From: Sedimentisphaerales bacterium
GTDB taxonomy: Bacteria > Planctomycetota > Phycisphaerae > Sedimentisphaerales > SM23-30
DNA length: 64,000 nucleotides
Reading direction: 5' to 3'
Assembly: GCA_028281535.1 (NCBI GenBank)
Contig: JANQJS010000059.1
Location: 1-64,000, forward strand
This document shows, piece by piece, positions 1 to 64,000 of the stretch (position 1 is the stretch's first letter; the number at the start of each line of letters is the position of its first letter). Under the pieces are notes generated by a model. That model was not told the origin of the DNA and did not search any database. It worked only from the letters and a program-made list of their open reading frames with translations. Made by a program: the position numbers and the translations under genes.

Positions 1-3000
1 ATGATGCTCCTACATTTACGACTGTTGGGTTTCCACCGGTTATTTCTAGCACAACGGACATTGTCAGTATTACGCCGAATTCCGCCGTTTCTAAACAAGA
101 TAGTACTTATACCATCAAAGGTGAAAAAGCCGGTGTTTTGAATGTGAGTGTTTCATGGTGCTATGATAATCCTGATCCAGAGATTCCTCCATTCTGTAGC
201 CAGAATATTGTTACGGTGATTGTCAAAGAAGTATTCAATGGTTTTCCTCACAGCTTTTTTACTAATACGCTTTACGAATTTGAACAAGATTTGCAGGCTG
301 GTTTACTCCTTTGTATTGCTGAAGAATTAGAAGGTGAACCGTTTGGTGTTGATATTGAACTTGGATTTACTGACAAACGTTTTGGCACCAATTTTATTAT
401 TGATCCAACGACCATTTTGCCAAATTCATTTGGTTCAGTCGATGCGATTGGAACATTGAATGGATCACAAAATCAACTATTGAGTCGCATTGAAGCCAGA
501 GCTGCGGATGTGGATGGCCAAACCCTGGTAACGATTGATCCTGATTTTTCACCACTAGGTACATCCTCGGTAACCTTGGAATATTTTAATGGCAAAGATC
601 GTGTATTTCGAAAGTCAGGCGTAGGAGTGGATGACAATCCTTGGTTTAGACCCCAGGGAAATATGTTTACATCATGTGGACCTTCTCCTGAAAATGGTAA
701 TATGGATGTCGCGCTTCGATTTAGAGATGGCCCCATCAATATTCGAAATGCCGTGAATGGTGATTATCTTGCAGACCGAATTGTCTATCGTGCAGATGAT
801 CAATCAAATACCATAGGTGGTGTCGATTCATTGGAATTAAGAGCACTTAATGCTCCTTTCTTTAAGTTGAACCAAGAGCGTTTACGAAATGTGAATCGAC
901 AATTTGGCATAAAACATAAAAGCCTTGGCGGAGCGACACTGGCACCCAATGGTGGATTGCATGTTAATAATATCGGTGATAGCGGTGAGGATGGTTTTGG
1001 GATAAATGTAGGTTGTATGCAAGGCCTATTCTTGATTGATATATTAATGAATCCTGCCTTATTGTTTGCTGGCGATATTATTAATGTCAATACATTAGGC
1101 TCGGTCAATGGCCAAACGCGTCAACTCATTAGTTCAATCAATGCAGAGATGGTTGATAATGGCACCAATCAATTTGCCCGTGTGATTCCAGACTTTTCAC
1201 CCGTCGGAGCGGATACCTATCGCATGGATATTTGGAACGGTGATACTTTAATTTCGACTCAAGAAAATGTATCAGGTCCTTGCCTTCGTTTGATTCCACC
1301 TGCATATGCTTGTTATATTTGTGGGTGTGAGCCTGCAGATGAAGGTGGTTTATTGGCTTCAATAGCTGTTCGTGATGGAGAAGCTCCATTGCGTGTCGCA
1401 ACACAAGGTACTGAATTTATTGATGCAACGCGAGTTGATTTCAGACCTGAAAACCCAACGGCGACGGTAGATTTTGTATCCCATTTTAATACTACGCTTC
1501 GTGGGCTACCAAATTTAGCGATTCAAAATGAAGAATTTAGTTATTTCAATACTGATTTATTCTTTAAATTAGCGCTAACGGCCAAAGGGCTTTTGTCGCT
1601 TGATAAAGGATTCTATCGGTTAGAAGATTTTAATACGGATAATTATGATGTCGGATTAGGCTACCGATACGTCGGAGATGATGCCTTTCAAACACAAGTT
1701 AATTATGAACTGGATGATTTAGAATTACGTCATGATGATTCAGGTTTTGGTGTAGATATTCGAGGGGGCGTACCTGGAGATTCTGATTGGCTTCTAGGGC
1801 GTCTAAGATGTGAATATCGGTTAGATACTCATAATACTGTTATTGGTGGTCTCTTTTTTGGTAATACTGGAAATCAAGTAGATGTCGAAGCTGTTAAAGA
1901 TGATGGTTCGATAGGGAAAGTTACAGTTCAAGGTGATTCGTCTGGTGATTTTGTTGCCGGTACTATCGTCGGTAACGAACTGCCAACCATCCGATCTGTA
2001 ACAAGATTAGTACCGCAGATAACAACTGGTGGTGGTATTGCCATTGAATTCAAGGATGAAATTGCCTTGGATACTGGAAATGGTGTTTTACAAGGTAGTG
2101 AGTTACGAATTACACCACAAGTACAACCAGAAAATGTGAATACGATTTCTCAAATTGATTTAACAGGTAAGAATATCGACGAAATCAAAGTGACGAGTAA
2201 AAATACATCCATTATTCCAAAGCCCGCATCGATTATTTCTGCTACACCACTTAAAGGAAATCAAGGTCAGAAAATTGTAATTTTCGGTGAAAACTTTGGC
2301 AATAGCGTGGATGATCTTTGTGTCATTATTATGGATGGAAATCGTTCGATTCCAATTCATGTTGAGGAAGTAACACCAAATATTATTAAAGGACGTTTGG
2401 GAGCTGTACCTCCAGATGCTCAACCTGGTCCCATTATGGTCGGTAAGGGTAAAGGGGTTCGTACTAGCGATATTAATTTCAGCCTTTCTGGCACAACGTT
2501 ACTTGATGATGTCTGGGTCTGGAAAAAAGATCCGCCAGAAAGTGAAGATGCCGCTGGGCCAATTTTTACTGCGTTTCCAATTGGTATCGATCCTAATAAT
2601 CCTGATCCGAATTTTCCGGATCCCAATAATGTGCCACCGCCACCAGATGATCCTAACGTCTGTAAATTATTCAGTGGTGGTCCAACCAATGGACAATTGT
2701 GCTTAACGGTTGATTGTGATTGGCCAGAAGATTCACAGGTGAGTATTTCTGGTCGCATTCGTGACAATGCTCGCAACAAGGGTTTGGATTTATTTGCAGC
2801 ATGTACCGTATTCGATGGTGGACCTTACACCGCCTTTGAATGTGCACAACGCATTTGCGATCTATTACAGTCCGCATGGTTGCAACAAGCAGGGTTTGGT
2901 ATTAATTGTGCTGTGAATGATAATGGCGATGGCACTGCGAAAATTACTGTGACCTTCCCGCCGCCATGTACCATTGATTGGGGTAACCTGACGGTGTGTA

Positions 3001-3845
3001 TTAAATCAACTGGCCAAGGCGACGGTGGCGAAGATCCCAACGATCCGCCACTACCAACCGAAGAACCAAACGAAATTCTACCAAGTAAAATTTCAATTAA
3101 AGCTGATAAAGATCGCCAATCACCATCAGATGGTTTCTCGTTTACGGGAACATTTGATGCAGATGAAAGTGATTTTGTTGGCACACAATTGGTAGCTTTA
3201 GATCTTGTTGGTACGGATCCTATTTTTGGTACATCTGTTACTGTTGATTCGAATAACCTCAAGAAAGGTAAATTCAGAAGCAAAGGTGATGTATCTCTGA
3301 GTTTTGATTTTAATAAAGGGACTGTTGGTGTTAATGCTAAAAATGTCGATTTGAGTGGTTTACAAACGCCATTTAACATTGAGATCGGCTTTGGAGATTA
3401 CTCTGGCACGGCTATTATTGATGATTCTTTCTTTAAGAAGCCGCTTCCGATTTGTCTGATGACGGGTGTGGAAGATTCTTTAGATATTACCAAGCAGAAG
3501 TTCAAGTCTAGCAAGAAAGGATTTTCTTTGTCGTTGTCGGGTGGTATTGCTGCCGCAGATCAAGATCTTGATTTGACACTGGATGATATAACGTTTGAGT
3601 ATGGCGACAATTTCATAGAAACTCTGCCTGCTGGTTCGTTTACTAGTAAGAAGCCGGGTGTTTTTGGATTTAAACAACCTAAAGGTGGTAGCGGAGATAT
3701 CAATGGGTGTACTGTTGATCTGAATAAATGCACCTTTAAGTTTGATATTAAAGATAGCCAGATTCCGCTGGAAAACAGCGGCGATGTTGATTTCTTAATT
3801 TTTTCTGATGGATTTGAATCAGGAGATACCGCCGCCTGGAATTAA
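1..3845 (+). CDS. Giant secreted protein with IPT/TIG-like domain, 5'-partial
   Basis: The reading frame is open from base 3 to the stop at 3843-3845, giving 1280 visible codons; the true start lies before the window. It is a paralog of the gene at 4294: the first visible residues align to about residue 75 of that protein, so roughly 75-80 residues are missing. Visible parts, in order, are two copies of a repeat of the form LNGS/VNGQ...DFSPxG...NGD, acidic beta-rich segments, an IPT/TIG-like domain near bases 2220-2480, a Pro-Asp linker (DPNNPDPN), a cysteine-rich block (2650-3000), and a C-terminal module ending FSDGFESGDTAAW. I recall that ending from many large secreted bacterial proteins, where its function is unknown. 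A surface or adhesion role is inference. The frame is intact to the end. Confidence 0.9.
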   Translation, partial: DAPTFTTVGFPPVISSTTDIVSITPNSAVSKQDSTYTIKGEKAGVLNVSVSWCYDNPDPEIPPFCSQNIVTVIVKEVFNGFPHSFFTNTLYEFEQDLQAGLLLCIAEELEGEPFGVDIELGFTDKRFGTNFIIDPTTILPNSFGSVDAIGTLNGSQNQLLSRIEARAADVDGQTLVTIDPDFSPLGTSSVTLEYFNGKDRVFRKSGVGVDDNPWFRPQGNMFTSCGPSPENGNMDVALRFRDGPINIRNAVNGDYLADRIVYRADDQSNTIGGVDSLELRALNAPFFKLNQERLRNVNRQFGIKHKSLGGATLAPNGGLHVNNIGDSGEDGFGINVGCMQGLFLIDILMNPALLFAGDIINVNTLGSVNGQTRQLISSINAEMVDNGTNQFARVIPDFSPVGADTYRMDIWNGDTLISTQENVSGPCLRLIPPAYACYICGCEPADEGGLLASIAVRDGEAPLRVATQGTEFIDATRVDFRPENPTATVDFVSHFNTTLRGLPNLAIQNEEFSYFNTDLFFKLALTAKGLLSLDKGFYRLEDFNTDNYDVGLGYRYVGDDAFQTQVNYELDDLELRHDDSGFGVDIRGGVPGDSDWLLGRLRCEYRLDTHNTVIGGLFFGNTGNQVDVEAVKDDGSIGKVTVQGDSSGDFVAGTIVGNELPTIRSVTRLVPQITTGGGIAIEFKDEIALDTGNGVLQGSELRITPQVQPENVNTISQIDLTGKNIDEIKVTSKNTSIIPKPASIISATPLKGNQGQKIVIFGENFGNSVDDLCVIIMDGNRSIPIHVEEVTPNIIKGRLGAVPPDAQPGPIMVGKGKGVRTSDINFSLSGTTLLDDVWVWKKDPPESEDAAGPIFTAFPIGIDPNNPDPNFPDPNNVPPPPDDPNVCKLFSGGPTNGQLCLTVDCDWPEDSQVSISGRIRDNARNKGLDLFAACTVFDGGPYTAFECAQRICDLLQSAWLQQAGFGINCAVNDNGDGTAKITVTFPPPCTIDWGNLTVCIKSTGQGDGGEDPNDPPLPTEEPNEILPSKISIKADKDRQSPSDGFSFTGTFDADESDFVGTQLVALDLVGTDPIFGTSVTVDSNNLKKGKFRSKGDVSLSFDFNKGTVGVNAKNVDLSGLQTPFNIEIGFGDYSGTAIIDDSFFKKPLPICLMTGVEDSLDITKQKFKSSKKGFSLSLSGGIAAADQDLDLTLDDITFEYGDNFIETLPAGSFTSKKPGVFGFKQPKGGSGDINGCTVDLNKCTFKFDIKDSQIPLENSGDVDFLIFSDGFESGDTAAWN

Positions 3846-3870
3846 ATTATTAATTTTGCTCACCTCATAG

Positions 3871-3903
3871 AAGGTCGTTATCGTATTGATAGCGGCCTTT
3901 TTT
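3871..3903 (+). terminator. Rho-independent terminator of the first giant gene
   Basis: A 12-bp stem (3871-3882 with 3888-3899, two G-U pairs) closes a 5-base loop and runs into a T tract. It lies 25 bases after the stop codon. Its 3' arm and T tract (GCGGCCTTTTTT) are almost identical to those of the second terminator at 4019-4053. Confidence 0.85.
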
Positions 3904-3925
3904 AATATCCAGAGATATCATAGTT

Positions 3926-3994
3926 ACCGTTGAATTGGAAATCTTCTCCGATGGTTTTGAATCAGGTGATACCGCCGCCTGGATTTTTGATTAA
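3926..3994 (+). pseudogene. 3' relic of a third giant-protein paralog
   Basis: In one frame this stretch reads TVELEIFSDGFESGDTAAW plus IFD and a stop at 3992-3994. It matches the last 20 or so residues of both neighbours (FSDGFESGDTAAWN and FSDGFESGDTTAWTFE), and the lead-in TVEL matches the downstream gene (GTVELNLFSDG). Nothing upstream in this frame resembles the family and there is no start or SD. It has its own terminator 25 bases later. The simplest reading is the 3' end of a deleted third tandem copy. Confidence 0.85.
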
Positions 3995-4018
3995 ACATTT
4001 TAGTAAATTGTCGATGAC

Positions 4019-4053
4019 AAGGTCGCGCTAATTTATATTCGCGGCCTTTTTTT
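4019..4053 (+). terminator. Terminator belonging to the relic copy
   Basis: A 9-bp stem (4019-4027 with 4040-4048, one G-U pair) is followed by seven T. The AAGGTCG start and GCGGCC end are shared with the terminator at 3871-3903, as expected if gene end and terminator were duplicated together. Confidence 0.85.
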
Positions 4054-4160
4054 GCCTGTTTGTAAAAACGGGTGGCCTATATAACATGTGATTAGGCCCA
4101 TAGATAAAATTAGTTTGTGCCATCATAAATTATTCCCGTTTTAGATTGTGTTGCTTTGTC

Positions 4161-4189
4161 TTGACTTAAAAAATGTCCGCTTTTATACT
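4161..4189 (+). promoter_or_regulatory. Sigma70-type promoter for the second giant gene
   Basis: TTGACT (4161-4166) and TATACT (4184-4189) are separated by 17 bases. The predicted transcript starts near 4197 and would have a leader of about 100 bases before the ATG at 4294. Confidence 0.7.
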
Positions 4190-4293
4190 GTCGCACTTAT
4201 GGGTTTATATCTAAACATCAAAGAAAATAATTGACTTGTTAGTAGTTAATTAGAAGAGAGTAACCAGGGGTGGTTTCACAAAGGAGTTCTATT

Positions 4294-7200
4294 ATGCTTT
4301 TCAGGTTAAAAAAACGAAATTCTAAACTTCTGCATGGTTTGTTGGCATGTGCGATGTTATCAAGCTTGTCTGCAAAAAGTTTTGCGGAAGTTACCCCATC
4401 ATTCGAGGAGAGGACCGTTTTTGTTGGTGATTTGATTACTTGGATCTTGGTCGCCAATTTTTTCGATCCAATGTATAGCAAGAAAACCAAATATGATCCG
4501 CCACAACTTTCCAATCCTGCAAATGCGGATTTTGTGACCATCAGTCCCAGTAAAAAACAATCCGGTGCCAGTGCCGAATATGAAATCACTGCGTCAAAGG
4601 CGGGAAGTTATCTTGTTCTTCTGAATTGGGTAAATAATCAGTTTAATTTTACTGGCCAGAGTATTTTGAGTCTGACGGTTGAAGAACCGCCTGTAACCTT
4701 TGATGATTTTATTCACGATATTGTCAATGGTAGCGTGAAGATTGAAAATGATCAGCTCTGCATCACGCGAACCGATTCGAATACTTCTTTCGGTGTGGAT
4801 ATCAATTTTGACCCGACTTCCAATAAGCAATTTAATTTTAGTGGCACGGTCACGCCTGCTGATTTTCAGAATGTTGATATTCCATCGGGGCAATCGGTAA
4901 ACGCAGCATGGTCGACAGCAATTGGGACTGTTGGCGGGACACCCGGATCGACGATCTCAACCTACTTGTTGCAATTAATTGAACGAGATAGCAGTAATAA
5001 ATTGCGTCTCAATCCAACCTCAAGTGTCGGCGGCGATTATCGTATGCAGTTGCTTTGCAATAAAGATGTTATTTTTGAAGCTCCTTGTGTGGAAGAGCAG
5101 GACCTGCCATTCTTCGATCCACCGACAAATTTCAAAATGACTGTTGGGTTTGATGAAGATAACAACTGGGTCGTAGGCATGAGTTTGCCAGATGGCAAGC
5201 AAACCATTTGGCGTGATAGTCCCACCAATAACCAGTTTGAGAATATCAATAAAATCAATTTTATTCTAGATGCTCCAACCAGTACCATCACTGATTTTAC
5301 CCAACTTCAATACCGGGCTGATTATACGAACAGCTATAAAATTTATAGCGAAACATTATCTGCGATCGAAATTTTGAATGGTCTTCGTCATAGAACGCTG
5401 AAAGATGCGACCTTCTATGTCGATCCGCAAACTAATAAAGTCGTCATTGATGCTCCCAGTGCAGCATCAGATAATGGCTTTAAAATTACCACAGGTCAGT
5501 TTACGGGTGTGCAGCGTCTGTTAGCGGGTTATGCCACTGAATTTATGCAACCTGGAAATAGTGCGTCAACTTCATTGGTTGGTACACTGAATGGATCGAA
5601 GAATCAAACGTTAGGTACAGTGGATACGACCTTCTCAGATGATAACGGTATTATTTATGCGGATCTGGGTTTTAACCTGTCGCCTATTGGGGCCACCAGT
5701 CTTCAATGGTTTGTCTACAATGGCGATGATCAGCTTGCCACGGGGACCTCGATAACGCAAGGCCCAAGTATTCAAGCGCTTGCTTTTCAGGATGTCGATA
5801 TTCAATATGGATGTGGTCCCTGGCCAGGAGAAAATGCACCAAACTTAAATGGTAAGGAAACCTTGTTTGCTGGCGATATTTTTGTGAATATCTTTTTCAG
5901 TGATCAACCCGCATTAATCAAACCACCTGGGGAATCTCAGGCCGTTACCGGTGATCAAGTCATTGTCAAACCCGTGGGAGCAGATCCTTCAACGATTAGT
6001 AGTGTGAATCGTATTGAGTGGCTTTTGAATGGAACAGGCAGCAGCTCTGAAAATGAGGGAATCTTGGGAGTTGATCAGCATAGTATTCAATATTTTACAC
6101 CACGTTTATTTGGAACGACCTTTGGTAATGTTAATTATGACATTGATGAAAAACAAGTTCAGGTTCGTGATATTGATGAAGAAAGTTTTTCTGCAGGGAT
6201 TTCATATGATATCAATAATTATTCCCCCAGCGTGACTATCAGTTATGCCTTTGATGATGTAGAGATTGAAGAGGAAGGCGATGGCTTCCAGATTGAATCA
6301 CAAGGGACCTTTAATGACGTGCCTAATACCAATATCGGTTGTGGTTATATTACCTATTCAGGTGGCGACGCTCATTTGTTCGCCAACTTTGCGGGTAATA
6401 CAGGCAACAATGTTCAAATAGATTCATTTTTAAATGGAGTACACACCAATACAGCAACCGTTCCAGGGGGCACAGGTGTGTCTTTGGGGATTTTCAATAG
6501 CGACGTCGAATTATTTGGTACCGCTAAGTATGCACCTGATTTAACCTCAGGGGATTGCATTGGATTTTTCTTTGGTGATAGTGCGACTTTTACCGCGACA
6601 GACAGTACCGTTCTTGTGGGTAATGAGATTCGTGTTCAGCCGAGCGTCCATTCTGGTACGATCAATAGTTACTCTAATATCGATCTTTCGGTGCAAGGAG
6701 ATATTGATCGGTTAACCATCTTGGAAGCGACTGACAGTGATGCCGCTCAAGCTCCAACGATTACGAATGTTTCACCTTTGACCGGTGGTTCAGGGACGCA
6801 AGTGACTATCACTGGAACCAATTTCAGTACCAATAAATTAAATAACTGTCTTTTAATTATGGATGAAGACAACAATCGCTCTGTGCCATTGGATGTATTA
6901 GCGGTTAATGAAACGGGTACTGAGCTCATGGCAGAGCTTGGACCTGTGCCATACGATGTCGGCTCAACAGGGACTGTGATGGTTGGATTAGGCCGAAGCA
7001 CCTTTACGACCATTACAGGTGTTGCTGGCGTCGAAGATGAGACAGGTACCTGGATTTGGGAAAAATTCCCACGGCTTAATAATCCAGATGCGTCATTTGG
7101 CACGAACTTTCTATTGGTTCCTGATATTGATCCAAATGATCCTAATATGCCACCGCCAGATCCGAACATGCCACCACCTGATCCAAATGAATGCAAGCTC

Positions 7201-8361
7201 TTTAGTGGTGGTGTTACCAATGGACAATTATGTCTTACCGTTGATTGTGACTGGCCGGAAGATGCCAAAGTGAAAATGTATGGACGTATTCGTGATAATA
7301 GCCGCAACAAAGGATTGGATACCTTCTCAGCGTGCACTGTATTTGAAGGTGGTCCTTTCTCCGCATTTGAATGTGCTCAAAAGATTTGTGATTTTCTCCA
7401 GGCCTCTTGGTTGGCACAAGCGAATTTTACCATCAATTGTGTGGCTACAGACAATGGCGATGGCACAGCTAAAATTACCATTAGCTTTCCTTCACCTTGC
7501 CAGATCGATTGGGGTAACTTGACGATCTGTGCGAGTCCGTCACCTAAAACCAAAAAGACGGCCGACAACAAGAAGGTAGGGGTTAAGGTTGATAAAGATC
7601 GAACCAGCCCGCAAGACTCATTTAGCTACTCTGGTGAATTTACAGGCACATTGGAAGAGTTTAATGAAGCGGATGATATTGAAGTGATCATTTGCGATAA
7701 TGATGGCGAGGTGTTTTCCGAAACGATCATCATTAGCTCAAGCGACCTGAAGGGAAGTAAATATTCCTACAAAGGCAGTAAAGGTGTTGCAGGTGTTTCT
7801 TCGCTGAGCTTAGATTTTTCAAAGGGTTCTGTTTCAGTAACCGTCACCGATGACCTCAGCGGATTGGATGCCCCGATGAGTGTGAAAATCGAATATGGTA
7901 AAGTCATTATTACAGGTGCCATACCTTCATCAACGTTTAAGAAGCCACTGAGCGTTTGTTTGCAATCAGGTGTAGCCGATACGTTAACGATTGATAAATT
8001 AAAACTCAAAGAAAACAGCAAGAAGGGCGTTTCGTCACTCTCTATACAAGGTGGTATCGCAGCGTTAGATACAGATCTGGATTTTACAACTGAGTCGCTC
8101 ACTGTTGAGTGGGGCACGACATTTTCTGAAGTGCTCAATTCAGGTTTATTTACCAGTAAGAAAACAGGTATCTTCAGTTACAGGCAACCCAAGAGTGGTG
8201 GCGGTGATATTAGTGGGATTACCATTGATTTAAACAAATGTAGCTACAAACTCGATATCAAAAATACCTCGATACCTTTGGATTCAACCGGAACTGTTGA
8301 ATTGAATCTTTTCTCAGATGGATTTGAATCAGGCGATACAACCGCTTGGACATTCGAATAA
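4294..8361 (+). CDS. Giant secreted protein with IPT/TIG-like domain
   Basis: 1355 residues. I chose the ATG at 4294 because AAGGAG (4281-4286) sits 7 bases before it and it begins a normal signal peptide (KKR, hydrophobic core, ending near SFAE); a GTG at 4270 in frame has no SD. The protein is full length for its family here: a beta-rich N-terminal part, one clear LNGS...LSPIG...NGDD repeat, an IPT/TIG-like domain (bases about 6750-6990), a DPNMPPPDPN linker, a cysteine-rich block with NGQLCLTVDCDWP and RIRDNSRNKGLD (7190-7530), and a C-terminal module ending FSDGFESGDTTAW. It is presumably exported and surface-bound. It stands alone between its own promoter and a strong terminator. Function unknown; binding or matrix formation is inference. 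Confidence 0.93.
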   Translation: MLFRLKKRNSKLLHGLLACAMLSSLSAKSFAEVTPSFEERTVFVGDLITWILVANFFDPMYSKKTKYDPPQLSNPANADFVTISPSKKQSGASAEYEITASKAGSYLVLLNWVNNQFNFTGQSILSLTVEEPPVTFDDFIHDIVNGSVKIENDQLCITRTDSNTSFGVDINFDPTSNKQFNFSGTVTPADFQNVDIPSGQSVNAAWSTAIGTVGGTPGSTISTYLLQLIERDSSNKLRLNPTSSVGGDYRMQLLCNKDVIFEAPCVEEQDLPFFDPPTNFKMTVGFDEDNNWVVGMSLPDGKQTIWRDSPTNNQFENINKINFILDAPTSTITDFTQLQYRADYTNSYKIYSETLSAIEILNGLRHRTLKDATFYVDPQTNKVVIDAPSAASDNGFKITTGQFTGVQRLLAGYATEFMQPGNSASTSLVGTLNGSKNQTLGTVDTTFSDDNGIIYADLGFNLSPIGATSLQWFVYNGDDQLATGTSITQGPSIQALAFQDVDIQYGCGPWPGENAPNLNGKETLFAGDIFVNIFFSDQPALIKPPGESQAVTGDQVIVKPVGADPSTISSVNRIEWLLNGTGSSSENEGILGVDQHSIQYFTPRLFGTTFGNVNYDIDEKQVQVRDIDEESFSAGISYDINNYSPSVTISYAFDDVEIEEEGDGFQIESQGTFNDVPNTNIGCGYITYSGGDAHLFANFAGNTGNNVQIDSFLNGVHTNTATVPGGTGVSLGIFNSDVELFGTAKYAPDLTSGDCIGFFFGDSATFTATDSTVLVGNEIRVQPSVHSGTINSYSNIDLSVQGDIDRLTILEATDSDAAQAPTITNVSPLTGGSGTQVTITGTNFSTNKLNNCLLIMDEDNNRSVPLDVLAVNETGTELMAELGPVPYDVGSTGTVMVGLGRSTFTTITGVAGVEDETGTWIWEKFPRLNNPDASFGTNFLLVPDIDPNDPNMPPPDPNMPPPDPNECKLFSGGVTNGQLCLTVDCDWPEDAKVKMYGRIRDNSRNKGLDTFSACTVFEGGPFSAFECAQKICDFLQASWLAQANFTINCVATDNGDGTAKITISFPSPCQIDWGNLTICASPSPKTKKTADNKKVGVKVDKDRTSPQDSFSYSGEFTGTLEEFNEADDIEVIICDNDGEVFSETIIISSSDLKGSKYSYKGSKGVAGVSSLSLDFSKGSVSVTVTDDLSGLDAPMSVKIEYGKVIITGAIPSSTFKKPLSVCLQSGVADTLTIDKLKLKENSKKGVSSLSIQGGIAALDTDLDFTTESLTVEWGTTFSEVLNSGLFTSKKTGIFSYRQPKSGGGDISGITIDLNKCSYKLDIKNTSIPLDSTGTVELNLFSDGFESGDTTAWTFE

Positions 8362-8381
8362 TCATCAAGAGAATTAATTAT

Positions 8382-8419
8382 AAAGGCTGTACTACCAATA
8401 GGTTGTACAGCCTTTTTTT
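8382..8419 (+). terminator. Rho-independent terminator
   Basis: An 11-bp perfect stem (8382-8392 with 8405-8415), with a further inner ACC/GGT pairing, is followed by seven T. It ends the second giant gene. Confidence 0.9.
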
Positions 8420-8470
8420 GTGGTCATTTCACCGAAGTATCTCTGGTTAGATATTATTTTTTAAAAAAGG

Positions 8471-8513
8471 TTGACCTTTTTAGATTTTACAGTACTATAA
8501 ATACAGTATTGTT
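8471..8513 (+). promoter_or_regulatory. Promoter with twin BlaI-type operator
   Basis: A -35 TTGACC (8471-8476) is followed by a -10 that could be TACTAT (8493-8498) or TATAAA (8496-8501). Two near-palindromes of the form TACAGTACTGTA lie over and just after the -10: TACAGTACTATA (8488-8499) and TACAGTATTGTT (8502-8513), 14 bp centre to centre. BlaI/MecI/CopY-family repressors bind TACA...TGTA dyads, and a BlaI-like gene starts at 8534, so autoregulation is likely. Confidence 0.6.
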
Positions 8514-8533
8514 GTCATAGTAGAGAGGTGATT

Positions 8534-8914
8534 ATGAAAAAACAGAAACCATCTGATCTTGAGTTACAAATTTTATCCCTGTTGTGGGACAAAGGGCCCT
8601 TGTCAGCTCGGGATATTCTAGAGTCAATGCCTGACGGTAAAAAACGAGCCTATACGACAATCCTATCCACGATGCAGGTCATGGAAAAGAAGGGGATTGT
8701 CTCCCATTCCACTCAGGGCGTTACCCATCTGTTTAAACCAGAAATTACAAAAAAGCAGGTATTGAAACCGTTTATTAAACGTGTGGTATCTGAATTTTTT
8801 TCCGGTAATCCCTCAGCCGTCATGGAGACGTTATTAGATGATGCTACCGTTGATCAGCAAGAGCTGCAGAAGATGAAACAGCTCTTAGATAAAAAATCTG
8901 AGAAAAACAGGTAA
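8534..8914 (+). CDS. BlaI/MecI-family transcriptional repressor
   Basis: 126 residues, the usual length for the family. The N-terminal winged helix shows the typical pattern: LELQILSLLWDKGPLSARDI, then TTILSTMQVMEKKGIV, then a wing ending THLFKP; the C-terminal third would dimerise. The ATG at 8534 has GAGAGG just upstream and is preferred over an in-frame GTG at 8528. It is followed after 8 bases by the M56 peptidase gene, the classic BlaI-BlaR1 arrangement. In that system the membrane peptidase triggers repressor cleavage; which signal or target genes matter here is not shown by the sequence. No beta-lactamase gene is nearby. Confidence 0.92.
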   Translation: MKKQKPSDLELQILSLLWDKGPLSARDILESMPDGKKRAYTTILSTMQVMEKKGIVSHSTQGVTHLFKPEITKKQVLKPFIKRVVSEFFSGNPSAVMETLLDDATVDQQELQKMKQLLDKKSEKNR

Positions 8915-8922
8915 ATTTTACA

Positions 8923-11900
8923 ATGGCAGTTTGGCATTCCATTTTAGAGCTTCTCATGGATGAGCATTTACTCTGGACATTAATCCATACCTTATGGCAG
9001 GGCGGGATCATTTCAATAGTACTGCTAATTTTATTGAGTCAGCTGTCTTCAGAAAAAACCACATTGAGATATTTATTAAATCAAGGTGCCATGTATTGTA
9101 TTGTTCTAGCAGCATTTTTCACTTGGAACATCCTTAATTATCAATCTTCGAATGCCCAGGATACTACCACAAATGAGGTTTCTTCTGCGGCGGTTGATTC
9201 AGATCCTTCGCCAAGTGAAAGCATGACTGTGAGTCCCTTAAATGATAACCTTATTATAGAACCACCTTCACAAAAGCAAGTAGATGATTATTCCTGGCAG
9301 AGCATCTGTATGATTGTGTGGTGTTTGGGTGTCTGTTTGATGTTACTTCGACTGGCATTTCGAATCCATGGTAGTCAAAAGTTGGTTCGACAATGTCAAC
9401 CACTGGACAATCCACAGATTTCAGAATTAATCGAGTCCATATGCCAGATATTGCAGATTCGTCGTAAAATCACTGTATTCGTTGGTTCACATATTCGCAT
9501 GCCGGGCGTGGTTGGGTTTGTGCGTCCAACGCTGCTATTGCCGGTTTCCATTTATAGTGGCATTCCCATCAAAGATATCGAGGCGATGCTGGCACATGAA
9601 TTGGCCCATATTAAACGCCATGATTACTTGCTGCATTTTGTGCAAATGCTCATAGAATCGCTGCTCTTTTTTAATCCTTGGGTTTGGTGGATTAGCCGTC
9701 AAATAAATTTTGAGCGTGAAGCCTGCTGTGATCAGATGGCTTCCAAAATTATAGGTCATAAGCAAACCTACGCTGAATCTCTCATTGCCTGGTATGAGCG
9801 AGCCTTAACGGGCGACAAATTGCCAGATAATATCGTTATGGCATTTTCAGGATCCAATAAAACTCATTCCATGCTCGAACGTGTTCAACGGCTTTTAACG
9901 CCCAAATATCAACCCATCTTGAAATTATCGTGGATGAAAACGGTTTCGATATTTTTGGTATCGTTTCTATTATTAACAGGTCTATACCAAGCCAGCCATG
10001 TGGCTGTAGCCGTAGCGGGTCGTTGGCTAACACCTCAAGAACGTGTTGCTCTTATAAAAGAAATCGGCAAGGAAGTTGGTGAACAGTATAGTCTTAATGA
10101 TTTGGATGATGATAGACAAGTAATATTTTCTGGAACAATTAATGCCAAATTTCCATCGGATATTCCAACAGAGCATTGTAATTGCGATATTAGTGTACGC
10201 GTAAGACGACATCATTCGAGTGGATCCTATGGCTATGGGGTCGAATATGGAGAGCCATTTAATATTCAATCACCAGCGGGTGTAACTAATTTGGTTGTTA
10301 AATGCGATGGTTTTTCTCCAAAAGTATTTGAGACAGTTTATACTGAGCCCAATGATGTGATAGATAATCTTGTCATTGAATTAGTCAAAGGAGATTCAGG
10401 GAAGATCTTGTTTCTAAATGAAGATGATCAATTTATTCCTAATGTTTCGATACTAGGTGGTTTTCAATTAATTCCAAATACGCTATCTCATACTATTGTT
10501 GAAAATAATATTAAGAATGGGCATGTTGATATTTTGGATGCCGTTGGAGAGACGCTCACGTTACATGTCCTTGCGCCAGGTTATGAACATGATATGCGTA
10601 AAAACATAAAATTAGAATTAGATAAGCCCTATGTCTGGTATTTGAAAAAGGCTGAACCGCTTGAGTTTCTTATCACAGATGAACATACCAGAAAACCTAT
10701 TGAAAATGCTCAGGTTCGGTTTGTTTCAGTTATGAATGAACCTGGAACCTGGATTGCGCCGCTAGAAAATGATCACGATTATGATAGCTCTTTTGGTATT
10801 ATGGCAACAACCGATCAATATGGGAAATGTAGGGTAGATTTCTTGAAGAAAGAGGATCGCTATAAGTTATTTGTCTGTGCCGAAGGATATGAATATAAAT
10901 TTCTTGAAGATGTGACGGTGTCAGATCGACAAAAAATGATTTCCCTGGGAATGCCTTTAGTGATAAAAGGTGTGATTGAAACGGATGAATCATATGAAGA
11001 TTTAGAATCAAAAGAAGTTCACTATACAAATGTACATTACAGCAATGAAAATCAATCAAATGTATCATCTGGCTCTAAAGTCAAACTTGAGAATAAAGAT
11101 GGAAAAATATCTTTTGCGATTAACGATCATCTTTGGGGCGAAAAAATCAATGTGAGATATGCTGGTCAGCGGCAGGTCGTATATCTTGATGATTCTGACT
11201 CGCATTGTGTTGTATTTGAACACAAAAAAAATAACCCATTAAAAACTCGAGAGGTCGTTTTTAAATTTGATATGTATGATGAAACGATAGATCCTGAAGG
11301 TTGGATTCGTATTGATTACATCACTCCTAAAATGAAAAAGAATCAACAAGGAATGGTTCCTAAATGGCTTTCCATAAAAAATGGGATGGCAAAAATTGAT
11401 TTACCCATACCTTGTTATCTACAGTATAGTATTGATTATTCTTATGGGAAAAAGCCAATAGGCTTTTGGTTTAATGACCTGGACTGGCAAGATAAAATCT
11501 TTGTTGATCAAAACGATGACCCTAAAGAAATCTATATAAAAACATATCCAGCGGGATCTATTTATGGCAGTATTCCTCGGCCAGATAATGATAACCAACA
11601 TAACCAGATTAGCTTGTCTTTAAAAACAATAGATAAACCTGTGCATTTGAGTGAACAGTCTGACTATCATTTTGATCAAAATAATATCGATGCCGTTTTG
11701 TCTAAAGAGTTGGATAAAGTAAAGTATCATTTCGGAGCCATTCCACTAGGTGGGCGATATGTGATCATTGCAAAGCAAGGGAAAATGTTTGTGACATCAG
11801 AACCAATTGTTTTGGATAAAGAATATTCGGTTCGACAAGTCGATTTTGTTTTTCCTGAACCCCAGACCTTGAAAGGAAGGGTTTATCTACCAGATGGGCT

Positions 11901-12426
11901 ACCCGCTTTTCAAGCAATGGTAAAAATTTCTGCAAATGTCAATGTTTATGGTGGACATTCTTATGGTATGCTACCTATTAAAACAGATCTTCAAGGGCGT
12001 TTCGTTATTGAGTCGGTGAATACTGATTTTCCTGGAGATTATACACTTGAGATTAAGCAGCCAGGCTATCAAGTGGTTCAGAAAAAAGTTAAGTCATTAG
12101 ATCAACCGGTTGAGATTCATTTAAAGAAAGGCCATGTCTTTACCGGGAAGATTCTCGATCATCATACTGATCGTCCAATTGTCGGGGTTCAAGTAACTGG
12201 TTATGATGATAAGTATCGTTGGGTTGAGTCCGATCATGTAACAAATCACAAGGGGGAATTTGTATTCTCAACTTTAGATGATAAAGAGTATCAAATTCAG
12301 TTTTCACAAGTAAGATCAATTCATTCTCATACTATGAAAATAAGTCCGGGCAACACATCCCCACAAATATTTTATGCTGTGATTCCTGATTGGGCGTATG
12401 GCGTGCGTTTAGGTGATAAAAATTAA
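8923..12426 (+). CDS. M56-family (BlaR1-like) membrane metallopeptidase with long outer extension
   Basis: 1167 residues, about twice the length of BlaR1. Residues 15-70 and 125-147 hold membrane segments; the zinc motif HELAH is at 225-229, followed by NPWVWW and EREACCD (264-270), all hallmarks of M56. A further hydrophobic segment near 340-360 leads to about 800 residues with no penicillin-binding domain. Instead the tail is made of beta-sandwich, carboxypeptidase-regulatory-like units, clearest at the C-terminus (GRVYLPDGLPAFQA, TDLQGRF, then VFTGKILDHHTDRPIVGV and NHKGEFVFST). Expected role: membrane sensor-protease that inactivates the repressor encoded just upstream. The outer part may sense or bind envelope material; that is inference. 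Confidence 0.9.
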   Translation: MAVWHSILELLMDEHLLWTLIHTLWQGGIISIVLLILLSQLSSEKTTLRYLLNQGAMYCIVLAAFFTWNILNYQSSNAQDTTTNEVSSAAVDSDPSPSESMTVSPLNDNLIIEPPSQKQVDDYSWQSICMIVWCLGVCLMLLRLAFRIHGSQKLVRQCQPLDNPQISELIESICQILQIRRKITVFVGSHIRMPGVVGFVRPTLLLPVSIYSGIPIKDIEAMLAHELAHIKRHDYLLHFVQMLIESLLFFNPWVWWISRQINFEREACCDQMASKIIGHKQTYAESLIAWYERALTGDKLPDNIVMAFSGSNKTHSMLERVQRLLTPKYQPILKLSWMKTVSIFLVSFLLLTGLYQASHVAVAVAGRWLTPQERVALIKEIGKEVGEQYSLNDLDDDRQVIFSGTINAKFPSDIPTEHCNCDISVRVRRHHSSGSYGYGVEYGEPFNIQSPAGVTNLVVKCDGFSPKVFETVYTEPNDVIDNLVIELVKGDSGKILFLNEDDQFIPNVSILGGFQLIPNTLSHTIVENNIKNGHVDILDAVGETLTLHVLAPGYEHDMRKNIKLELDKPYVWYLKKAEPLEFLITDEHTRKPIENAQVRFVSVMNEPGTWIAPLENDHDYDSSFGIMATTDQYGKCRVDFLKKEDRYKLFVCAEGYEYKFLEDVTVSDRQKMISLGMPLVIKGVIETDESYEDLESKEVHYTNVHYSNENQSNVSSGSKVKLENKDGKISFAINDHLWGEKINVRYAGQRQVVYLDDSDSHCVVFEHKKNNPLKTREVVFKFDMYDETIDPEGWIRIDYITPKMKKNQQGMVPKWLSIKNGMAKIDLPIPCYLQYSIDYSYGKKPIGFWFNDLDWQDKIFVDQNDDPKEIYIKTYPAGSIYGSIPRPDNDNQHNQISLSLKTIDKPVHLSEQSDYHFDQNNIDAVLSKELDKVKYHFGAIPLGGRYVIIAKQGKMFVTSEPIVLDKEYSVRQVDFVFPEPQTLKGRVYLPDGLPAFQAMVKISANVNVYGGHSYGMLPIKTDLQGRFVIESVNTDFPGDYTLEIKQPGYQVVQKKVKSLDQPVEIHLKKGHVFTGKILDHHTDRPIVGVQVTGYDDKYRWVESDHVTNHKGEFVFSTLDDKEYQIQFSQVRSIHSHTMKISPGNTSPQIFYAVIPDWAYGVRLGDKN

Positions 12427-12481
12427 TTCATCTCTTACACTCTGATAAAAATATTGTGATGTTTAGATGAGTTCTGTCTAG

Positions 12482-12568
12482 ATAAAAAATTACTCCAATA
12501 GCAGATGGGCGGTCGGGGAATAGGAGGGGAAAACCACCTGCCACTGGAGTATCAATGCAATTATTATA
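12482..12568 (-). ncRNA. Candidate small RNA with C-rich loop
   Basis: On the minus strand a strong promoter (see 12575-12602) points at an 18-bp uninterrupted stem (12551-12534 with 12508-12491), which includes three G-U pairs, closing a 25-base loop. The stem is followed directly by ATTTTTTATC, a terminator-like U tract. The three sites that are G-U on the minus strand would be A-C mismatches on the plus strand, so the structure belongs to the minus strand. The loop carries TTTTCCCCTCC and ATTCCCCG, C-rich stretches able to pair with SD sequences. Predicted length is about 85 bases. No known family is recognised; expression is unproven. Confidence 0.6.
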
Positions 12569-12574
12569 ATTTTA

Positions 12575-12602
12575 ATTCTATGCGAAGATTTCTATTTGTC
12601 AA
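12575..12602 (-). promoter_or_regulatory. Promoter of the candidate small RNA
   Basis: Read on the minus strand, TTGACA (12602-12597) is a perfect -35, followed after 16 bases by TAGAAT (12580-12575). The nearest minus-strand element downstream is the hairpin at 12491-12551. Confidence 0.6.
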
Positions 12603-12793
12603 TACAATTCACCTGCGGATGCAGTAGTTAAATTATCTTCGTCTCTCTATTATTTAATACGCATGCCTGTCTAAAAAGTTCTTTGCGCACCCTAAGCACA
12701 ATTGGATTTTGCTAATCTTTAAAATCAGCGCGAACCCTATTCATCATACAGTTACCAAAATCAGTTCCCTAAATTTCCACTAAGAAAATGCAA

Positions 12794-12867
12794 TGGGCGA
12801 TACAGGACTTGAACCTGTGACCTCATGGATGTCGACCATGCGCTCTAGCCAACTGAGCTAATCGCCC
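12794..12867 (-). tRNA. tRNA-Val (anticodon GAC), CCA not encoded
   Basis: A complete 74-base cloverleaf on the minus strand: acceptor stem GGGCGAT/ATCGCCC, D stem GCTC/GAGC, anticodon stem CATGG/CCATG, variable loop AGGTC, T stem ACAGG/CCTGT with loop TTCAAGT, discriminator A. The seven-base anticodon loop reads TCGACAT, placing GAC at 34-36 (valine). Position 33, nearly always U in tRNAs, is C here. The 3' CCA is not in the DNA (TTG follows the discriminator). All stems pair perfectly, so it does not look like a decayed copy. Confidence 0.93.
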
Positions 12868-12882
12868 CAAAAGTAAAGAGAG

Positions 12883-12911
12883 AATGTACCGGATAAATCA
12901 TGTCCTGTCAA
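12883..12911 (-). promoter_or_regulatory. Promoter of the tRNA-Val gene
   Basis: On the minus strand TTGACA (12911-12906) and TACATT (12888-12883) are 17 bases apart, and the -10 ends 15 bases before the first base of the tRNA. Confidence 0.65.
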
Positions 12912-13054
12912 CAGGATTTTACTTGTTGTAAATAAAGTGGTTAGCGTGTCTGGTTTTTTGCCTTTAACCAATTCTTTTGACTCTAAATTGGAATTAAATT
13001 ATTCTATTTTAGTGAAAAGTGTGATATGAAACCCATGTAAAAGGAGATCTTTTG

Positions 13055-13954
13055 ATGAATTTTTCCTCCAAGTCTATCTATTTATGCCTGGGCATAATTT
13101 TATGTCTTTCTCTTAACCTTAAAGCGCAGCATGAATGGCAAAAACCTCTGCCACCCAGAAGCAAAGCCGATCTGGAAAAAATCATGGGGCCTATCAAGCA
13201 GAAAAAATTTTCAAAAGATTTGAATGTGGTTTGGGTCTGGAGTAAGCATGATCATGATCCTGGATTTCATGAATATGAAAAAGTGAGAGATAAGTTTAAA
13301 AAGTTGTTTAAAAAATTACCTCAGATTAAATTTCAATCTGTTTATAAATTCCCTACAGAAAAACAATGGAAGACAGCAGATTTAGTCGTCTTCTATCTGC
13401 ATCTTGATGAATTAAAACAATCACAATATGATCAGATCAATCAGTTTGTAAAACGTGGCGGCGGTCTAGTCGCGATTCATGAAGCGATGATTATGCGCCC
13501 AACTGGAGATCGATTAGCAAGTTGCTTAGGTTTAGCTTGGGATGATGAACATTCAAGCTGGGGAGTGATGCCGACACCTTATAAAGTCGTTAAACGTAAT
13601 CATGACATCTTCAAAGGCTTTGATGAGAAAATCGACATGGTCGATGAATTCTATTGGAATCTTACGGGTGAGAAAAAGAAAATCGATATCCTTGCCGTAT
13701 CACAAGCAGGTCCAGAAGATGATACCAAAGGCCCACCTGATCCCAAAGAACTTGATGGTAAAGATTGGCCGCTCTTTTGGACCAAAGAAGAAGGGAAAGG
13801 AAGAGTGTTTGCCTCATTGCCAGGCCACAATTTATTTTCATACGATGATCCCTATTTCAGAATCATTCTACTTCGCGCTATGGCATGGACAACCAAAGAA
13901 TCCTTCGATCCTTTCAAGCCATTAGTGACTGAAGGGATTAAAGTCAAAAAGTAG
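13055..13954 (+). CDS. Secreted ThuA-like domain protein
   Basis: 299 residues. The ATG at 13055 is preceded by AAGGAG (13041-13046) and is preferred over a TTG one codon earlier. A signal peptide (hydrophobic LCLGIILCLSLNL, then KAQ) is followed by a ThuA/trehalose-utilisation-like, class I glutamine-amidotransferase-type fold: VVWVWSKHDHDPGFHEYEKV, a central GGGLVAIHEAM turn, DEFYWNL, and a C-terminal GKGRVFASLPGH with DDPYFRIILLRAMAWTT. ThuA-like proteins are abundant in planctomycetes and linked to carbohydrate metabolism, but the reaction is not established. It stands alone and converges with the multicopper oxidase gene, 16 bases away. Confidence 0.85.
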   Translation: MNFSSKSIYLCLGIILCLSLNLKAQHEWQKPLPPRSKADLEKIMGPIKQKKFSKDLNVVWVWSKHDHDPGFHEYEKVRDKFKKLFKKLPQIKFQSVYKFPTEKQWKTADLVVFYLHLDELKQSQYDQINQFVKRGGGLVAIHEAMIMRPTGDRLASCLGLAWDDEHSSWGVMPTPYKVVKRNHDIFKGFDEKIDMVDEFYWNLTGEKKKIDILAVSQAGPEDDTKGPPDPKELDGKDWPLFWTKEEGKGRVFASLPGHNLFSYDDPYFRIILLRAMAWTTKESFDPFKPLVTEGIKVKK

Positions 13955-13970
13955 CAAAGTGTAATAATAA

Positions 13971-16349
13971 TTAAGGGCTGGGAGCGACGACCTGGAATTG
14001 CCGCATCATTTCATGATCTTCATGTTCGAGGATATGACAGTGGTAGGCAAACTTACCGGTAAAATCAGTGAAGGTCGCAATGACACGTACCTGCTCAAAT
14101 GGATGCACTTGAACCGTATCTTTCCATCCGGCAAATTCAGGTTCCGGTGGTAAAGGCGATCCAACCGTCGTACCATCAGGCATGATCGCTTGTCGATCTA
14201 AAACTTGGAACATGACCAAATGCATATGCATCGGGTGGGTCATGCCAGAACGATTACTAAATGTCCAAATTTCCGTGGTGCCCAATACAGGAAATTCTGT
14301 AATATTATCCCACATCAATCCATTGATCAGCCAGGTGTTGCCAGTACAGGCATCAGGATGTTGCTGCAAAGTAAGTGTTCGATTTTGAATCGCTTGACCT
14401 TCTGGAATCACATTAAAGGTTCGTAACGGATCAGGAATAGCAGCGGTGTGTCCTGTTTGGCCTTGAACAATAAATTTCATTACGTTTGGAATAACACCAA
14501 CCCCAGTTGTACCAGGAAAAGGTGCTGGTGCATCATTCGTTAAAATAATTTCAGTGCCTGCAGCATGAGATGAAAAATCAATAATCAAATCGACACGCTC
14601 AGCAGGTGCAATGGTCACTTGTGATAAAGTCACAGGTGAAGGTAATAATCCGCCATCACTTCCAATGACTGTCATATTTTGGCTATTGGATAAACTTAAT
14701 CGATAAAAACGTGACCCACTGGCATTAACGATACGGAAACGATACTTACCTTGTTTAACATTCAGATAAGGCCATACTTTTCCATTGACCAGGATGCGAT
14801 TACCAAAATAAGTTTGTTGCCACGCGGCAGGATATTGCAGCGATCCATCCGCATTAAAAGTACGATCGCAAATCATCAATGGAATTTCAAATTCACCACT
14901 TGGCAAACCTAAACTGTTTTCTGTTGCATCTCGTATCAAATAAAAACCTGCTAATCCCATATAAACATTCAATCGTGTTATCCCTAATGCATGATCATGA
15001 TACCAAAGGGTCGCTGGTAATTGAATATTTGGGTATTCATGGGTGATGGATGTTTGGCCCGGCAAGAACGTATCTTCTGGATAACCATCAAATTGTTCCG
15101 CGGCATGAATACCATGTAGGTGAACAACAGTACGCGGCGAATCGCCTGCTAAGTCTGGACCGTGTGGACAGGTATCTACCGCCAGATAGTGTGATGTTCG
15201 CAAGTTATTATTTGGGTCACGCAAATCATTGGTCCAGTCTACCGTGACTTGCTGATTTGCTGTTGCTTCAATCGTAGGGCCTGGAAATTGCCCATCATAT
15301 CCCCATAACGTTGTTAGTGGTAATTGTTGATGCAGTTGTTGCTGGAATTCTACCATACTAATGTCGTAATGAGCTACGCCTCCCACACTTCCTGTGGTCG
15401 GTTGCTTAACTGTTAGGATCGGTAATGCATCCAAAAAGGGTGTTAGTTCAGGGCCCGAAGGCGGTGCATTTAAATTGATACAATGAATCCCATTTGGATC
15501 GGTACAGCTTAACCATTCTGAGGCAAACTGTGGATAAAGATTGGGATCAAGGATTGGAAAATCCATCATATCCACATAACAATCTTGATTATAATCAGAA
15601 GTTAAGACACCCCATCCATCACAATCTTGCACCGGTGCGGGTGGTGTTTCATCATAGATAACGGTTAGTTCTGGACGCTGGCTTGCCGTTAAATTTTCTC
15701 GTGATGAAAAACGTTTCGCCATGCCACTTACTTCATTTCCAATTAAGGCCCATCCGTAATTTGTCGTTGGATTATCGAGCCAGGATTGTACATCAGAAAT
15801 CATCAGGGCCGTAGAATTCCAAGTGTATGAACTATTGGGGACACCTACGATTTGACTAGCACGAGAATTTGGATCAAAGTCACCACCAGGATTTGTCCAA
15901 AATTGAGTGACGTAAAATGTATGATACCAGGTAGCACTATTTAATGTGGGGAATGTACCAGAACCTCCGCCACCCGCAGGAGGAAATGAGCCTCCTTCTC
16001 CCCAGTCATTTGTAACTCGAAATAATCGAATTAATTGTTGTTCAGAGCCGTCTCCACTCGCCTTATTCAGATAGAGCTTAAGTGTTACACTAGTAATCGT
16101 GGCGCCTGCTGGAATGTTTGCAGCGATATCAAATTTAACTAATCCTCTGCGTTTTTTCTGGCCACCTGCAAATCCGTTTCGACCAACAAAAAATGCATCT
16201 AAAGCTCCACCGGCTAGTTGACCATTAGCATCTTCATAGAGTGTTGCATCTTGAGTGGGAGAAATGTTAACGGTTGTCCCAGGCGCAGCTGTAGCTAGAA
16301 GTAAAGTGGCTAAAACTCCTAGCGCACATTTCAACACTGTATGTAACAC
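13971..16349 (-). CDS. Secreted multicopper oxidase with DNRLRE and dockerin-like modules
   Basis: 792 residues from a GTG at 16349, chosen because CAGGAG lies 6 bases before it and it begins a signal peptide; an in-frame TTG at 16376 would put the SD inside the gene. Order: signal peptide; DNRLRE-type beta module (about 25-235, with TVNISPTQDATLYED and GLVKFD); a dockerin-like stretch (about 242-285, DYNQDCYVDMMDFPIL and SEWLSCTDPNG); then a CotA/bilirubin-oxidase-like multicopper oxidase. All copper motifs are present: HLHG (410-413), WYHDH (449-453), HPMHMH (705-710) and YHCHILEHEDHEM, giving the type 1 Cys and Met. Expected activity is O2-dependent oxidation of phenolics, metals or pigments outside the cell. 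Confidence 0.92.
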   Translation of the reverse strand: MLHTVLKCALGVLATLLLATAAPGTTVNISPTQDATLYEDANGQLAGGALDAFFVGRNGFAGGQKKRRGLVKFDIAANIPAGATITSVTLKLYLNKASGDGSEQQLIRLFRVTNDWGEGGSFPPAGGGGSGTFPTLNSATWYHTFYVTQFWTNPGGDFDPNSRASQIVGVPNSSYTWNSTALMISDVQSWLDNPTTNYGWALIGNEVSGMAKRFSSRENLTASQRPELTVIYDETPPAPVQDCDGWGVLTSDYNQDCYVDMMDFPILDPNLYPQFASEWLSCTDPNGIHCINLNAPPSGPELTPFLDALPILTVKQPTTGSVGGVAHYDISMVEFQQQLHQQLPLTTLWGYDGQFPGPTIEATANQQVTVDWTNDLRDPNNNLRTSHYLAVDTCPHGPDLAGDSPRTVVHLHGIHAAEQFDGYPEDTFLPGQTSITHEYPNIQLPATLWYHDHALGITRLNVYMGLAGFYLIRDATENSLGLPSGEFEIPLMICDRTFNADGSLQYPAAWQQTYFGNRILVNGKVWPYLNVKQGKYRFRIVNASGSRFYRLSLSNSQNMTVIGSDGGLLPSPVTLSQVTIAPAERVDLIIDFSSHAAGTEIILTNDAPAPFPGTTGVGVIPNVMKFIVQGQTGHTAAIPDPLRTFNVIPEGQAIQNRTLTLQQHPDACTGNTWLINGLMWDNITEFPVLGTTEIWTFSNRSGMTHPMHMHLVMFQVLDRQAIMPDGTTVGSPLPPEPEFAGWKDTVQVHPFEQVRVIATFTDFTGKFAYHCHILEHEDHEMMRQFQVVAPSP

Positions 16350-16597
16350 CAATTTCTCCTGACGTAATAAATACAAATTGTCTTGTGGTCCGGCGTAGAT
16401 CCGTAATTGGACACAAAATGGGTAGCGTACATATGATCTTTAGGATAGATCGGATATTTCAATGGGTAAGATTATGACTTATAACCTATTATATTCAAAA
16501 AAGAGCGATAAAACAATTAATTTAAGATATCTCCGCTGAGATAAATATAATGATCTATCTATTAGGAGCTTACAAATAATATTTTTAGATATGATTA

Positions 16598-17323
16598 TCA
16601 AATGACACGTAGAGCGGCCAAATAGCTACCGAATGCCATACCAGCTGTTTCGGTACGTAAGATGGTATCACTGATACGAAGAGCCAGTGATGGATGCGAG
16701 AGGAGAAGGGATTCTTCAGAGTCGGCAAATCCACCTTCTGGTCCGATAAAAACAATCACATCTTCGTCTTGCCATGACAAAGTCGTAACTGGTTTTGCAG
16801 ATTCATTTAAGCTACCGATGAGCCACTGTGCATGTGGGTAGAGCGTTTGGCAATGCTCCAATGTTTCGGATAGTGACATCGGTGAATCAATTTGAGGCAA
16901 AAAAAGTCTTTCAGATTGCTTTGCCGCGGCAATGGCCAAATGTTCAAAACGCTCTAATATATTTTTGCCAGAACCTTTTTTGACGGTACGTTCATACAGC
17001 ACAGGGATGATATGATCGACACCTAATTCGCTGCATTTGCTAATCAGCCAGTCAAAGCGTTCTCCTTTTGCCAGGCTGACCGCTAGAATAATTCGTTGCG
17101 TGTCTCTTGCAGGAAACTGTTCAATACTGGTAATTGATATCAAAACTTTTTTTGATTTTACTTCAACGATACTAGCCTGGGCCAGGCATCCTTTGCCATC
17201 AAATAATTCCAACGAATCACCAACCTGACAGCGCATCACTTTAATGAGATGATGAGCTTCAGGACCTGTAATTTCTGAACCGCCTTGGTTTATAGGACTC
17301 TGGAAAAAGCGTTTTTCTTTCAA
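16598..17323 (-). CDS. rsmE: 16S rRNA (uracil1498-N3)-methyltransferase RsmE
   Basis: 241 residues, the usual length. The N-terminal PUA-like part has AHHLIKVMRCQVGDSLELFDGKG, and the SPOUT part has the family motifs LAVSLAKGERFDWLISKCSELGV, FIGPEGGF and ISDTILRTETAGMAF, which build the SAM-binding knot. It methylates U1498 of 16S rRNA in the decoding region of the small subunit. The start is a TTG at 17323, with GGAA about 10 bases upstream; no ATG fits the conserved N-terminus. The gene has no close operon partner; the acidic-protein gene at 17474 is divergent. Confidence 0.93.
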   Translation of the reverse strand: MKEKRFFQSPINQGGSEITGPEAHHLIKVMRCQVGDSLELFDGKGCLAQASIVEVKSKKVLISITSIEQFPARDTQRIILAVSLAKGERFDWLISKCSELGVDHIIPVLYERTVKKGSGKNILERFEHLAIAAAKQSERLFLPQIDSPMSLSETLEHCQTLYPHAQWLIGSLNESAKPVTTLSWQDEDVIVFIGPEGGFADSEESLLLSHPSLALRISDTILRTETAGMAFGSYLAALRVI

Positions 17324-17473
17324 TCAATGGTTCCTGTTAGTGCCAGCCAATAACTTAGATATCAATTTTGAAGTCATAATAGTCGATAATGGTCTAAGAG
17401 AAAACTCGAAAGTGGATCTTAAGTTTGTAAATGCTTAAGTCCCTACAAATCAAAAAGATAAAAGGTTGAAAAG

Positions 17474-19219
17474 ATGGCAGAGGAAAAAACAGGCGAAAGT
17501 TTGGATATTGAAAATAACATCGAAGCTGAAAATACCGATGCACAAGCTTCCGATAATGTCGATCAAGATGATATCGATAGCCTTCTGGATCAGGTAGCTC
17601 AATCTCTGGATGATAGTGATGAAGAAATTTCACAACAATCATCTGAGTCCTCGGAGCCGGAATCTGAACCTGATTCCGATAACATTGAGCAAGAACCTGT
17701 ATCAGAAAAAGATGCAGAAGCGGATGACCAAGTGGATGATGTTGAATCTGCTCTGGAAGAATTACAAGAGTCATTGAGTGAGTTGGATGACAATCTTGGT
17801 GAAGCATCCCCAGAAGCTGAATCTGCCACAGCGACCGATGATTCAGCCACCCCGCAAAGCAAAGCCGGCAAATCGACGGATCAAACCTTAAATAACCTTG
17901 AAGATGAAATCAGTAGCCTCGTTAGTGAGTTGAACGGTGATGTTTCTGAGGATTCCCCAGAAGCTGTTGCAACAGATGCTCCTCAAGATGAGGCTGCTTT
18001 AGAGACCGCTGATGCTGAAAATAGTATCGAAGAGGATATCTCTGGAGACAATGTAGACGATGCCTTAGCCTCATTAGCAGATGAGTTGGTAGATGTGGAA
18101 GATGAATCGGATATAGAAGATGTTACCATTGAATCTTCAGAGGCTGAAAGCGTTGTTGAAGAGTCTGTAGAAGATGTTTCTGATGTCGATTCCGCATTAG
18201 ATGCCTTCACAGACGAAATAAGTGATGAACCAGCTGTTGAAGATTCAACTGAATCCGCTGAAGATTTGGCTGATGCTATTCTTGGGCAAACAGGAACTGA
18301 GGTTGAAGAGCCCACAGATGAAGTAACGGATGTTGATGCGGCTCTGGATGCATTAGCAGATGACATCGAAGATGAACCGCAAGCCTCAACTGATTCAGCT
18401 GAAGCAGTGGCTGATGCAATCTTAGGTGTTCAAGATGACAATACCGAAGATACGGCTCCGCAATCAACAGGTGACGTGACAGATGTTGATGCCGCGTTGG
18501 AAGCGTTGGCCGATGATATTGATGATGAACCTGCTAGTCAAAATCAAGAGGCAGAAGCTACTGTCGAAACAGAAGAGGTTACAGATGTTGCAGAGCAAGT
18601 TTCTGAAGATCTTAACGACATAGATTCTGCATTGAGCGAGTTGGCAGATGATCTACAAGAAAGTGAACCTGAAGATGTCATTGTTGATGACATCGAACCA
18701 GAATCGCAAGAAGTTGCTCAGGAGGATATTGCAGAGTCTCCGTCATCAACAGGCGACGATGAAGACATTTCTGCCGTACAACAGGAAATTAATGAGCAAT
18801 TATTAAAAGCACAAGCCGCCCCTGAGAAATTAGCACCAAAAGATGCTGCCTCAGAATCTGAACCACAAGCTGAAGCCAGTGCGCCTGAACCAGGCGATGT
18901 GCCTGAAGAACCTCAACGTACCGCTGAAGATGATGCTTTTGATCAAGCATTGAAAAAACATTCGAAAAAACCAGCTGACGATCAGCCAGAAAATGCAATA
19001 GATGAAGCGACGGATGAGGATAAAGACGTTCAGTATGTTGCTGTGACCCCTTATGGTCACTTCCCGTTGCCACAACGTATGTTGGTAAAATCTCTTGATG
19101 CAATGGACAAACCATTTGAGTCTGTAAAACCTAGCACCAAAGAAATGGTTGGGTTTGCTGGCGTAATGACCTTCTTGGTTGTTATGGTTGCCACAGCATT
19201 TGTTTTGATGACAATGTAA
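17474..19219 (+). CDS. Very acidic, repeat-containing tail-anchored protein
   Basis: 581 residues, dominated by Asp, Glu, Ser and Ala, so strongly negative. No signal peptide. The middle (about 235-400) holds repeats of the form VTDVDAALDALADDIEDEP followed by SAEAVADAIL; weaker VDSALDAF and DIDSALSELADDL copies flank them. The only hydrophobic segment is at the very C-terminus (about 556-579, MVGFAGVMTFLVVMVATAF), preceded by a non-repetitive, less acidic stretch (YVAVTPYGHFPLPQRMLVKSL). This predicts a cytoplasmic acidic arm anchored in the inner membrane by its tail. I recognise no family. The gene is monocistronic, divergent from rsmE. Intact start (ATG 17474) and stop support a real gene. 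Confidence 0.85.
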   Translation: MAEEKTGESLDIENNIEAENTDAQASDNVDQDDIDSLLDQVAQSLDDSDEEISQQSSESSEPESEPDSDNIEQEPVSEKDAEADDQVDDVESALEELQESLSELDDNLGEASPEAESATATDDSATPQSKAGKSTDQTLNNLEDEISSLVSELNGDVSEDSPEAVATDAPQDEAALETADAENSIEEDISGDNVDDALASLADELVDVEDESDIEDVTIESSEAESVVEESVEDVSDVDSALDAFTDEISDEPAVEDSTESAEDLADAILGQTGTEVEEPTDEVTDVDAALDALADDIEDEPQASTDSAEAVADAILGVQDDNTEDTAPQSTGDVTDVDAALEALADDIDDEPASQNQEAEATVETEEVTDVAEQVSEDLNDIDSALSELADDLQESEPEDVIVDDIEPESQEVAQEDIAESPSSTGDDEDISAVQQEINEQLLKAQAAPEKLAPKDAASESEPQAEASAPEPGDVPEEPQRTAEDDAFDQALKKHSKKPADDQPENAIDEATDEDKDVQYVAVTPYGHFPLPQRMLVKSLDAMDKPFESVKPSTKEMVGFAGVMTFLVVMVATAFVLMTM

Positions 19220-19248
19220 AACATCAAGTCATCTTTAGAATTCTTGGG

Positions 19249-19518
19249 TCATTTGATCATTGCCATCAAAAATGGTATGAGAATGCTGCCGATTCCCATT
19301 AAGAGATATCCAATTTCATAATATCGTTGGTTACTTTTATTCATATCTATGCAGCCAAAAGAGAACCATTTCCCTTTTTCTTTGATTGATAATTTGGCTT
19401 TCAGAAATAAAAGTAAACCCATTGAATAGAATCCCATGATGATTAGATACAAAGTGTAGGGATCGATTAGTTGTATTGAACTGGCGAGATGCAATGTAAT
19501 ACTGGCAATGAGCATCAT
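19249..19518 (-). CDS. Small two-pass membrane protein, unknown
   Basis: 89 residues with two hydrophobic segments (about 1-40, in which LIDPYTLYLIIMGFYSMGLLLFL is the clearest, and 69-87) around a charged loop KAKLSIKEKGKWFSFGC. The amphipathic pattern and tidy topology favour a true protein, but there is no clear SD before the ATG at 19518 and no family is recognised. It lies convergent with the acidic-protein gene, 29 bases from its stop. Confidence 0.5.
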   Translation of the reverse strand: MMLIASITLHLASSIQLIDPYTLYLIIMGFYSMGLLLFLKAKLSIKEKGKWFSFGCIDMNKSNQRYYEIGYLLMGIGSILIPFLMAMIK

Positions 19519-19651
19519 GGAAAATGGAGTACTATTAGATTAATAAATCTATCAATTCATAACGACTCAATTCGTAAAAATTTTTCTAAATTGTGGTCGT
19601 ATTAATTTGACAAATACCTGCGGTATGAGTTCCATGATATTTTTAAAATGT

Positions 19652-21103
19652 TTATTTCACATTGTTCAACATATAATGGAACCAATGTTGCTCAATTTGA
19701 TGAATGTCGCCAAAAAACTGTTCGAAGAGTTGAATACGATTTTCAGAGGTGTCCGTGTAATTGATTTGCATTGATAAGTGATAAATGTAATCAAAAAACG
19801 GTTCATGGTATTCATTGGTTAGAAAATAAAACAAAGCCCAACTTGCAGCGTAGCCACTATTGGCTCCAGAGTGTTTCAATGATAAACTATAGTCATCACT
19901 GAGAAGTTTTTCCAATCGTAGTGGGTAACGCGATTGACTGTTTTTACGAAATACTTCCAGTCTATTTTTATGCACCTCACCTGGACCGTACCATAAGCCT
20001 TCATTAGCTGCTTCAAAATAAATCGCTAATCCTTCAATCAGCCATAAGGGGGTTGTGTTGGCAAGGCGGCTATGAATACCGCAGTTAAAAGCTAATTGAT
20101 GCACCGCTTCATGAACACATGTGGAAATATTATACTCATCATACCTTTGTTTTAAGTTAGTTAGGTTGGATTGAGCGGTTCTGATATCATTATCAATAAG
20201 ATCGAGAGCTTCTTGGGCTGTCAATTCTCTGATATCACCATTGCCCAGCGGTTGATTATACGAGGCGTCCGGGCCATTTTTGACGACTTGTTTTCGATCC
20301 TTTTCGAGTTTTTTTAACTTGGATAACCAATGGTGTTCATCGTCATTATAACGATGATCCAGAGCGTCATAAAAATAGCAACGATTTGTTTTGTGTTTGT
20401 AAAATCCAGCAGAATTTTTAAATTCCGGTTTAATCTTGGATGCATACTGAATATATTGTTTTCGGTTTTTAAACAACACTATTTCTAGACGGTCAGTAAT
20501 GGGAGCTGGTTTAAAGTGGCGGTCTGTGAAAAAGTATAAAAATTTACTATAGACATCTTCGAGTAAATCCCCACAAATCTCTGCATAGATATCCGAACTG
20601 TTGTAGCAAATGCGATAATGATGGGTACGTCTGATTTTGAATTCAGGCCCCATGTCATCAAGCATTTTTTGAGCTGCAGTTTCATTGTACGGTAAATAAT
20701 TGACCCGATGCTGATAATTTTGCAAAAGTTCATTTGCTCGCTGATGAGTTCGGTCGATTTGTAAGACACGCCTCAGTGTTAATACATATTCCTCCTTGAG
20801 GTTTTTAGAGTGAGCCCAACTTGCCAATTCCATAAGGCCATTGACGTCCTCTGAAACCGTTGAAAGTCTTTGATAAAATTCATTTTTTGGAAGAGCTTTT
20901 GGTTCGATTCCCTTCACGTCTGATTTTTTTATAATAAAAGATCCAGTATCAAAGGAGATGCGGAAAGAGTCACCAATATCTTCTACTTTACCTTCAACGC
21001 TGCCGCCGCTTTTTAGGTGGACGATATCGGCTTGGCCTGTTATTTGTGAGAACAGTAGTAAAGCTGCGAGGATATGAACAAATAATAATTTTTTAGATCT
21101 CAT
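19652..21103 (-). CDS. Secreted DUF1570-like putative metallopeptidase
   Basis: 483 residues from the ATG at 21103, which has GGAG 6 bases upstream; earlier in-frame TTG 21121 and ATG 21115 lack one. A signal peptide (LLFVHILAALLLF) precedes a short beta domain (DIVHLKSGGSVEGKVEDIG), a helical tetratricopeptide-like part (TLRRVLQIDRTHQRANELL), and a catalytic-looking domain with HEAVHQLAF (HEAVH at 331-335) and, about 24 residues later, WLIEGLAIYFE. HExxH plus a downstream EG(L/F)A Glu is the gluzincin arrangement and is kept in DUF1570 proteins, common in planctomycetes. Substrate unknown. Confidence 0.85.
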   Translation of the reverse strand: MRSKKLLFVHILAALLLFSQITGQADIVHLKSGGSVEGKVEDIGDSFRISFDTGSFIIKKSDVKGIEPKALPKNEFYQRLSTVSEDVNGLMELASWAHSKNLKEEYVLTLRRVLQIDRTHQRANELLQNYQHRVNYLPYNETAAQKMLDDMGPEFKIRRTHHYRICYNSSDIYAEICGDLLEDVYSKFLYFFTDRHFKPAPITDRLEIVLFKNRKQYIQYASKIKPEFKNSAGFYKHKTNRCYFYDALDHRYNDDEHHWLSKLKKLEKDRKQVVKNGPDASYNQPLGNGDIRELTAQEALDLIDNDIRTAQSNLTNLKQRYDEYNISTCVHEAVHQLAFNCGIHSRLANTTPLWLIEGLAIYFEAANEGLWYGPGEVHKNRLEVFRKNSQSRYPLRLEKLLSDDYSLSLKHSGANSGYAASWALFYFLTNEYHEPFFDYIYHLSMQINYTDTSENRIQLFEQFFGDIHQIEQHWFHYMLNNVK

Positions 21104-21185
21104 GGGTTTCTCCATCGTCAAACTATGGGCGAAGATGTAGAAAACAGCAAATAAAAAATTGATTAGGAAAAACTTGGCGGGGCAT

Positions 21186-21218
21186 AAACAAAGTGAAGCA
21201 GGCTTCCACCTGCTTCAC
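21186..21218 (-). terminator. Terminator downstream of the B12-domain gene
   Basis: A perfect 10-bp stem (21218-21209 with 21202-21193) with a 6-base loop is followed on the minus strand by TTTGTTTATG. The plus strand has no T tract, so it acts on minus-strand transcripts, ending the gene whose stop is at 21386. Confidence 0.65.
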
Positions 21219-21385
21219 CAGTATCTATCTAGTAGATTGTATTATGCTGTTTATGTTTGGTCCTCTACATACATAGATGACCCTGGTTGCCAAATGTCCC
21301 AATAATTTTATTTTAATTGTTATTTTTTTGTTATTTAGCATGAAATAATCATAAATAACTGTAAATAAAACACATATAGATTGAC

Positions 21386-22120
21386 TTATGTTGCCAAGGC
21401 TTCCATTACGACTTCTTCTACTTTTAAAGTATTGGCATTAATAGGTTTACGCTTTCGGCGTTTGGTGTCTTCTACGTGGCGATTCTCGCTAAGTGCTTCT
21501 TCCAGGGCATCTTTCGCAGTTGGAGCGAACAAATCAGCCCCAATTTCTTCCCAGAGGCCCTCTGCTCGATTAAAGATACCGCCGGATACCATGATTCGCA
21601 TGTTCGGGCAAGCACCGATAGATCGCGTTTTATCGATTAATTTTCGCACATTTGGGGCACCAGTTGGTTTTGTTCCATATATAAAAAGCATGTCCGTTTG
21701 ATCTCGACCGGCCAGCTCAGTAACTTCATCATTGGGCACATTTCCACCTAAAAATTTGACGTCCCAACCGTCTGATTCAAATAAATCGGCACACATCTGT
21801 GCACCTAGCTCTTCCGGCTCTTCATCTGCACATACAATGATCATTTTAAGCCCACGTTGCTCTCTATGGGGCAATTTGCTCTGTAATTGGTCTACTAAGG
21901 TGCGATTGATACGTGTTGCCATGTTTTCTGTGATGCGGTCTATGCGATTTTCACGAAATAGCTTTTCTACTTTTGCCATGACTGGCCAAAACAATTCTGT
22001 ATAAATTGTGTTGGCAGGAGTGCCAGTTTGTAAAGCTTCGCCTAATACCTCGCGGCAACCTACTCTATCGCCGTCCAACAGCTTTTCCATGTAGCGTTGA
22101 ATCATTCCTTCAAAGTCCAT
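21386..22120 (-). CDS. B12-binding-domain protein with altered cobalamin motif
   Basis: 244 residues from the ATG at 22120, chosen because GAGG lies about 9 bases before it; an in-frame ATG at 22174 has no SD at usable spacing. An N-terminal helical cap like that of methionine synthase (YMEKLLDGDRVGCREVLGEAL, ELFWPVMAKVEKLF) is followed by a Rossmann B12-binding fold (about 105-220: MIIVCADEEPEELGAQM, GWDVKFLGGNVP, MVSGGIF). Where base-off B12 proteins have DxHxxG or ExHxLG, this one reads EPEELG: the cobalt-ligating His is a Glu. It may bind cobalamin differently or not at all. No DNA-binding domain or methyltransferase is attached, so a regulatory role is inference. The C-terminus is basic (KRRKRKP). 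Confidence 0.88.
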   Translation of the reverse strand: MDFEGMIQRYMEKLLDGDRVGCREVLGEALQTGTPANTIYTELFWPVMAKVEKLFRENRIDRITENMATRINRTLVDQLQSKLPHREQRGLKMIIVCADEEPEELGAQMCADLFESDGWDVKFLGGNVPNDEVTELAGRDQTDMLFIYGTKPTGAPNVRKLIDKTRSIGACPNMRIMVSGGIFNRAEGLWEEIGADLFAPTAKDALEEALSENRHVEDTKRRKRKPINANTLKVEEVVMEALAT

Positions 22121-22205
22121 AATTCGATACCTCGTCAGTTTGATAGTTTTGGGTAAATGACAATCCTTTGACATTTACTCTGTTTTGATTGTTTGAGGTA
22201 CTCAT
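22110..22205 (-). CDS. Candidate 31-residue leader ORF overlapping the B12-domain gene
   Basis: On the minus strand an ATG at 22205 preceded by AAAGGG (6 bases away) opens a 31-codon frame (MSTSNNQNRV...) whose stop (22112-22110) overlaps the first 11 bases of the gene starting at 22120. The SD for that gene lies inside this ORF, so translation of the two could be coupled. Composition is rich in Asn and Gln. It may be chance. Confidence 0.35.
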   Translation of the reverse strand: MSTSNNQNRVNVKGLSFTQNYQTDEVSNYGL

Positions 22206-22439
22206 CCGTGTTCCCTTTAATTTCTATAAAATACTATAAATAATATACATATAACTAATTTAACCAGATTTTAAAATGTTAATTTAGTTAAGGTAAGTAT
22301 AAGATCGCCAAACCTTATTGAAAAACTTTAATATTAACTATATTAACTAAAATACCTAAATTGACATATTGGGCAAGCAATATTTTGAGAAAAAAAGGGG
22401 TAATTCAGGAATTGGGTATTTAGATTGAGTGCTAAGACG

Positions 22440-23522
22440 TCATTTCAAGTAGAGCTGGGTATATTTTTCGACCATACTTTTTAAGCTATAATTTTGGCGG
22501 ACATGAAGCCATGCATTATCAGACCTTAGTTTTGCTTTGTCTGGGTGCTGAAATGTTTCAAGGATAGCCTGGGTAAATCCATCAGTATGTTTGGGAGATG
22601 CAAGCAATGCTGTTGTATCATGTTTTAGTAAATCGCATAAACCCGTAGTGTCGCTGGCGACGATCGGCAATCCACTTGCCATCGCTTCCATTGTGGCCAG
22701 CGATAATCCTTCTCGATGGCTGGGGAGAACAAAAAGATCAGATGATTTCAATAGTTCTGGGATATTGTTTTGGGTACCGCTAAAAATAACATCTTCAGCA
22801 AGATTTAAGTGTTTGGCAAGTTGTTCAAGGGGACCTTTTTCAGGGCCATCACCTACGATGAGTAATTGGCAGGGGAATTGAGTTATGACATCTTTAAATG
22901 ATTTAATCAGGGTATCAATTCCTTTGACCGGAACTAATCGACCTACTGTTATGATTGTTTTTTTATTTTTCCTGCATCCAAGATAGTTTAAATCGATTGG
23001 GCTCGCGATTGCAAATTTATCACAATCAATGCCATGAATAATTAGCTCGAGCTTCTCATGAGGTACATGGCAGCGATAATTAACATAGTCTAGTACGGAT
23101 GGAGAAATACAAATTGTTTTTTTGCTTAATCGGTAGGTGAGATTTTCAGCTAAGGCATGCAGTCGTCTACGATCTGTACTGTGCAGTGAAGCAAACACTT
23201 TGTTGATGTTCAGCATTTGCCCGAAGAGCCTGCCTAACACATTCGCATGCATGAGAAAAGAATGTATGACATCTGGTTGAAACGACTGAATAGATTTAAA
23301 TAATTTTGGCAATATGTGCAGGTCGGATATCTTTTGTGCCCCCAGGCAATCGACCTGAAAGCCGCTGGATTGGAGTTCTTGGCTGATCTCACTTTCGTTG
23401 TCAAGGCAGACGATCTTTAGTTTGAATTTGGTTCGATCGAGTCCGAAGGCTAGCTGCTTTAAGTGCAATGGTGCTCCGCCAACATAGAGATCTGTTATTA
23501 GCATGAGCACTTTTATTTGCAT
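22440..23522 (-). CDS. Glycosyltransferase, GT4 family
   Basis: 360 residues, normal for GT4 (GT-B fold). The N-terminus has MLITDLYVGGAPLHLKQLA, the acceptor-side glycine loop; the C-terminal half has ITVGRLVPVKGIDTLIKSF, LLIVGDGPE and the donor-site EX7E motif (HREGLSLATMEAMASGLPIVASD) with both Glu present. It transfers a sugar from a nucleotide donor, with retention, to an unknown acceptor, presumably a lipid-linked or surface glycan. It starts 3 bases after the stop of the PhnP-like gene and is likely co-transcribed with it. The function is broader family knowledge only; the substrate cannot be read. Confidence 0.9.
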   Translation of the reverse strand: MQIKVLMLITDLYVGGAPLHLKQLAFGLDRTKFKLKIVCLDNESEISQELQSSGFQVDCLGAQKISDLHILPKLFKSIQSFQPDVIHSFLMHANVLGRLFGQMLNINKVFASLHSTDRRRLHALAENLTYRLSKKTICISPSVLDYVNYRCHVPHEKLELIIHGIDCDKFAIASPIDLNYLGCRKNKKTIITVGRLVPVKGIDTLIKSFKDVITQFPCQLLIVGDGPEKGPLEQLAKHLNLAEDVIFSGTQNNIPELLKSSDLFVLPSHREGLSLATMEAMASGLPIVASDTTGLCDLLKHDTTALLASPKHTDGFTQAILETFQHPDKAKLRSDNAWLHVRQNYSLKSMVEKYTQLYLK

Positions 23523-23525
23523 GAT

Positions 23526-24341
23526 TTAGATAATTTCTTCTTTTTGTTTATAATTTAACTTAGGGTGTGTTGTTTCAAGTTTAATCCTGAGATTATCATA
23601 GGCTAGGTGGATATTGTCTGGCAATTGAGCGTCTACTTCGTCATGACTGATTTGATGTGCCATGTGCACAAAATAAGTCTGATTAGCCCCAATTTTTTCT
23701 GCAGCGGTAATAGCTTGGTCAATAGTAAAATGTTTTGGGTGTTCAGTGAACCGCAGTGCACCCAGTACTAGAATATCCAAGCCTTGTAATTGTGATATGA
23801 TTTCATCAGGCATTTCGCTCACATCGGTACAGTAGGCAATAGGACCCAACCTGTAACCAAAGACAAATTCCTTTCCGTGGGCGAGTTTGAGTGGCGTGAT
23901 TGGCCAGCCATTCAGCTCGATGGTGTCCTGAATAGTTTTGTAATTTAATCGAGGTAGATCCTTGTTGTTACCTGCTTGAATAGCGCAGGCGTAACCAAAC
24001 ACATTTTGAATGGCGGACAAATGTCTTTCATGAGCGTAAAGATCAATTGGGCTGCCCTGGATTTGGTTGTATCTTCGGATATCATCTAATCCTAGAAAAT
24101 GATCTGCATGCGTGTGGGTAATTAAGACGGTATCAATTCGGGGGATATTAGAATTCAAGCATTGTAATCGAAATTCAGGAGTTGCATCGATTAGTACGTA
24201 AAATCCATCTAAATTGACAACAGCACTGGTTCGCGTACGTCTGTCTTTAGGATTTTTGCTTTTGCAAACCTTGCAGTCACAACCAATAATCGGGATGCCC
24301 TGGCTGGTGCCAGAGCCTAATATGATTAATTCTAGACTCAT
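23526..24341 (-). CDS. PhnP-like metallo-beta-lactamase-fold hydrolase
   Basis: 271 residues. The N-terminus GSGTSQGIPIIGCDCKVC has the Cys cluster that binds a structural zinc in PhnP; the catalytic motif HTHADH (residues about 96-101) and later His/Asp residues (YCTDVSEM, HFTIDQA, FVHMAHQ) complete the dinuclear site. PhnP hydrolyses cyclic phosphoribosyl phosphates in phosphonate breakdown, but no other phn genes are near, so the substrate is open. It is the first gene of a two-gene minus operon with the GT4 gene and is divergent from the helicase. Confidence 0.88.
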   Translation of the reverse strand: MSLELIILGSGTSQGIPIIGCDCKVCKSKNPKDRRTRTSAVVNLDGFYVLIDATPEFRLQCLNSNIPRIDTVLITHTHADHFLGLDDIRRYNQIQGSPIDLYAHERHLSAIQNVFGYACAIQAGNNKDLPRLNYKTIQDTIELNGWPITPLKLAHGKEFVFGYRLGPIAYCTDVSEMPDEIISQLQGLDILVLGALRFTEHPKHFTIDQAITAAEKIGANQTYFVHMAHQISHDEVDAQLPDNIHLAYDNLRIKLETTHPKLNYKQKEEII

Positions 24342-24474
24342 AGTGACAGTTTAGCAGATCTGGCCTGCCGTGCTTAGTAAAAATTCATTAATCAACTTGC
24401 TGTAATGATTTAACCCGTTATAATAACGTCGCAACCGCAGATCATTACAAAGGAAGGCTGAGTATACCAAATAG

Positions 24475-25677
24475 ATGAAATTTACAGATCTGGATTTAAA
24501 ACCTGAAATCCTCGATAGCCTCTCTGATATGGGGTTCACAGATCTGACGGAGATTCAGGAGAAAACGCTCCCTCATATTCTGGAAGGTAAAGACTTGCTG
24601 GCTCTTGCCCAGACTGGTTCAGGAAAGACCAGCGCCTGTGCAATTCCGTTAGTTCAATTGATTGACCAGGATGATAAAGCCCTTCAAGGGTTGATTTTAG
24701 TCCCAACCCGTGAATTAGCTCAGCAATATGTTAGCGAAATGGCAGATGTGGCTCGTAAATCTAATGTGGTTCCATTTGCCGTTTATGGTGGATTTAATAT
24801 TGAAATCCAGCAAGGCAAGCTAAATCAAGGGGTTCATATATTGGTGGCAACACCTGGACGACTGATTGACTTGTTACGTAATTCCAATTTGAGTTTATCA
24901 AAGGTTCGTACCTTCGTTTTGGATGAAGCAGATGAAATGCTCAAAATGGGCTTTATTGATGATGTGGAATTTATTTTATCATGCATGATTCACCAGCATC
25001 AGACCATGTTCTTTTCTGCGACAATGCCCAAGCAGATCAAGCATTTGGTAGAAAAATACCTTAAAGAACCTGAGCGTGTTGAGTTGATTTCAAATAAAAA
25101 ATCACCCGACACATTGGAACATCATTTTCGTATGGTTAGGCCAGATTTTAGGCGTAGTGAATTAGAAAAATATATTGAACAACAAAAACCCAAGCAAGTT
25201 ATCATTTTTTCGAATTCTCGACATAATGGCGAGAAGTTATTTAGCCACTTGAAGAAGAAACTTAAGTCTGTTGATTTTATTCATGGTGGCTTAGAGCAAG
25301 CCAAACGCACGTCATTATTTAATCGGTTTAAACGAACTGAAGTGAAATATATGATCGCTACAGATATTGCAAGCCGAGGGTTGGATTTTTCACATGTTAC
25401 GCATGTGATTAATTATGAAATCCCAAACAATAATGAAATTTACACGCACCGAACTGGGCGAACAGCACGCATGGGGCGTAAAGGGGTCGCCATGACCTTT
25501 TTTACGCCAAGGGATTTGCGTGATTTGCGATCGTTGCTTAAGGTGAATCATATCGAGCCAATATATCATGGCAAAGAACCAGATTTCAGTAATATTTCAA
25601 ACCGATCGCATCGCAAAAAACATTATCGAGGATCTCGCAAAGGGAAAAAGAAGTCGCCTCGTCCCAAGAAATCTTAA
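24475..25677 (+). CDS. DEAD-box RNA helicase (RhlE-like)
   Basis: 400 residues holding the complete helicase core: the Q motif (TDLTEIQEKTLPHIL), Walker A AQTGSGKT, PTRELA, ATPGRLIDLL, DEAD, SATMP, then IIFSNSRHN, ATDIASRGLDF and HRTGRTARMG. A short basic tail (KKHYRGSRKGKKKSPRPKK) would bind RNA. Members unwind RNA in ribosome assembly or mRNA decay. The ATG at 24475 fits the family N-terminus (FTDLDLKPEILDSL). It is monocistronic, with a strong terminator about 100 bases after the stop. Confidence 0.95.
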   Translation: MKFTDLDLKPEILDSLSDMGFTDLTEIQEKTLPHILEGKDLLALAQTGSGKTSACAIPLVQLIDQDDKALQGLILVPTRELAQQYVSEMADVARKSNVVPFAVYGGFNIEIQQGKLNQGVHILVATPGRLIDLLRNSNLSLSKVRTFVLDEADEMLKMGFIDDVEFILSCMIHQHQTMFFSATMPKQIKHLVEKYLKEPERVELISNKKSPDTLEHHFRMVRPDFRRSELEKYIEQQKPKQVIIFSNSRHNGEKLFSHLKKKLKSVDFIHGGLEQAKRTSLFNRFKRTEVKYMIATDIASRGLDFSHVTHVINYEIPNNNEIYTHRTGRTARMGRKGVAMTFFTPRDLRDLRSLLKVNHIEPIYHGKEPDFSNISNRSHRKKHYRGSRKGKKKSPRPKKS

Positions 25678-25777
25678 ATAGCGATTTCATTATTTGCTTT
25701 AGTTGTCGCGGTGGGGCATTGGGTTAAGTAATGATGTGTGATGGGTGATAGCATGATCGTAATAAAGTATACAATAA

Positions 25778-25810
25778 AAAAAGGCCGAAATTAGTATTTC
25801 GGCCTTTTGT
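25778..25810. terminator. Bidirectional terminator between convergent genes
   Basis: An 11-bp perfect stem (25781-25791 with 25796-25806, loop TAGT) has an A tract on its left and a T tract on its right, so it can stop transcripts from both sides: the helicase (plus) and the prepilin-like gene (minus). Confidence 0.9.
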
Positions 25811-25831
25811 ATTTTCAGTAAGAAAATCATA

Positions 25832-26806
25832 TCAGGGGTCAATAAACCACTCTCTGTTAGTTACGGTTTCAACTGCCTCTCTATATTTCAGTTTATAATC
25901 AGGATGCCATTCTTGTTGGAATAATTCAACAAATGGTACTTTTGAACCATGGCCATCCATGTAAACCATATTAATGGTGCCATTTGGATGTCGTTTCAAG
26001 AAAATCCTTGTAATCTCATCTTCTGGTGCATAACCATCTGCTGGTGTAAATGTTGCGGTGTCTGGTGCTTTAAGTGGTGAAGGTGCACCTTCCTCTGGCC
26101 ATCCTGCAACATCAACCCAGTCCTGCGATGGTGGTAGAAGAGTTTTCCACTCTTGGGTTGTTGGGTTACCAGTTTCTAATAAAAAGTCTACCTCTCCAGG
26201 GTATTGCTCAGTCACTTGGCTGTCCATAATAAGTGGAATTCTGTCTGTAGGGCCAACATCCATACTCCCCCAGTGTCTTTCTGCAGGTCTCTCATATCGA
26301 TCCTCTAGATCATAAGTGCTATGAGTCCAACCGTTTATGCCGTAGCTTCCTTCGGTACGAGGGACTTCATCATCTGATTGTAGGCCAAAATCAATGTACC
26401 ATTGATTTTCTTTGGCTCCAAAGCAGAATTTAGTGGGTTGATTTCCTGTTATGTTGTCAAATCCACATTTATTTTTGGCGCTACCGCTAGGGCAAATCCG
26501 AACTTTTGGATCACCTTGATATCTAACCATGATGTCAAGCCATGTGACTTCAGTATTGGTCTTTTGATTCAGCAGTGTACTAAGCACAAGCCCCGTCACA
26601 ACGCGGCCATCATTTTCACTAGCGTAAACAGCAAATCCGCTACCTAAACCTCGCAAGTGAGACAGGCATTTGACTGCTTTGGCCTGATCCCTGGCTTTAC
26701 CAAGAGCAGGCATTAAAATACTTACCAGCAAAGCAATGATGGAAATAACCACCAAGAGCTCTACCAGCGTAAACCCAGTTACTTTTCCTTTAGATTGACG
26801 TAACAT
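25832..26806 (-). CDS. Prepilin-like protein (planctomycete type II secretion-associated)
   Basis: 324 residues from the ATG at 26806, which has AAGGAG 6 bases upstream; the frame runs back to a codon at 26863 without an SD. The leader RQSKGKVTG is cut before FTLVELLVVISIIALL, with Glu at +5 as in type IV pilins and pseudopilins, followed by ALGKARDQAKAVKCLSHLRGLG. The C-terminal RHPNGTINMVYMDGHG is close to the H-X9-DG motif (10 residues here) of the large prepilin-type family expanded in planctomycetes. A prepilin peptidase would process it; the fibre or role is unknown. It stands alone with 1.5 kb of non-coding DNA upstream. Confidence 0.92.
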   Translation of the reverse strand: MLRQSKGKVTGFTLVELLVVISIIALLVSILMPALGKARDQAKAVKCLSHLRGLGSGFAVYASENDGRVVTGLVLSTLLNQKTNTEVTWLDIMVRYQGDPKVRICPSGSAKNKCGFDNITGNQPTKFCFGAKENQWYIDFGLQSDDEVPRTEGSYGINGWTHSTYDLEDRYERPAERHWGSMDVGPTDRIPLIMDSQVTEQYPGEVDFLLETGNPTTQEWKTLLPPSQDWVDVAGWPEEGAPSPLKAPDTATFTPADGYAPEDEITRIFLKRHPNGTINMVYMDGHGSKVPFVELFQQEWHPDYKLKYREAVETVTNREWFIDP

Positions 26807-28326
26807 CCGTTTCTCCTTAAAAACGAAAATTATAATTGCTACATTGAGTATTGGCAGACTCAATAAAAAATGGCATATACAATAATTTTTATGATTAATG
26901 TTTTGTGATTTTGAGAATTATAGAGCTATGGACTTAGAAGAAAATTTCCCGCAAAATTACATATACGAAAAAACTGCACAAAGTCACACGAAATACAACA
27001 CACTAGATCGCAACAAGTTGTTATTAAAACTTACTGCAATACACTAATTTTTAATTCTCAAAAATAATCATTATGAAGGTGTTTGGCAGACTTATCATTT
27101 GATTATCTATTAAATTATACGAGATCAATTTAAAAAAAGAAACCTTTTTCCTGTAATATTCCTAAAAAAGGCTGCAAAATATCCTGTGGGAGATATTTAT
27201 GTAACTGTTTATCATTAAGTAAGATAAAGGATGTTAAGTTTATACGATGCATGAGTTTTAGTTGGTAAATGTCACAAGTCTGGCTGTTATGGTAATTGTT
27301 TGTGAATCAAGAGTTTAAGTTTATAAATAATGAATAGAAATCCTGTTGTTGGTTCGAATTGTAAAATATTGATTTTATGTTTAGTTTTTGGCGAGCACTC
27401 ATGCCTAGGTGCAATCACTATTTTGGTCATCATTGCAAAATAATGCATGGAAAAATATATGAAGATCTAGTGCTAAAGTGGGAGTTGAATTTAGCCAGGA
27501 ATTAGATTTTTTATAATTGCATAGATGCCCATGGTCGATTTTTTGAATTGTTGGATTATTTTTAGTAACGCGAGATTTTTAAATTAGATCGTTTTATGAG
27601 GTGGCGTTTATTTTTGGAGTCGGGCAAATAGGTGGTTGAGAGTGTGATGGTTTGTTTGTGGTATACATAATTGAATTCGTTTTTTGTGTGCTGTTCAGTG
27701 CAAGGTATTGTGTTGACTGGTGGGCGTTTATTATCAGGCAGGTCATAGTTGAAAAAATGAAATAAATAAGTTGATCTGTTGGGCTAGATTTATAAAACTA
27801 TGTATAAGAGGTATGGGTTGAGTTTTGCATATGATAAAAAGTCATTTCGCTATTAAGTGTTATTCATATGCATAAAGGTTGTGTTGAAATCATTTAAATT
27901 ATCGTGTCAGGAAATGCATCAATTTTATTTTTTCTAATGCTTTGCCTGATTTATTTGGTTGCCAAGTTGCGTAAACATGACTATGATCTTTTTTATTAAT
28001 AGGGAGGTTAAATCATCGGAAGTTGTCTTCCATGAATTTATCCATATATCGTAGGTTTGCCGAATTGATGCGCGCCTGAAGCAGTGAAGCTATTTGCTCG
28101 GCCTCGGGTCGTTTCCCACTTGTTCCCGACCGGCGGCTCGGGGTCGAGTCTGTTATAATGTGCGCGCATACGGTTATTGTTGTGATGGATTATCTGGAAG
28201 GGTTTGAGCAGAGAGGCATGAATACCGTTTGTTAAAGTTAATGTGGTTCGTTTTGTAGAATGATCGAAATAAGATTCGTGACTAATTTAAACTTTGATAA
28301 ACTATTGTGTGGACGTTCATAACCTT
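26807..28326. other. 1.5-kb non-coding stretch
   Basis: No frame of more than about 60 codons with a plausible start is seen. Most is very AT-rich. It holds several inverted repeats: CCTTTTT/AAAAAGG (27143-27149, 27165-27171), AAATATC/GATATTT (27177-27183, 27192-27198), and a 9-bp pair TGCATATGA/TCATATGCA (27826-27834, 27864-27872). A GC-rich island lies at 28068-28162. The left end must carry the promoter of the prepilin-like gene. Confidence 0.6.
28068..28162. other. GC-rich island inside AT-rich intergenic DNA
   Basis: About 95 bases far richer in G and C than the surroundings, bounded by an 8-base inverted repeat (ATGCGCGC near the left end, GCGCGCAT at the right) and containing TATAAT close to its right end. 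On the minus strand one frame through it reads as plausible protein (SGKRPEAEQIASLLQARIN) until a stop at 28013-28015, but has no start codon with an SD. It may be a structured RNA, a regulatory region or a decayed gene end. Confidence 0.4.
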
Positions 28327-28785
28327 TTATTGATTGCTTTGGAATTCATTCGTAATAATGCTGTATATTTGCCAGCCTAATTTGAATGATTCTGGTTGCA
28401 CGCTTTTGTAGGTTTCAACCGATTGATGATCCGTTTTGTCAACTTTTCCATCAGATAAAATTTCGAGAATTGCCATTTCGCATTCAAGGTCTTTTCTTCT
28501 TTTTTCAATTAGTTTTTGTAGCGTGGCATTGTCGATATTTTCACGATTAAATTTAGGCTTTGGGACAGCAAAAATTTCACTGTTTCCTGTAATGAGTTCC
28601 AAAATCAACATGTCTTCTGTGAGTTCGAATAGTGCTCTCCAAATATTTACCGGAATATTTTTTTTGCGTCCACCGGTGTATTCATACACGGTTGAGTCAG
28701 CCAGCCCGCATTTTTGAGCCAATTGTGAGATCGTAATATCGTATTTGCTGAGAAGATCTTGCATCAGTAAATTTTCTGATTTCAT
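28327..28785 (-). CDS. HTH regulator resembling phage CII-like (CP76) proteins
   Basis: 152 residues from the ATG at 28785 with GAGG about 9 bases upstream. The N-terminal helix-turn-helix reads LSKYDITISQLAQKCGLADST then VYEYTGGRKK, and the part after it (NIPVNIWRALFELTEDMLI, LELITG, FAVPKP) follows the pattern I associate with phage CII/CP76 regulators. The C-terminal half (KLIEKRRKDLECEMAILEIL) is probably a coiled-coil or oligomerising helix. No phage genes surround it. It is divergent from the sigma factor at 29025, so it may control that gene. Family assignment is moderate. Confidence 0.75.
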   Translation of the reverse strand: MKSENLLMQDLLSKYDITISQLAQKCGLADSTVYEYTGGRKKNIPVNIWRALFELTEDMLILELITGNSEIFAVPKPKFNRENIDNATLQKLIEKRRKDLECEMAILEILSDGKVDKTDHQSVETYKSVQPESFKLGWQIYSIITNEFQSNQ

Positions 28786-28991
28786 AATTTCAGTCCTCAA
28801 ATTGCGTTGTTGGGCGTAAAAATAGCCTTTGAATTATGTTCCATGCCATTGATTGGCCAGATAAAATGTTTCTAAATGGTTGCCAGGGCCCTTACTGGCT
28901 TTCCGATACCGATTTACATCATTTAAGAATAAAGATAGCTGATCCGGTCGGTGACGTCAATATAGCAAATTATGGTCGTTTAATGTGTGGA

Positions 28992-29009
28992 ACTCCTGAT
29001 AACAGGAGT
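28992..29009 (+). promoter_or_regulatory. Hairpin just upstream of the sigma-factor SD
   Basis: ACTCCTG (28992-28998) and CAGGAGT (29003-29009) form a perfect 7-bp stem with loop ATAA, ending two bases before the true SD AAGGAG (29012-29017). The 5' arm ACTCCT is also complementary to that SD (AGGAG), so alternative pairing could hide the ribosome site. Confidence 0.5.
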
Positions 29010-29024
29010 ATAAGGAGATATTCT

Positions 29025-29603
29025 ATGAAAAAGCGTACAGAAAAATTTACAAGATTAGTCAAAGCGGCACAGGGAGGGTGTTGTTCATCGGTGGACGAGC
29101 TGGCGAGGGTCAGTTTAAAGCAGTTAGATCGGTATTTTTATCATAAAGGTTACTCGGCGAATCTACGTGATGATTTAGTACAAGAAACGGTGATGAATGC
29201 ATTTAAAAATTTAGGGCAGTTGGAAAATCCCGCTAGCTATTGGTCCTGGGTCTATCGCATTGCGGCCAATGTCAGACATAGCTATCATCGGCGGCAACAT
29301 ACAAGGCCTCAGGTGATTTTGTCAGATTTGCCAGATGGGATGCACTCAGAATTCGAGTCACATCAGATAAGCGGGGAGCATTTAGCTGTTGCCAGAGAAG
29401 ATAATCAAGGCGTTAAACAAATGATTGCTGGTTTGAAAGAAAATCAGCTGAAGATCATATCAAAGCATTTGATGGATACAATTGATTATGAGGCATTAAG
29501 CAAAGAGTTAGATTGTTCTCGAGGAGCTGCTCGAATGATGGTTCATCGTGCGAGAAAAAAATTGAAGGATATGTTTCTTAAAAAAGGTTTTACTGTTGCG
29601 TGA
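29025..29603 (+). CDS. ECF-type sigma-70 family RNA polymerase sigma factor
   Basis: 192 residues. The ATG at 29025 has AAGGAG 7 bases upstream; the frame is open 63 codons further but without family similarity or SD. Region 2 shows LRDDLVQETVMNAFKNL and SYWSWVYRIAANVRHSYHRR; region 4 shows LKENQLKIISKHLM then EALSKELDCSRGAARMMVHRARKKLK, the -35-binding HTH. It lies divergent to the CII-like regulator and upstream of another sigma factor (30092), from which it is separated by a terminator. No anti-sigma gene is adjacent. Its regulon is unknown. Confidence 0.9.
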   Translation: MKKRTEKFTRLVKAAQGGCCSSVDELARVSLKQLDRYFYHKGYSANLRDDLVQETVMNAFKNLGQLENPASYWSWVYRIAANVRHSYHRRQHTRPQVILSDLPDGMHSEFESHQISGEHLAVAREDNQGVKQMIAGLKENQLKIISKHLMDTIDYEALSKELDCSRGAARMMVHRARKKLKDMFLKKGFTVA

Positions 29604-29620
29604 TAGTCATGGAAAACAAA

Positions 29621-29697
29621 AAAAGTAGGTCGGGCCGAATCTGATAATCATATCATGGATAGTGATATTATTAGGTTGCGGCCGGGCCTACTCTTTT
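29621..29697 (+). terminator. Terminator after the ECF sigma gene
   Basis: AGTAGG-T-CGGGCCG (from 29624) pairs with CGGCCGGGCCTACT (ending 29692), enclosing an AT-rich arm that can itself pair; CTTTT follows. The stem is long and GC-rich for this DNA. Confidence 0.75.
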
Positions 29698-30091
29698 GTA
29701 CTGGTTTGTGTATTGAATTGACTTTGGATAGTATCAATATAATTACACACCGGAAATAAGGTTTATTTGGGTCATTAGCACCGCCTTTCCTTAATCATCA
29801 CATTTTGTCATTTTTTATTTATATTCGAGAGTCTGCCAACTCCATAAACGCTTGATTTAGTGGATCACATTCGTTTTCGCGATGAGATCTAATAAGACAG
29901 TCCAGGTTTTGTATAAATCTTACGTTTTATTTTTAATAAAAAAGAAGATTGTTGGTAGGGTAGTGTAACTCTTTTTAAAGAATGTGTTTATGGGTATTGG
30001 GGGCGTGTTGTGGAAAAAAAGTGAGTAAAAGGGTATAATTAAGTAAAGAATAATCGTAAGTTTTAAATTAAATCGGGACTGATACTATATT
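29698..30091. other. Intergenic region upstream of the membrane-linked sigma factor
   Basis: No ORF is seen. A perfect TATAAT lies at 30034-30039, about 50 bases before the GTG at 30092; the matching -35 is weak (TGGAAA at 30011-30016 with 17 bases, or TTGTGG at 30008-30013 with 20). The rest is AT-rich with no repeats. Confidence 0.45.
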
Positions 30092-31420
30092 GTGAAACAG
30101 CAAGATTATAGATCAAAAATCGCGCAAATCGTTAAGCAAATCCAAGCTGGGCAACATGACTCATTAGAGTATTTGATTCACTTGGTTCGAGATGATATGT
30201 GCAGTTATATATTTCGTTTGACACAGAATCGAGATATTACAGAAGATTTGGCTCAGGAAACTTTTTTGCAGATTCTTGAGTCAATCCATCAGATTAAGGA
30301 TCCGGATCGATTTCTTGCCTGGCTATATCGTACCGCTATGGGGAAGGTTCAGCATTATTATCGTGAGCAAAAACAAACGCAATCAATTCGTCAATCACAA
30401 CAGCAAAATGAACAAGAACTTTTAACGAAAATTGGAAAAATGAAAAACGAAGGTTTAAATAATTTATTACAAAAGGAATTGTACCGAACTGTTCGGGCGG
30501 CGTTATCAAAATTATCTTTTCGTCACCGTAATATATTAATCATGCGAGTTTATCAGCAGTTACCCTATGCGGTCATTGCAGAATCCATGAATTGTAGTCA
30601 GTTATCAGCGCAAGTTTTGTTTTATCGTGCCAAAAGTAATTTAAAGCGTCAGCTAAAAAAGCGTGGCGTTGGCCGCGATAAATTTATGACGGCATTAGGT
30701 CTTTTTGGTTTGGCCACACAGTATAGTGCTACTCAGGCTTCAGCAGGCGTTGTTTCTTGTGCTTTATTACAAACCAGTACTGCAGCAACGACATTGGGTT
30801 TTATTAGCACTACTTTGGTGAGCAGTTTTTCAGTCATTACTGCAGTTGTTACATCATTTGTGGGCGGCTTTTATTATGTTGAATCAATAGATCAAGTTCA
30901 AGCCGCATCAGGCATGCAACAACAAACACTCTATCGATATGAATCTCCTTCATATATATCTCATGCTGATTATCAAAGTGATGGGTGGAAAATCTTAAAT
31001 TTTTCAGGTGGGATAAATACATTTCAACCAGACAAAGACATTAAAAAATTTAACAAGCTGAGTACCACTTTGCCTATACCCGAAAATCAATCTATTGAGT
31101 TTGTGTATGACCAAGTAATAGAAGATGGGCCGGGCGGTGATATTTTAATTACAGATTATGCCCAGTTAGATGAAAGGGCAGATGTATTTGTAACCAATGG
31201 TCAGGGGAAAAAAGTGTTTCTTGGTTCTATTGATCATTCCATCGAGAGCGTGAAGCACTCAGTCGTTTCTATTGTTATTGGGCCTTGTACATATTTTGAT
31301 TTAAGTGATTATGATATTCCTTTTGAGCCTAAAGGTGTTTCTATCACTTGTACTTACCAAACTGATAATATCGGATTTAAAATACGTAAAATAAATGCCC
31401 GATTACATAATGACAATTAA
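30092..31420 (+). CDS. Sigma-70-like factor fused to a membrane segment and outer domain
   Basis: 442 residues from a GTG at 30092; the SD is weak. Region 2 (about 20-92) has RDITEDLAQETFLQILES and FLAWLYRTAMGKVQHYYRE; region 4 (about 130-188) has LSFRHRNILIMRVYQQLPYAVIAE then FYRAKSNLKRQLKKR. Residues about 198-262 are hydrophobic and Ala/Thr/Ser-rich, enough for one or two membrane passes. The last 170 residues form a beta-rich domain with ILNFSGGINTF, IEDGPGGDILI and LDERADVFVTNGQGKKVF, like a recurrent planctomycete surface module (DGxGxDL...EPAxVxVSxDG). Anchoring a sigma factor to the membrane could hold it until a signal releases it; this is inference. Confidence 0.85.
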   Translation: MKQQDYRSKIAQIVKQIQAGQHDSLEYLIHLVRDDMCSYIFRLTQNRDITEDLAQETFLQILESIHQIKDPDRFLAWLYRTAMGKVQHYYREQKQTQSIRQSQQQNEQELLTKIGKMKNEGLNNLLQKELYRTVRAALSKLSFRHRNILIMRVYQQLPYAVIAESMNCSQLSAQVLFYRAKSNLKRQLKKRGVGRDKFMTALGLFGLATQYSATQASAGVVSCALLQTSTAATTLGFISTTLVSSFSVITAVVTSFVGGFYYVESIDQVQAASGMQQQTLYRYESPSYISHADYQSDGWKILNFSGGINTFQPDKDIKKFNKLSTTLPIPENQSIEFVYDQVIEDGPGGDILITDYAQLDERADVFVTNGQGKKVFLGSIDHSIESVKHSVVSIVIGPCTYFDLSDYDIPFEPKGVSITCTYQTDNIGFKIRKINARLHNDN

Positions 31421-31435
31421 ATTGTCATTATGTAA
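31403..31435 (+). terminator. 15-bp perfect hairpin with the stop codon in its loop
   Basis: TTACATAATGACAAT (31403-31417) and its exact complement (31421-31435) flank TAA, which is the stop codon of the preceding gene. AGGCCTTTTTG follows, so it probably ends transcription, though the T tract is set back by 4-5 bases. Confidence 0.6.
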
Positions 31436-31672
31436 AGGCCTTTTTGATTTAATATTTTGATCATATGTTTAGTGGGGCAGGGTAGACATTGTGATCATTA
31501 AATCCTTTAGAGGCATTGTTTAGCGGTGACATTTTTTGCCTGATAGGTAATTGATATTCCATTCATTTTTTATTTCGCCAGAAATTATAACTTTAAATAA
31601 ACTGTAATTATGGTAGATTGGTTCTGTTTCAGATATCTGGTCTAGTATTGATTTGTCTGAGACTCAGGGATA

Positions 31673-32422
31673 ATGAGTGGATTCAATGAGCGAAAGATGA
31701 GGGTGTTGGGTATGAAAGATTCTATACATAGAGGAAGTTCTCTTAAGATTGTAAGGTCTAGATATGATGGGTTTTTACTGTTACAAATGATGATAGCCAT
31801 CTTGCTTGGGATGATCATTTATTATTTTAGTTTTGTTCGTCCGAGTCAAAAAGAGATTGCTGACCAAATGGCATCGCCAGATACATACCCCTGGGTGCAA
31901 GAAGGGCGAATTGGAACCGGGCATCAGCACTATCTTCAAGATGAACAGTTGTTTCGAGAAACGATGATAGAGTTAAATTGTAAGGTGCTTGAGGAGTCTG
32001 CTAAGATAAATACTTCTCGTGGCAAAATGACGCTGTTTATTTCTCCGGATGGGCAGGTGTCTGGTGGATGGTCATCTTTAGGATATTACATGGATGATGG
32101 AAGTGAATACCAGGTGATGGGGGCTGAATTTTCCGGAAATACGGATCCAAGTAAAATCTATTCAGATACGAATGGTGAAGATCGGTCGTTACTTTATTTT
32201 ATAACCAAAGGGGAATTTCTTTTATTAAAAACCGACAGTAAAGGGCGTGTGAGTAGTCCCGCAGGAGAGATATTTGTAGTTGGTTGGTTACGAACTGATT
32301 CAACAGCTTTTGGACAAGTTCACTTAACACCTGATCGAGTTAAACAACATGTGTTTACCTGGAACGGTCGTCCTCCTATTAATTCTAAAAGTCTTAAGAT
32401 AGATCTTGGTCAGCTAAATTAA
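31673..32422 (+). CDS. Single-pass prepilin-like membrane protein, unknown
   Basis: 249 residues if the ATG at 31673 is used; ATGs at 31697 and 31712 are alternatives. A basic N-terminus (KIVRSRYDG) precedes the hydrophobic segment FLLLQMMIAILLGMIIYYF, arranged like a prepilin (cut after G33) except that the usual Glu at +5 is Gln. The outer part is not recognised; it has GKMTLFISPDGQVSGGW and TKGEFLLLKTDSKGRV. It lies after the fused sigma factor and its 3' end overlaps the convergent TfoX_C gene by 29 bases. Function unknown. Confidence 0.7.
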   Translation: MSGFNERKMRVLGMKDSIHRGSSLKIVRSRYDGFLLLQMMIAILLGMIIYYFSFVRPSQKEIADQMASPDTYPWVQEGRIGTGHQHYLQDEQLFRETMIELNCKVLEESAKINTSRGKMTLFISPDGQVSGGWSSLGYYMDDGSEYQVMGAEFSGNTDPSKIYSDTNGEDRSLLYFITKGEFLLLKTDSKGRVSSPAGEIFVVGWLRTDSTAFGQVHLTPDRVKQHVFTWNGRPPINSKSLKIDLGQLN

Positions 32423-32663
32423 GTTTGTGTTTAAGTTGCTCTCGCTGAGCAGGAGGGACCAGGCTCCAATGAATGTCATCGAGAGCACCTTGTAAGGCCC
32501 AAAGTAAATTGAATGAGGTGTTCTGGCCACTTTCTCGTACTCGCCTATAGGCTTCTATAACTCCTACGGTCTCAAGGTCCAAACGAGTCTGAATGCCGAC
32601 CTTGCGGAGCCAGCCAGCAGAAATAGTACCGATGCCTACTAATTCTTCAATATCCTGGCTCAT
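32394..32663 (-). CDS. TfoX C-terminal-domain protein
   Basis: 89 residues, made only of the TfoX_C domain: IEELVGIGTISAGWLRKVGI, then LDLETVGVIEAYRRVRESG, then FNLLWALQGALDDIHWSLVPPAQREQLKHKL. In other bacteria this helix-hairpin-helix-like domain is either the C-terminal half of the competence regulator TfoX/Sxy or a stand-alone protein. Its ATG overlaps the end of the phosphatase gene by 4 bases, so the two are translationally coupled. Role unknown; DNA or protein binding is likely. Confidence 0.88.
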   Translation of the reverse strand: MSQDIEELVGIGTISAGWLRKVGIQTRLDLETVGVIEAYRRVRESGQNTSFNLLWALQGALDDIHWSLVPPAQREQLKHKLNLADQDLS

Positions 32664-33013
32664 AGGATGTTTTCTGGCAGATTAAGGTGGGTAGATAATT
32701 TTTTTTTCAGCTCACATACTAAGTCGTTTTCCATAAACCCATATTCAGCACTAACATCTAAATTGATAACAGGTTTTCCATTTAAAGCGTTTTCGGCTTG
32801 GTTTTGGATGTGGATACGTTGATTTTCTTCCATGACAAAAATCATGTCAGCCCAATCTAGGTGCGCATGCGTTAATTTCACTTTGGCATTCGGGGCAAGT
32901 CCAGCTGATTTTGCTGAAAAGCCATCGATTTGCTCAAAAATTTTTTCTGCGGTACAACTTCGCATTTGGTTAAATGTGCATACGAATAACAGTTTGGTCG
33001 ATTCGTTATCCAT
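32660..33013 (-). CDS. Low-molecular-weight tyrosine-phosphatase-like protein
   Basis: 117 residues from the ATG at 33013; a GTG two codons earlier (33019) is possible. The active-site loop VCTFNQMRSCTAE gives Cys12-X5-Arg18, and SAKSAGLAPNA, LDWADMIFVMEENQR, then VINLDVSAEYGFME fit a short subfamily of low-molecular-weight phosphatases. The canonical DP dipeptide is replaced, so the general-acid residue is unsure. TATAAT ends directly before the GTG, so the message may be nearly leaderless. It is coupled to the TfoX_C gene downstream and follows the anchored protein at 33068-33688. Confidence 0.82.
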   Translation of the reverse strand: MDNESTKLLFVCTFNQMRSCTAEKIFEQIDGFSAKSAGLAPNAKVKLTHAHLDWADMIFVMEENQRIHIQNQAENALNGKPVINLDVSAEYGFMENDLVCELKKKLSTHLNLPENIL

Positions 33014-33067
33014 ATGCACATTATAGCGGGATGCAACTTGAGTTCTATCATAATTTTACAGATCTTA

Positions 33068-33688
33068 TTATTCTGTTGCCTTTGCCCAAGAACTAAAGCC
33101 CAGGTGGTCTTTTCGCAAGAATTGCCAATCAATTAATTCAAGTTTTAGCGTTTTATGATCTGTATTGGATTTTTTTACAAGAAAACGTCCAATGTGCTCT
33201 TTATTTCTTTTGGTTTGTTGATCCAATTGTTCGAACAGACATTTTGTCAAATTTTGTGGTGCCTGGATTATGGCTTTCGCATTCTCTACCGGGGTAAATT
33301 TTAAATCCAATTCAACAAAGTTAAATTCATGTCCAGTGTTTGCGTTAGGGGGATCCTTCTGTTTTTTTTCGAATGTAGGGGTAATTTTTCCGAATATGAT
33401 AAATGGGGAAAGGGTGTGTTCTTCAGTAAGTTCTAATAGTGTATGTATAGAGCTTTCGTCGCCCTGTAATGCTAAAGGGGTGTTAATTTTTTTCTTTCTT
33501 TTGCGGTCTTGACGCTTTTTTAGATCAGCGATTTGTTGGTCAAAAAGTGTATTAAATGAGTTGGATGTGCTGGTGTTTGTGTCTGTTTTATAATGTGCGG
33601 GATGGAGCAGTTGTGGGTTTTGCCAAAGTCTCCATGCTCCGAAGGCACCCGTCAATAGGGCAGCTACAGCCAATAATAATCTTACCAC
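33068..33688 (-). CDS. Membrane-anchored protein, unknown
   Basis: 206 residues from a GTG at 33688, with GGGAG 7 bases upstream; the frame extends to 33760 without an SD. An N-terminal membrane anchor (VRLLLAVAALLTGAFGAW) is followed by a basic charged stretch (LKKRQDRKRKKK) and a domain with LSPFIIFGKITPTF and FVELDLKFTPVENAKAII. No family recognised. It is first in a minus-strand run with the phosphatase and TfoX_C genes (about 55 bases to the next). Confidence 0.7.
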   Translation of the reverse strand: MVRLLLAVAALLTGAFGAWRLWQNPQLLHPAHYKTDTNTSTSNSFNTLFDQQIADLKKRQDRKRKKKINTPLALQGDESSIHTLLELTEEHTLSPFIIFGKITPTFEKKQKDPPNANTGHEFNFVELDLKFTPVENAKAIIQAPQNLTKCLFEQLDQQTKRNKEHIGRFLVKKSNTDHKTLKLELIDWQFLRKDHLGFSSWAKATE

Positions 33689-33960
33689 AACTTGTCTCCC
33701 AAGGATGATGTTGATGACAATCATTTTAGTATTAAGCATTTCTCTGCTTAACACATACAATTCAAAGAGTCTACTTTCATCAATTAGACTAAGCGATCAT
33801 CTTTGATGATTATGGCTGCTTTCCATATGGTCTAAATGTACAATATAAAAAGCCGCGATCAAATATTTTAGGTAATTTTTAACGGCGGATTACTTTAGAT
33901 GAATTGTTAATTTGTATTAATTATCGGGATAAGTATGGTTAAATATCAGAGGTGAGGGGG

Positions 33961-34230
33961 TTACTCCTGCCCTGGAGCTTTGTCTTGCGCAATGTCTTCT
34001 TCGTCCCAATTGATTTTTTTCGTATTGATTTCATCGAGAATCTCTTGGGCTTTTTGCAGATCATCCTCATGGACAACGATATGGACTTGTCCCGGTGCTT
34101 CTGCGCGAAACCCGCTGGTGAGAATGCCCTCAATATCTGTTTCGATTCCATGGCCAGTAAGCAGACCTTTAATTAAGTTGGCTTCTATTTCGGTGGGGAC
34201 ACTTTTAAGAATGGCTGGTTTGTTGCTCAT
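33961..34230 (-). CDS. DUF2007-like small protein
   Basis: 89 residues from the ATG at 34230 with GAGG about 8 bases upstream; the frame runs back to 34305 without an SD. It has the pattern of the DUF2007 putative signal-transducing family: AILKSVPTEIEANLIKGLLTGHGIETDI, APGQVHIVVHEDDLQKAQEIL. The fold resembles PII-like ferredoxin folds. It starts 44 bases after the stop of the S1 protease gene. Function unknown. A minus-strand frame at 33939-34151 is a shadow of it. Confidence 0.85.
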   Translation of the reverse strand: MSNKPAILKSVPTEIEANLIKGLLTGHGIETDIEGILTSGFRAEAPGQVHIVVHEDDLQKAQEILDEINTKKINWDEEDIAQDKAPGQE

Positions 34231-34274
34231 AATCTTACCTCGTAAAAATAAGATGACATTTATCAGTGGGCTGC

Positions 34275-35330
34275 TTAAGGCGGCCAAGTTACATGACTTA
34301 GCCATTGATCAGTAAATAAGATCAAGTCGTCGATGTCAACGATAGAATTGAAATTCATATCAGAACCATTGCAATAATTATTTGAAATTGTACAGTTTTG
34401 CTGCATCCAATGTTCAATGAAATCAACATGGTCGATTTGGTTCACTTGACAGTCGCATCTAAAATCGCCCGGAGAAATTTCTGGTGAGCAATTGATGATA
34501 TTTTGAATCCAGGAAGAATATATTGCGATTCGAACGCCAGCTGTCCAGTCTGCAGAATTTGGATCGATTGTATTTGGGTCATTTGGATTTCGAAAATGAC
34601 TTTGAGCCAATTGCCCATTTTCTACGGCAAAACCTAGACCTGCGACGTGCCATGTATCCTCTTTTTTGATAAACATCCCGCCTCCTGAATCGTGATTTGC
34701 CATTGCTGCTTCATAGATAGTACTGTTTGGATCGCCTGGTGCGTCGAAATCTATAATGATCAGAGATGTTGCAGATAATGGATCCAGTGATGTGACCGTT
34801 CCGGCGAAAGCGTCAATGGTGTTTGTTCCCCAGCGTTGCAATTGGTTTCCAAAACTTTCATTCCATTGATAGCCATAGGGGATGTTTGGTTCCACCAGGA
34901 GTGTTTCTCCTCGCCCATCGCCAAAACCACCCAAAACAATTTCTTTATCTATTTCATCAAATGCATCGTAAGGTGGAGCAAAGAATTGTAAGTTAGCTGG
35001 TTGACCAGACAAGGTTGTGATTCGACATAAACGAAGATCTGGATTGATATATTTCTCCGGTGGAAGGCATACCTGTGCTACAATATAATTCGTGTTTCCA
35101 AAGCGAACGGTTGAACCGATACCACCATTTTGATGATTTGTTGTGATCAGGTAGTTTGGTGCCACTGCAACACATGATGCGTTGGAGCTCCAGCGGCCAA
35201 CGATATTGGAATTGGGTTTGTCTGTCCAGGCTTCATTGGGTTCGTTAAATGGGTGCAGAACGATTCCGAATGCTGTTGCGCATACATTCAAACAAAGACA
35301 TGTTGTGATATAAATAAATTTAAATCGCAT
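34275..35330 (-). CDS. Secreted trypsin-like (S1) protease with dockerin-like tail
   Basis: 351 residues. A signal peptide (FIYITTCLCLNVCATAFG) precedes a chymotrypsin-like domain with a full triad candidate: His66 in LITTNHQNG, Asp98 in NPDLRLCRI, Ser215 in NHDSGGGMF. The usual TAAHC and GDSGGP signatures are altered around the catalytic residues. The C-terminus (about 285-351) is dockerin-like, with two DxNxD-type repeats: FRCDCQVNQIDHVDFIEHWM and MNFNSIVDIDDLILFTDQWL. Dockerins bind Ca2+ and dock onto cohesins; no cohesin is seen in the window. Divergent from the zinc-ribbon gene. Confidence 0.88.
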   Translation of the reverse strand: MRFKFIYITTCLCLNVCATAFGIVLHPFNEPNEAWTDKPNSNIVGRWSSNASCVAVAPNYLITTNHQNGGIGSTVRFGNTNYIVAQVCLPPEKYINPDLRLCRITTLSGQPANLQFFAPPYDAFDEIDKEIVLGGFGDGRGETLLVEPNIPYGYQWNESFGNQLQRWGTNTIDAFAGTVTSLDPLSATSLIIIDFDAPGDPNSTIYEAAMANHDSGGGMFIKKEDTWHVAGLGFAVENGQLAQSHFRNPNDPNTIDPNSADWTAGVRIAIYSSWIQNIINCSPEISPGDFRCDCQVNQIDHVDFIEHWMQQNCTISNNYCNGSDMNFNSIVDIDDLILFTDQWLSHVTWPP

Positions 35331-35481
35331 GTTAGTATATTATTTTAGTTGTTTGATATTTTCAAACGGTTAATAAAAGATTCTGAACGCATTCGATTTA
35401 TTGTAAACCGCTTTTGTTATTTCTTTTTATAGCGTGTGTTATGGGCTTGTGGGTGACAGATTGATTCCTGTTATAAAAAGA

Positions 35482-35510
35482 TTGTCTGAGATGATAAAAT
35501 AATATATAAT
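35482..35510 (+). promoter_or_regulatory. Promoter upstream of the zinc-ribbon gene
   Basis: TTGTCT (35482-35487) and a perfect TATAAT (35505-35510) are 17 bases apart, giving a leader of about 200 bases. The region is AT-rich, so chance matches are possible. The rest of 35331-35716 shows no gene and must also hold the minus-strand promoter of the protease. Confidence 0.5.
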
Positions 35511-35716
35511 GATCTTATAATATCTTTTATGTTTTGATCTGACATCATGCTTATATTCTTGAATTCAAAAGCAACTCTAAAACCATATCAAGTGTGATCA
35601 AGACATAGAAAACTTTGCCCAATTCGTTTTGAGACAAGTTGCAACCTTTCGGATTTACTCATAATATTTGTTATGAATTGGTATGGCATCCTATCTTGCT
35701 AAATGAGGTGATAGTC

Positions 35717-36181
35717 ATGATCGAATTTGTCTGTAGTCATTGTAAGGAATCATTGGAAGCCCCATTATCTCTCGAAGGCCAGCAGTTAGTCTGTCCAGGT
35801 TGTGGACGTGAAGAAGCTGTACCGTTACGGGATGATAGAGGGGAATACAAGATTTTAACTCCAGAAGAAATCGAAATTGTTGAGCAGGCTTCAGAGAGTT
35901 CATCAGGTAATGATCAGAGCCATATAGGCGACGAAGAAATTGAAGCCAACAATGGTCCTCGCTTGATTTTTATTAATACCGAGGGGGAAGTGATTATGAC
36001 CAATTATAACAAATCAGTTCAATGTCCTATTCGGCAAGAACGTTGTCGTTGTAGTTGTGCATGGTTTTCAATCGATCATGATTTAGAAATGGCTTATTGT
36101 CAAAGTTCGATCAAAATCGGGCATGTCACAAAAAATGAGTATGGCAAAAAAGATTCTGGGCAATCTAATCGATGGATTTAA
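35717..36181 (+). CDS. Zinc-ribbon protein, unknown
   Basis: 154 residues from the ATG at 35717, with GAGGTG 6 bases upstream. The N-terminal zinc ribbon is CSHCKESLEAPLSLEGQQLV followed by CPGCG (two CxxC). The middle is acidic and probably disordered (EQASESSSGNDQSHIGDEE). A second Cys cluster (CPIRQERCRCSCAWF ... YCQ) near residues 113-142 may bind another metal. Such small double-cysteine proteins are frequent in planctomycetes without known function. Monocistronic, with a terminator-like hairpin 40 bases after the stop. Confidence 0.8.
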   Translation: MIEFVCSHCKESLEAPLSLEGQQLVCPGCGREEAVPLRDDRGEYKILTPEEIEIVEQASESSSGNDQSHIGDEEIEANNGPRLIFINTEGEVIMTNYNKSVQCPIRQERCRCSCAWFSIDHDLEMAYCQSSIKIGHVTKNEYGKKDSGQSNRWI

Positions 36182-36220
36182 TATCATAACATCCTATTAT
36201 GTAACGCCTAATGTAAAATT

Positions 36221-36251
36221 AGGGGTTTAAATGCTCCAAATCCCTATTTTT
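36221..36251 (+). terminator. Hairpin terminator after the zinc-ribbon gene
   Basis: AGGGGTTT (36221-36228) pairs with AAATCCCT (36238-36245), one G-U pair, and is followed by ATTTTTAG. The stem is only 8 bp. Confidence 0.55.
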
Positions 36252-36277
36252 AGCGAATCTTGCTATATTTGCTTTGC

Positions 36278-36305
36278 TTGACGTAACGATCATTTGGTAT
36301 ATAAT
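36278..36305 (+). promoter_or_regulatory. Promoter of the two-component operon
   Basis: TTGACG (36278-36283) and TATAAT (36300-36305) are 16 bases apart. The leader to the kinase start is about 170 bases. Confidence 0.65.
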
Positions 36306-36479
36306 ACTCTTGAATTCAAGGTCTTTCCTCCGTAGGCCCAACCTTATATATTTTTTTCAGACCAATACTGTTTTCAGCCTTTTAAAGATAGTGTGCGTAA
36401 ATTACACCTATGTTAATGTATCATAGTGGGTATTAAGCACGACTAGAGTAAATACTAAGTGTGAATATTGAGGGATGTT

Positions 36480-38342
36480 TTGAAGTCTGTATCTGGTGTC
36501 AAAAAAGAGAATACAAGGCAATGTCAAGACCAAGCTTCCATGACAAATGTGCTCGTGAAGCCTAGTGTTGCTGCGGGTCAATTGCTAGCAACGGTATTTG
36601 ATTCACTTTCGAATGAGATAGTGATATTAGATTTATCGGGTAATATTCTTTATGCGAATCAGGCTTGGAAAACGTTAATTAAATCTGATATGCAAGTGTT
36701 TTCTAAATTGCAGGTTGGGCGTAATTTGAAAGAGTTATCTCGCTTGCATGTTGAGATGCCCGAGAATGACTTGATTCGATTGTGTCGAGATTTTGAGGAC
36801 TTTGTATCTAAAAAGATCAAAAACTATTCGATTGAATTTGAGCATCACGAAGAGCAGGAGGGCAGGACGTCTCGTGTGAGTTTTTCTGCATTAGAAACCG
36901 AAGCTCAATCTTTTGTTGTTTTAAATCTTGAAGATATCAGTTTGCGAAAACGAGCTTTGGAAGATCTGCAGGAAAAACAAAATGAGTTGGAGACCTTGTT
37001 AAATGCTGCTCCAATTTATATATGGCATAAAGATGTACATAATAATTTGATACGAGTGAATCAGGCTGCCGCGAAAGCCAAGCAGATGCCACTTGATGAA
37101 CTTGAAGGCCGTTCTATGTATGAACTAGTCTCTGAGGCGGTGGCTGATACGTTTTTTCAAGACGATCTTGAAGTTATTCGAACAGGAAAGCCCAAGTATG
37201 ATATCATCGAAAGGATGTATCCCAAGCAGGGAGGTTCCAGATGGATTCATACGAATAAAGCGCCTTGTTTTGATTTGCAAGGGAATGTCACAGGTGTTAT
37301 TGTTGCGTCTCAAGATATAACAGATCGGATATATGCCCAGACGTTATTGCAGAACATTATTGATATTACCGAAGAAGGTTTTTTTGTTATCGATAAAGAT
37401 CAGGGTGTTGTGCAAGCAAATCAATCCTTATTGGCCCTATTAGGGTTCGATCAAATGGATCAAGTCTTAGGCAAGTCAATTCAAGAGCTATTTAAGTCAG
37501 GCCTGATTCAGGATAATGTTGATATTTTTGATTTATGTGAAGAAAAGGGATTTTTGAAAGATCAGGATTTGACTTTTGAAAATAACCAAGGGCAATGTAA
37601 ACACGTGGTGATTAATGCTGTTTTGCAATATACTGATGAAGGGCGACGACTCTCGGCTTTGTGTCGTGATATAACGCAGCGAAAAGAAGCAGAGCAGAAG
37701 CTTCGCAGTTATGCTTCAAAGTTAATGATTGTTGAAGAGCGTGAGAGGCGACGAATTGCTACGGTGCTCCATGATCATGTAGGGCAATTGCTAGCCATGG
37801 CGAATTTAAAATTGACTGCATTAACACAGAAGGCTGAAGCTCCTTCTTCTGATATGTTAACTAGCATTCAGCAACTGATACAAGATGCGAATAGTTACGC
37901 AAAAACCTTAACCGTTGAATTGAGTCCGCCTATATTGTATGAGGTTGGGCTTGGGGCTGCGATACAATGGCTTTTGGAAAAATTTCAAACAGAAAGTGGT
38001 ATTTCGTACCAATTTAAACATGATGAACTTGATGTTTTGATTAATAATGAATTAAGAAGTCTTCTTTATCAAGCGGTTAAAGAATTGTTACACAATGTTG
38101 TTAAACACTCCCAAGCCAGCCGAGTTGCAGCATCTTTATTGCGAGTAGATGATGCTGTTGAAATAAAGATAGAAGATGATGGAATTGGATTTGACACTAA
38201 AAAATTAAAGAACTATGATGATGTGAGTAAAGGGTTTGGATTATTCAACATCAGGGAACATATTTATTACTTGGGTGGTTCTATGAGGATCTGTTCAAAA
38301 CAGGGACATGGGACAACTGTTTATTTACATGCTACTTTATAG
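36480..38342 (+). CDS. PAS-domain sensor histidine kinase (NarL-type partner)
   Basis: 620 residues from the TTG at 36480, which has GAGGG 5 bases upstream; a TTG at 36468 is the alternative. Three PAS-like domains follow one another (about 35-155, 165-285 and 290-405, the second with IYIWHKDVHNNLIRVNQAA). Then comes HisKA_3 with ERRRIATVLHDHVGQLL (phosphoacceptor His431) and a HATPase_c domain (HNVVKHSQAS, EDDGIGFD, GFGLFNIREH). There is no membrane segment, so it senses a cytoplasmic signal. It phosphorylates a NarL/FixJ-type regulator, surely the one encoded 14 bases downstream. Signal unknown. Confidence 0.92.
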   Translation: MKSVSGVKKENTRQCQDQASMTNVLVKPSVAAGQLLATVFDSLSNEIVILDLSGNILYANQAWKTLIKSDMQVFSKLQVGRNLKELSRLHVEMPENDLIRLCRDFEDFVSKKIKNYSIEFEHHEEQEGRTSRVSFSALETEAQSFVVLNLEDISLRKRALEDLQEKQNELETLLNAAPIYIWHKDVHNNLIRVNQAAAKAKQMPLDELEGRSMYELVSEAVADTFFQDDLEVIRTGKPKYDIIERMYPKQGGSRWIHTNKAPCFDLQGNVTGVIVASQDITDRIYAQTLLQNIIDITEEGFFVIDKDQGVVQANQSLLALLGFDQMDQVLGKSIQELFKSGLIQDNVDIFDLCEEKGFLKDQDLTFENNQGQCKHVVINAVLQYTDEGRRLSALCRDITQRKEAEQKLRSYASKLMIVEERERRRIATVLHDHVGQLLAMANLKLTALTQKAEAPSSDMLTSIQQLIQDANSYAKTLTVELSPPILYEVGLGAAIQWLLEKFQTESGISYQFKHDELDVLINNELRSLLYQAVKELLHNVVKHSQASRVAASLLRVDDAVEIKIEDDGIGFDTKKLKNYDDVSKGFGLFNIREHIYYLGGSMRICSKQGHGTTVYLHATL

Positions 38343-38356
38343 ATTGGGAAACTAAA

Positions 38357-39010
38357 ATGGCAACCAAAATTATGTTAGTTGATGATCACCGAATTTTTCG
38401 TGAGGGTTTAAAAGCGTTAATTGAGAGTGATAGCCAATATCAGATAGTCGCTCAGGCCAATCATGGTGTTGAGGCTGTGGAGCTAGCTCAGGAATATCTT
38501 CCAGAAGTGGCGATTATTGATGTGGCTATGCCGCAGTTAAATGGGATTGATGCAACCAAGCGGCTTTTATTAAAATATCCAAAGATGAAGATTATTGCGC
38601 TCACGATGCATTCAAATCGCGTGTTCATTGAAGAGATGTTTCGGGCTGGGGCCAGTGCCTATTTGCATAAACAATGCCCTTTTCTTGAATTAATGCAAGC
38701 TATTGATAAAGTCATTGCGGGTGAGACTTATTTGAGTTCAGATTTTGATAATATCGAAATTGGTGATATTGTCGAAAATGAATATTCCAGTGCTTCATCA
38801 GTGCATGCTATTTTAACGCGTCGTGAGTGTGAAATTCTTCAATTGCTCGCAGAAGGTAATATGACAAAAGAGATCGCTATGTCGAGAAATATAAGTGTGA
38901 AAACCGTAGAAGCTCATCGCCAAAATATTATGAAAAAACTTAAAATTAATAATTTGGCTGGTTTAACTCGGTTTGCGATTAAGCAGGGGTTGACGACTCT
39001 GGATGTTTAG
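38357..39010 (+). CDS. NarL/FixJ-family response regulator
   Basis: 217 residues: a receiver domain (KIMLVDDHRIFREGLKALI, phosphoacceptor Asp55 in IIDVAMPQLNG, switch Thr in IALTMHS, and Lys in YLHKQCP) and a LuxR-type HTH (LTRRECEILQLLAEGNMTKEI, then VKTVEAHRQNIMKKL). It follows its kinase in one operon. Target genes are not evident; the next gene, an FHA-GspE ATPase, has its own promoter. Confidence 0.95.
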   Translation: MATKIMLVDDHRIFREGLKALIESDSQYQIVAQANHGVEAVELAQEYLPEVAIIDVAMPQLNGIDATKRLLLKYPKMKIIALTMHSNRVFIEEMFRAGASAYLHKQCPFLELMQAIDKVIAGETYLSSDFDNIEIGDIVENEYSSASSVHAILTRRECEILQLLAEGNMTKEIAMSRNISVKTVEAHRQNIMKKLKINNLAGLTRFAIKQGLTTLDV

Positions 39011-39184
39011 CCAGTGAATTGAGAGCTATCGTTATATAACTCGTTTGGTGATTTGTAGGTACTATAAGTTGCCGATGAATTCTTTAGCGGCTGTCAGGCG
39101 TTGGAGTTTTTTGAAAAAACTGTTTGTCATTATTTTGCAATTATTTATCATATCTCAGGTCGAGAATGGTTTTCGATGAGCAAC

Positions 39185-39213
39185 TTGACAAGCTCATTGA
39201 GTTATGGGATACT
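39185..39213 (+). promoter_or_regulatory. Promoter of the FHA-GspE / mfd operon
   Basis: A perfect TTGACA (39185-39190) is followed after 17 bases by GATACT (39208-39213). The leader to the ATG at 39297 is about 75 bases. Confidence 0.55.
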
Positions 39214-39296
39214 ATAAACACATATATAGCAAAGGTTTTTGTTAACCAGTGTGACGTTGTCGCTTATCGCGATTGCTGAAGGATCTAATATTAGAA

Positions 39297-41180
39297 ATGC
39301 CTGTATTTGAGATATACGATGATCAGAAGCCTCGCTGTCTTCGAATTGAGACCGCCAGAATGACGATTGGTCGTACCGCTGAAAACCTGATTATTGTTGA
39401 TGATCGTAATGCATCCAGGATTCATTGCGAGATCCGGAATAGTCATGGTCATTTTGTCCTGCGAGATTTGGCGAGTCGAAATGGCACGATTCTGAATAAT
39501 GATTCTTTGGATCGGCCCGTGGTTTTGCAGGATGGCGATGAAATTCTTATCGGTCAAGCAACCGTTCGATTCTGGTCAAACAAACAAAAGCTATCTTCCA
39601 CAGCTCGAAAATTACCATTGATTGATCAAACGAAAAAGAAAAAGATGAAAAAGGGTATTTCTGCTCGTGAAGTCTACAAAAAGACAGGAAAAATCCCTAC
39701 CGCAGTATCAATGGCTAAAGAAGCTAAATTGGCTAAATCTGCTAAGCCGGACAAAGTGACTAAAGCCAAAAAGCCAGCGAAAAAATCGCGTAAACCTTCC
39801 CGTCCGCAACCTGCAATTCCCATGGAAGCTGCTGAAGAAGAGGGTGTAATTTTACCAGATATCAAGCTGAGCCATGAGAATTCTGTTGCAAAAAAGCAGG
39901 TCGTAAATCTTAGCAGTATGCCCGAAGTATTGGCGAGTGACCTGACGCTTAATCATGTTATACCTTTAAATAGTGAGGGTAAAGCCGCTCATACATCAGA
40001 TAAGGATGCCTCTGAAGTGTCTGTAGCGATGCTACGACTTAAACAGCTTTTGTTGCGAGCCTTTCAGTTTGCCGCGACAGATATTCATGTAGAACCTAAA
40101 GAGGATCAAATCCAATTGCGTTATCGCATTGATGGTTATTTGCATTCTTATGGCACACTCGATTTGGAAGTGGTCAATTCCGTTTATTCAATTGTTAAAT
40201 TATTGTGTAATCTGGATATTACCAAACGATCAGTTATGGTCGATGGCAGCTTTGCTGTTCAGCTTCCTAATCGGCGGGTGGATTTGCGTGTATCGATTGC
40301 GCCGACGACGATGGGCGATAAGATGGTGATCCGAATTCTTGATAAAAATCTGGCTCCACAAGATCTTGTCGATTTGGGGATGGATGAGGTTATTTATGAG
40401 CAGGTGCGTAAGCTTGCCAAGCATGAATCAAGTATGATGGTGGTGTGCGGTCCCACCGGAAGTGGAAAGACGACAACGGTATATGCCATTTTGCAGGAAA
40501 TGAACCACGTTGATAAGAATATTGTGACGGTGGAAGATCCTGTTGAATATAAATTGGAGAATGTTACCCAGATCCAGGTTAATCAGAAAATGGGTGTTAC
40601 TTTCGGGGCGGCTCTCACATCATTGTTACGTCAGGATCCTGATATTATCCTGGTAGGAGAGATGCGAGATCCTGAAACCGCTCAGATGGCTGTTCAGTCC
40701 GCGATGACTGGGCATCTTGTATTGAGTACACTGCATGCCCGAGATTCGATCAGTTCGATCTTTCGTTTTCTAGATTTAGGTGTTGAGCCATTCATGTTGG
40801 GCTCAGCTTTGACGGCAGTTTTATCACAGCGATTACTCAGGAGATTATGCGATCATTGTAAGATGCGTGTGCAGCATTCGGCAAAAAAATTATCTGATCT
40901 AGGATTATCCGAATTGACGCGGCATAAATTGTATAGCCAAGTTGGGTGTAAGCAGTGCATGGAAATTGGTTATCATGGTCGTATTCCTATTTTTGAAATG
41001 CTCAATATTAATGATCATGTTCGGGAGGCAATTACCCAAAAGCCTTCAATTCAGCAATTGCGAACGGCTGCAGGTGACTGGATTTTCCAAACGTTGCGGG
41101 AAGATGCCATCCGAAAACTGCGAAACGGACAAACGACATTGGAAGAATTTGCAGCCATTATTGGTTCTAGAGAAGGATAA
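39297..41180 (+). CDS. GspE/PilB-type secretion ATPase with N-terminal FHA domain
   Basis: 627 residues from the ATG at 39297, where the FHA domain begins; a TTG 8 codons earlier (39273) is possible. Residues 1-95 are FHA (MTIGRTAENLIIV, NASRIHCEIR, LRDLASRNGT), a phosphothreonine-binding module. A basic linker rich in Lys/Ala/Pro (about 100-175) follows. The rest is the GspE core: TDIHVEP, RYRIDG, Walker A GPTGSGKTTT, Asp box VEDPVEY, LRQDPDIILVGEMRDPETA, HARD, and the tetracysteine CDHC...CKQC. The usual N1E domain that binds the inner-membrane platform is missing. No other secretion or pilus assembly gene is adjacent; mfd follows after 6 bases. Confidence 0.92.
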   Translation: MPVFEIYDDQKPRCLRIETARMTIGRTAENLIIVDDRNASRIHCEIRNSHGHFVLRDLASRNGTILNNDSLDRPVVLQDGDEILIGQATVRFWSNKQKLSSTARKLPLIDQTKKKKMKKGISAREVYKKTGKIPTAVSMAKEAKLAKSAKPDKVTKAKKPAKKSRKPSRPQPAIPMEAAEEEGVILPDIKLSHENSVAKKQVVNLSSMPEVLASDLTLNHVIPLNSEGKAAHTSDKDASEVSVAMLRLKQLLLRAFQFAATDIHVEPKEDQIQLRYRIDGYLHSYGTLDLEVVNSVYSIVKLLCNLDITKRSVMVDGSFAVQLPNRRVDLRVSIAPTTMGDKMVIRILDKNLAPQDLVDLGMDEVIYEQVRKLAKHESSMMVVCGPTGSGKTTTVYAILQEMNHVDKNIVTVEDPVEYKLENVTQIQVNQKMGVTFGAALTSLLRQDPDIILVGEMRDPETAQMAVQSAMTGHLVLSTLHARDSISSIFRFLDLGVEPFMLGSALTAVLSQRLLRRLCDHCKMRVQHSAKKLSDLGLSELTRHKLYSQVGCKQCMEIGYHGRIPIFEMLNINDHVREAITQKPSIQQLRTAAGDWIFQTLREDAIRKLRNGQTTLEEFAAIIGSREG

Positions 41181-41186
41181 ATCCTT

Positions 41187-44100
41187 TTGTCTGATCATTT
41201 GGATCTTATTGATCGACAGATTTTAGCACAAGGCCAGCCGGTGAGTTTAAGGGGGCTGATCGAGTCTTTAGACAGGCCTCAGAGCTTGTCAGATTGTTCA
41301 CTTATCGAGTTGTCAGGTTTATGGGGATCATTAGGGCGATTGGTCGCTGCCATTATAGCTCGTCATCTCAATAAAAATTTAATTTATGTCACGGCGCATA
41401 TTCCTGATGCGGATATGATTCAGGATGATCTAGAAACTTTTTGTGGGCATTCAGTTGAATTATTTCCTGCCATTGAGACCATGCAGGATCAGGCAGATGC
41501 AACATCTGATATTGCTTGCGAGCGTTTACGTTTATGCCAATTATTGTCAGATTCCTATAAGCAAAGCCCAGTAGAAGTTACAGGTCATCAATCTTTTTCT
41601 GGACAATCCACCGTTTTTATTGCGACATCAATTGCAGCATTAATGCAGCCGGTTCCCAAGCAGAGTTTTTTAGATAAACAGTCTTTTACTGTTGAGGTCG
41701 GCCAGCAGCTAGAACAGGGGCCAGACACGTTGATCGATTGGCTTATCGATCAGGAATTTCAGCGAGTAGAACGGGTGGATGTCGTCGGTGAATTTGCAAC
41801 GCGGGGCGGTATTGTTGATTTTTTTCCGCCGGGATTTATTCATCCGGTACGTATTGAATTTTTTGGTGATGATGTTGATTCGATTCGAATTTTCAATCTG
41901 GATTCGCAAAGATCAGAGCAAAATATGGAATCCATTTCGATTAATGGTTGTTATCGAGAATGTCAGCCGGAAGATACAACCTGTTTTTTAGATTTGTTAG
42001 GCCCTCAAACCTTGGTGTTCTGGGAAGAAGCCTTAGAAATTACTCAAGTGGCGGAACTTTATCTTCAGCGGCTTGAAGATCCTAAGGGGACATTTACTCC
42101 GGATGCTGTTTTTAAAAGGGCCAGCGAATATGTGCTTTTTTTGAATAATCGATTTTCGAGTGGTGCTTCAGATCGATTATCAGGAAATGAAGTGGACTTA
42201 TCTGCTCAGAGTTTACAGCGATTTGAAAATCAGGGACTCCAAGGTCTTCTTGAATTGGTGGAGCAGGCGAAAGAAACAACGATTCAACTTTTTTGTGAAA
42301 ATACCACCCAGCAAAAGCGTTTAAAAGAGATTCTTACTGAGCAGGGCATTGAAACCATACCGGAAAAGTTATCGATGCCATTGGGGTATATACAGCAAGG
42401 GTTTTCGCTGGCTAATGAGTCCATCATTTTTTTGAGCCATCACGAGTTATTTGGTCAACAAACACGTCGACGTAAGATTCGTAAAATTAAAAGTGCCTCT
42501 ACGATTGATTCATTTTCTGATTTGGAAAAAGGTGATTTAGTCGTGCATGTCAATCATGGTATTGGTCGATTTCAGGGCATGAAAACGTTGACCAAAGATC
42601 AGAGGCAGGAGGAATTTCTGGCTGTAGAGTTTGCGCAAAAAGCGATTGTGCATGTTCCTGCCAATAAAATTGAATTAATCCATAAGTATGTCGGGGCCGG
42701 TGGGGTTGCCAAGTTAAGTAAGCTGGGCAGTCGCAGCTGGGAAAAACAAAAGCAAAAAGTGATGGAAGCGGTAGAAGATATGGCCGCAGAGCTTTTGGAG
42801 ATGCAGGCGCATCGTAATGTCATGGAAGGGATTCGTTATCCGGCAGATACTGCCTGGCAAAAAGAATTTGAAGAACTCTTTGCCTATCAAGAAACCGAAG
42901 ATCAGTTAACAACCGCAGAAGAGATTAAAAAAGATATGCAAAATACCCGACCGATGGATCGTCTTTTGTGTGGCGATGTTGGGTATGGAAAAACGGAGTT
43001 AGCACTTCGAGCGGTTTTTAAAGCCGTGGAATATGGTAAGCAGGTCGCGATATTAGTACCGACCACGGTGTTGGCTGAACAGCATTTTCGAACCTTTAAA
43101 GACCGCTTGGCAAATTTTCCATTTTCGATTGATGTCTTAAGTCGATTTAGAACCGCAGGCGAATCTAAAAAAATCATTATGAATGCCAAAAATGGTCAAG
43201 TCGATATTTTGATAGGTACGCATCGAATTTTAAGTGACGATGTCCAATTTCGCGATTTGGGTTTGGTCGTGATTGATGAAGAGCAGCGTTTTGGTGTTTC
43301 ACATAAAGAGCGACTCAAAAAAATGCGAAAGACCGTGGATGTACTTACGATGACTGCGACGCCGATTCCTCGTACGCTTCATTTGGCATTACTGGGGATT
43401 CGTGATATTTCATCATTGACTACGCCTCCGCTGGATCGACGAAGTATTGTCACAGAAGTGTGTAGTTATGACAGAAAACGAATTCGCCAGATTATTCTTC
43501 GTGAACTGTCGCGAGAAGGCCAAGTTTATTTTGTGCATAATCGCGTTAATAATATCAAGGGGATTGCTGACACAGTTCAGCGTTTGGTGCCGGATGCTCG
43601 GATTGTCTATGCTCATGGCCAGATGCCTAAGGCTGAATTAGAAGAAAAAATGCTGAAATTTGTGAATCAGCAGGCGGATGTTCTGGTCTCTACCACGATT
43701 ATTGAATCCGGACTCGATATTCCATCCGCCAATACGATGATTGTAAATGATGCCGATCGATTTGGTTTGGCTCAATTGCATCAATTACGTGGACGCGTGG
43801 GGCGGTATAAGAATCGAGCCTATGCCTACATGCTATTACCAGAAAAACGTGCGATTAATCCGATTGCTGTTAAGCGACTTAAAGCCATCGAAGAATATTC
43901 TCAGCTGGGTAGTGGGTTTCGTATTGCGATGCGAGATTTAGAAATTCGTGGTGCGGGTAATATTCTAGGCGTGGAGCAAAGTGGGCATATTGATGCGGTT
44001 GGGTATGAAATGTATTGTAAGCTGCTTTCGGGGGCGGTGAAACGTAAGCAGAAAGGCCGCGAGATGGGTGAGGGAGATTCTTTTGAACAAACTCTTGAAG

Positions 44101-44537
44101 TGCCAACGATTACTCAGCTGGATATTGGTATTCATAATTACATTCCTCGAAGTTATATTGCCTCAGATCGTCAGCGACTAGAAGTGTATCGGCGTTTGGC
44201 GGCGTGTAGCAATTTGGCTGACATTGAACAGTTAGAGGCGGATCTGGTAGATCTATTTGGGAAAATTCCGCGGTCTGTGGATGATTTATTGCAATTAACC
44301 CATATTCGCATTCTGGCCGCTCAGTGGCATATTCGCAGTATTGTTGAGCATCAACCCAGTTTGATCTTTACAATGGACCGTATGGATTTAGTCGACTCTA
44401 TTTTCAAGGGTCGCAATGCACCCTATAAAATCCAAGACCATGAAACTGTTTATGTGAAATTAAAACCAACCTATTTTGATTCACCGGGAACTTTATTAGC
44501 TTTCTTAAGAAAAATTCTCGGTAAACCACCAGCATAA
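41187..44537 (+). CDS. mfd: Transcription-repair coupling factor Mfd
   Basis: 1116 residues, close to the usual 1150. The start is a TTG at 41187, with AAGGA 9 bases upstream, overlapping nothing. UvrB-homology regions come first ([27 protein letters not shown]), then the RNA-polymerase-interacting domain ([20 protein letters not shown]), then the superfamily 2 helicase ([46 protein letters not shown]) and the C-terminal TRCF domain ([14 protein letters not shown]). It removes stalled RNA polymerase and recruits UvrA. It forms an operon with the FHA-GspE gene and probably the GNAT gene 18 bases on. Confidence 0.97.
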
Positions 44538-44555
44538 TCAAGAGATAGTGTCGAG

Positions 44556-45437
44556 ATGGATAAGAAACTAGCTTATCGTACGAATTATTGTAAAGATCAA
44601 TCGCTTAAAAGAAAGCTCATTCAATTTGCTGAGACGACGTTTGGGATTCCATTGTTGCAATGGGATCGGATGGGGATGTGGGATCCTAAGTTTCGTCCTT
44701 TCTCATTTTTTGATAATAACAAGATCGTTTCTAATATATGTACTTATGAGGTAAATGTCGTTATTGCCGGTAAAAAAAAGAAGGCTGCGATTATATCAAC
44801 GGTGATGACAGATCCGGCATACAGACATCAAGGGTTGGTACGCGACCTATTTGAAAAGGTGCATTCATGGTGTGAGACTCGCTATGATTTGTGTTATTTA
44901 TTTGCTAATAAGACGGTTCAAAAGTTTTATCAACCATTTGGTTATCGCATGGTGCATGAGCATCAATTTGTCATAAAACCTGGTGATACGTCGAAAAAAA
45001 CAGGGATTCGAAAATTAGACATGACAAATAAGAGCGATCTTAGTTTTTTAAAGATGATGATTCGCCAACGTGATATACTCTCTAATAAATGTACTGTCTT
45101 AAATGATCGATTAAGTTTGTTTCATTTATTAATTGAATTTAAAAAAAATATTTATTACATCCAAGAATTAGATGTCATACTTGTTTATGTTGTTCGCAAG
45201 GGGAGGTTGACGGTTATTGATATCTATGGGCGAGACATTCCAGCCTTTGAAAAAATCGAACCTTATCTCTGCAGGCATAAAATCTCAAAAATCGTTCTTG
45301 CGTTTAGTCCGGATCGTTTAAAAGTAAAAGGGAGAGGGCAATTTGTGCCAAGTACTGCGAGTACAAAATGTTTTGTTCGAGGGGATTTTGCTATCGTCCG
45401 TCACAAATTTATGTTTCCCTACACGAGTTGTGCTTGA
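44556..45437 (+). CDS. GNAT-family N-acetyltransferase
   Basis: 293 residues. The N-terminal half is a GNAT fold, with IISTVMTDPAYRHQGLVRDLFEKVHSW as the acetyl-CoA-binding motif A (R/Q-x-x-G variant: RHQGLV) and YLFANKTVQKFYQPFGY as motif B. The C-terminal half (about 155-293) resembles a second, degenerate acyltransferase-like half and carries no clear motif. Substrate unknown. It is 18 bases after mfd and probably in the same transcript. A perfect 16-base palindrome after its stop may be the end of that transcript. Confidence 0.85.
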   Translation: MDKKLAYRTNYCKDQSLKRKLIQFAETTFGIPLLQWDRMGMWDPKFRPFSFFDNNKIVSNICTYEVNVVIAGKKKKAAIISTVMTDPAYRHQGLVRDLFEKVHSWCETRYDLCYLFANKTVQKFYQPFGYRMVHEHQFVIKPGDTSKKTGIRKLDMTNKSDLSFLKMMIRQRDILSNKCTVLNDRLSLFHLLIEFKKNIYYIQELDVILVYVVRKGRLTVIDIYGRDIPAFEKIEPYLCRHKISKIVLAFSPDRLKVKGRGQFVPSTASTKCFVRGDFAIVRHKFMFPYTSCA

Positions 45438-45450
45438 ATAAAAGCGATTT

Positions 45451-45466
45451 GCTATAAATTTATAGC
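45451..45466. repeat. 16-base perfect palindrome
   Basis: GCTATAAATTTATAGC, 13 bases after the GNAT stop and about 25 bases before the promoter region of the next operon. As RNA it would fold poorly as a terminator (few GC pairs), so a protein-binding site is equally possible. Confidence 0.45.
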
Positions 45467-45491
45467 TGATTTTCCCCGCCTATGACCCTAC

Positions 45492-45520
45492 TTGCATATC
45501 GTAATCCATTGGTGTATACT
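45492..45520 (+). promoter_or_regulatory. Promoter of the PpiC-HIT-MazG operon
   Basis: TTGCAT (45492-45497) and TATACT (45515-45520) are 17 bases apart, giving a leader of about 40 bases before the ATG at 45568. Confidence 0.6.
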
Positions 45521-45567
45521 GGTTTGCTACCATTTTGTTTCGATTTAGTCTATCTAGAGGTTAATAA

Positions 45568-46662
45568 ATGAATAAGTTGTTTGGTGTTATGGTACTGGTG
45601 CTAAGTATTTCTAGCTTGTTGTGTGCACAGCCTTTACGGCCGGCAGAATTAAATAAAACGATAGCTGCTGAGCAGGAAGCCATTGTGTCAGGCTTGGTGT
45701 TTCAGGTGAATGATGATGCGATCACATCCACTCGAATTATAAAACTACTCATGGAAGGGCAATCTCCCATTAAAGAGTGGGCCTCGAAGTTGACTCGTGA
45801 AGAATTTGTCAAGCAGAGTCGTGATCTTGTGACACGGGTAGCTATGGGTGAAATTTATAACTTGCTGCTTTATCAGCATGCCAAGAAAGATTTGGGTGAA
45901 CAAGAGCAGTTCAATGCCATGATCCAATCGGCCATGAATGAGCAGCGAAAAAATATTATAAATAAATATGGTCCCAGTGAAGCTCTGGCTTTACAAAAAA
46001 TACAGGAGCTAGGGACCACGATGGATGATATGCTCAGTGAATTTCGTCAACAAGTTGTGATTGAAGGTTATCGTCAAAATAATTTTATGCCCTCGATAAA
46101 ATTAACCCGTCGTGAGATGATGCAATATTACCAGTCAAATATCGATAGCTTTACGACGAAAGCGGAAATTCAATTTCAGTTGGTGGACATTCAAGTCAAG
46201 GATGATGTGACTGTCGAGCAAGCTCAGGCTAAAGCCCAGGGGGCATATCAAAAACTTTTGGATGGCGAGAGTTTTTCTCAGGTAGCGGTTGATTATTCAG
46301 ATGGATTTCGCAGTAAACAGGAAGGCTATTGGCGACCTATGGACCCGGCTTCTATTAATGAAAAGTATGAGCCCGTTACCCAGGCATTGCAATCTGTGGA
46401 CATTGATGAAATAACGAATATTATCGAAGCTGAAAATCGCTTCTTTATCGCCAAGCTACTGAAGCGAACCGAAGCGGGTCAACAACGATTTAAAGATGTA
46501 CAAATACAAATCAAGGATGCGATCATCCAACAAAAATGGGTGTTATATCGGAAAGATCTTGATCAGGTACTATTGGAAAAAGCATCATTAGGTAACCTGG
46601 AGAATTTTTCACTGATTACCTCATTGGAACTCTATCAACGTTTAACACAAAATGAAAACTAA
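45568..46662 (+). CDS. Periplasmic SurA/PpiC-like peptidyl-prolyl isomerase
   Basis: 364 residues with a signal peptide (FGVMVLVLSISSLLCAQ). A helical SurA-like N-terminal part (VFQVNDDAITSTRI, LVTRVAMGEIYNLLLYQHA) precedes a parvulin domain (about 210-310: AEIQFQLVDIQV, YQKLLDGESFSQVAVDYSDG, GYWRPM, FFIAKLLKR). The family folds outer-membrane and secreted proteins; the parvulin signature here is weakened at the start of the domain, so the chaperone role may dominate. It is first in an operon: the HIT gene overlaps its 3' end by 11 bases. Confidence 0.88.
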   Translation: MNKLFGVMVLVLSISSLLCAQPLRPAELNKTIAAEQEAIVSGLVFQVNDDAITSTRIIKLLMEGQSPIKEWASKLTREEFVKQSRDLVTRVAMGEIYNLLLYQHAKKDLGEQEQFNAMIQSAMNEQRKNIINKYGPSEALALQKIQELGTTMDDMLSEFRQQVVIEGYRQNNFMPSIKLTRREMMQYYQSNIDSFTTKAEIQFQLVDIQVKDDVTVEQAQAKAQGAYQKLLDGESFSQVAVDYSDGFRSKQEGYWRPMDPASINEKYEPVTQALQSVDIDEITNIIEAENRFFIAKLLKRTEAGQQRFKDVQIQIKDAIIQQKWVLYRKDLDQVLLEKASLGNLENFSLITSLELYQRLTQNEN

Positions 46663-47200
46663 CGATATTACCAATCTCTGGGCGCCCTGGCGAATCGGTT
46701 ATTTACGCGATTTGGAGGAGAAGGATAAACTGCCTCCTGAGGCAAAAGGGTGTTTTCTATGTCATTATTGGAACCACCCAGAAGATGATAAAAAGAACTT
46801 GGTGCTTTGGCGGACAAAACGCTGCATGGTGGTGTTCAATCGCTATCCATATACCGGAGGACATATGCTCATTGTGCCCAGTGATCATGTCCCAGACTTA
46901 GATTCGCTCGATGACGCCACGCTATTAGAATTAATGCATTTGACTCGTGATGTTAAAAAGGTGTTGACTCAAGCCATTCACCCTCATGGATTTAATATGG
47001 GGATAAATTTTAATCGGTGTGCGGGTGCCGGATTGCCTGATCATGTACATATCCACTTAGTGCCTAGATGGGATGGCGACACGAATTTTATGAGCGTAAC
47101 GGGAGATGTTCGCGTTATAAGTCAAGGGTTGGATGACTTGTATGATGAGTTGACGACATTATCGAAGGAAATGAATCTTCCTGCCATATCTGCTAAGTAA
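46652..47200 (+). CDS. HIT-family nucleotide hydrolase/phosphorylase
   Basis: 182 residues. The histidine triad HVHIHLVPRW has His131, His133 and His135; the zinc pair CFLC (34-37) with a later His is typical of the branch that includes Ap4A-phosphorylase-like enzymes. RYPYTGGHMLIVPSDHV is the conserved core strand. It probably cleaves dinucleoside polyphosphates or adenylylated compounds. It overlaps the PpiC-like gene by 11 bases and is followed 10 bases later by the MazG-like gene, another nucleotide-cleaning enzyme. Confidence 0.92.
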   Translation: MKTNDITNLWAPWRIGYLRDLEEKDKLPPEAKGCFLCHYWNHPEDDKKNLVLWRTKRCMVVFNRYPYTGGHMLIVPSDHVPDLDSLDDATLLELMHLTRDVKKVLTQAIHPHGFNMGINFNRCAGAGLPDHVHIHLVPRWDGDTNFMSVTGDVRVISQGLDDLYDELTTLSKEMNLPAISAK

Positions 47201-47210
47201 AAGAGAAACA

Positions 47211-47471
47211 ATGACGATCAAAGAATTTCAAGCATTAATCGAAGAAAAGTATGGCCAACGTGACCGCGAGCGTGGCACAGATAAAACCTTTCTTTGGTTT
47301 ATCGAAGAAGTGGGTGAATTGGCAACGGCATTAGCTGGCGATGATCAAGCGAATAAGCAGGAAGAATTTGGCGATGTTTTTGCGTGGCTTTGTACTTTGG
47401 CAAATATCAATGACGTTGATTTGGAAGCTGCCGTTGAGAGATATAAACATCGTAACGATGGATATAAGTAA
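47211..47471 (+). CDS. MazG-like nucleotide pyrophosphohydrolase
   Basis: 86 residues, a single MazG-like four-helix unit: FLWFIEEVGELATAL gives the ExxE motif and KQEEFGDVFAWLCTLAN gives the second metal-binding set (E..D). The family hydrolyses NTPs to NMP and pyrophosphate, often for house-cleaning. It closes the PpiC-HIT-MazG operon, and its stop lies 2 bases from the convergent histidine-kinase gene, with no terminator between. Confidence 0.9.
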   Translation: MTIKEFQALIEEKYGQRDRERGTDKTFLWFIEEVGELATALAGDDQANKQEEFGDVFAWLCTLANINDVDLEAAVERYKHRNDGYK

Positions 47472-47473
47472 GC

Positions 47474-49399
47474 CTAAGCCGGTTTCATTGTAATATAGGG
47501 GATGTCTGACATTTCAGGTTTTTGCGTCGGAAGTTCAATTTTAAAAGTAGCTCCCTTACCAAGAATACTATCGACTTGAATCGAGCCGCCCATCATCTCT
47601 ACCAGTTCTTTCACGATTGCCAGGCCCAGACCAGTCCCAGAGTGTTGGCGTGTCATTGAACCATCAAGTTGCAAGAATTTTTCAAATATTTTTTCTTGAT
47701 CATCTTTTGATATCCCTGGACCCGTATCTGCAATTTTCATGATAAACCGTGATTCATCTAATAATGAAATATTGATATCGATGCGTCCATGTTTTGGTGT
47801 AAACTTAATCGCATTGCTCATCAGGTTAAAAAGTATTTGTTGGATTTTCCCTGGATCGGTTTCAACGAGTCCCATCGTTTCATCTACAAACAACTTGACC
47901 GTGAGGTTTTTTTCCATTGCCAGGGGTTTGGTAAAATTAACTAATGCATCAGCAATTTCACGCACGGAACTTTTTTCCCAATGGATTTCCATTTTTCCAG
48001 CTTCAATTTTTGCCAAGTCAAGCAAGTCATTAATAATGATTAAAAGCATTTTACCCGATTCGATCACATTTTTGACATATCGACTTTGTTTTTCATCTCC
48101 TTGCGAATCCGTTTTTTCTTTCAGGATTTCGCCAAATCCAATAATGGCATTAAGAGGCGTTCGTAATTCATGGGAAATATTTGCCAGGAATTCACTCTTA
48201 AGTTTATTGGCTTCGTAGAGGGCCATGTTTTTCTCAGCGAGTTTATCAATTTTTGTGTCCAGGGCCTGATTGGTTTGCCAAAGGTCATCCTGGATTTTTC
48301 GCAATCGTTTCAGCATATGCCCAAATGCTGTCGCTAGTTTTTCAAATTCATCTCCTGTTTTTATTTCAGAGGTGATTTTAATGGCTTGTTGCCAAGAGAC
48401 GGCTTGATTATCAAGATCAGGCTGACTGCTGATAATATTAGATTCCGTTAATAGGTCTGTGGCGTCACGTAAATTACGTACAGGGTGTAATATAAAACGC
48501 TGGGTGATCAAGTAAAAGGTGACCATCGCGCAAATGCTTGCCAAGATGCCACCCACGATAATAAAAACTCGATTAAATAATAATGTTGGCCCAATTTCCC
48601 CTTCGGGTAGTGTCACAGATATGACACCAACTAATTGGCCCTCATTAAATATTCTAGGTAGCGATTCTATCGCCGCAGTTTGTAAATCTGAAGTTGGTGT
48701 TGTCGGAGCGTTATGGCATCCACTGGTTAGACAATTTTTCGCAGCATAGATCGCACGTAAATATCGAGCTGTTTCATCGAATTGAAAAATTTTCGTTGTC
48801 TGAGGAGATTGTAAAATTTCTTTTATACCATTTTTCACAAAATTATCTGAGGTGATTTTGTCTAGTAATTCATCGATACTTTTTTGTTGTTTTATGGTAT
48901 TTTCGATTTGTTCTTGTTCATCTTCGGTTGATAAATTATTTTGAGGTAGTTGAGTGGATAGCACATTCAAGGTGTCTGGCAAGCTGATCCATTCTGTTAA
49001 TAATGATTCTTTGATATCATTATTTTCGTTTAAGCTGGTTTCCGTTGAGGTATTGGCTTGGCTGGGGGCAACAACATAAACGCCTTGAATTTGTTCTGTG
49101 GAGTTGTTGCGTTGTATAAATTCCCATTTTCCCGTTAAGACCTGTTCTTCATCATCGCTACTGAGAGCTAAGGGGGGATGTGTATTTGGTTGGTCAGGGT
49201 TCTTGATATTTTTGAAATGCCTGGCCAATAACTGTTGGGTTTCAGCTTGGGCGAGTTCCTGTTTGCCCTGCTCGACCAGTTTGTCCATCCAGCGATACGG
49301 CAGAATGAGAGCGGCGCCAATAATCAGAAAAACGGCCACGGCAAAGCCCAGACGGCATTTGGTGGCTAGAGAAATGGACATGCGATACCATTTAGCCAT
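47474..49399 (-). CDS. Membrane sensor histidine kinase with periplasmic CX4CH motif
   Basis: 641 residues. Membrane segments at about 17-34 and 277-299 enclose a periplasmic domain of 240 residues, in which YAAKNCLTSGCHN has Cys223, Cys228 and His229, a CX4CH haem-c attachment pattern. The segment just after it (GQLVGVISVTLPEG) resembles the end of Tll0287-like or DUF3365-like sensor domains. Then come HAMP (about 300-370), a coiled coil, HisKA with His410 (ANISHELRTPLN), and HATPase_c (LFNLMSNAIKF, DTGPGISKDD, GTGLGLAIVKELVEMMGG). It has no adjacent response regulator. Redox or gas sensing through haem is inference. The ATG at 49399 has a weak SD. Confidence 0.9.
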   Translation of the reverse strand: MAKWYRMSISLATKCRLGFAVAVFLIIGAALILPYRWMDKLVEQGKQELAQAETQQLLARHFKNIKNPDQPNTHPPLALSSDDEEQVLTGKWEFIQRNNSTEQIQGVYVVAPSQANTSTETSLNENNDIKESLLTEWISLPDTLNVLSTQLPQNNLSTEDEQEQIENTIKQQKSIDELLDKITSDNFVKNGIKEILQSPQTTKIFQFDETARYLRAIYAAKNCLTSGCHNAPTTPTSDLQTAAIESLPRIFNEGQLVGVISVTLPEGEIGPTLLFNRVFIIVGGILASICAMVTFYLITQRFILHPVRNLRDATDLLTESNIISSQPDLDNQAVSWQQAIKITSEIKTGDEFEKLATAFGHMLKRLRKIQDDLWQTNQALDTKIDKLAEKNMALYEANKLKSEFLANISHELRTPLNAIIGFGEILKEKTDSQGDEKQSRYVKNVIESGKMLLIIINDLLDLAKIEAGKMEIHWEKSSVREIADALVNFTKPLAMEKNLTVKLFVDETMGLVETDPGKIQQILFNLMSNAIKFTPKHGRIDINISLLDESRFIMKIADTGPGISKDDQEKIFEKFLQLDGSMTRQHSGTGLGLAIVKELVEMMGGSIQVDSILGKGATFKIELPTQKPEMSDIPYITMKPA

Positions 49400-49520
49400 G
49401 AAGGAGTTCCAAAAGCATTATTGTGACCTTCTTAAAACAGGGTGACATCATCATTAACTAATCAGTTTAAATTATCTGTAGCTCATTGGCAAGACATTAC
49501 TTATCGGTCCCTGTGGGGAG

Positions 49521-49549
49521 TTGACCTCGAGGGCGAGTAATGGTATACT
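49521..49549 (+). promoter_or_regulatory. Promoter of the plus-strand glycosyltransferase operon
   Basis: TTGACC (49521-49526) and TATACT (49544-49549) are exactly 17 bases apart, giving a leader of about 110 bases before the TTG at 49665. Confidence 0.7.
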
Positions 49550-49664
49550 CTTTGTTCTAAATAGATGTCATTTTTAGAGATAGGCTTCAAGTCGTCCTTT
49601 CTGTATTCCGATTTTAGAGATATGGAATTATTTCAATATGGCTTGATTATCTACGGAGACTGAT

Positions 49665-50648
49665 TTGTTAGCACAAAACCCCAAAGTTTCGATTGTGGTG
49701 CCTTTATACAATGAAGAAGAAAGTGTCACAGAGCTTGTTCAATCGATAGATCAGGTGATGAGTCAATCAGGTCTCACGTATGAAGTGATCTTAATTGATG
49801 ATGGCAGTGTGGACCAAACCGTTTCGATCTTAACGGAATTACAAAAAAAACATCAATTTGTCCGAATCGTCCAATTTCGCCGTAATTTTGGCCAAACGGC
49901 AGCCATGGCTGCTGGTTTTGATCATTCAACAGGTGAAGTGATTGTGCCATTGGATGGAGATTTGCAGAATGATCCAGCAGATATTCCTAAGATGGTTGCC
50001 AAATTGGATGAAGGGTATGACGTCGTGAGTGGTTGGAGAAAAAATCGTAAAGATACCTTGATCACGCGAAAAATTCCATCATGGATAGCCAATGCATTAA
50101 TTGGATATTTTACCGGCGTAAAGTTGCATGATTATGGTTGTACTCTCAAAGCCTATCGCCGGGAAGTTGTAGATCATATGCGGCTTTATGGTGAGATGCA
50201 TCGTTTTATACCAGCTTTAGCGAGTTGGACGGGTGCCAAAGTCACTGAAATGGTCGTAAATCATCGTCCCAGGATTTATGGAACAACAAAATATGGATTG
50301 ATGCGTACGTTTAAAGTGGTTTTAGATTTACTAACCGTGAAATTTTTAGGTTCTTTTAGTACCAAGCCTTTGCATATTTTTGGTGGGATTGGCATCGTGA
50401 CAGCTTTTGTGTCCTTGCTGTCTGGTCTGGCCGTTTTGTATAAAAAATATTTAAGCGACCCCAGCTTACCAATGAACCGAAATCCACTGCTAACATTAAC
50501 CGCTATGTTGATGTTGATGAGTGTGCAATTTTTACTCATGGGACTCATGGCTGAGATGATGGCGCGTACCTATCATGAATCTCAAGATAAACCGACCTAT
50601 GTTGTTCGGAAAGTGTTTGAGCCAACCCAAGCTGACCCAAAAGCATAA
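49665..50648 (+). CDS. Polyisoprenyl-phosphate glycosyltransferase, GT2 family (DPM1/ArnC-like)
   Basis: 327 residues from a TTG at 49665 with GGAG 7 bases upstream. The GT2 core has SIVVPLYNEEESV, ILIDDGSVDQT, RRNFGQTAAMAAGF and the metal site LDGDLQNDP; near residue 180 RLYGEMHRFIPAL is typical of polyprenyl-phosphate sugar transferases. Two to three C-terminal membrane helices (about 235-300) anchor it. It should charge undecaprenyl phosphate with a sugar on the inner face of the membrane, supplying the GT-C-like enzyme encoded 14 bases downstream. Confidence 0.92.
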   Translation: MLAQNPKVSIVVPLYNEEESVTELVQSIDQVMSQSGLTYEVILIDDGSVDQTVSILTELQKKHQFVRIVQFRRNFGQTAAMAAGFDHSTGEVIVPLDGDLQNDPADIPKMVAKLDEGYDVVSGWRKNRKDTLITRKIPSWIANALIGYFTGVKLHDYGCTLKAYRREVVDHMRLYGEMHRFIPALASWTGAKVTEMVVNHRPRIYGTTKYGLMRTFKVVLDLLTVKFLGSFSTKPLHIFGGIGIVTAFVSLLSGLAVLYKKYLSDPSLPMNRNPLLTLTAMLMLMSVQFLLMGLMAEMMARTYHESQDKPTYVVRKVFEPTQADPKA

Positions 50649-50662
50649 GAGATGCCTCGTCA

Positions 50663-52804
50663 ATGCAAAAACGATCTTCAAAAAAAGAGTCACATCTTAA
50701 AAATGATCCTACACCTGAGTCTGCATTGAAATTGCCCTGGAAACGACTCGTTTCTGTTCTCATTCCTTTTGCCTTGGCCGCGATACCATTTATCTATGGC
50801 AAATATATTGAATTTAATACGCCAGGGGCGTTTGATGGTGCTTTGTATGTGTATGATGCCAATCAAGTTGTTCAAGGAAAGTTAATTGGCAAAGAGGTGG
50901 CTCCTACAGCACGGCCCGCAACATTATTAACCAATATGGTTGGGGTGTGGCTGTTTGGGTATTCAGAGCTTGGGCCAAAAGTTTTGCAGACACTGATGCA
51001 GATTGTCGCATTGATATTAATGTATATTACCTTGTGCCGAATTTATGGGAGATTTCCTGCAGCCATTGCATTGATTTTAGCGGCTTCTTTTTTAAGTTGC
51101 CCACCATTTGCCAAATATGGAAATGTCAAAGAACAATTTATGATTGCTTGTATGGTCATCTCTGTTTGTTCTTTGCTTCTTTGGCATAAAGGAGGATCGA
51201 TTGGGTGGCTTCTTGTTTCAGGCATATTTGCCGTGAATATTTGTTATTATAAGCCGACCGGGGCATCGGCGATTGTTGGCATGGCTGTTTATTTAATTCT
51301 TCAACCCTTATTTCGCTTGAGAACAATTAAGCAGTTCTTCTTAGATATAGGTGGCCTATTGTTAGGTGCGATCATTGGTGTCTTGCCATTATTTATATTA
51401 TTTGCATCGCATGGCCAATTAATTATGTTGTTGGGGAAAACGCCAGGTGGTCTTTCACTGATACGAGCTTTTAAAGAGAAGCCAGCGACTGCCGCTAAGC
51501 CAACATTAGGTGGGCGTTATATTAAGACAAGTCGTTCAGTGTCCAATTATGAAAGTCAATTTAATACTGTATTTAGGTATTACAAAAGTTTTATCGTTCC
51601 TATTGGAATGAGTTTGCTTGCGATTGGTTTTGGGCTTGTTGGTTCAATTCGTGCGATCCTTCTATATATTCGAGGCAAAAAGAAATCTGATGAACCACCA
51701 GATGAGGAAAAATCAGATTATCAATCAAGGTTATTTCATGGCAGCTTAATTCTGCTTTTTGGAATATGGTGGATTCTTGATATGTGCTTTATTTGGGTGT
51801 CACCAAGGAGCTATGTTGAGTATTATCTTCCATTGAATAGTTCCGCGGCGATGTTAACAGCATCTGCAGTGTGGCTTATGTCTAAAAGACAGTATGGAAT
51901 TCTCATTTTATTGGGAATGTGGTTTATCATTGAGCTTCTGTTTACTGGGCTGGCTCCTGTTTCAACTTTTCCTTATATTTCATTCGAATTTTCGCGGTTT
52001 GAGTCATTGGGATCTAGTTGGATCAAACATCTCATTATTTTTGCTTTAGCAATTACTGCGTTTTTTCTTTTAAAGCGAAAGTTGTCCACATTTCGTCCTG
52101 TCGTATTGGTCGTATTATGTTTGGTTTCAGCCTATTTTTTAAATACGGCAAATCTAGCTACGTTTCAAAAACGCTATGCAGATGTCCACCGCCAAAAGAG
52201 CCAAAATCACAATGCCATCTGGGTACAAATTTCAAAATTAATCAAGGATAACTCAACCCCTGAAGATTCAATATATGTTTGGGGGTGGTATCCAGGAATT
52301 TATGTTGAGTCACAAAGAGTGAGTGCCGCAAGACGACCAGCCTATAGCAATATGCATAGTGAGAAACCTGTTACTGTCGGAAGGCATGCGAATTCTCTCG
52401 TTCAGCAATTTGAGAAAAACAAACCAAAATTTATTGTTGATTCGCAAAAAATGCATTTTCCATTTTGGGATCATCCTGTTATGGATTTATGGCCACGATG
52501 GTCGGATTCTAAAAAGCGTTCCTTTAGTTTTAATTATGGTGCTGCTCAAGCTGTAAGGAAGAGTGTTTTTATGCATCCTGATGAATGGCAAGCCCATCAT
52601 AAGATTCGCTATGAGCATTTGAAACAGGTTGTTAAGCAATTATTGAAACGTAAGAAGCTGCCAAAAGAACAAGTGGAGAAACTTGCAGAGCAAGAGCAAC
52701 AAAGACATATGGCCATCAAACCATTAAGAGATTATATGATGAAGTATTACAAGCCTATTTCAAAGCCATCAGACCCGATGTTGGTTTTTCAACGGGTAAA
52801 ATAA
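50663..52804 (+). CDS. Multi-pass membrane protein, probable GT-C/GT39-like glycosyltransferase
   Basis: 713 residues with about 12 hydrophobic segments. After the first (VLIPFALAAIPFIYGKYI) an outer loop contains NTPGAFDGALYVYDANQVVQG, the acidic pattern of lipid-sugar-dependent GT-C enzymes (DE/DG plus a D/N motif). Later loops have PTARPATLL and, near the C-terminus, a soluble domain (YVWGWYPGIYVESQR). Such enzymes take sugars from polyprenyl phosphate outside the membrane. Its place right after the GT2 gene supports this, but the family call is from layout and loop motif only. Confidence 0.8.
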   Translation: MQKRSSKKESHLKNDPTPESALKLPWKRLVSVLIPFALAAIPFIYGKYIEFNTPGAFDGALYVYDANQVVQGKLIGKEVAPTARPATLLTNMVGVWLFGYSELGPKVLQTLMQIVALILMYITLCRIYGRFPAAIALILAASFLSCPPFAKYGNVKEQFMIACMVISVCSLLLWHKGGSIGWLLVSGIFAVNICYYKPTGASAIVGMAVYLILQPLFRLRTIKQFFLDIGGLLLGAIIGVLPLFILFASHGQLIMLLGKTPGGLSLIRAFKEKPATAAKPTLGGRYIKTSRSVSNYESQFNTVFRYYKSFIVPIGMSLLAIGFGLVGSIRAILLYIRGKKKSDEPPDEEKSDYQSRLFHGSLILLFGIWWILDMCFIWVSPRSYVEYYLPLNSSAAMLTASAVWLMSKRQYGILILLGMWFIIELLFTGLAPVSTFPYISFEFSRFESLGSSWIKHLIIFALAITAFFLLKRKLSTFRPVVLVVLCLVSAYFLNTANLATFQKRYADVHRQKSQNHNAIWVQISKLIKDNSTPEDSIYVWGWYPGIYVESQRVSAARRPAYSNMHSEKPVTVGRHANSLVQQFEKNKPKFIVDSQKMHFPFWDHPVMDLWPRWSDSKKRSFSFNYGAAQAVRKSVFMHPDEWQAHHKIRYEHLKQVVKQLLKRKKLPKEQVEKLAEQEQQRHMAIKPLRDYMMKYYKPISKPSDPMLVFQRVK

Positions 52805-52866
52805 GTTCGTATAATGAGTATCGATGGCAATGTAATGTGAAGAATTGGATGGATCAAAAGTAAACG

Positions 52867-53976
52867 ATGAATGTTCTTATGCTAAATTATGAATTTCCAC
52901 CGATTGGAGGTGGAGCGAGTCCTGTGACTTTAGAATTGTCACGTCATTTAGTGAAATTGGGACATTCAGTCGACGTTATTACTATGCATTATAGTGATTT
53001 ACCGCGTCATGAAGTGATAGATGGGATTGACGTATACCGAACTGCTGCACTGAGAAAAGCTCCTGAAATTTGTCATACGCATGAAATGGCAACTTATATT
53101 CTGGGGGCGTTGCCAGCTTTATTCAAACTAATTAATCGTAAAAAATATGATGTGATTCATGCGCACTTTATTATTCCAACCGAGCCACTTGCTTTTCTCG
53201 CTAGCAAAATAAAAAATATCCCTTTTTTAGTAACGTGCCATGGCAGTGATGTGCCCGGGTATAATCCTGATCGATTTGGCTTGATGCATAAACTTTTATC
53301 GCCTGCCTGGAAGTTTTTAGCTCGGCAGGCACCTTTGTTAGTTTCTCCAAGTCAATCACTCAAAGACTTAATTCTGCAGCGGTGCCCCAAAGCCAGGGTT
53401 GAGGTTATTCCAAATGGTATTTATGGCAATATGTTTCAAGAGAAGGCCAAGCAGAATCGCATATTAATGTGTAGCCGGATTTTGCCCCGAAAAGGATTTC
53501 AATATGCCTTGGAAGCCATTAAAGAACTGAAAACCGATTGGCAAGTGGATGTGATTGGTGAGGGGCCTTATTTAGATGAGTTAAAAAATATCGTGGCTGA
53601 TAGTGATTTGGCTGTTACCTTCTGGGGGTGGTTAGATAAAGAAGATAAACAATTCAAAGAATTATATGAAACCAGTAGTATATTTATTTTCCCATCAGAA
53701 GCAGAAAATTTTCCCACGGTTCTTTTGGAAGCGATGTCTGCCTCAATGGCAATTATTTCTTCAAATGCTGGAGGGTGTCCCGAAGCTGTCGGAGATGCAG
53801 GCATATTAGTGCCGCCAAGAGATACTCAGGCGATCAAGAGAGAGCTAGTTACATTGCTACAATCGCAAGATATTAGAGTGGATTTGGCGCAAAAAGCCCG
53901 ATTGCGAGCAGAATCATTTGGCTGGGATGTTATTACAAAAAAATATATTGAAAAATATCAATCACTTATCAATTAA
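52867..53976 (+). CDS. Glycosyltransferase, GT4 family
   Basis: 369 residues. The N-terminal domain has MLNYEFPPIGGGASPVTLEL and HAHFIIPTEPLAF with TCHGSDVPGYNP; the C-terminal domain has RILPRKGFQYALEAI, VDVIGEGPYLDEL and the intact EX7E motif (EAENFPTVLLEAMSASMAII). It is a retaining GT-B enzyme, probably adding a sugar to a lipid-linked glycan at the inner membrane. It is the third gene of the plus-strand glycosylation operon. Confidence 0.92.
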   Translation: MNVLMLNYEFPPIGGGASPVTLELSRHLVKLGHSVDVITMHYSDLPRHEVIDGIDVYRTAALRKAPEICHTHEMATYILGALPALFKLINRKKYDVIHAHFIIPTEPLAFLASKIKNIPFLVTCHGSDVPGYNPDRFGLMHKLLSPAWKFLARQAPLLVSPSQSLKDLILQRCPKARVEVIPNGIYGNMFQEKAKQNRILMCSRILPRKGFQYALEAIKELKTDWQVDVIGEGPYLDELKNIVADSDLAVTFWGWLDKEDKQFKELYETSSIFIFPSEAENFPTVLLEAMSASMAIISSNAGGCPEAVGDAGILVPPRDTQAIKRELVTLLQSQDIRVDLAQKARLRAESFGWDVITKKYIEKYQSLIN

Positions 53977-53997
53977 GAGTAGCTTGTCAAAGTAAAC

Positions 53998-55110
53998 ATG
54001 ACGAACGTAACGAAACATCATCCAATAAAGGTCTGTTTTATTTCACCTAAAGCCTACCCCATTTTTAATCCAAAGATTGATGGTGTTTTTGGTGGTGCAG
54101 AAGTCGATCTATATTTACTTTCTCGTGAATTAGCAAAAGATAAAAACTTTCAAACCAGTGTGATTGTGGCAGATTATCATCAAGAGCCACAGGAAATCAT
54201 AGACCATGTTTATTTGATTCGTAGTGTGGATTTTAAGAAAAATCCTATGATAAATCTGATTAGACTGTGGAAAGCAATGAAACGGATTGAAGCAGATATT
54301 TATTTTATGGAATCGGCAACACTGGGGTGTGTTATTATATGTTTGTTTTGCCTGTGGCATAAAAAGAAATATATGTATCGTACAGCTAATGATGGCGAAT
54401 GTGATGGATCTTATATTAAAGAAAAAGGTATTGCTGGGAAATTGTTTCGCTGGACCATGCAAAAAACATCTGTTTTGGTAACCCAAAATGAAGAGAATGC
54501 CGAGCAGCTAGAGCGAACTGTTGGTGTCAGTCCTGTCGTCATCCGTAATGGAGGAGAAATACCTGAATTATCCATGTTGCCACGTGAATATGTGTTGTGG
54601 GTAGGTCGTAGTGCACATGTAAAACGGCCAGATCTTTACTTGGATTTGGCTCAGCAGTTTCCCAAGGAGTCATTTGTTGCGATATGTCCGCAAGGTACCT
54701 ACGATCATACGTATAAGCAACTCCAGCAGCGTGCAAGGTCGTTAGGGAATCTAAAATTCTTGACAGGCGTTCCATTCGAAAAAATTGACGACTATTTTTC
54801 AAAGGCAAAAGTGCTCGTAAATACCAGTGATTCGGAAGGGTTTCCAAACGTTTTTTTACAAGCGGCAAAATGTGCAACACCGATCTTGTCCTTAAATGTC
54901 AATCCTGATCAAATATTGACACAATATAAATTTGGATTGTTTGCTCAAGGCGATATGGAGCTAATGAAACAACAACTAGAATCTTTATTGAATCCTGCGG
55001 TCGTAGAGGACATGGGTCGTAATGGATATCATTATGCGAAAGAGCATCATGATATTAAGAAGATTACCGAACAATATAAAACCATTTTCAATAAGGAGTT
55101 TGGCCATTAA
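53998..55110 (+). CDS. Glycosyltransferase, GT4 family (paralog 1)
   Basis: 370 residues. Paralogous to the next gene: both begin ICFIS.(K/R)AYP and share FGGAEVDLY, YRTA, QNE and the C-terminal SEGFPN(V/T)F(L/I)QA followed by PILSL.VNPDQ. The second Glu of the EX7E donor motif is Gln here (EGFPNVFLQ), a change found in a recognised GT4 branch. It may retain activity with altered donor handling. It starts 21 bases after the previous stop and continues the operon. Confidence 0.88.
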   Translation: MTNVTKHHPIKVCFISPKAYPIFNPKIDGVFGGAEVDLYLLSRELAKDKNFQTSVIVADYHQEPQEIIDHVYLIRSVDFKKNPMINLIRLWKAMKRIEADIYFMESATLGCVIICLFCLWHKKKYMYRTANDGECDGSYIKEKGIAGKLFRWTMQKTSVLVTQNEENAEQLERTVGVSPVVIRNGGEIPELSMLPREYVLWVGRSAHVKRPDLYLDLAQQFPKESFVAICPQGTYDHTYKQLQQRARSLGNLKFLTGVPFEKIDDYFSKAKVLVNTSDSEGFPNVFLQAAKCATPILSLNVNPDQILTQYKFGLFAQGDMELMKQQLESLLNPAVVEDMGRNGYHYAKEHHDIKKITEQYKTIFNKEFGH

Positions 55111-55118
55111 GTTTCGCT

Positions 55119-56222
55119 ATGGATCCTCAAGAAATCAGACAAATTAGAATATGCTTTATCTCATTGAGAGCCTATCCATTGTTTAATTCCCAGGTGCATG
55201 CAAACTTTGGTGGCGCAGAAGTGGATCTCTATCATATTGCTACGGAGCTTGCCAAAGATCCAGACTATGATGTCCATATGGTTGTCGGAGATTATGGTCA
55301 GCCACAAATTGAAAAGATAGAAGATGTAACGTTGCATAAAAGTTTGGATGTAAATAAAAATCTATTTATGCAAGCCTCTCGCATCTGGTCTGCTCTTCGT
55401 AGAGCCGATGCTGAAATTTATATGACTAAATTACTGTCACTAGCAACTGTGTTATTCGCTCTCTTTTGCAAAATAAATAAGCGTGTTTTTCTTTATCGAA
55501 CAGCCCACACCCATGAATGCGATGGTACCTATTTTAAAGAAAATCCATTGCGTGCTCTTGCGGTAAGATGGGCATTACGTCAAGCTAATACGATCTGGAC
55601 TCAAAACGAAACGGATTCAGGCTATTTAAAACAAACCATGGATTTGCCATCCATCCATATTCGAAATGCACACCGATTGCCATCAGATGAATTGCAACCA
55701 CGAAAGTTTATTTTGTGGGTAGGGCGATTTGTGGCGATGAAGCGGCCAGAGAAGTATTTAGAGATGGCACGGGCGTACCCAGAGCTACAGTTCAAAATGG
55801 TGTGCCAGGCTCCTCCAGATGCTCAAGGGTTTGAAGCGTTTAAAAATGAAGCAAGCCAAATTCCCAATCTAACATTATTGCCATTTTTACCATATCAGCA
55901 AATGGAAGAAACATTTAAGCAGGCGGCCCTATTTGTATCGACAAGTGTGGCTGAAGGATTTCCAAACACCTTTATACAAGCTTGTAAATACCGTGTTCCA
56001 ATCTTATCCCTTAAAGTGAATCCTGATCAATTCTTGGACAAGAATAATTGTGGCTTTTGTGCTAAAGATGACTGGGATTTATTTTGTCGGTTATTTAAGG
56101 AATTATTGGATGAAAAGAGATGCTGTGAGTTGGGTCAGAATGGTCTTCAGTATGTCGATGCGTATCACAATATCGAAAAAATTATTGAGCAGTATAAAGT
56201 GAATTTTAAACAATATGTTTAA
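55119..56222 (+). CDS. Glycosyltransferase, GT4 family (paralog 2)
   Basis: 367 residues, the close paralog of the preceding gene, 8 bases after it, so a local duplication is likely. It has FGGAEVDLYHIATELAKD, FILWVGRFVAMKRPEKYLEMA and EGFPNTFIQACKYRVPILSL with the same Gln in place of the second EX7E Glu. It is last in the plus-strand operon and converges with the GT2 gene at 56259. Confidence 0.88.
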   Translation: MDPQEIRQIRICFISLRAYPLFNSQVHANFGGAEVDLYHIATELAKDPDYDVHMVVGDYGQPQIEKIEDVTLHKSLDVNKNLFMQASRIWSALRRADAEIYMTKLLSLATVLFALFCKINKRVFLYRTAHTHECDGTYFKENPLRALAVRWALRQANTIWTQNETDSGYLKQTMDLPSIHIRNAHRLPSDELQPRKFILWVGRFVAMKRPEKYLEMARAYPELQFKMVCQAPPDAQGFEAFKNEASQIPNLTLLPFLPYQQMEETFKQAALFVSTSVAEGFPNTFIQACKYRVPILSLKVNPDQFLDKNNCGFCAKDDWDLFCRLFKELLDEKRCCELGQNGLQYVDAYHNIEKIIEQYKVNFKQYV

Positions 56223-56258
56223 TTAAAATTCAATTGTTGGGCTCACAATAGTTGTAAG

Positions 56259-57263
56259 TTATTTTCGTGGTGGGCGTTTTACAGTGTGATACATTGGTAG
56301 TATTCGCAATGTTTTTGAAATGGTCATTAAAATAAGTTCAGTACTTCGTGGGAATGTTGCGAGCAAATTTATCAGTAAACGGTACCCTGGTGGCAAAATG
56401 GTTTTAAAACGTCGGTTTAGATCTTTGACATAAATAGCGTGCTCATGTCGAAATAAGTAACCTCGGATTAGTCGTTGGATTCTATTTTTCATGCATCGTT
56501 CTACTGGGCCAAAGCGATCTGTATTTTTGGCTAGCTCGATCACTCTGGCAACGTTATCAGCTGTGGCATCAAATTGTTTTTTATAGTCAATTTCGTTCAT
56601 TGTGCTGCCAGGTCGTTGAAGATGGTACACGGAAATAGGTTCACATATAAAGCCTATTTGTGGATAGGATAAAGCGATCCGATTCCACATGTCTGCATCT
56701 TCACCACTAGGGATTTTGCCAAATAAGCCCACTTTTTTGAAGCAGGAGTGATGAATCATCATACTATTTGAATTACCCATTGCATCAAAACGATAAGCGT
56801 CATAAAAATCATCAAAATAGTCTTTGCCATTTAATAGCTTTTTTAATAGTTTTGTTGAGCACTTAATGCTTTTGCGATCATCTTCTTTTCGATAGCTATA
56901 AAGATTAGATGAGCTCCACTTTAAATGTGGGTTGCGTTTCAGTAAATCTACATGTAATTCCAAAAAGTTGTTGAGCCATTCGTCGTCACCATCTAAAAAG
57001 GCGATCCAGTCGTGTTGGGCTGCTTCGATGCCCCGATTTCGTGCAATGCCAGCTCCTTGATTGTCCTGATAGATATATTGAACTGTCTCAGGAAATTGTT
57101 TAACAATGTTAGCGGTGTTGTCTGTGGAACCATCATCAACGACGATGATTTCACTCGCAGGATATGTTTGGGCTAATACGCATTCGATGGCTCGTGCGAT
57201 ATAATTCTCTATATTATACGCTGGTATAATTACACTGACTTTTAGAGGTATTTCTTGAGTCAT
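56259..57263 (-). CDS. Glycosyltransferase, GT2 family
   Basis: 334 residues, GT-A fold: VSVIIPAYNIENYI, IIVVDDGSTDNTA, QGAGIARNRGIEA, and the metal/catalytic site FLDGDDEW. It is an inverting transferase using nucleotide sugars. It is a paralog of the next gene on the minus strand (same NRGIEAA and LDGDDEW context), separated by 2 bases, so the pair arose by duplication. A basic C-terminus (MYHTVKRPPRK) could associate with the membrane. Confidence 0.9.
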   Translation of the reverse strand: MTQEIPLKVSVIIPAYNIENYIARAIECVLAQTYPASEIIVVDDGSTDNTANIVKQFPETVQYIYQDNQGAGIARNRGIEAAQHDWIAFLDGDDEWLNNFLELHVDLLKRNPHLKWSSSNLYSYRKEDDRKSIKCSTKLLKKLLNGKDYFDDFYDAYRFDAMGNSNSMMIHHSCFKKVGLFGKIPSGEDADMWNRIALSYPQIGFICEPISVYHLQRPGSTMNEIDYKKQFDATADNVARVIELAKNTDRFGPVERCMKNRIQRLIRGYLFRHEHAIYVKDLNRRFKTILPPGYRLLINLLATFPRSTELILMTISKTLRILPMYHTVKRPPRK

Positions 57264-57265
57264 AT

Positions 57266-58270
57266 TTACTTGCTTGGCCTACGAATGATTTTTTTTCGTA
57301 AATTAAAATAGCGAACAAAACGCGAAATCATATGGCAAGTATTTGCCGTCGCTTTAGGAAAAATGATTAATAGCCGGATAAACAAAACAAAGTGACTGGG
57401 TAATAAATAGCCAAAATTCTTGAATATCTTACGTATTTCTTGCGGGTCGTTATCAAATAGTAAACTGCGTGTCCATCGTTTCGCTTGACGTTGCAGTACC
57501 TTTTCGTAATCTTTTCTGCGATCAAATGCTTCAGATAGTTTTAGATGCCGCTGTGCTAATTCGATGAGAAGGTCGATTTTTTTTTGAACCTGGGTAATAC
57601 TGTTCGCAATATTCATATGGTACGTGGCTAGTGGCTGACTAATAAAACCAATCGGATATCGACGATAGGCAATCCGATACCATAGATCAATATCATTCCC
57701 TCTTAGTTGGCCAGGGCGAAATAATCCCGCTTCAATTAAGATGTCTTTACGGATCAGCATGGTCCCAGTCCAGCCGCAACCGCCTTGAAGTGGATATGTC
57801 AAATAGTCTTCGAAATATTCCTTGCCTTCCAAAGCCTTGTCGATGAGTTTGATGGGGGCATTGGGGCCTTGACGATTATCGGCACAGAGGCAATTCGTGA
57901 AATTTGCCGTAGTCCAGACCAGTTGAGGATGCCGTTTCAGATGATCAATTTGCAAAGCAAGTTTTTCTGGAATCCATTCATCGTCACCATCTAAAAAGGC
58001 GATCCAGTTATATTTTGCGGCTTCAATGCCACGATTACGTGCAACACTTGCGCCTTGGTTCTCCTGGTAGATATAGTGAACATGATCAGAAAATGTTTTT
58101 ACAATCTCGGCAGTATTGTCCGTGGAGCCATCATCAACCACAATGATTTCATCAGCAGGCAGAGTTTGATCAATGACACTTTTTAGCGTTCGGTCTAAAT
58201 GCTTTCCATTATTGTAGGCTGGAATAACCACGCTAATCTGGTAGTGTTCATTATTTTGGTGTTGATTCAT
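57266..58270 (-). CDS. Glycosyltransferase, GT2 family
   Basis: 334 residues from the ATG at 58270, whose A overlaps the stop of the upstream gene (TGATG), giving translational coupling; a TTG one codon earlier is not needed. Core motifs: ISVVIPAYNNGKHLDRTL, IIVVDDGSTDNTA, QGASVARNRGIEAA, FLDGDDEW. C-terminal basic KKIIRRPSK. It is paralogous to the gene at 56259. Acceptor unknown. Confidence 0.9.
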   Translation of the reverse strand: MNQHQNNEHYQISVVIPAYNNGKHLDRTLKSVIDQTLPADEIIVVDDGSTDNTAEIVKTFSDHVHYIYQENQGASVARNRGIEAAKYNWIAFLDGDDEWIPEKLALQIDHLKRHPQLVWTTANFTNCLCADNRQGPNAPIKLIDKALEGKEYFEDYLTYPLQGGCGWTGTMLIRKDILIEAGLFRPGQLRGNDIDLWYRIAYRRYPIGFISQPLATYHMNIANSITQVQKKIDLLIELAQRHLKLSEAFDRRKDYEKVLQRQAKRWTRSLLFDNDPQEIRKIFKNFGYLLPSHFVLFIRLLIIFPKATANTCHMISRFVRYFNLRKKIIRRPSK

Positions 58271-59196
58271 CAAGAACGCCCCTTACCTTGAAGGCGAAAA
58301 AGGGAGCTAATCATTCCCAACAAGCCCGATATACGACATAGATAATCAATCCACCAGGTTGGGACTAGTTTGGGAGTGATATTCTTAGCACTTCTTTCTT
58401 CTATCCGCTTCTTGATGATAGATGGTTTGATTGGAATAAGGGGTTTGATAAAACTTTCCATGATGGACAAAGTGCTTCTTCCCTGGCTTCGCCATAATCG
58501 AAGTGCACCTTTGCCAACACGAAACCTTTTTTTCAATAACTCACCTAAATTTCGAGCAGGATGTTCGACAAATGCCTCAGCACAATAAATAAGTTTGAAT
58601 CCATGTTGAGTGGCCTTTTGGGTCCATGCATGATCTGAACCTGAAACCACCGAGTCATCAAATGGACCTAATGTATTAAATAATTCCGCTTTGGTCATCA
58701 AATTGGCTGTGACTGCCACTTTATCTTTGGCAACTATTTTATCAATTTGCATATGGGTAATCGCATCATAAATTTCAGCATGTGTTTTTGAGTCTGAGAA
58801 GGTGAATTTGACCCTTCCTGCAACAAGATCAGCTGATTCAGATTGTAATTGAGTCACCCCTTTAAAAATCCACTCCTCGCTGGCTTGGCAATCGGCATCA
58901 ATAAAGGCATAAATATCACCCGTTGCATGTCGTAACCCCAGATTTCTCGCGGCATAAGAGCTCTGTCGCTCCTTTTCTTCTAGAAATTGTACCGGGTATT
59001 TTTGGATGATTTCAGGGGTTTGGTCAAAAGAGCCATTATCGACGATGAAAATTTCTAATAATTCTTCTGGATATGTTTGGGCAAGTAGTGACTCAATCAG
59101 GCCTGAAATTGACTCCTGGCCATTATAGACTGGAGCAATGACAGATACTTTGGGAAGATCCTTGGATTTCAAATGATTATGATCCATTCTTGACAT
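58270..59196 (-). CDS. Glycosyltransferase, GT2 family
   Basis: 308 residues: VSVIAPVYNGQESI, FIVDNGSFDQTPEI, SSYAARNLGLRHA and the site IDADCQASEEW, with GSDHAWTQKATQ as the acceptor-side motif. It differs from the two downstream GT2 proteins (DADC instead of DGDD) and belongs to another branch, similar to EPS-type GT2 enzymes. It is first in the minus-strand operon of three; the promoter must lie in 59197-59300. The start ATG at 59196 has no clear SD; an ATG at 59187 is possible. Confidence 0.88.
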   Translation of the reverse strand: MSRMDHNHLKSKDLPKVSVIAPVYNGQESISGLIESLLAQTYPEELLEIFIVDNGSFDQTPEIIQKYPVQFLEEKERQSSYAARNLGLRHATGDIYAFIDADCQASEEWIFKGVTQLQSESADLVAGRVKFTFSDSKTHAEIYDAITHMQIDKIVAKDKVAVTANLMTKAELFNTLGPFDDSVVSGSDHAWTQKATQHGFKLIYCAEAFVEHPARNLGELLKKRFRVGKGALRLWRSQGRSTLSIMESFIKPLIPIKPSIIKKRIEERSAKNITPKLVPTWWIDYLCRISGLLGMISSLFRLQGKGRS

Positions 59197-59674
59197 TTCG
59201 AGGACTGGCCACTCAGCTCATTCTCATCCCAATATGCGAAATTTGGAATGAGTTAAAATTAACGTAACTTTTGTTATGGTAAACATATATTAATCTATCG
59301 ACCATTTTTGTCAATGAGTTTGGAGCCCGGCTGATTCGGATCAAAAGCCATGCAATTATTTGATAAAACTGAGATTAAAGTAAAACCATGGAGATGGACG
59401 ATATTTTTTGCATCCCCTTATGGGACTATTTTTTAGAAAAATTTGTTTTTTAGTAATTTTAGATCTTTTTAAGGCCGATAATTTTTTATATCCAAACTAT
59501 CAAATGTTTTGGAGAAATCGGACGATGAATAGATTATCAAATTAAACGGCTTGTTAGAATGGATTTGAAACAAGCCAAAAATTAAAAATCATTCCTTATA
59601 GCTAGGCAGGAGGCCAGGCAAAACGGGAATCAAATTATAGAAGAAGCTTTATTTCTTCTTGAGGCTCTGAAATT
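59197..59674. other. Intergenic region between divergent genes
   Basis: No ORF is seen. It must hold the promoters of the minus GT2 operon and of the plus TolB-like gene. Near its right end AGAAGAA/TTCTTCT (59639-59645, 59653-59659) forms a 7-bp hairpin that stops just before GAGG, the likely SD of the gene at 59675. Confidence 0.5.
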
Positions 59675-60811
59675 TTGGCACGAATAGCAACAAGGATTGT
59701 AGTTCTACTGGTTTTTTCTCTTGTCTGTGTAACGGGTTGTTCAAAATCTCAAATGACCGAGTACGTTACCGCGACGCCAAAAGGGGAAACAAAAACAGAA
59801 CCTATCAATAGCCATTTAAAAACGAATCTTTATGGCGAACTTGATGGGTGGAAACCCGTCGCATATTCCCAAAAACCAACCGGATCCATGATTCAACACA
59901 GTTTTGCCCAAGAGGGTGGCGACAGTGATCCAGTGATGAGCCCAGATGGAAAATGGATCGTTTTCAGTTCATTAAGACATTCTCCAAATCCTGATATATA
60001 TATTAAGCCAACTTATGGTGCAATTGTTACAAGGTTAACCTCTGATCCTGCCAGTGAAATGCAACCCAGTATTTCTCCTATGGGTGACAAAGTGGCCTAT
60101 GCTTCAAACCGTTCAGGAAGCTGGGATATTTGGGTCGTAGGAATTGATGGTACAAATTCGACTCGTTTAACTGATTCTGCAAGTAATGAAATTCACCCCT
60201 CCTGGGCACCCGACGGTAAACAATTAGTTTATTGTACTTTTGGGTCACGTTCCCAGCAATGGGAGCTCTGGATTGTGGATGTGACTTCGCCTAGTACGAA
60301 AAAAATGATTGGCTATGGACTGAATCCTGCTTGGTGTCCGAATCCTAATATACCCAAAATTGCCTATCAGCAATCTCGTTTTCGTGGCAGTAACTGGTAT
60401 AGCATTTGGACATTGGATTATATTGATGGTGACGCCAAATTTCACACAGAAATCATTAGTAATGTAGAACATGCGTGTATTTGTCCATCCTGGTCACCAG
60501 ATGGTAGCAAACTTGCTTATGGCACAGTGAGTCAAAGTAATTATGAAGATGGTGTAGACGCTCCGGTACCTGATACCAGCGGTGAAGCCATTTTTATCAT
60601 AGATCTTGATGGTAGAAACAATCTCAGGTTGACAAATGAGGATACAATTAATTTTGCTCCAGCCTGGGGAGTCGACGGACGAGTTTTTTATTGCTCTGAT
60701 CGTAAAGGGATTGACAACGTTTGGTCGATAAAACCATATCAGCTTGATTTAACAAGAGATAAACCTGTTGATTTGAGTCAGCATCCGCTGAGCATCTTGC
60801 AGGCGAATTAA
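59675..60811 (+). CDS. TolB-like beta-propeller lipoprotein
   Basis: 378 residues from a TTG at 59675. Signal peptide with lipobox CVTGC (VFSLVCVTGC), so it is lipid-anchored. WD40-like TolB repeats follow: DPVMSPDGKWIVFSS, QPSISPMGDKVAYAS, HPSWAPDGKQLVYCT, CPSWSPDGSKLAYGT, APAWGVDGRVFYCSD. It probably forms a six-bladed propeller in the periplasm, a scaffold for protein contacts. No tolA/tolQ/tolR or pal is in the window. The next gene, also a lipoprotein, starts 39 bases later. Confidence 0.9.
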   Translation: MARIATRIVVLLVFSLVCVTGCSKSQMTEYVTATPKGETKTEPINSHLKTNLYGELDGWKPVAYSQKPTGSMIQHSFAQEGGDSDPVMSPDGKWIVFSSLRHSPNPDIYIKPTYGAIVTRLTSDPASEMQPSISPMGDKVAYASNRSGSWDIWVVGIDGTNSTRLTDSASNEIHPSWAPDGKQLVYCTFGSRSQQWELWIVDVTSPSTKKMIGYGLNPAWCPNPNIPKIAYQQSRFRGSNWYSIWTLDYIDGDAKFHTEIISNVEHACICPSWSPDGSKLAYGTVSQSNYEDGVDAPVPDTSGEAIFIIDLDGRNNLRLTNEDTINFAPAWGVDGRVFYCSDRKGIDNVWSIKPYQLDLTRDKPVDLSQHPLSILQAN

Positions 60812-60850
60812 TAAACTGTCTTTAAAAAGTTAATAGAGAAGAACCCGAAA

Positions 60851-61582
60851 ATGACCCAAAATCGCCGAAATTGGTTGTGGATAGGGTGTCTGTGTTGTAT
60901 CTGCTTGTGCTTGATCGGCTGTCGATCAAAACCACAAACCAGATATTACCAAAATCCATATCCGCAAGCCCGTAAGATGGCTGTTGTGCCCTTTAAGAAC
61001 CTATCTGGTTCTCAGGACCTCAATGTCATCGCTGCAACGGATGAATTTATCATCGAATTGCAGCAAATAAAAGGGCTTATGGTTTTGCCGGTTGATCGGG
61101 TTTTGGCCAAGTTGAACGAACTGGGTATGGCAGGCGTGGAAAGCCCCGTAGATGCCATGACCCTGGCAGACGCTTTGGGAGTTGATGGTATTATCGTAGG
61201 TTCCATCAATCGATATCAGCCATATAGTCCGCCGCTTGTATCAATTGCCGTTGAACTGTATGGCCGAAAACATGTGCATGATCAGCAAAATATGCAGAGA
61301 TTGCATGTGGATCCAGCGGATCTGTCAAGAGCTGGAAAACCCTACGAACTGAATTTAGATAATAAGATTGAACCAATGGCAGTGGTTGTAAGAGTTTTTG
61401 ATGCGAATCAGGACGCTACTGTAGAGAGAATGAAACAATACTCTCAATCGCGACAAGAAGTCGAAACACCGCTCAGTTGGAAAAAATATATGTTACAACG
61501 CAATTATTTGCGATTTGTATCACATGAGGTAATAGGTGAATTAATGTTCTCTGAAAAGAACCGCTTAAACCACCAGATGTAG
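60851..61582 (+). CDS. CsgG/LpoB-like lipoprotein
   Basis: 243 residues with signal peptide and lipobox CLIGC. The mature part begins with KMAVVPFKNLSGSQDLN and continues through VLPVDRVLAKLNELG and DALGVDGIIVGSINRY, the pattern of the TolB-N/CsgG-like fold shared by LpoB (activator of penicillin-binding protein 1B) and the curli exporter CsgG. Which function applies is not clear. It is co-directional between the TolB-like lipoprotein and a small unknown protein, 10 bases before the latter. Confidence 0.82.
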   Translation: MTQNRRNWLWIGCLCCICLCLIGCRSKPQTRYYQNPYPQARKMAVVPFKNLSGSQDLNVIAATDEFIIELQQIKGLMVLPVDRVLAKLNELGMAGVESPVDAMTLADALGVDGIIVGSINRYQPYSPPLVSIAVELYGRKHVHDQQNMQRLHVDPADLSRAGKPYELNLDNKIEPMAVVVRVFDANQDATVERMKQYSQSRQEVETPLSWKKYMLQRNYLRFVSHEVIGELMFSEKNRLNHQM

Positions 61583-61592
61583 GAGACGAGCT

Positions 61593-61856
61593 ATGTCTCA
61601 GAAGAAACAGCTGTCATTAGTCAAAGGTCAAGAGCGTTTCATATTTAGGTATGAACCAGGACGCGAAGAAAATGTGCTCGACGCCTTTGTAGATATGGCA
61701 AACGAACCTAATTCCAGTTTTGACTGGTTTGATGCTGCTGTATTGAGCTTCCAGCTAAGCAAGAACCTGGTGGAGGAAGCGGATCGTTTGCTATGTCAAG
61801 ACAGCTCTCGTCAGGGATCGACGGAGTCGAACCTTCCTTGGAATAAAGGATTATAA
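61593..61856 (+). CDS. Small protein, unknown
   Basis: 87 residues, intact, with a good SD (GGAGACGAG) before the ATG at 61593, 10 bases after the CsgG-like gene. It reads RFIFRYEPGREENVLDAF and FDWFDAAVLSFQLSKNLVEEADRLLC, mostly helical with no membrane segment. No family recognised. The conserved-looking RYEPGRE and operon spacing support a real gene. Confidence 0.75.
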   Translation: MSQKKQLSLVKGQERFIFRYEPGREENVLDAFVDMANEPNSSFDWFDAAVLSFQLSKNLVEEADRLLCQDSSRQGSTESNLPWNKGL

Positions 61857-61916
61857 ATTTAAGGGACGCGATGATACCTGGTCAGGAGCCGAGAAAACTG
61901 AGGCTCAAAGTGCTCG

Positions 61917-61943
61917 ATACAATGCATTGACCCTGCGTTGTAT
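61917..61943 (+). repeat. 10-bp inverted repeat before the recombinase gene
   Basis: ATACAATGCA (61917-61926) and TGCGTTGTAT (61934-61943) pair fully if one G-U is allowed, loop TTGACCC, and are followed at once by TGGAGGATAA. It could be a hairpin in the recombinase leader or a binding site. Confidence 0.45.
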
Positions 61944-61995
61944 TGGAGGATAATTTGTAAATACTGTAACTCATCGCCGTTGAGTGGCTAGAATT

Positions 61996-62979
61996 ATGCA
62001 GGACTCCCAATTATTACATGAATTTCACGACTATTTGATTTATGAGAAACATTTCTCGCAACACACGCTGAAATGTTACTCAGCTGATCTTAAGCAGTAC
62101 GCTGAATTCTTGGGGTCGCAATCTTCTTCATCTGGAGATGATACGACAACAGGATTTCAGTCAACAGATCAAAATGGCGCAGCAACAGCGACCGCAACTG
62201 ATCTGACAAGTACAATACTTAAGGTTGATGTCAACACCATTCGAGCGTTTCTAGCTCATTTGAATGAACAAAGTTATTCTAAATCGACCTCAGCAAGGAA
62301 ATTAGCGACATTACGTAGTTTCTATAAATTCCTGGTACGCCGAGGCCATTTGTCCAGCAGTCCCGTTTCTGCAATACGGACACCAAAACAAGAAAAGAGG
62401 TTACCACTCTTTTTGACACCTGAGCAGATAAATACTCTGCTAAATTGCCCCAACACAAATGACATGCTGGGTGCTAGAGATCGGTCCATCATGGAAACGC
62501 TCTATAGCAGCGGACTTCGTGTCAGTGAATTGGTGGCACTTAACTTGACCGATGTGGATTTCCTGGGTGAAGTCATACACATCGTTGGTAAGGGTAAAAA
62601 AGAACGACTGGCGCCTATTGGCTCTAGTGCCTTGCAAGCCATTCAGCACTATCTAACCTTTAGGGATAAAGATCCACGTAAGCCGAATTTTGATCCAAAT
62701 GCATTATTTATTAATAAGCACGGCAAGCGGCTTAGCACACGATCTGTTCGTAGAAAGTTAGATAAGTATCTATTGCAAGCTGGTTTAGATCCGAGGATCA
62801 GTCCTCATACTTTACGCCATAGCTTCGCAACGCATATGCTGAACAATGGAGCTGATCTACGGGTTGTACAAGATTTACTAGGACACCAGTCCCTAAGTAC
62901 AACGCAAATTTATACCCATTTGACCACCAACAAGATGAAGGATATCTATGATAGTTCTCATCCACGTGACCAAATTTAG
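61996..62979 (+). CDS. XerC/XerD-type tyrosine recombinase
   Basis: 327 residues from the ATG at 61996; an in-frame GTG at 61984 lacks an SD. The catalytic domain is complete: Arg175 (SSGLRVSEL), Lys near 201 (GKGKKERLAP), His271 and Arg274 (SPHTLRHSF), His297 (LLGHQSL), Tyr306 (TTQIYTHL). The N-terminal core-binding domain carries a low-complexity insertion rich in Ser, Thr, Ala and Gly (about residues 41-75), not usual in XerC/D. Expected role: resolution of chromosome dimers at dif; no dif site was found nearby. No integron, transposon or phage genes flank it, which favours a housekeeping role. Confidence 0.92.
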   Translation: MQDSQLLHEFHDYLIYEKHFSQHTLKCYSADLKQYAEFLGSQSSSSGDDTTTGFQSTDQNGAATATATDLTSTILKVDVNTIRAFLAHLNEQSYSKSTSARKLATLRSFYKFLVRRGHLSSSPVSAIRTPKQEKRLPLFLTPEQINTLLNCPNTNDMLGARDRSIMETLYSSGLRVSELVALNLTDVDFLGEVIHIVGKGKKERLAPIGSSALQAIQHYLTFRDKDPRKPNFDPNALFINKHGKRLSTRSVRRKLDKYLLQAGLDPRISPHTLRHSFATHMLNNGADLRVVQDLLGHQSLSTTQIYTHLTTNKMKDIYDSSHPRDQI

Positions 62980-63056
62980 CTGATTAATACCAGTTTGCAT
63001 GGATCATACTGTGTTGGGAGTCAAGATAGGGTAAGCAGGTGAAATTCGATATTAAT

Positions 63057-63097
63057 CCCGGCATGACACAAACGTGCTCTGCCGGGTTTCTGTTTTT
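63057..63097 (+). terminator. Terminator after the recombinase gene
   Basis: CCCGGCA (63057-63063) and TGCCGGG (63080-63086) form a 7-bp GC-rich stem with a 16-base loop, followed by TTTCTGTTTTT. Confidence 0.75.
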
Positions 63098-63253
63098 ATG
63101 AGTTCTGCCATCATTCCTTAATTTTCTCGATTTATTCTTAAATATTGTTGTTAGAACGATTGACTTAAGGGATGGTAAATTTATAATGAATGAGTATGTT
63201 GTTGTTTAGTAATCTTCTTTGAATACGCTAAAAGGAGCGGTTGATTTACCGCG

Positions 63254-64000
63254 ATGGATAAAAAGTTAAGCCAACGCAAAGTCTTGGTTGTTGGGGGCAA
63301 AAGTGATAAAAACACAGATTTGATAGAGAATCTGCAGCAATGTTTTGATCTGACCGTTGTCAATTCCACTCAAGAGGCGCAGAGATTATTAACACAGCAA
63401 TCCTTTGATGCCGTCTTTTCTGAGGCCGACCTTTATCATTCCAATTCAAAAGAGCATGTTTCTGAACAAGCCGTAGAAATATTAAATACGATCGGTGAAG
63501 GTGTATGCCTGGTGGGGATGGATGGGATCGTCCTTTGGGAGAATAACAACATGGCCGATTACGATAAAACCATCAAAGATGGTATTTCTAAAGTCAGCCA
63601 TGAGGCTTTTGAAGCATTTCGCAAAATCTCTTATGAGCGTGCATCTGAATCGCCATTAAAGCATCGGAAGCGTTCATTTATCGATCCGGAATCTAATCGA
63701 TATTTTGAATTAATTACAACTCCCATGTATGATGAGAATGAAGCATTGACTCAAGTAGCTACTGTTATCTGGGAAGCAACAGACAGTCGACGTTTACAGC
63801 AAAGAATTGATGCGATTGATAAATCAGGTCGAGAATTAGTTCGTTTGGATGCAGAAGCGATCAAAGGGAAAACGGTTGAGCAGAGAATTAGTTTATTACA
63901 AGACAAGATCGTTAAGTATGCTAAAGATTTACTTTACTTCGATCATTTTGTCGTGAGAATTCTTAATAGAAAAAGTAATCAATTAGAAGTGCTTTTTGGT
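63254..64000 (+). CDS. PAS/GAF-type sensor protein, 3'-partial
   Basis: 249 codons are open from the ATG at 63254 to the window end, so the stop lies beyond it; an in-frame TGA at 63242-63244 makes this the first possible start. Residues 1-60 look like a degenerate receiver (KVLVVGGKSDKNTDLI, FDAVFSEADLY). A PAS-like domain follows (IGEGVCLVGMDGIVLWENNN, FELITTPMYDENE), then a helix and the beginning of a GAF-like domain (LLYFDHFVVRILNRKSNQLEVL). Output domain unknown. The SD AAGGAG is 16 bases before the ATG, with a small hairpin between. Confidence 0.8.
   Translation, partial: MDKKLSQRKVLVVGGKSDKNTDLIENLQQCFDLTVVNSTQEAQRLLTQQSFDAVFSEADLYHSNSKEHVSEQAVEILNTIGEGVCLVGMDGIVLWENNNMADYDKTIKDGISKVSHEAFEAFRKISYERASESPLKHRKRSFIDPESNRYFELITTPMYDENEALTQVATVIWEATDSRRLQQRIDAIDKSGRELVRLDAEAIKGKTVEQRISLLQDKIVKYAKDLLYFDHFVVRILNRKSNQLEVLFG

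Follow-up and report, generated by a model that had tools for sequence, protein, structure and literature searches.

The window, by which we mean the whole 64,000-nucleotide stretch analysed, encodes a 442-residue protein in which sigma-70 regions 2 and 4 are followed by a long uncharged run and a C-terminal domain (Table 1). The two sigma regions, read as intact in a first-pass annotation of this DNA, are borne out by Pfam matches that both exceed the curated cut-offs, and the NCBIfam model TIGR02937 scores 75.5 bits against a cut-off of 42.9. Having regions 2 and 4 only, with a short linker between them, the protein is an ECF sigma factor. The sigma part is modelled by AlphaFold2 (AF2) at a pLDDT of about 95 within the full-length protein. 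Beyond the two sigma regions Pfam returns nothing credible, with no match after residue 195. The annotation had also described a system with no separate anti-sigma factor, and Pfam indeed finds no anti-sigma domain in the protein itself or in either of the two immediately flanking genes. A second ECF sigma factor is encoded 488 bases upstream on the same strand (28836-29603, +); this 255-residue ORF is without C-terminal extension, and its true start is probably an internal Met.

Table 1. Features of the anchored sigma factor gene and of the gene that follows it (positions within the window)
Feature	Position	Strand	Basis
Whole gene, predicted membrane-anchored ECF sigma factor	30092..31420	+	GTG start, 442 aa
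Sigma-70 region 2, residues 29-94	30176..30373	+	Pfam PF04542 (Sigma70_r2), E 1e-11
Sigma-70 region 4, residues 133-183	30488..30640	+	Pfam PF08281 (Sigma70_r4_2), E 1e-7
Conserved juxtamembrane motif, residues 192-209 (G192, F205-G206, T209; helix 195-208)	30665..30718	+	50-sequence alignment, AF2
66-residue run without D/E/K/R, residues 198-263	30683..30880	+	longest in 20,000 shuffles, 61
Predicted membrane-spanning helix, about residues 235-262	30794..30877	+	Kyte-Doolittle windows 1.5-1.85, AF2 helix, family-conserved position
Predicted extracytoplasmic beta-sandwich, about residues 281-442 (~160 aa)	30932..31417	+	relatives, exported homologues, model, fold matches
Next gene, single-span membrane protein	31673-32422	+	252 bases beyond sigma gene; no Pfam/NCBIfam match

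The uncharged run and the C-terminal domain

The hydrophobic stretch that the annotation had placed behind the sigma part holds up, both as the uncharged run of Table 1 and as a hydrophobic segment that reaches a Kyte-Doolittle (KD) window of at least 1.6 in 46 of 50 relatives. When the 442-residue protein was shuffled 20,000 times, the longest run free of Asp, Glu, Lys and Arg was 61 residues and the mean 21, compared with 66 observed. The hydrophobicity of the window protein is modest and, taken alone, within chance, as the best 19-residue KD window in residues 198-263 is 1.85, a value reached by 766 of 5,000 shuffles (15%). Because such a value is common in shuffles, it is the length of the uncharged run, together with the family, that carries the claim of a membrane segment. 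AF2 draws residues 230-255 as a single helix of low pLDDT. Over the 50 relatives, Lys and Arg stand at 386 versus 71 for Asp and Glu around the end of region 4, and at 81 versus 98 after the hydrophobic segment; this asymmetry is as expected for an N-terminus inside and a C-terminus outside. Membrane anchoring of the window protein is, on these sequence features, a well-supported prediction.

Between region 4 and the hydrophobic segment sits the juxtamembrane motif, in which G192 and T209 are invariant and L202, F205 and G206 are at least 90% conserved (50 sequences). Its helix is modelled by AF2 with a pLDDT of about 90. The motif is kept whatever follows it, including in relatives without an ectodomain, which suggests a role close to the sigma part.

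The surface-type domain, first estimated at about 170 residues, is better placed as the final stretch of about 160 residues; it is conserved in relatives and is predicted to form a beta-sandwich (pLDDT 79.8, pTM 0.77). Neither Pfam nor NCBIfam has a family for it. Compared with solved structures, the model comes closest to PAPP-A, CBM32, a pectin-binding module, SUN, and laminin/discoidin-like domains, all with modest TM-scores; the best CBM32 matches found by Foldseek have E-values of 8e-4 to 1.4e-3 and TM-scores of 0.48-0.63. The predicted fold therefore resembles the galactose-binding-like/CBM32 group (E about 1e-3), and by that measure the domain is sugar-binding-protein-like. A search with the C-terminal domain alone matched sigma factors as well as more distant, large exported proteins. 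At E<=0.001 the domain occurs in 22 of 298 genomes class-wide, with a single copy in the window's genome. The first-pass annotation had suggested looking for it on other sigma factors, and 11 further proteins of this kind were found, so that 12 sigma factors carry it, the window's included.

Carriers other than sigma factors include a protein of a related genome (L056) in which a clear signal peptide precedes the domain and Laminin_G_3 is also present; another (L061) that also has Laminin_G_3; and a 349-residue protein (L033) which, by reading of its sequence, has a signal-peptide-like start and a dockerin-like end. Homology to exported proteins (L056, L033) supports an extracytoplasmic location of the domain, and such carriers are the best sequence evidence that it would lie outside the cell. 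The proposed one-polypeptide design, with the sigma factor inside and the module outside, gains support from the exported homologues, the uncharged span and the charge asymmetry, while its reading as a signalling device is partly supported. Distant versions of the domain also occur in paired, neighbouring frames of 180-395 residues in four genomes (G024, G027, G030 and G057; L074, L076-L078, L088-L091), about 1.4 kb apart in each.

Family members and their downstream genes

Sigma-factor relatives are encoded in all 59 genomes of related species, with similarity that extends through the hydrophobic region in about half, and full-length relatives with an ectodomain are present in G007, G009 and G038. 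The scan for loci of relatives was based on a 9-sequence subset of the 50-sequence alignment. Across the phylum, a profile of the anchor module detects members in 2 of the 294 genomes sampled, namely the window's own, which has three, and one of the same order. In the samples of the phylum searched, the family is limited to the window's order. Relatives in named records come mostly from Phycisphaerae, Phycisphaerales, Sedimentisphaerales and other planctomycete MAGs, together with a few MAGs labelled otherwise. We found no literature on such proteins in this order; the main ECF classification papers lay outside the search, and a description there is possible.

About 50 relatives share the invariant juxtamembrane motif and the membrane segment, followed by one of several ectodomains or by none. 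In a tree of 69 relatives, the window-type C-terminal domain appears in at least three places, which needs at least three changes, and other branches carry a different ectodomain of ~380 residues or none. This scattered distribution implies that the anchor is kept while the outer module is exchanged. In the short relatives that lack an ectodomain, the chain finishes with one more segment of strong hydrophobicity (KD 2.3-2.8). Four longer ORFs (L142, L143, L148 and L149) were also counted as without ectodomain, their C-terminus being short. The ~380-residue ectodomain, found in relatives of 620-670 residues (L062:3636-5588, L123, L126), is without a Pfam match, and its last ~12 residues often form an 'LWL..LA.G.L' motif at the very C-terminus, a site that may matter for C-terminus-recognising proteases.

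Genes directly downstream of the relatives are enriched for exported products, export being called by means of a crude rule for signal peptides together with a prepilin motif, with the window's own neighbour excluded as a false positive. The p-values are only indicative, as the background ORFs were drawn from those same loci and from the window, and related sequences lack independence: 32 of 40 direct downstream genes are exported versus 38 of 146 other ORFs (p 1e-9), 10 of 40 versus 5 of 146 are prepilin-like (p 1e-4), and an exported partner accompanies 35 of 51 relatives with an ectodomain versus 2 of 15 without (Fisher p 2e-4). The link to an exported partner depends on the presence of an ectodomain. 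Four pilin-like partners are confirmed by TIGR02532 above its cut-off, two of these also by PF07963. Partner families are conserved in their protein bodies, with 54-59% identity among three and 38-58% among six others. A prepilin-like family with members at L050, L062, L098, L108, L115 and L128 (38-58% identity) lies directly downstream of anchored sigma factors across families of the order, and most members end in a shared 'GWF.P.DNS..DL' motif.

Of the 12 sigma factors with the window-type C-terminal domain, only four have a pilin-like partner, and the gene in the window is not among these. Next to that gene there is no downstream exported partner of the kind seen in G007 and G009, and a search of the window's genome for a homologue of their pilin partner gave only N-terminal prepilin similarity, with no body homologue. 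The gene that does follow (31673-32422) belongs to a family present in 24 of the 59 related genomes, where its neighbours vary. It was considered as a pilin-like partner and rejected, and it was removed from the partner counts because no prepilin match was obtained for it and its homologues are located apart from sigma genes.

Relation to known systems and possible mechanism

A sigma factor, a membrane segment and an outer domain in one chain is an already known design, and its description as 'little studied' in the first-pass annotation was overstated. In ECF52, exemplified by SCO4117 of Streptomyces coelicolor, an ECF sigma factor, a transmembrane region and an outer carbohydrate-binding-type domain form one protein; proteolytic release has been proposed, a zinc-finger anti-sigma domain and a proline-rich spacer are present, and the group is reported only from Actinobacteria (PMC5826349). 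The window protein would share this one-protein layout, its membrane segment being predicted and its outer domain galactose-binding-like by predicted fold. It lacks a match to the zinc finger (PF13490) at E<=1, residues 198-263 contain a single Cys, no His and no charged residue, and no proline-rich stretch follows residue 263. IutY of Pseudomonas putida, an ECF243 sigma/anti-sigma hybrid, has a cytoplasmic ECF sigma part, one membrane segment and an outer regulatory domain, and its activation through Prc and RseP, which release the sigma domain, has been demonstrated (PMC5411451). The outer part of IutY differs in being a cell-surface-signalling anti-sigma domain that works with the outer-membrane receptor IutA (PMC5411451); Pfam finds no FecR domain in the window's C-terminal domain, and no receptor of the IutA type is evident, by reading, among the neighbouring ORFs. 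Since it is without zinc finger, proline-rich spacer and FecR-type domain, the window protein is filed in neither group, though by analogy it probably works like both.

Other comparisons are more distant. In Clostridium thermocellum, an outer substrate-sensing module of the SigI/RsgI system controls the sigma factor, which the membrane protease RseP releases (PMC12203970, PMC4711584); there the sigma factor and the membrane sensor are separate proteins, whereas in the window protein they would form a single chain. Planctomycete ECF57 members, too, have long C-terminal extensions, with WD40-like repeats thought to bind proteins (PMC8999054), whereas the ectodomain here is without a Pfam family. 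No Pfam match at E<=1 to the extension types of ECF41, ECF42 or ECF57 (SnoaL-like, TPR, WD40) occurs in the window protein. The family is best described as distinct by its exchangeable outer modules and its conserved juxtamembrane motif, in one order of Planctomycetota in the samples searched.

The reading we prefer, at a probability of roughly 0.55, is that the sigma factor remains inactive while tethered and is released by proteolysis in response to a signal at the outer domain, as in P. putida IutY. Regions 2 and 4 would lie in the cytoplasm, the charge-poor stretch would cross the membrane and the last ~160 residues would lie outside, an arrangement with support in the sequence. The sigma part would be restrained by the membrane and perhaps also by the juxtamembrane helix. 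By analogy with IutY, an outside ligand, such as a glycan or envelope component, would be bound or lost, making the protein accessible first to a periplasmic protease and next to an intramembrane site-2 protease, so that the sigma part is freed for RNA polymerase. The process under control would, in many relatives, probably involve the exported product of the gene immediately downstream; in the window's genome no such partner adjoins the sigma gene. We infer release from the IutY precedent (PMC5411451), the ECF52 proposal (PMC5826349) and the M50 site-2 protease candidates encoded in the window's genome (one in a frame of 751 aa); since M50 proteases are near-universal, occurring in 14 of 14 control genomes, their presence is weak and non-specific evidence. 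The best structural matches of the full-length model include the compact, inhibitor-bound SigW-RsiW and CnrH-CnrY (target TM 0.84), versus a target TM of 0.34-0.42 for holoenzyme-bound ECF sigma factors among the matches listed. This compact conformation fits autoinhibition by the juxtamembrane helix and may be an AF2 default.

It is also conceivable, if rather improbable, that the sigma factor stays tethered and acts from the membrane, the outer domain altering its conformation, clustering or place without proteolysis and the membrane-bound holoenzyme reaching promoters. Conservation of the juxtamembrane motif even where the ectodomain is missing would suit such a mode of action, as would the recovery of several ECF sigma factors of another planctomycete in detergent-soluble fractions (PMC8567305), but IutY, the sole proven case of the architecture, requires release by RseP (PMC5411451). 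An unlikely arrangement is a wholly cytoplasmic protein: its hydrophobic stretch would pack against the sigma part, and its C-terminal domain would regulate by binding a ligand internally, much as SnoaL does in ECF41. The best-characterised ECF C-terminal extensions (ECF41, ECF42, CorE) are cytoplasmic (PMC8999054), shuffled sequences can attain the segment's modest KD value, and helix 195-208 is predicted beside region 4 with high confidence; against this stand the 66 uncharged residues, the export of the domain's homologues and the strongly hydrophobic final segment of the short relatives.

Least probable is an internal signal peptide, in which a short hydrophobic helix and an A-x-A-like motif would be cut by signal peptidase to separate the sigma factor from an exported domain. 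Many relatives do read like 'GLGKGSLLTALVLFGKMTAPSEAAAA' after the basic stretch (basic, hydrophobic, then small residues), and the window protein reads 'GRDKFMTALGLFGLATQYSATQASA' there. However, the hydrophobic core spans no more than about 9-12 residues, many relatives have a lysine within the motif, the second hydrophobic segment further on would be left without a role, and the motif is kept in short relatives that have no ectodomain to export.

A broader proposal for the whole family is tentative, with odds against it: these order-specific anchored sigma factors with exchangeable sensors could be self-contained circuits, each of which monitors and controls one surface protein through an operon-linked exported partner (type IV pilin-like or a large surface protein), with no dedicated anti-sigma factor and with inhibition residing in the juxtamembrane helix. 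Many planctomycete ECF sigma factors are without an assigned input, and the outer domain here is an assignable one. The juxtamembrane motif, which like the swapping of ectodomains and the association with genes of exported proteins goes beyond the first-pass annotation, offers a conserved handle on how the sigma factor might be kept inactive, and the exported gene just downstream is a candidate target or ligand in most family members. Relatives with and without the outer domain provide a natural test. Single-chain sigma signalling has been characterised in Pseudomonas and Streptomyces; the family would add a further phylum, with a seemingly different inhibitory element.

Elsewhere in the window (8528-12426, +), a BlaI/MecI-like repressor gene is followed by a large gene that, by reading of the sequence, possibly encodes a BlaR1/M56-type membrane protease; the pair may be another membrane-proteolysis circuit.
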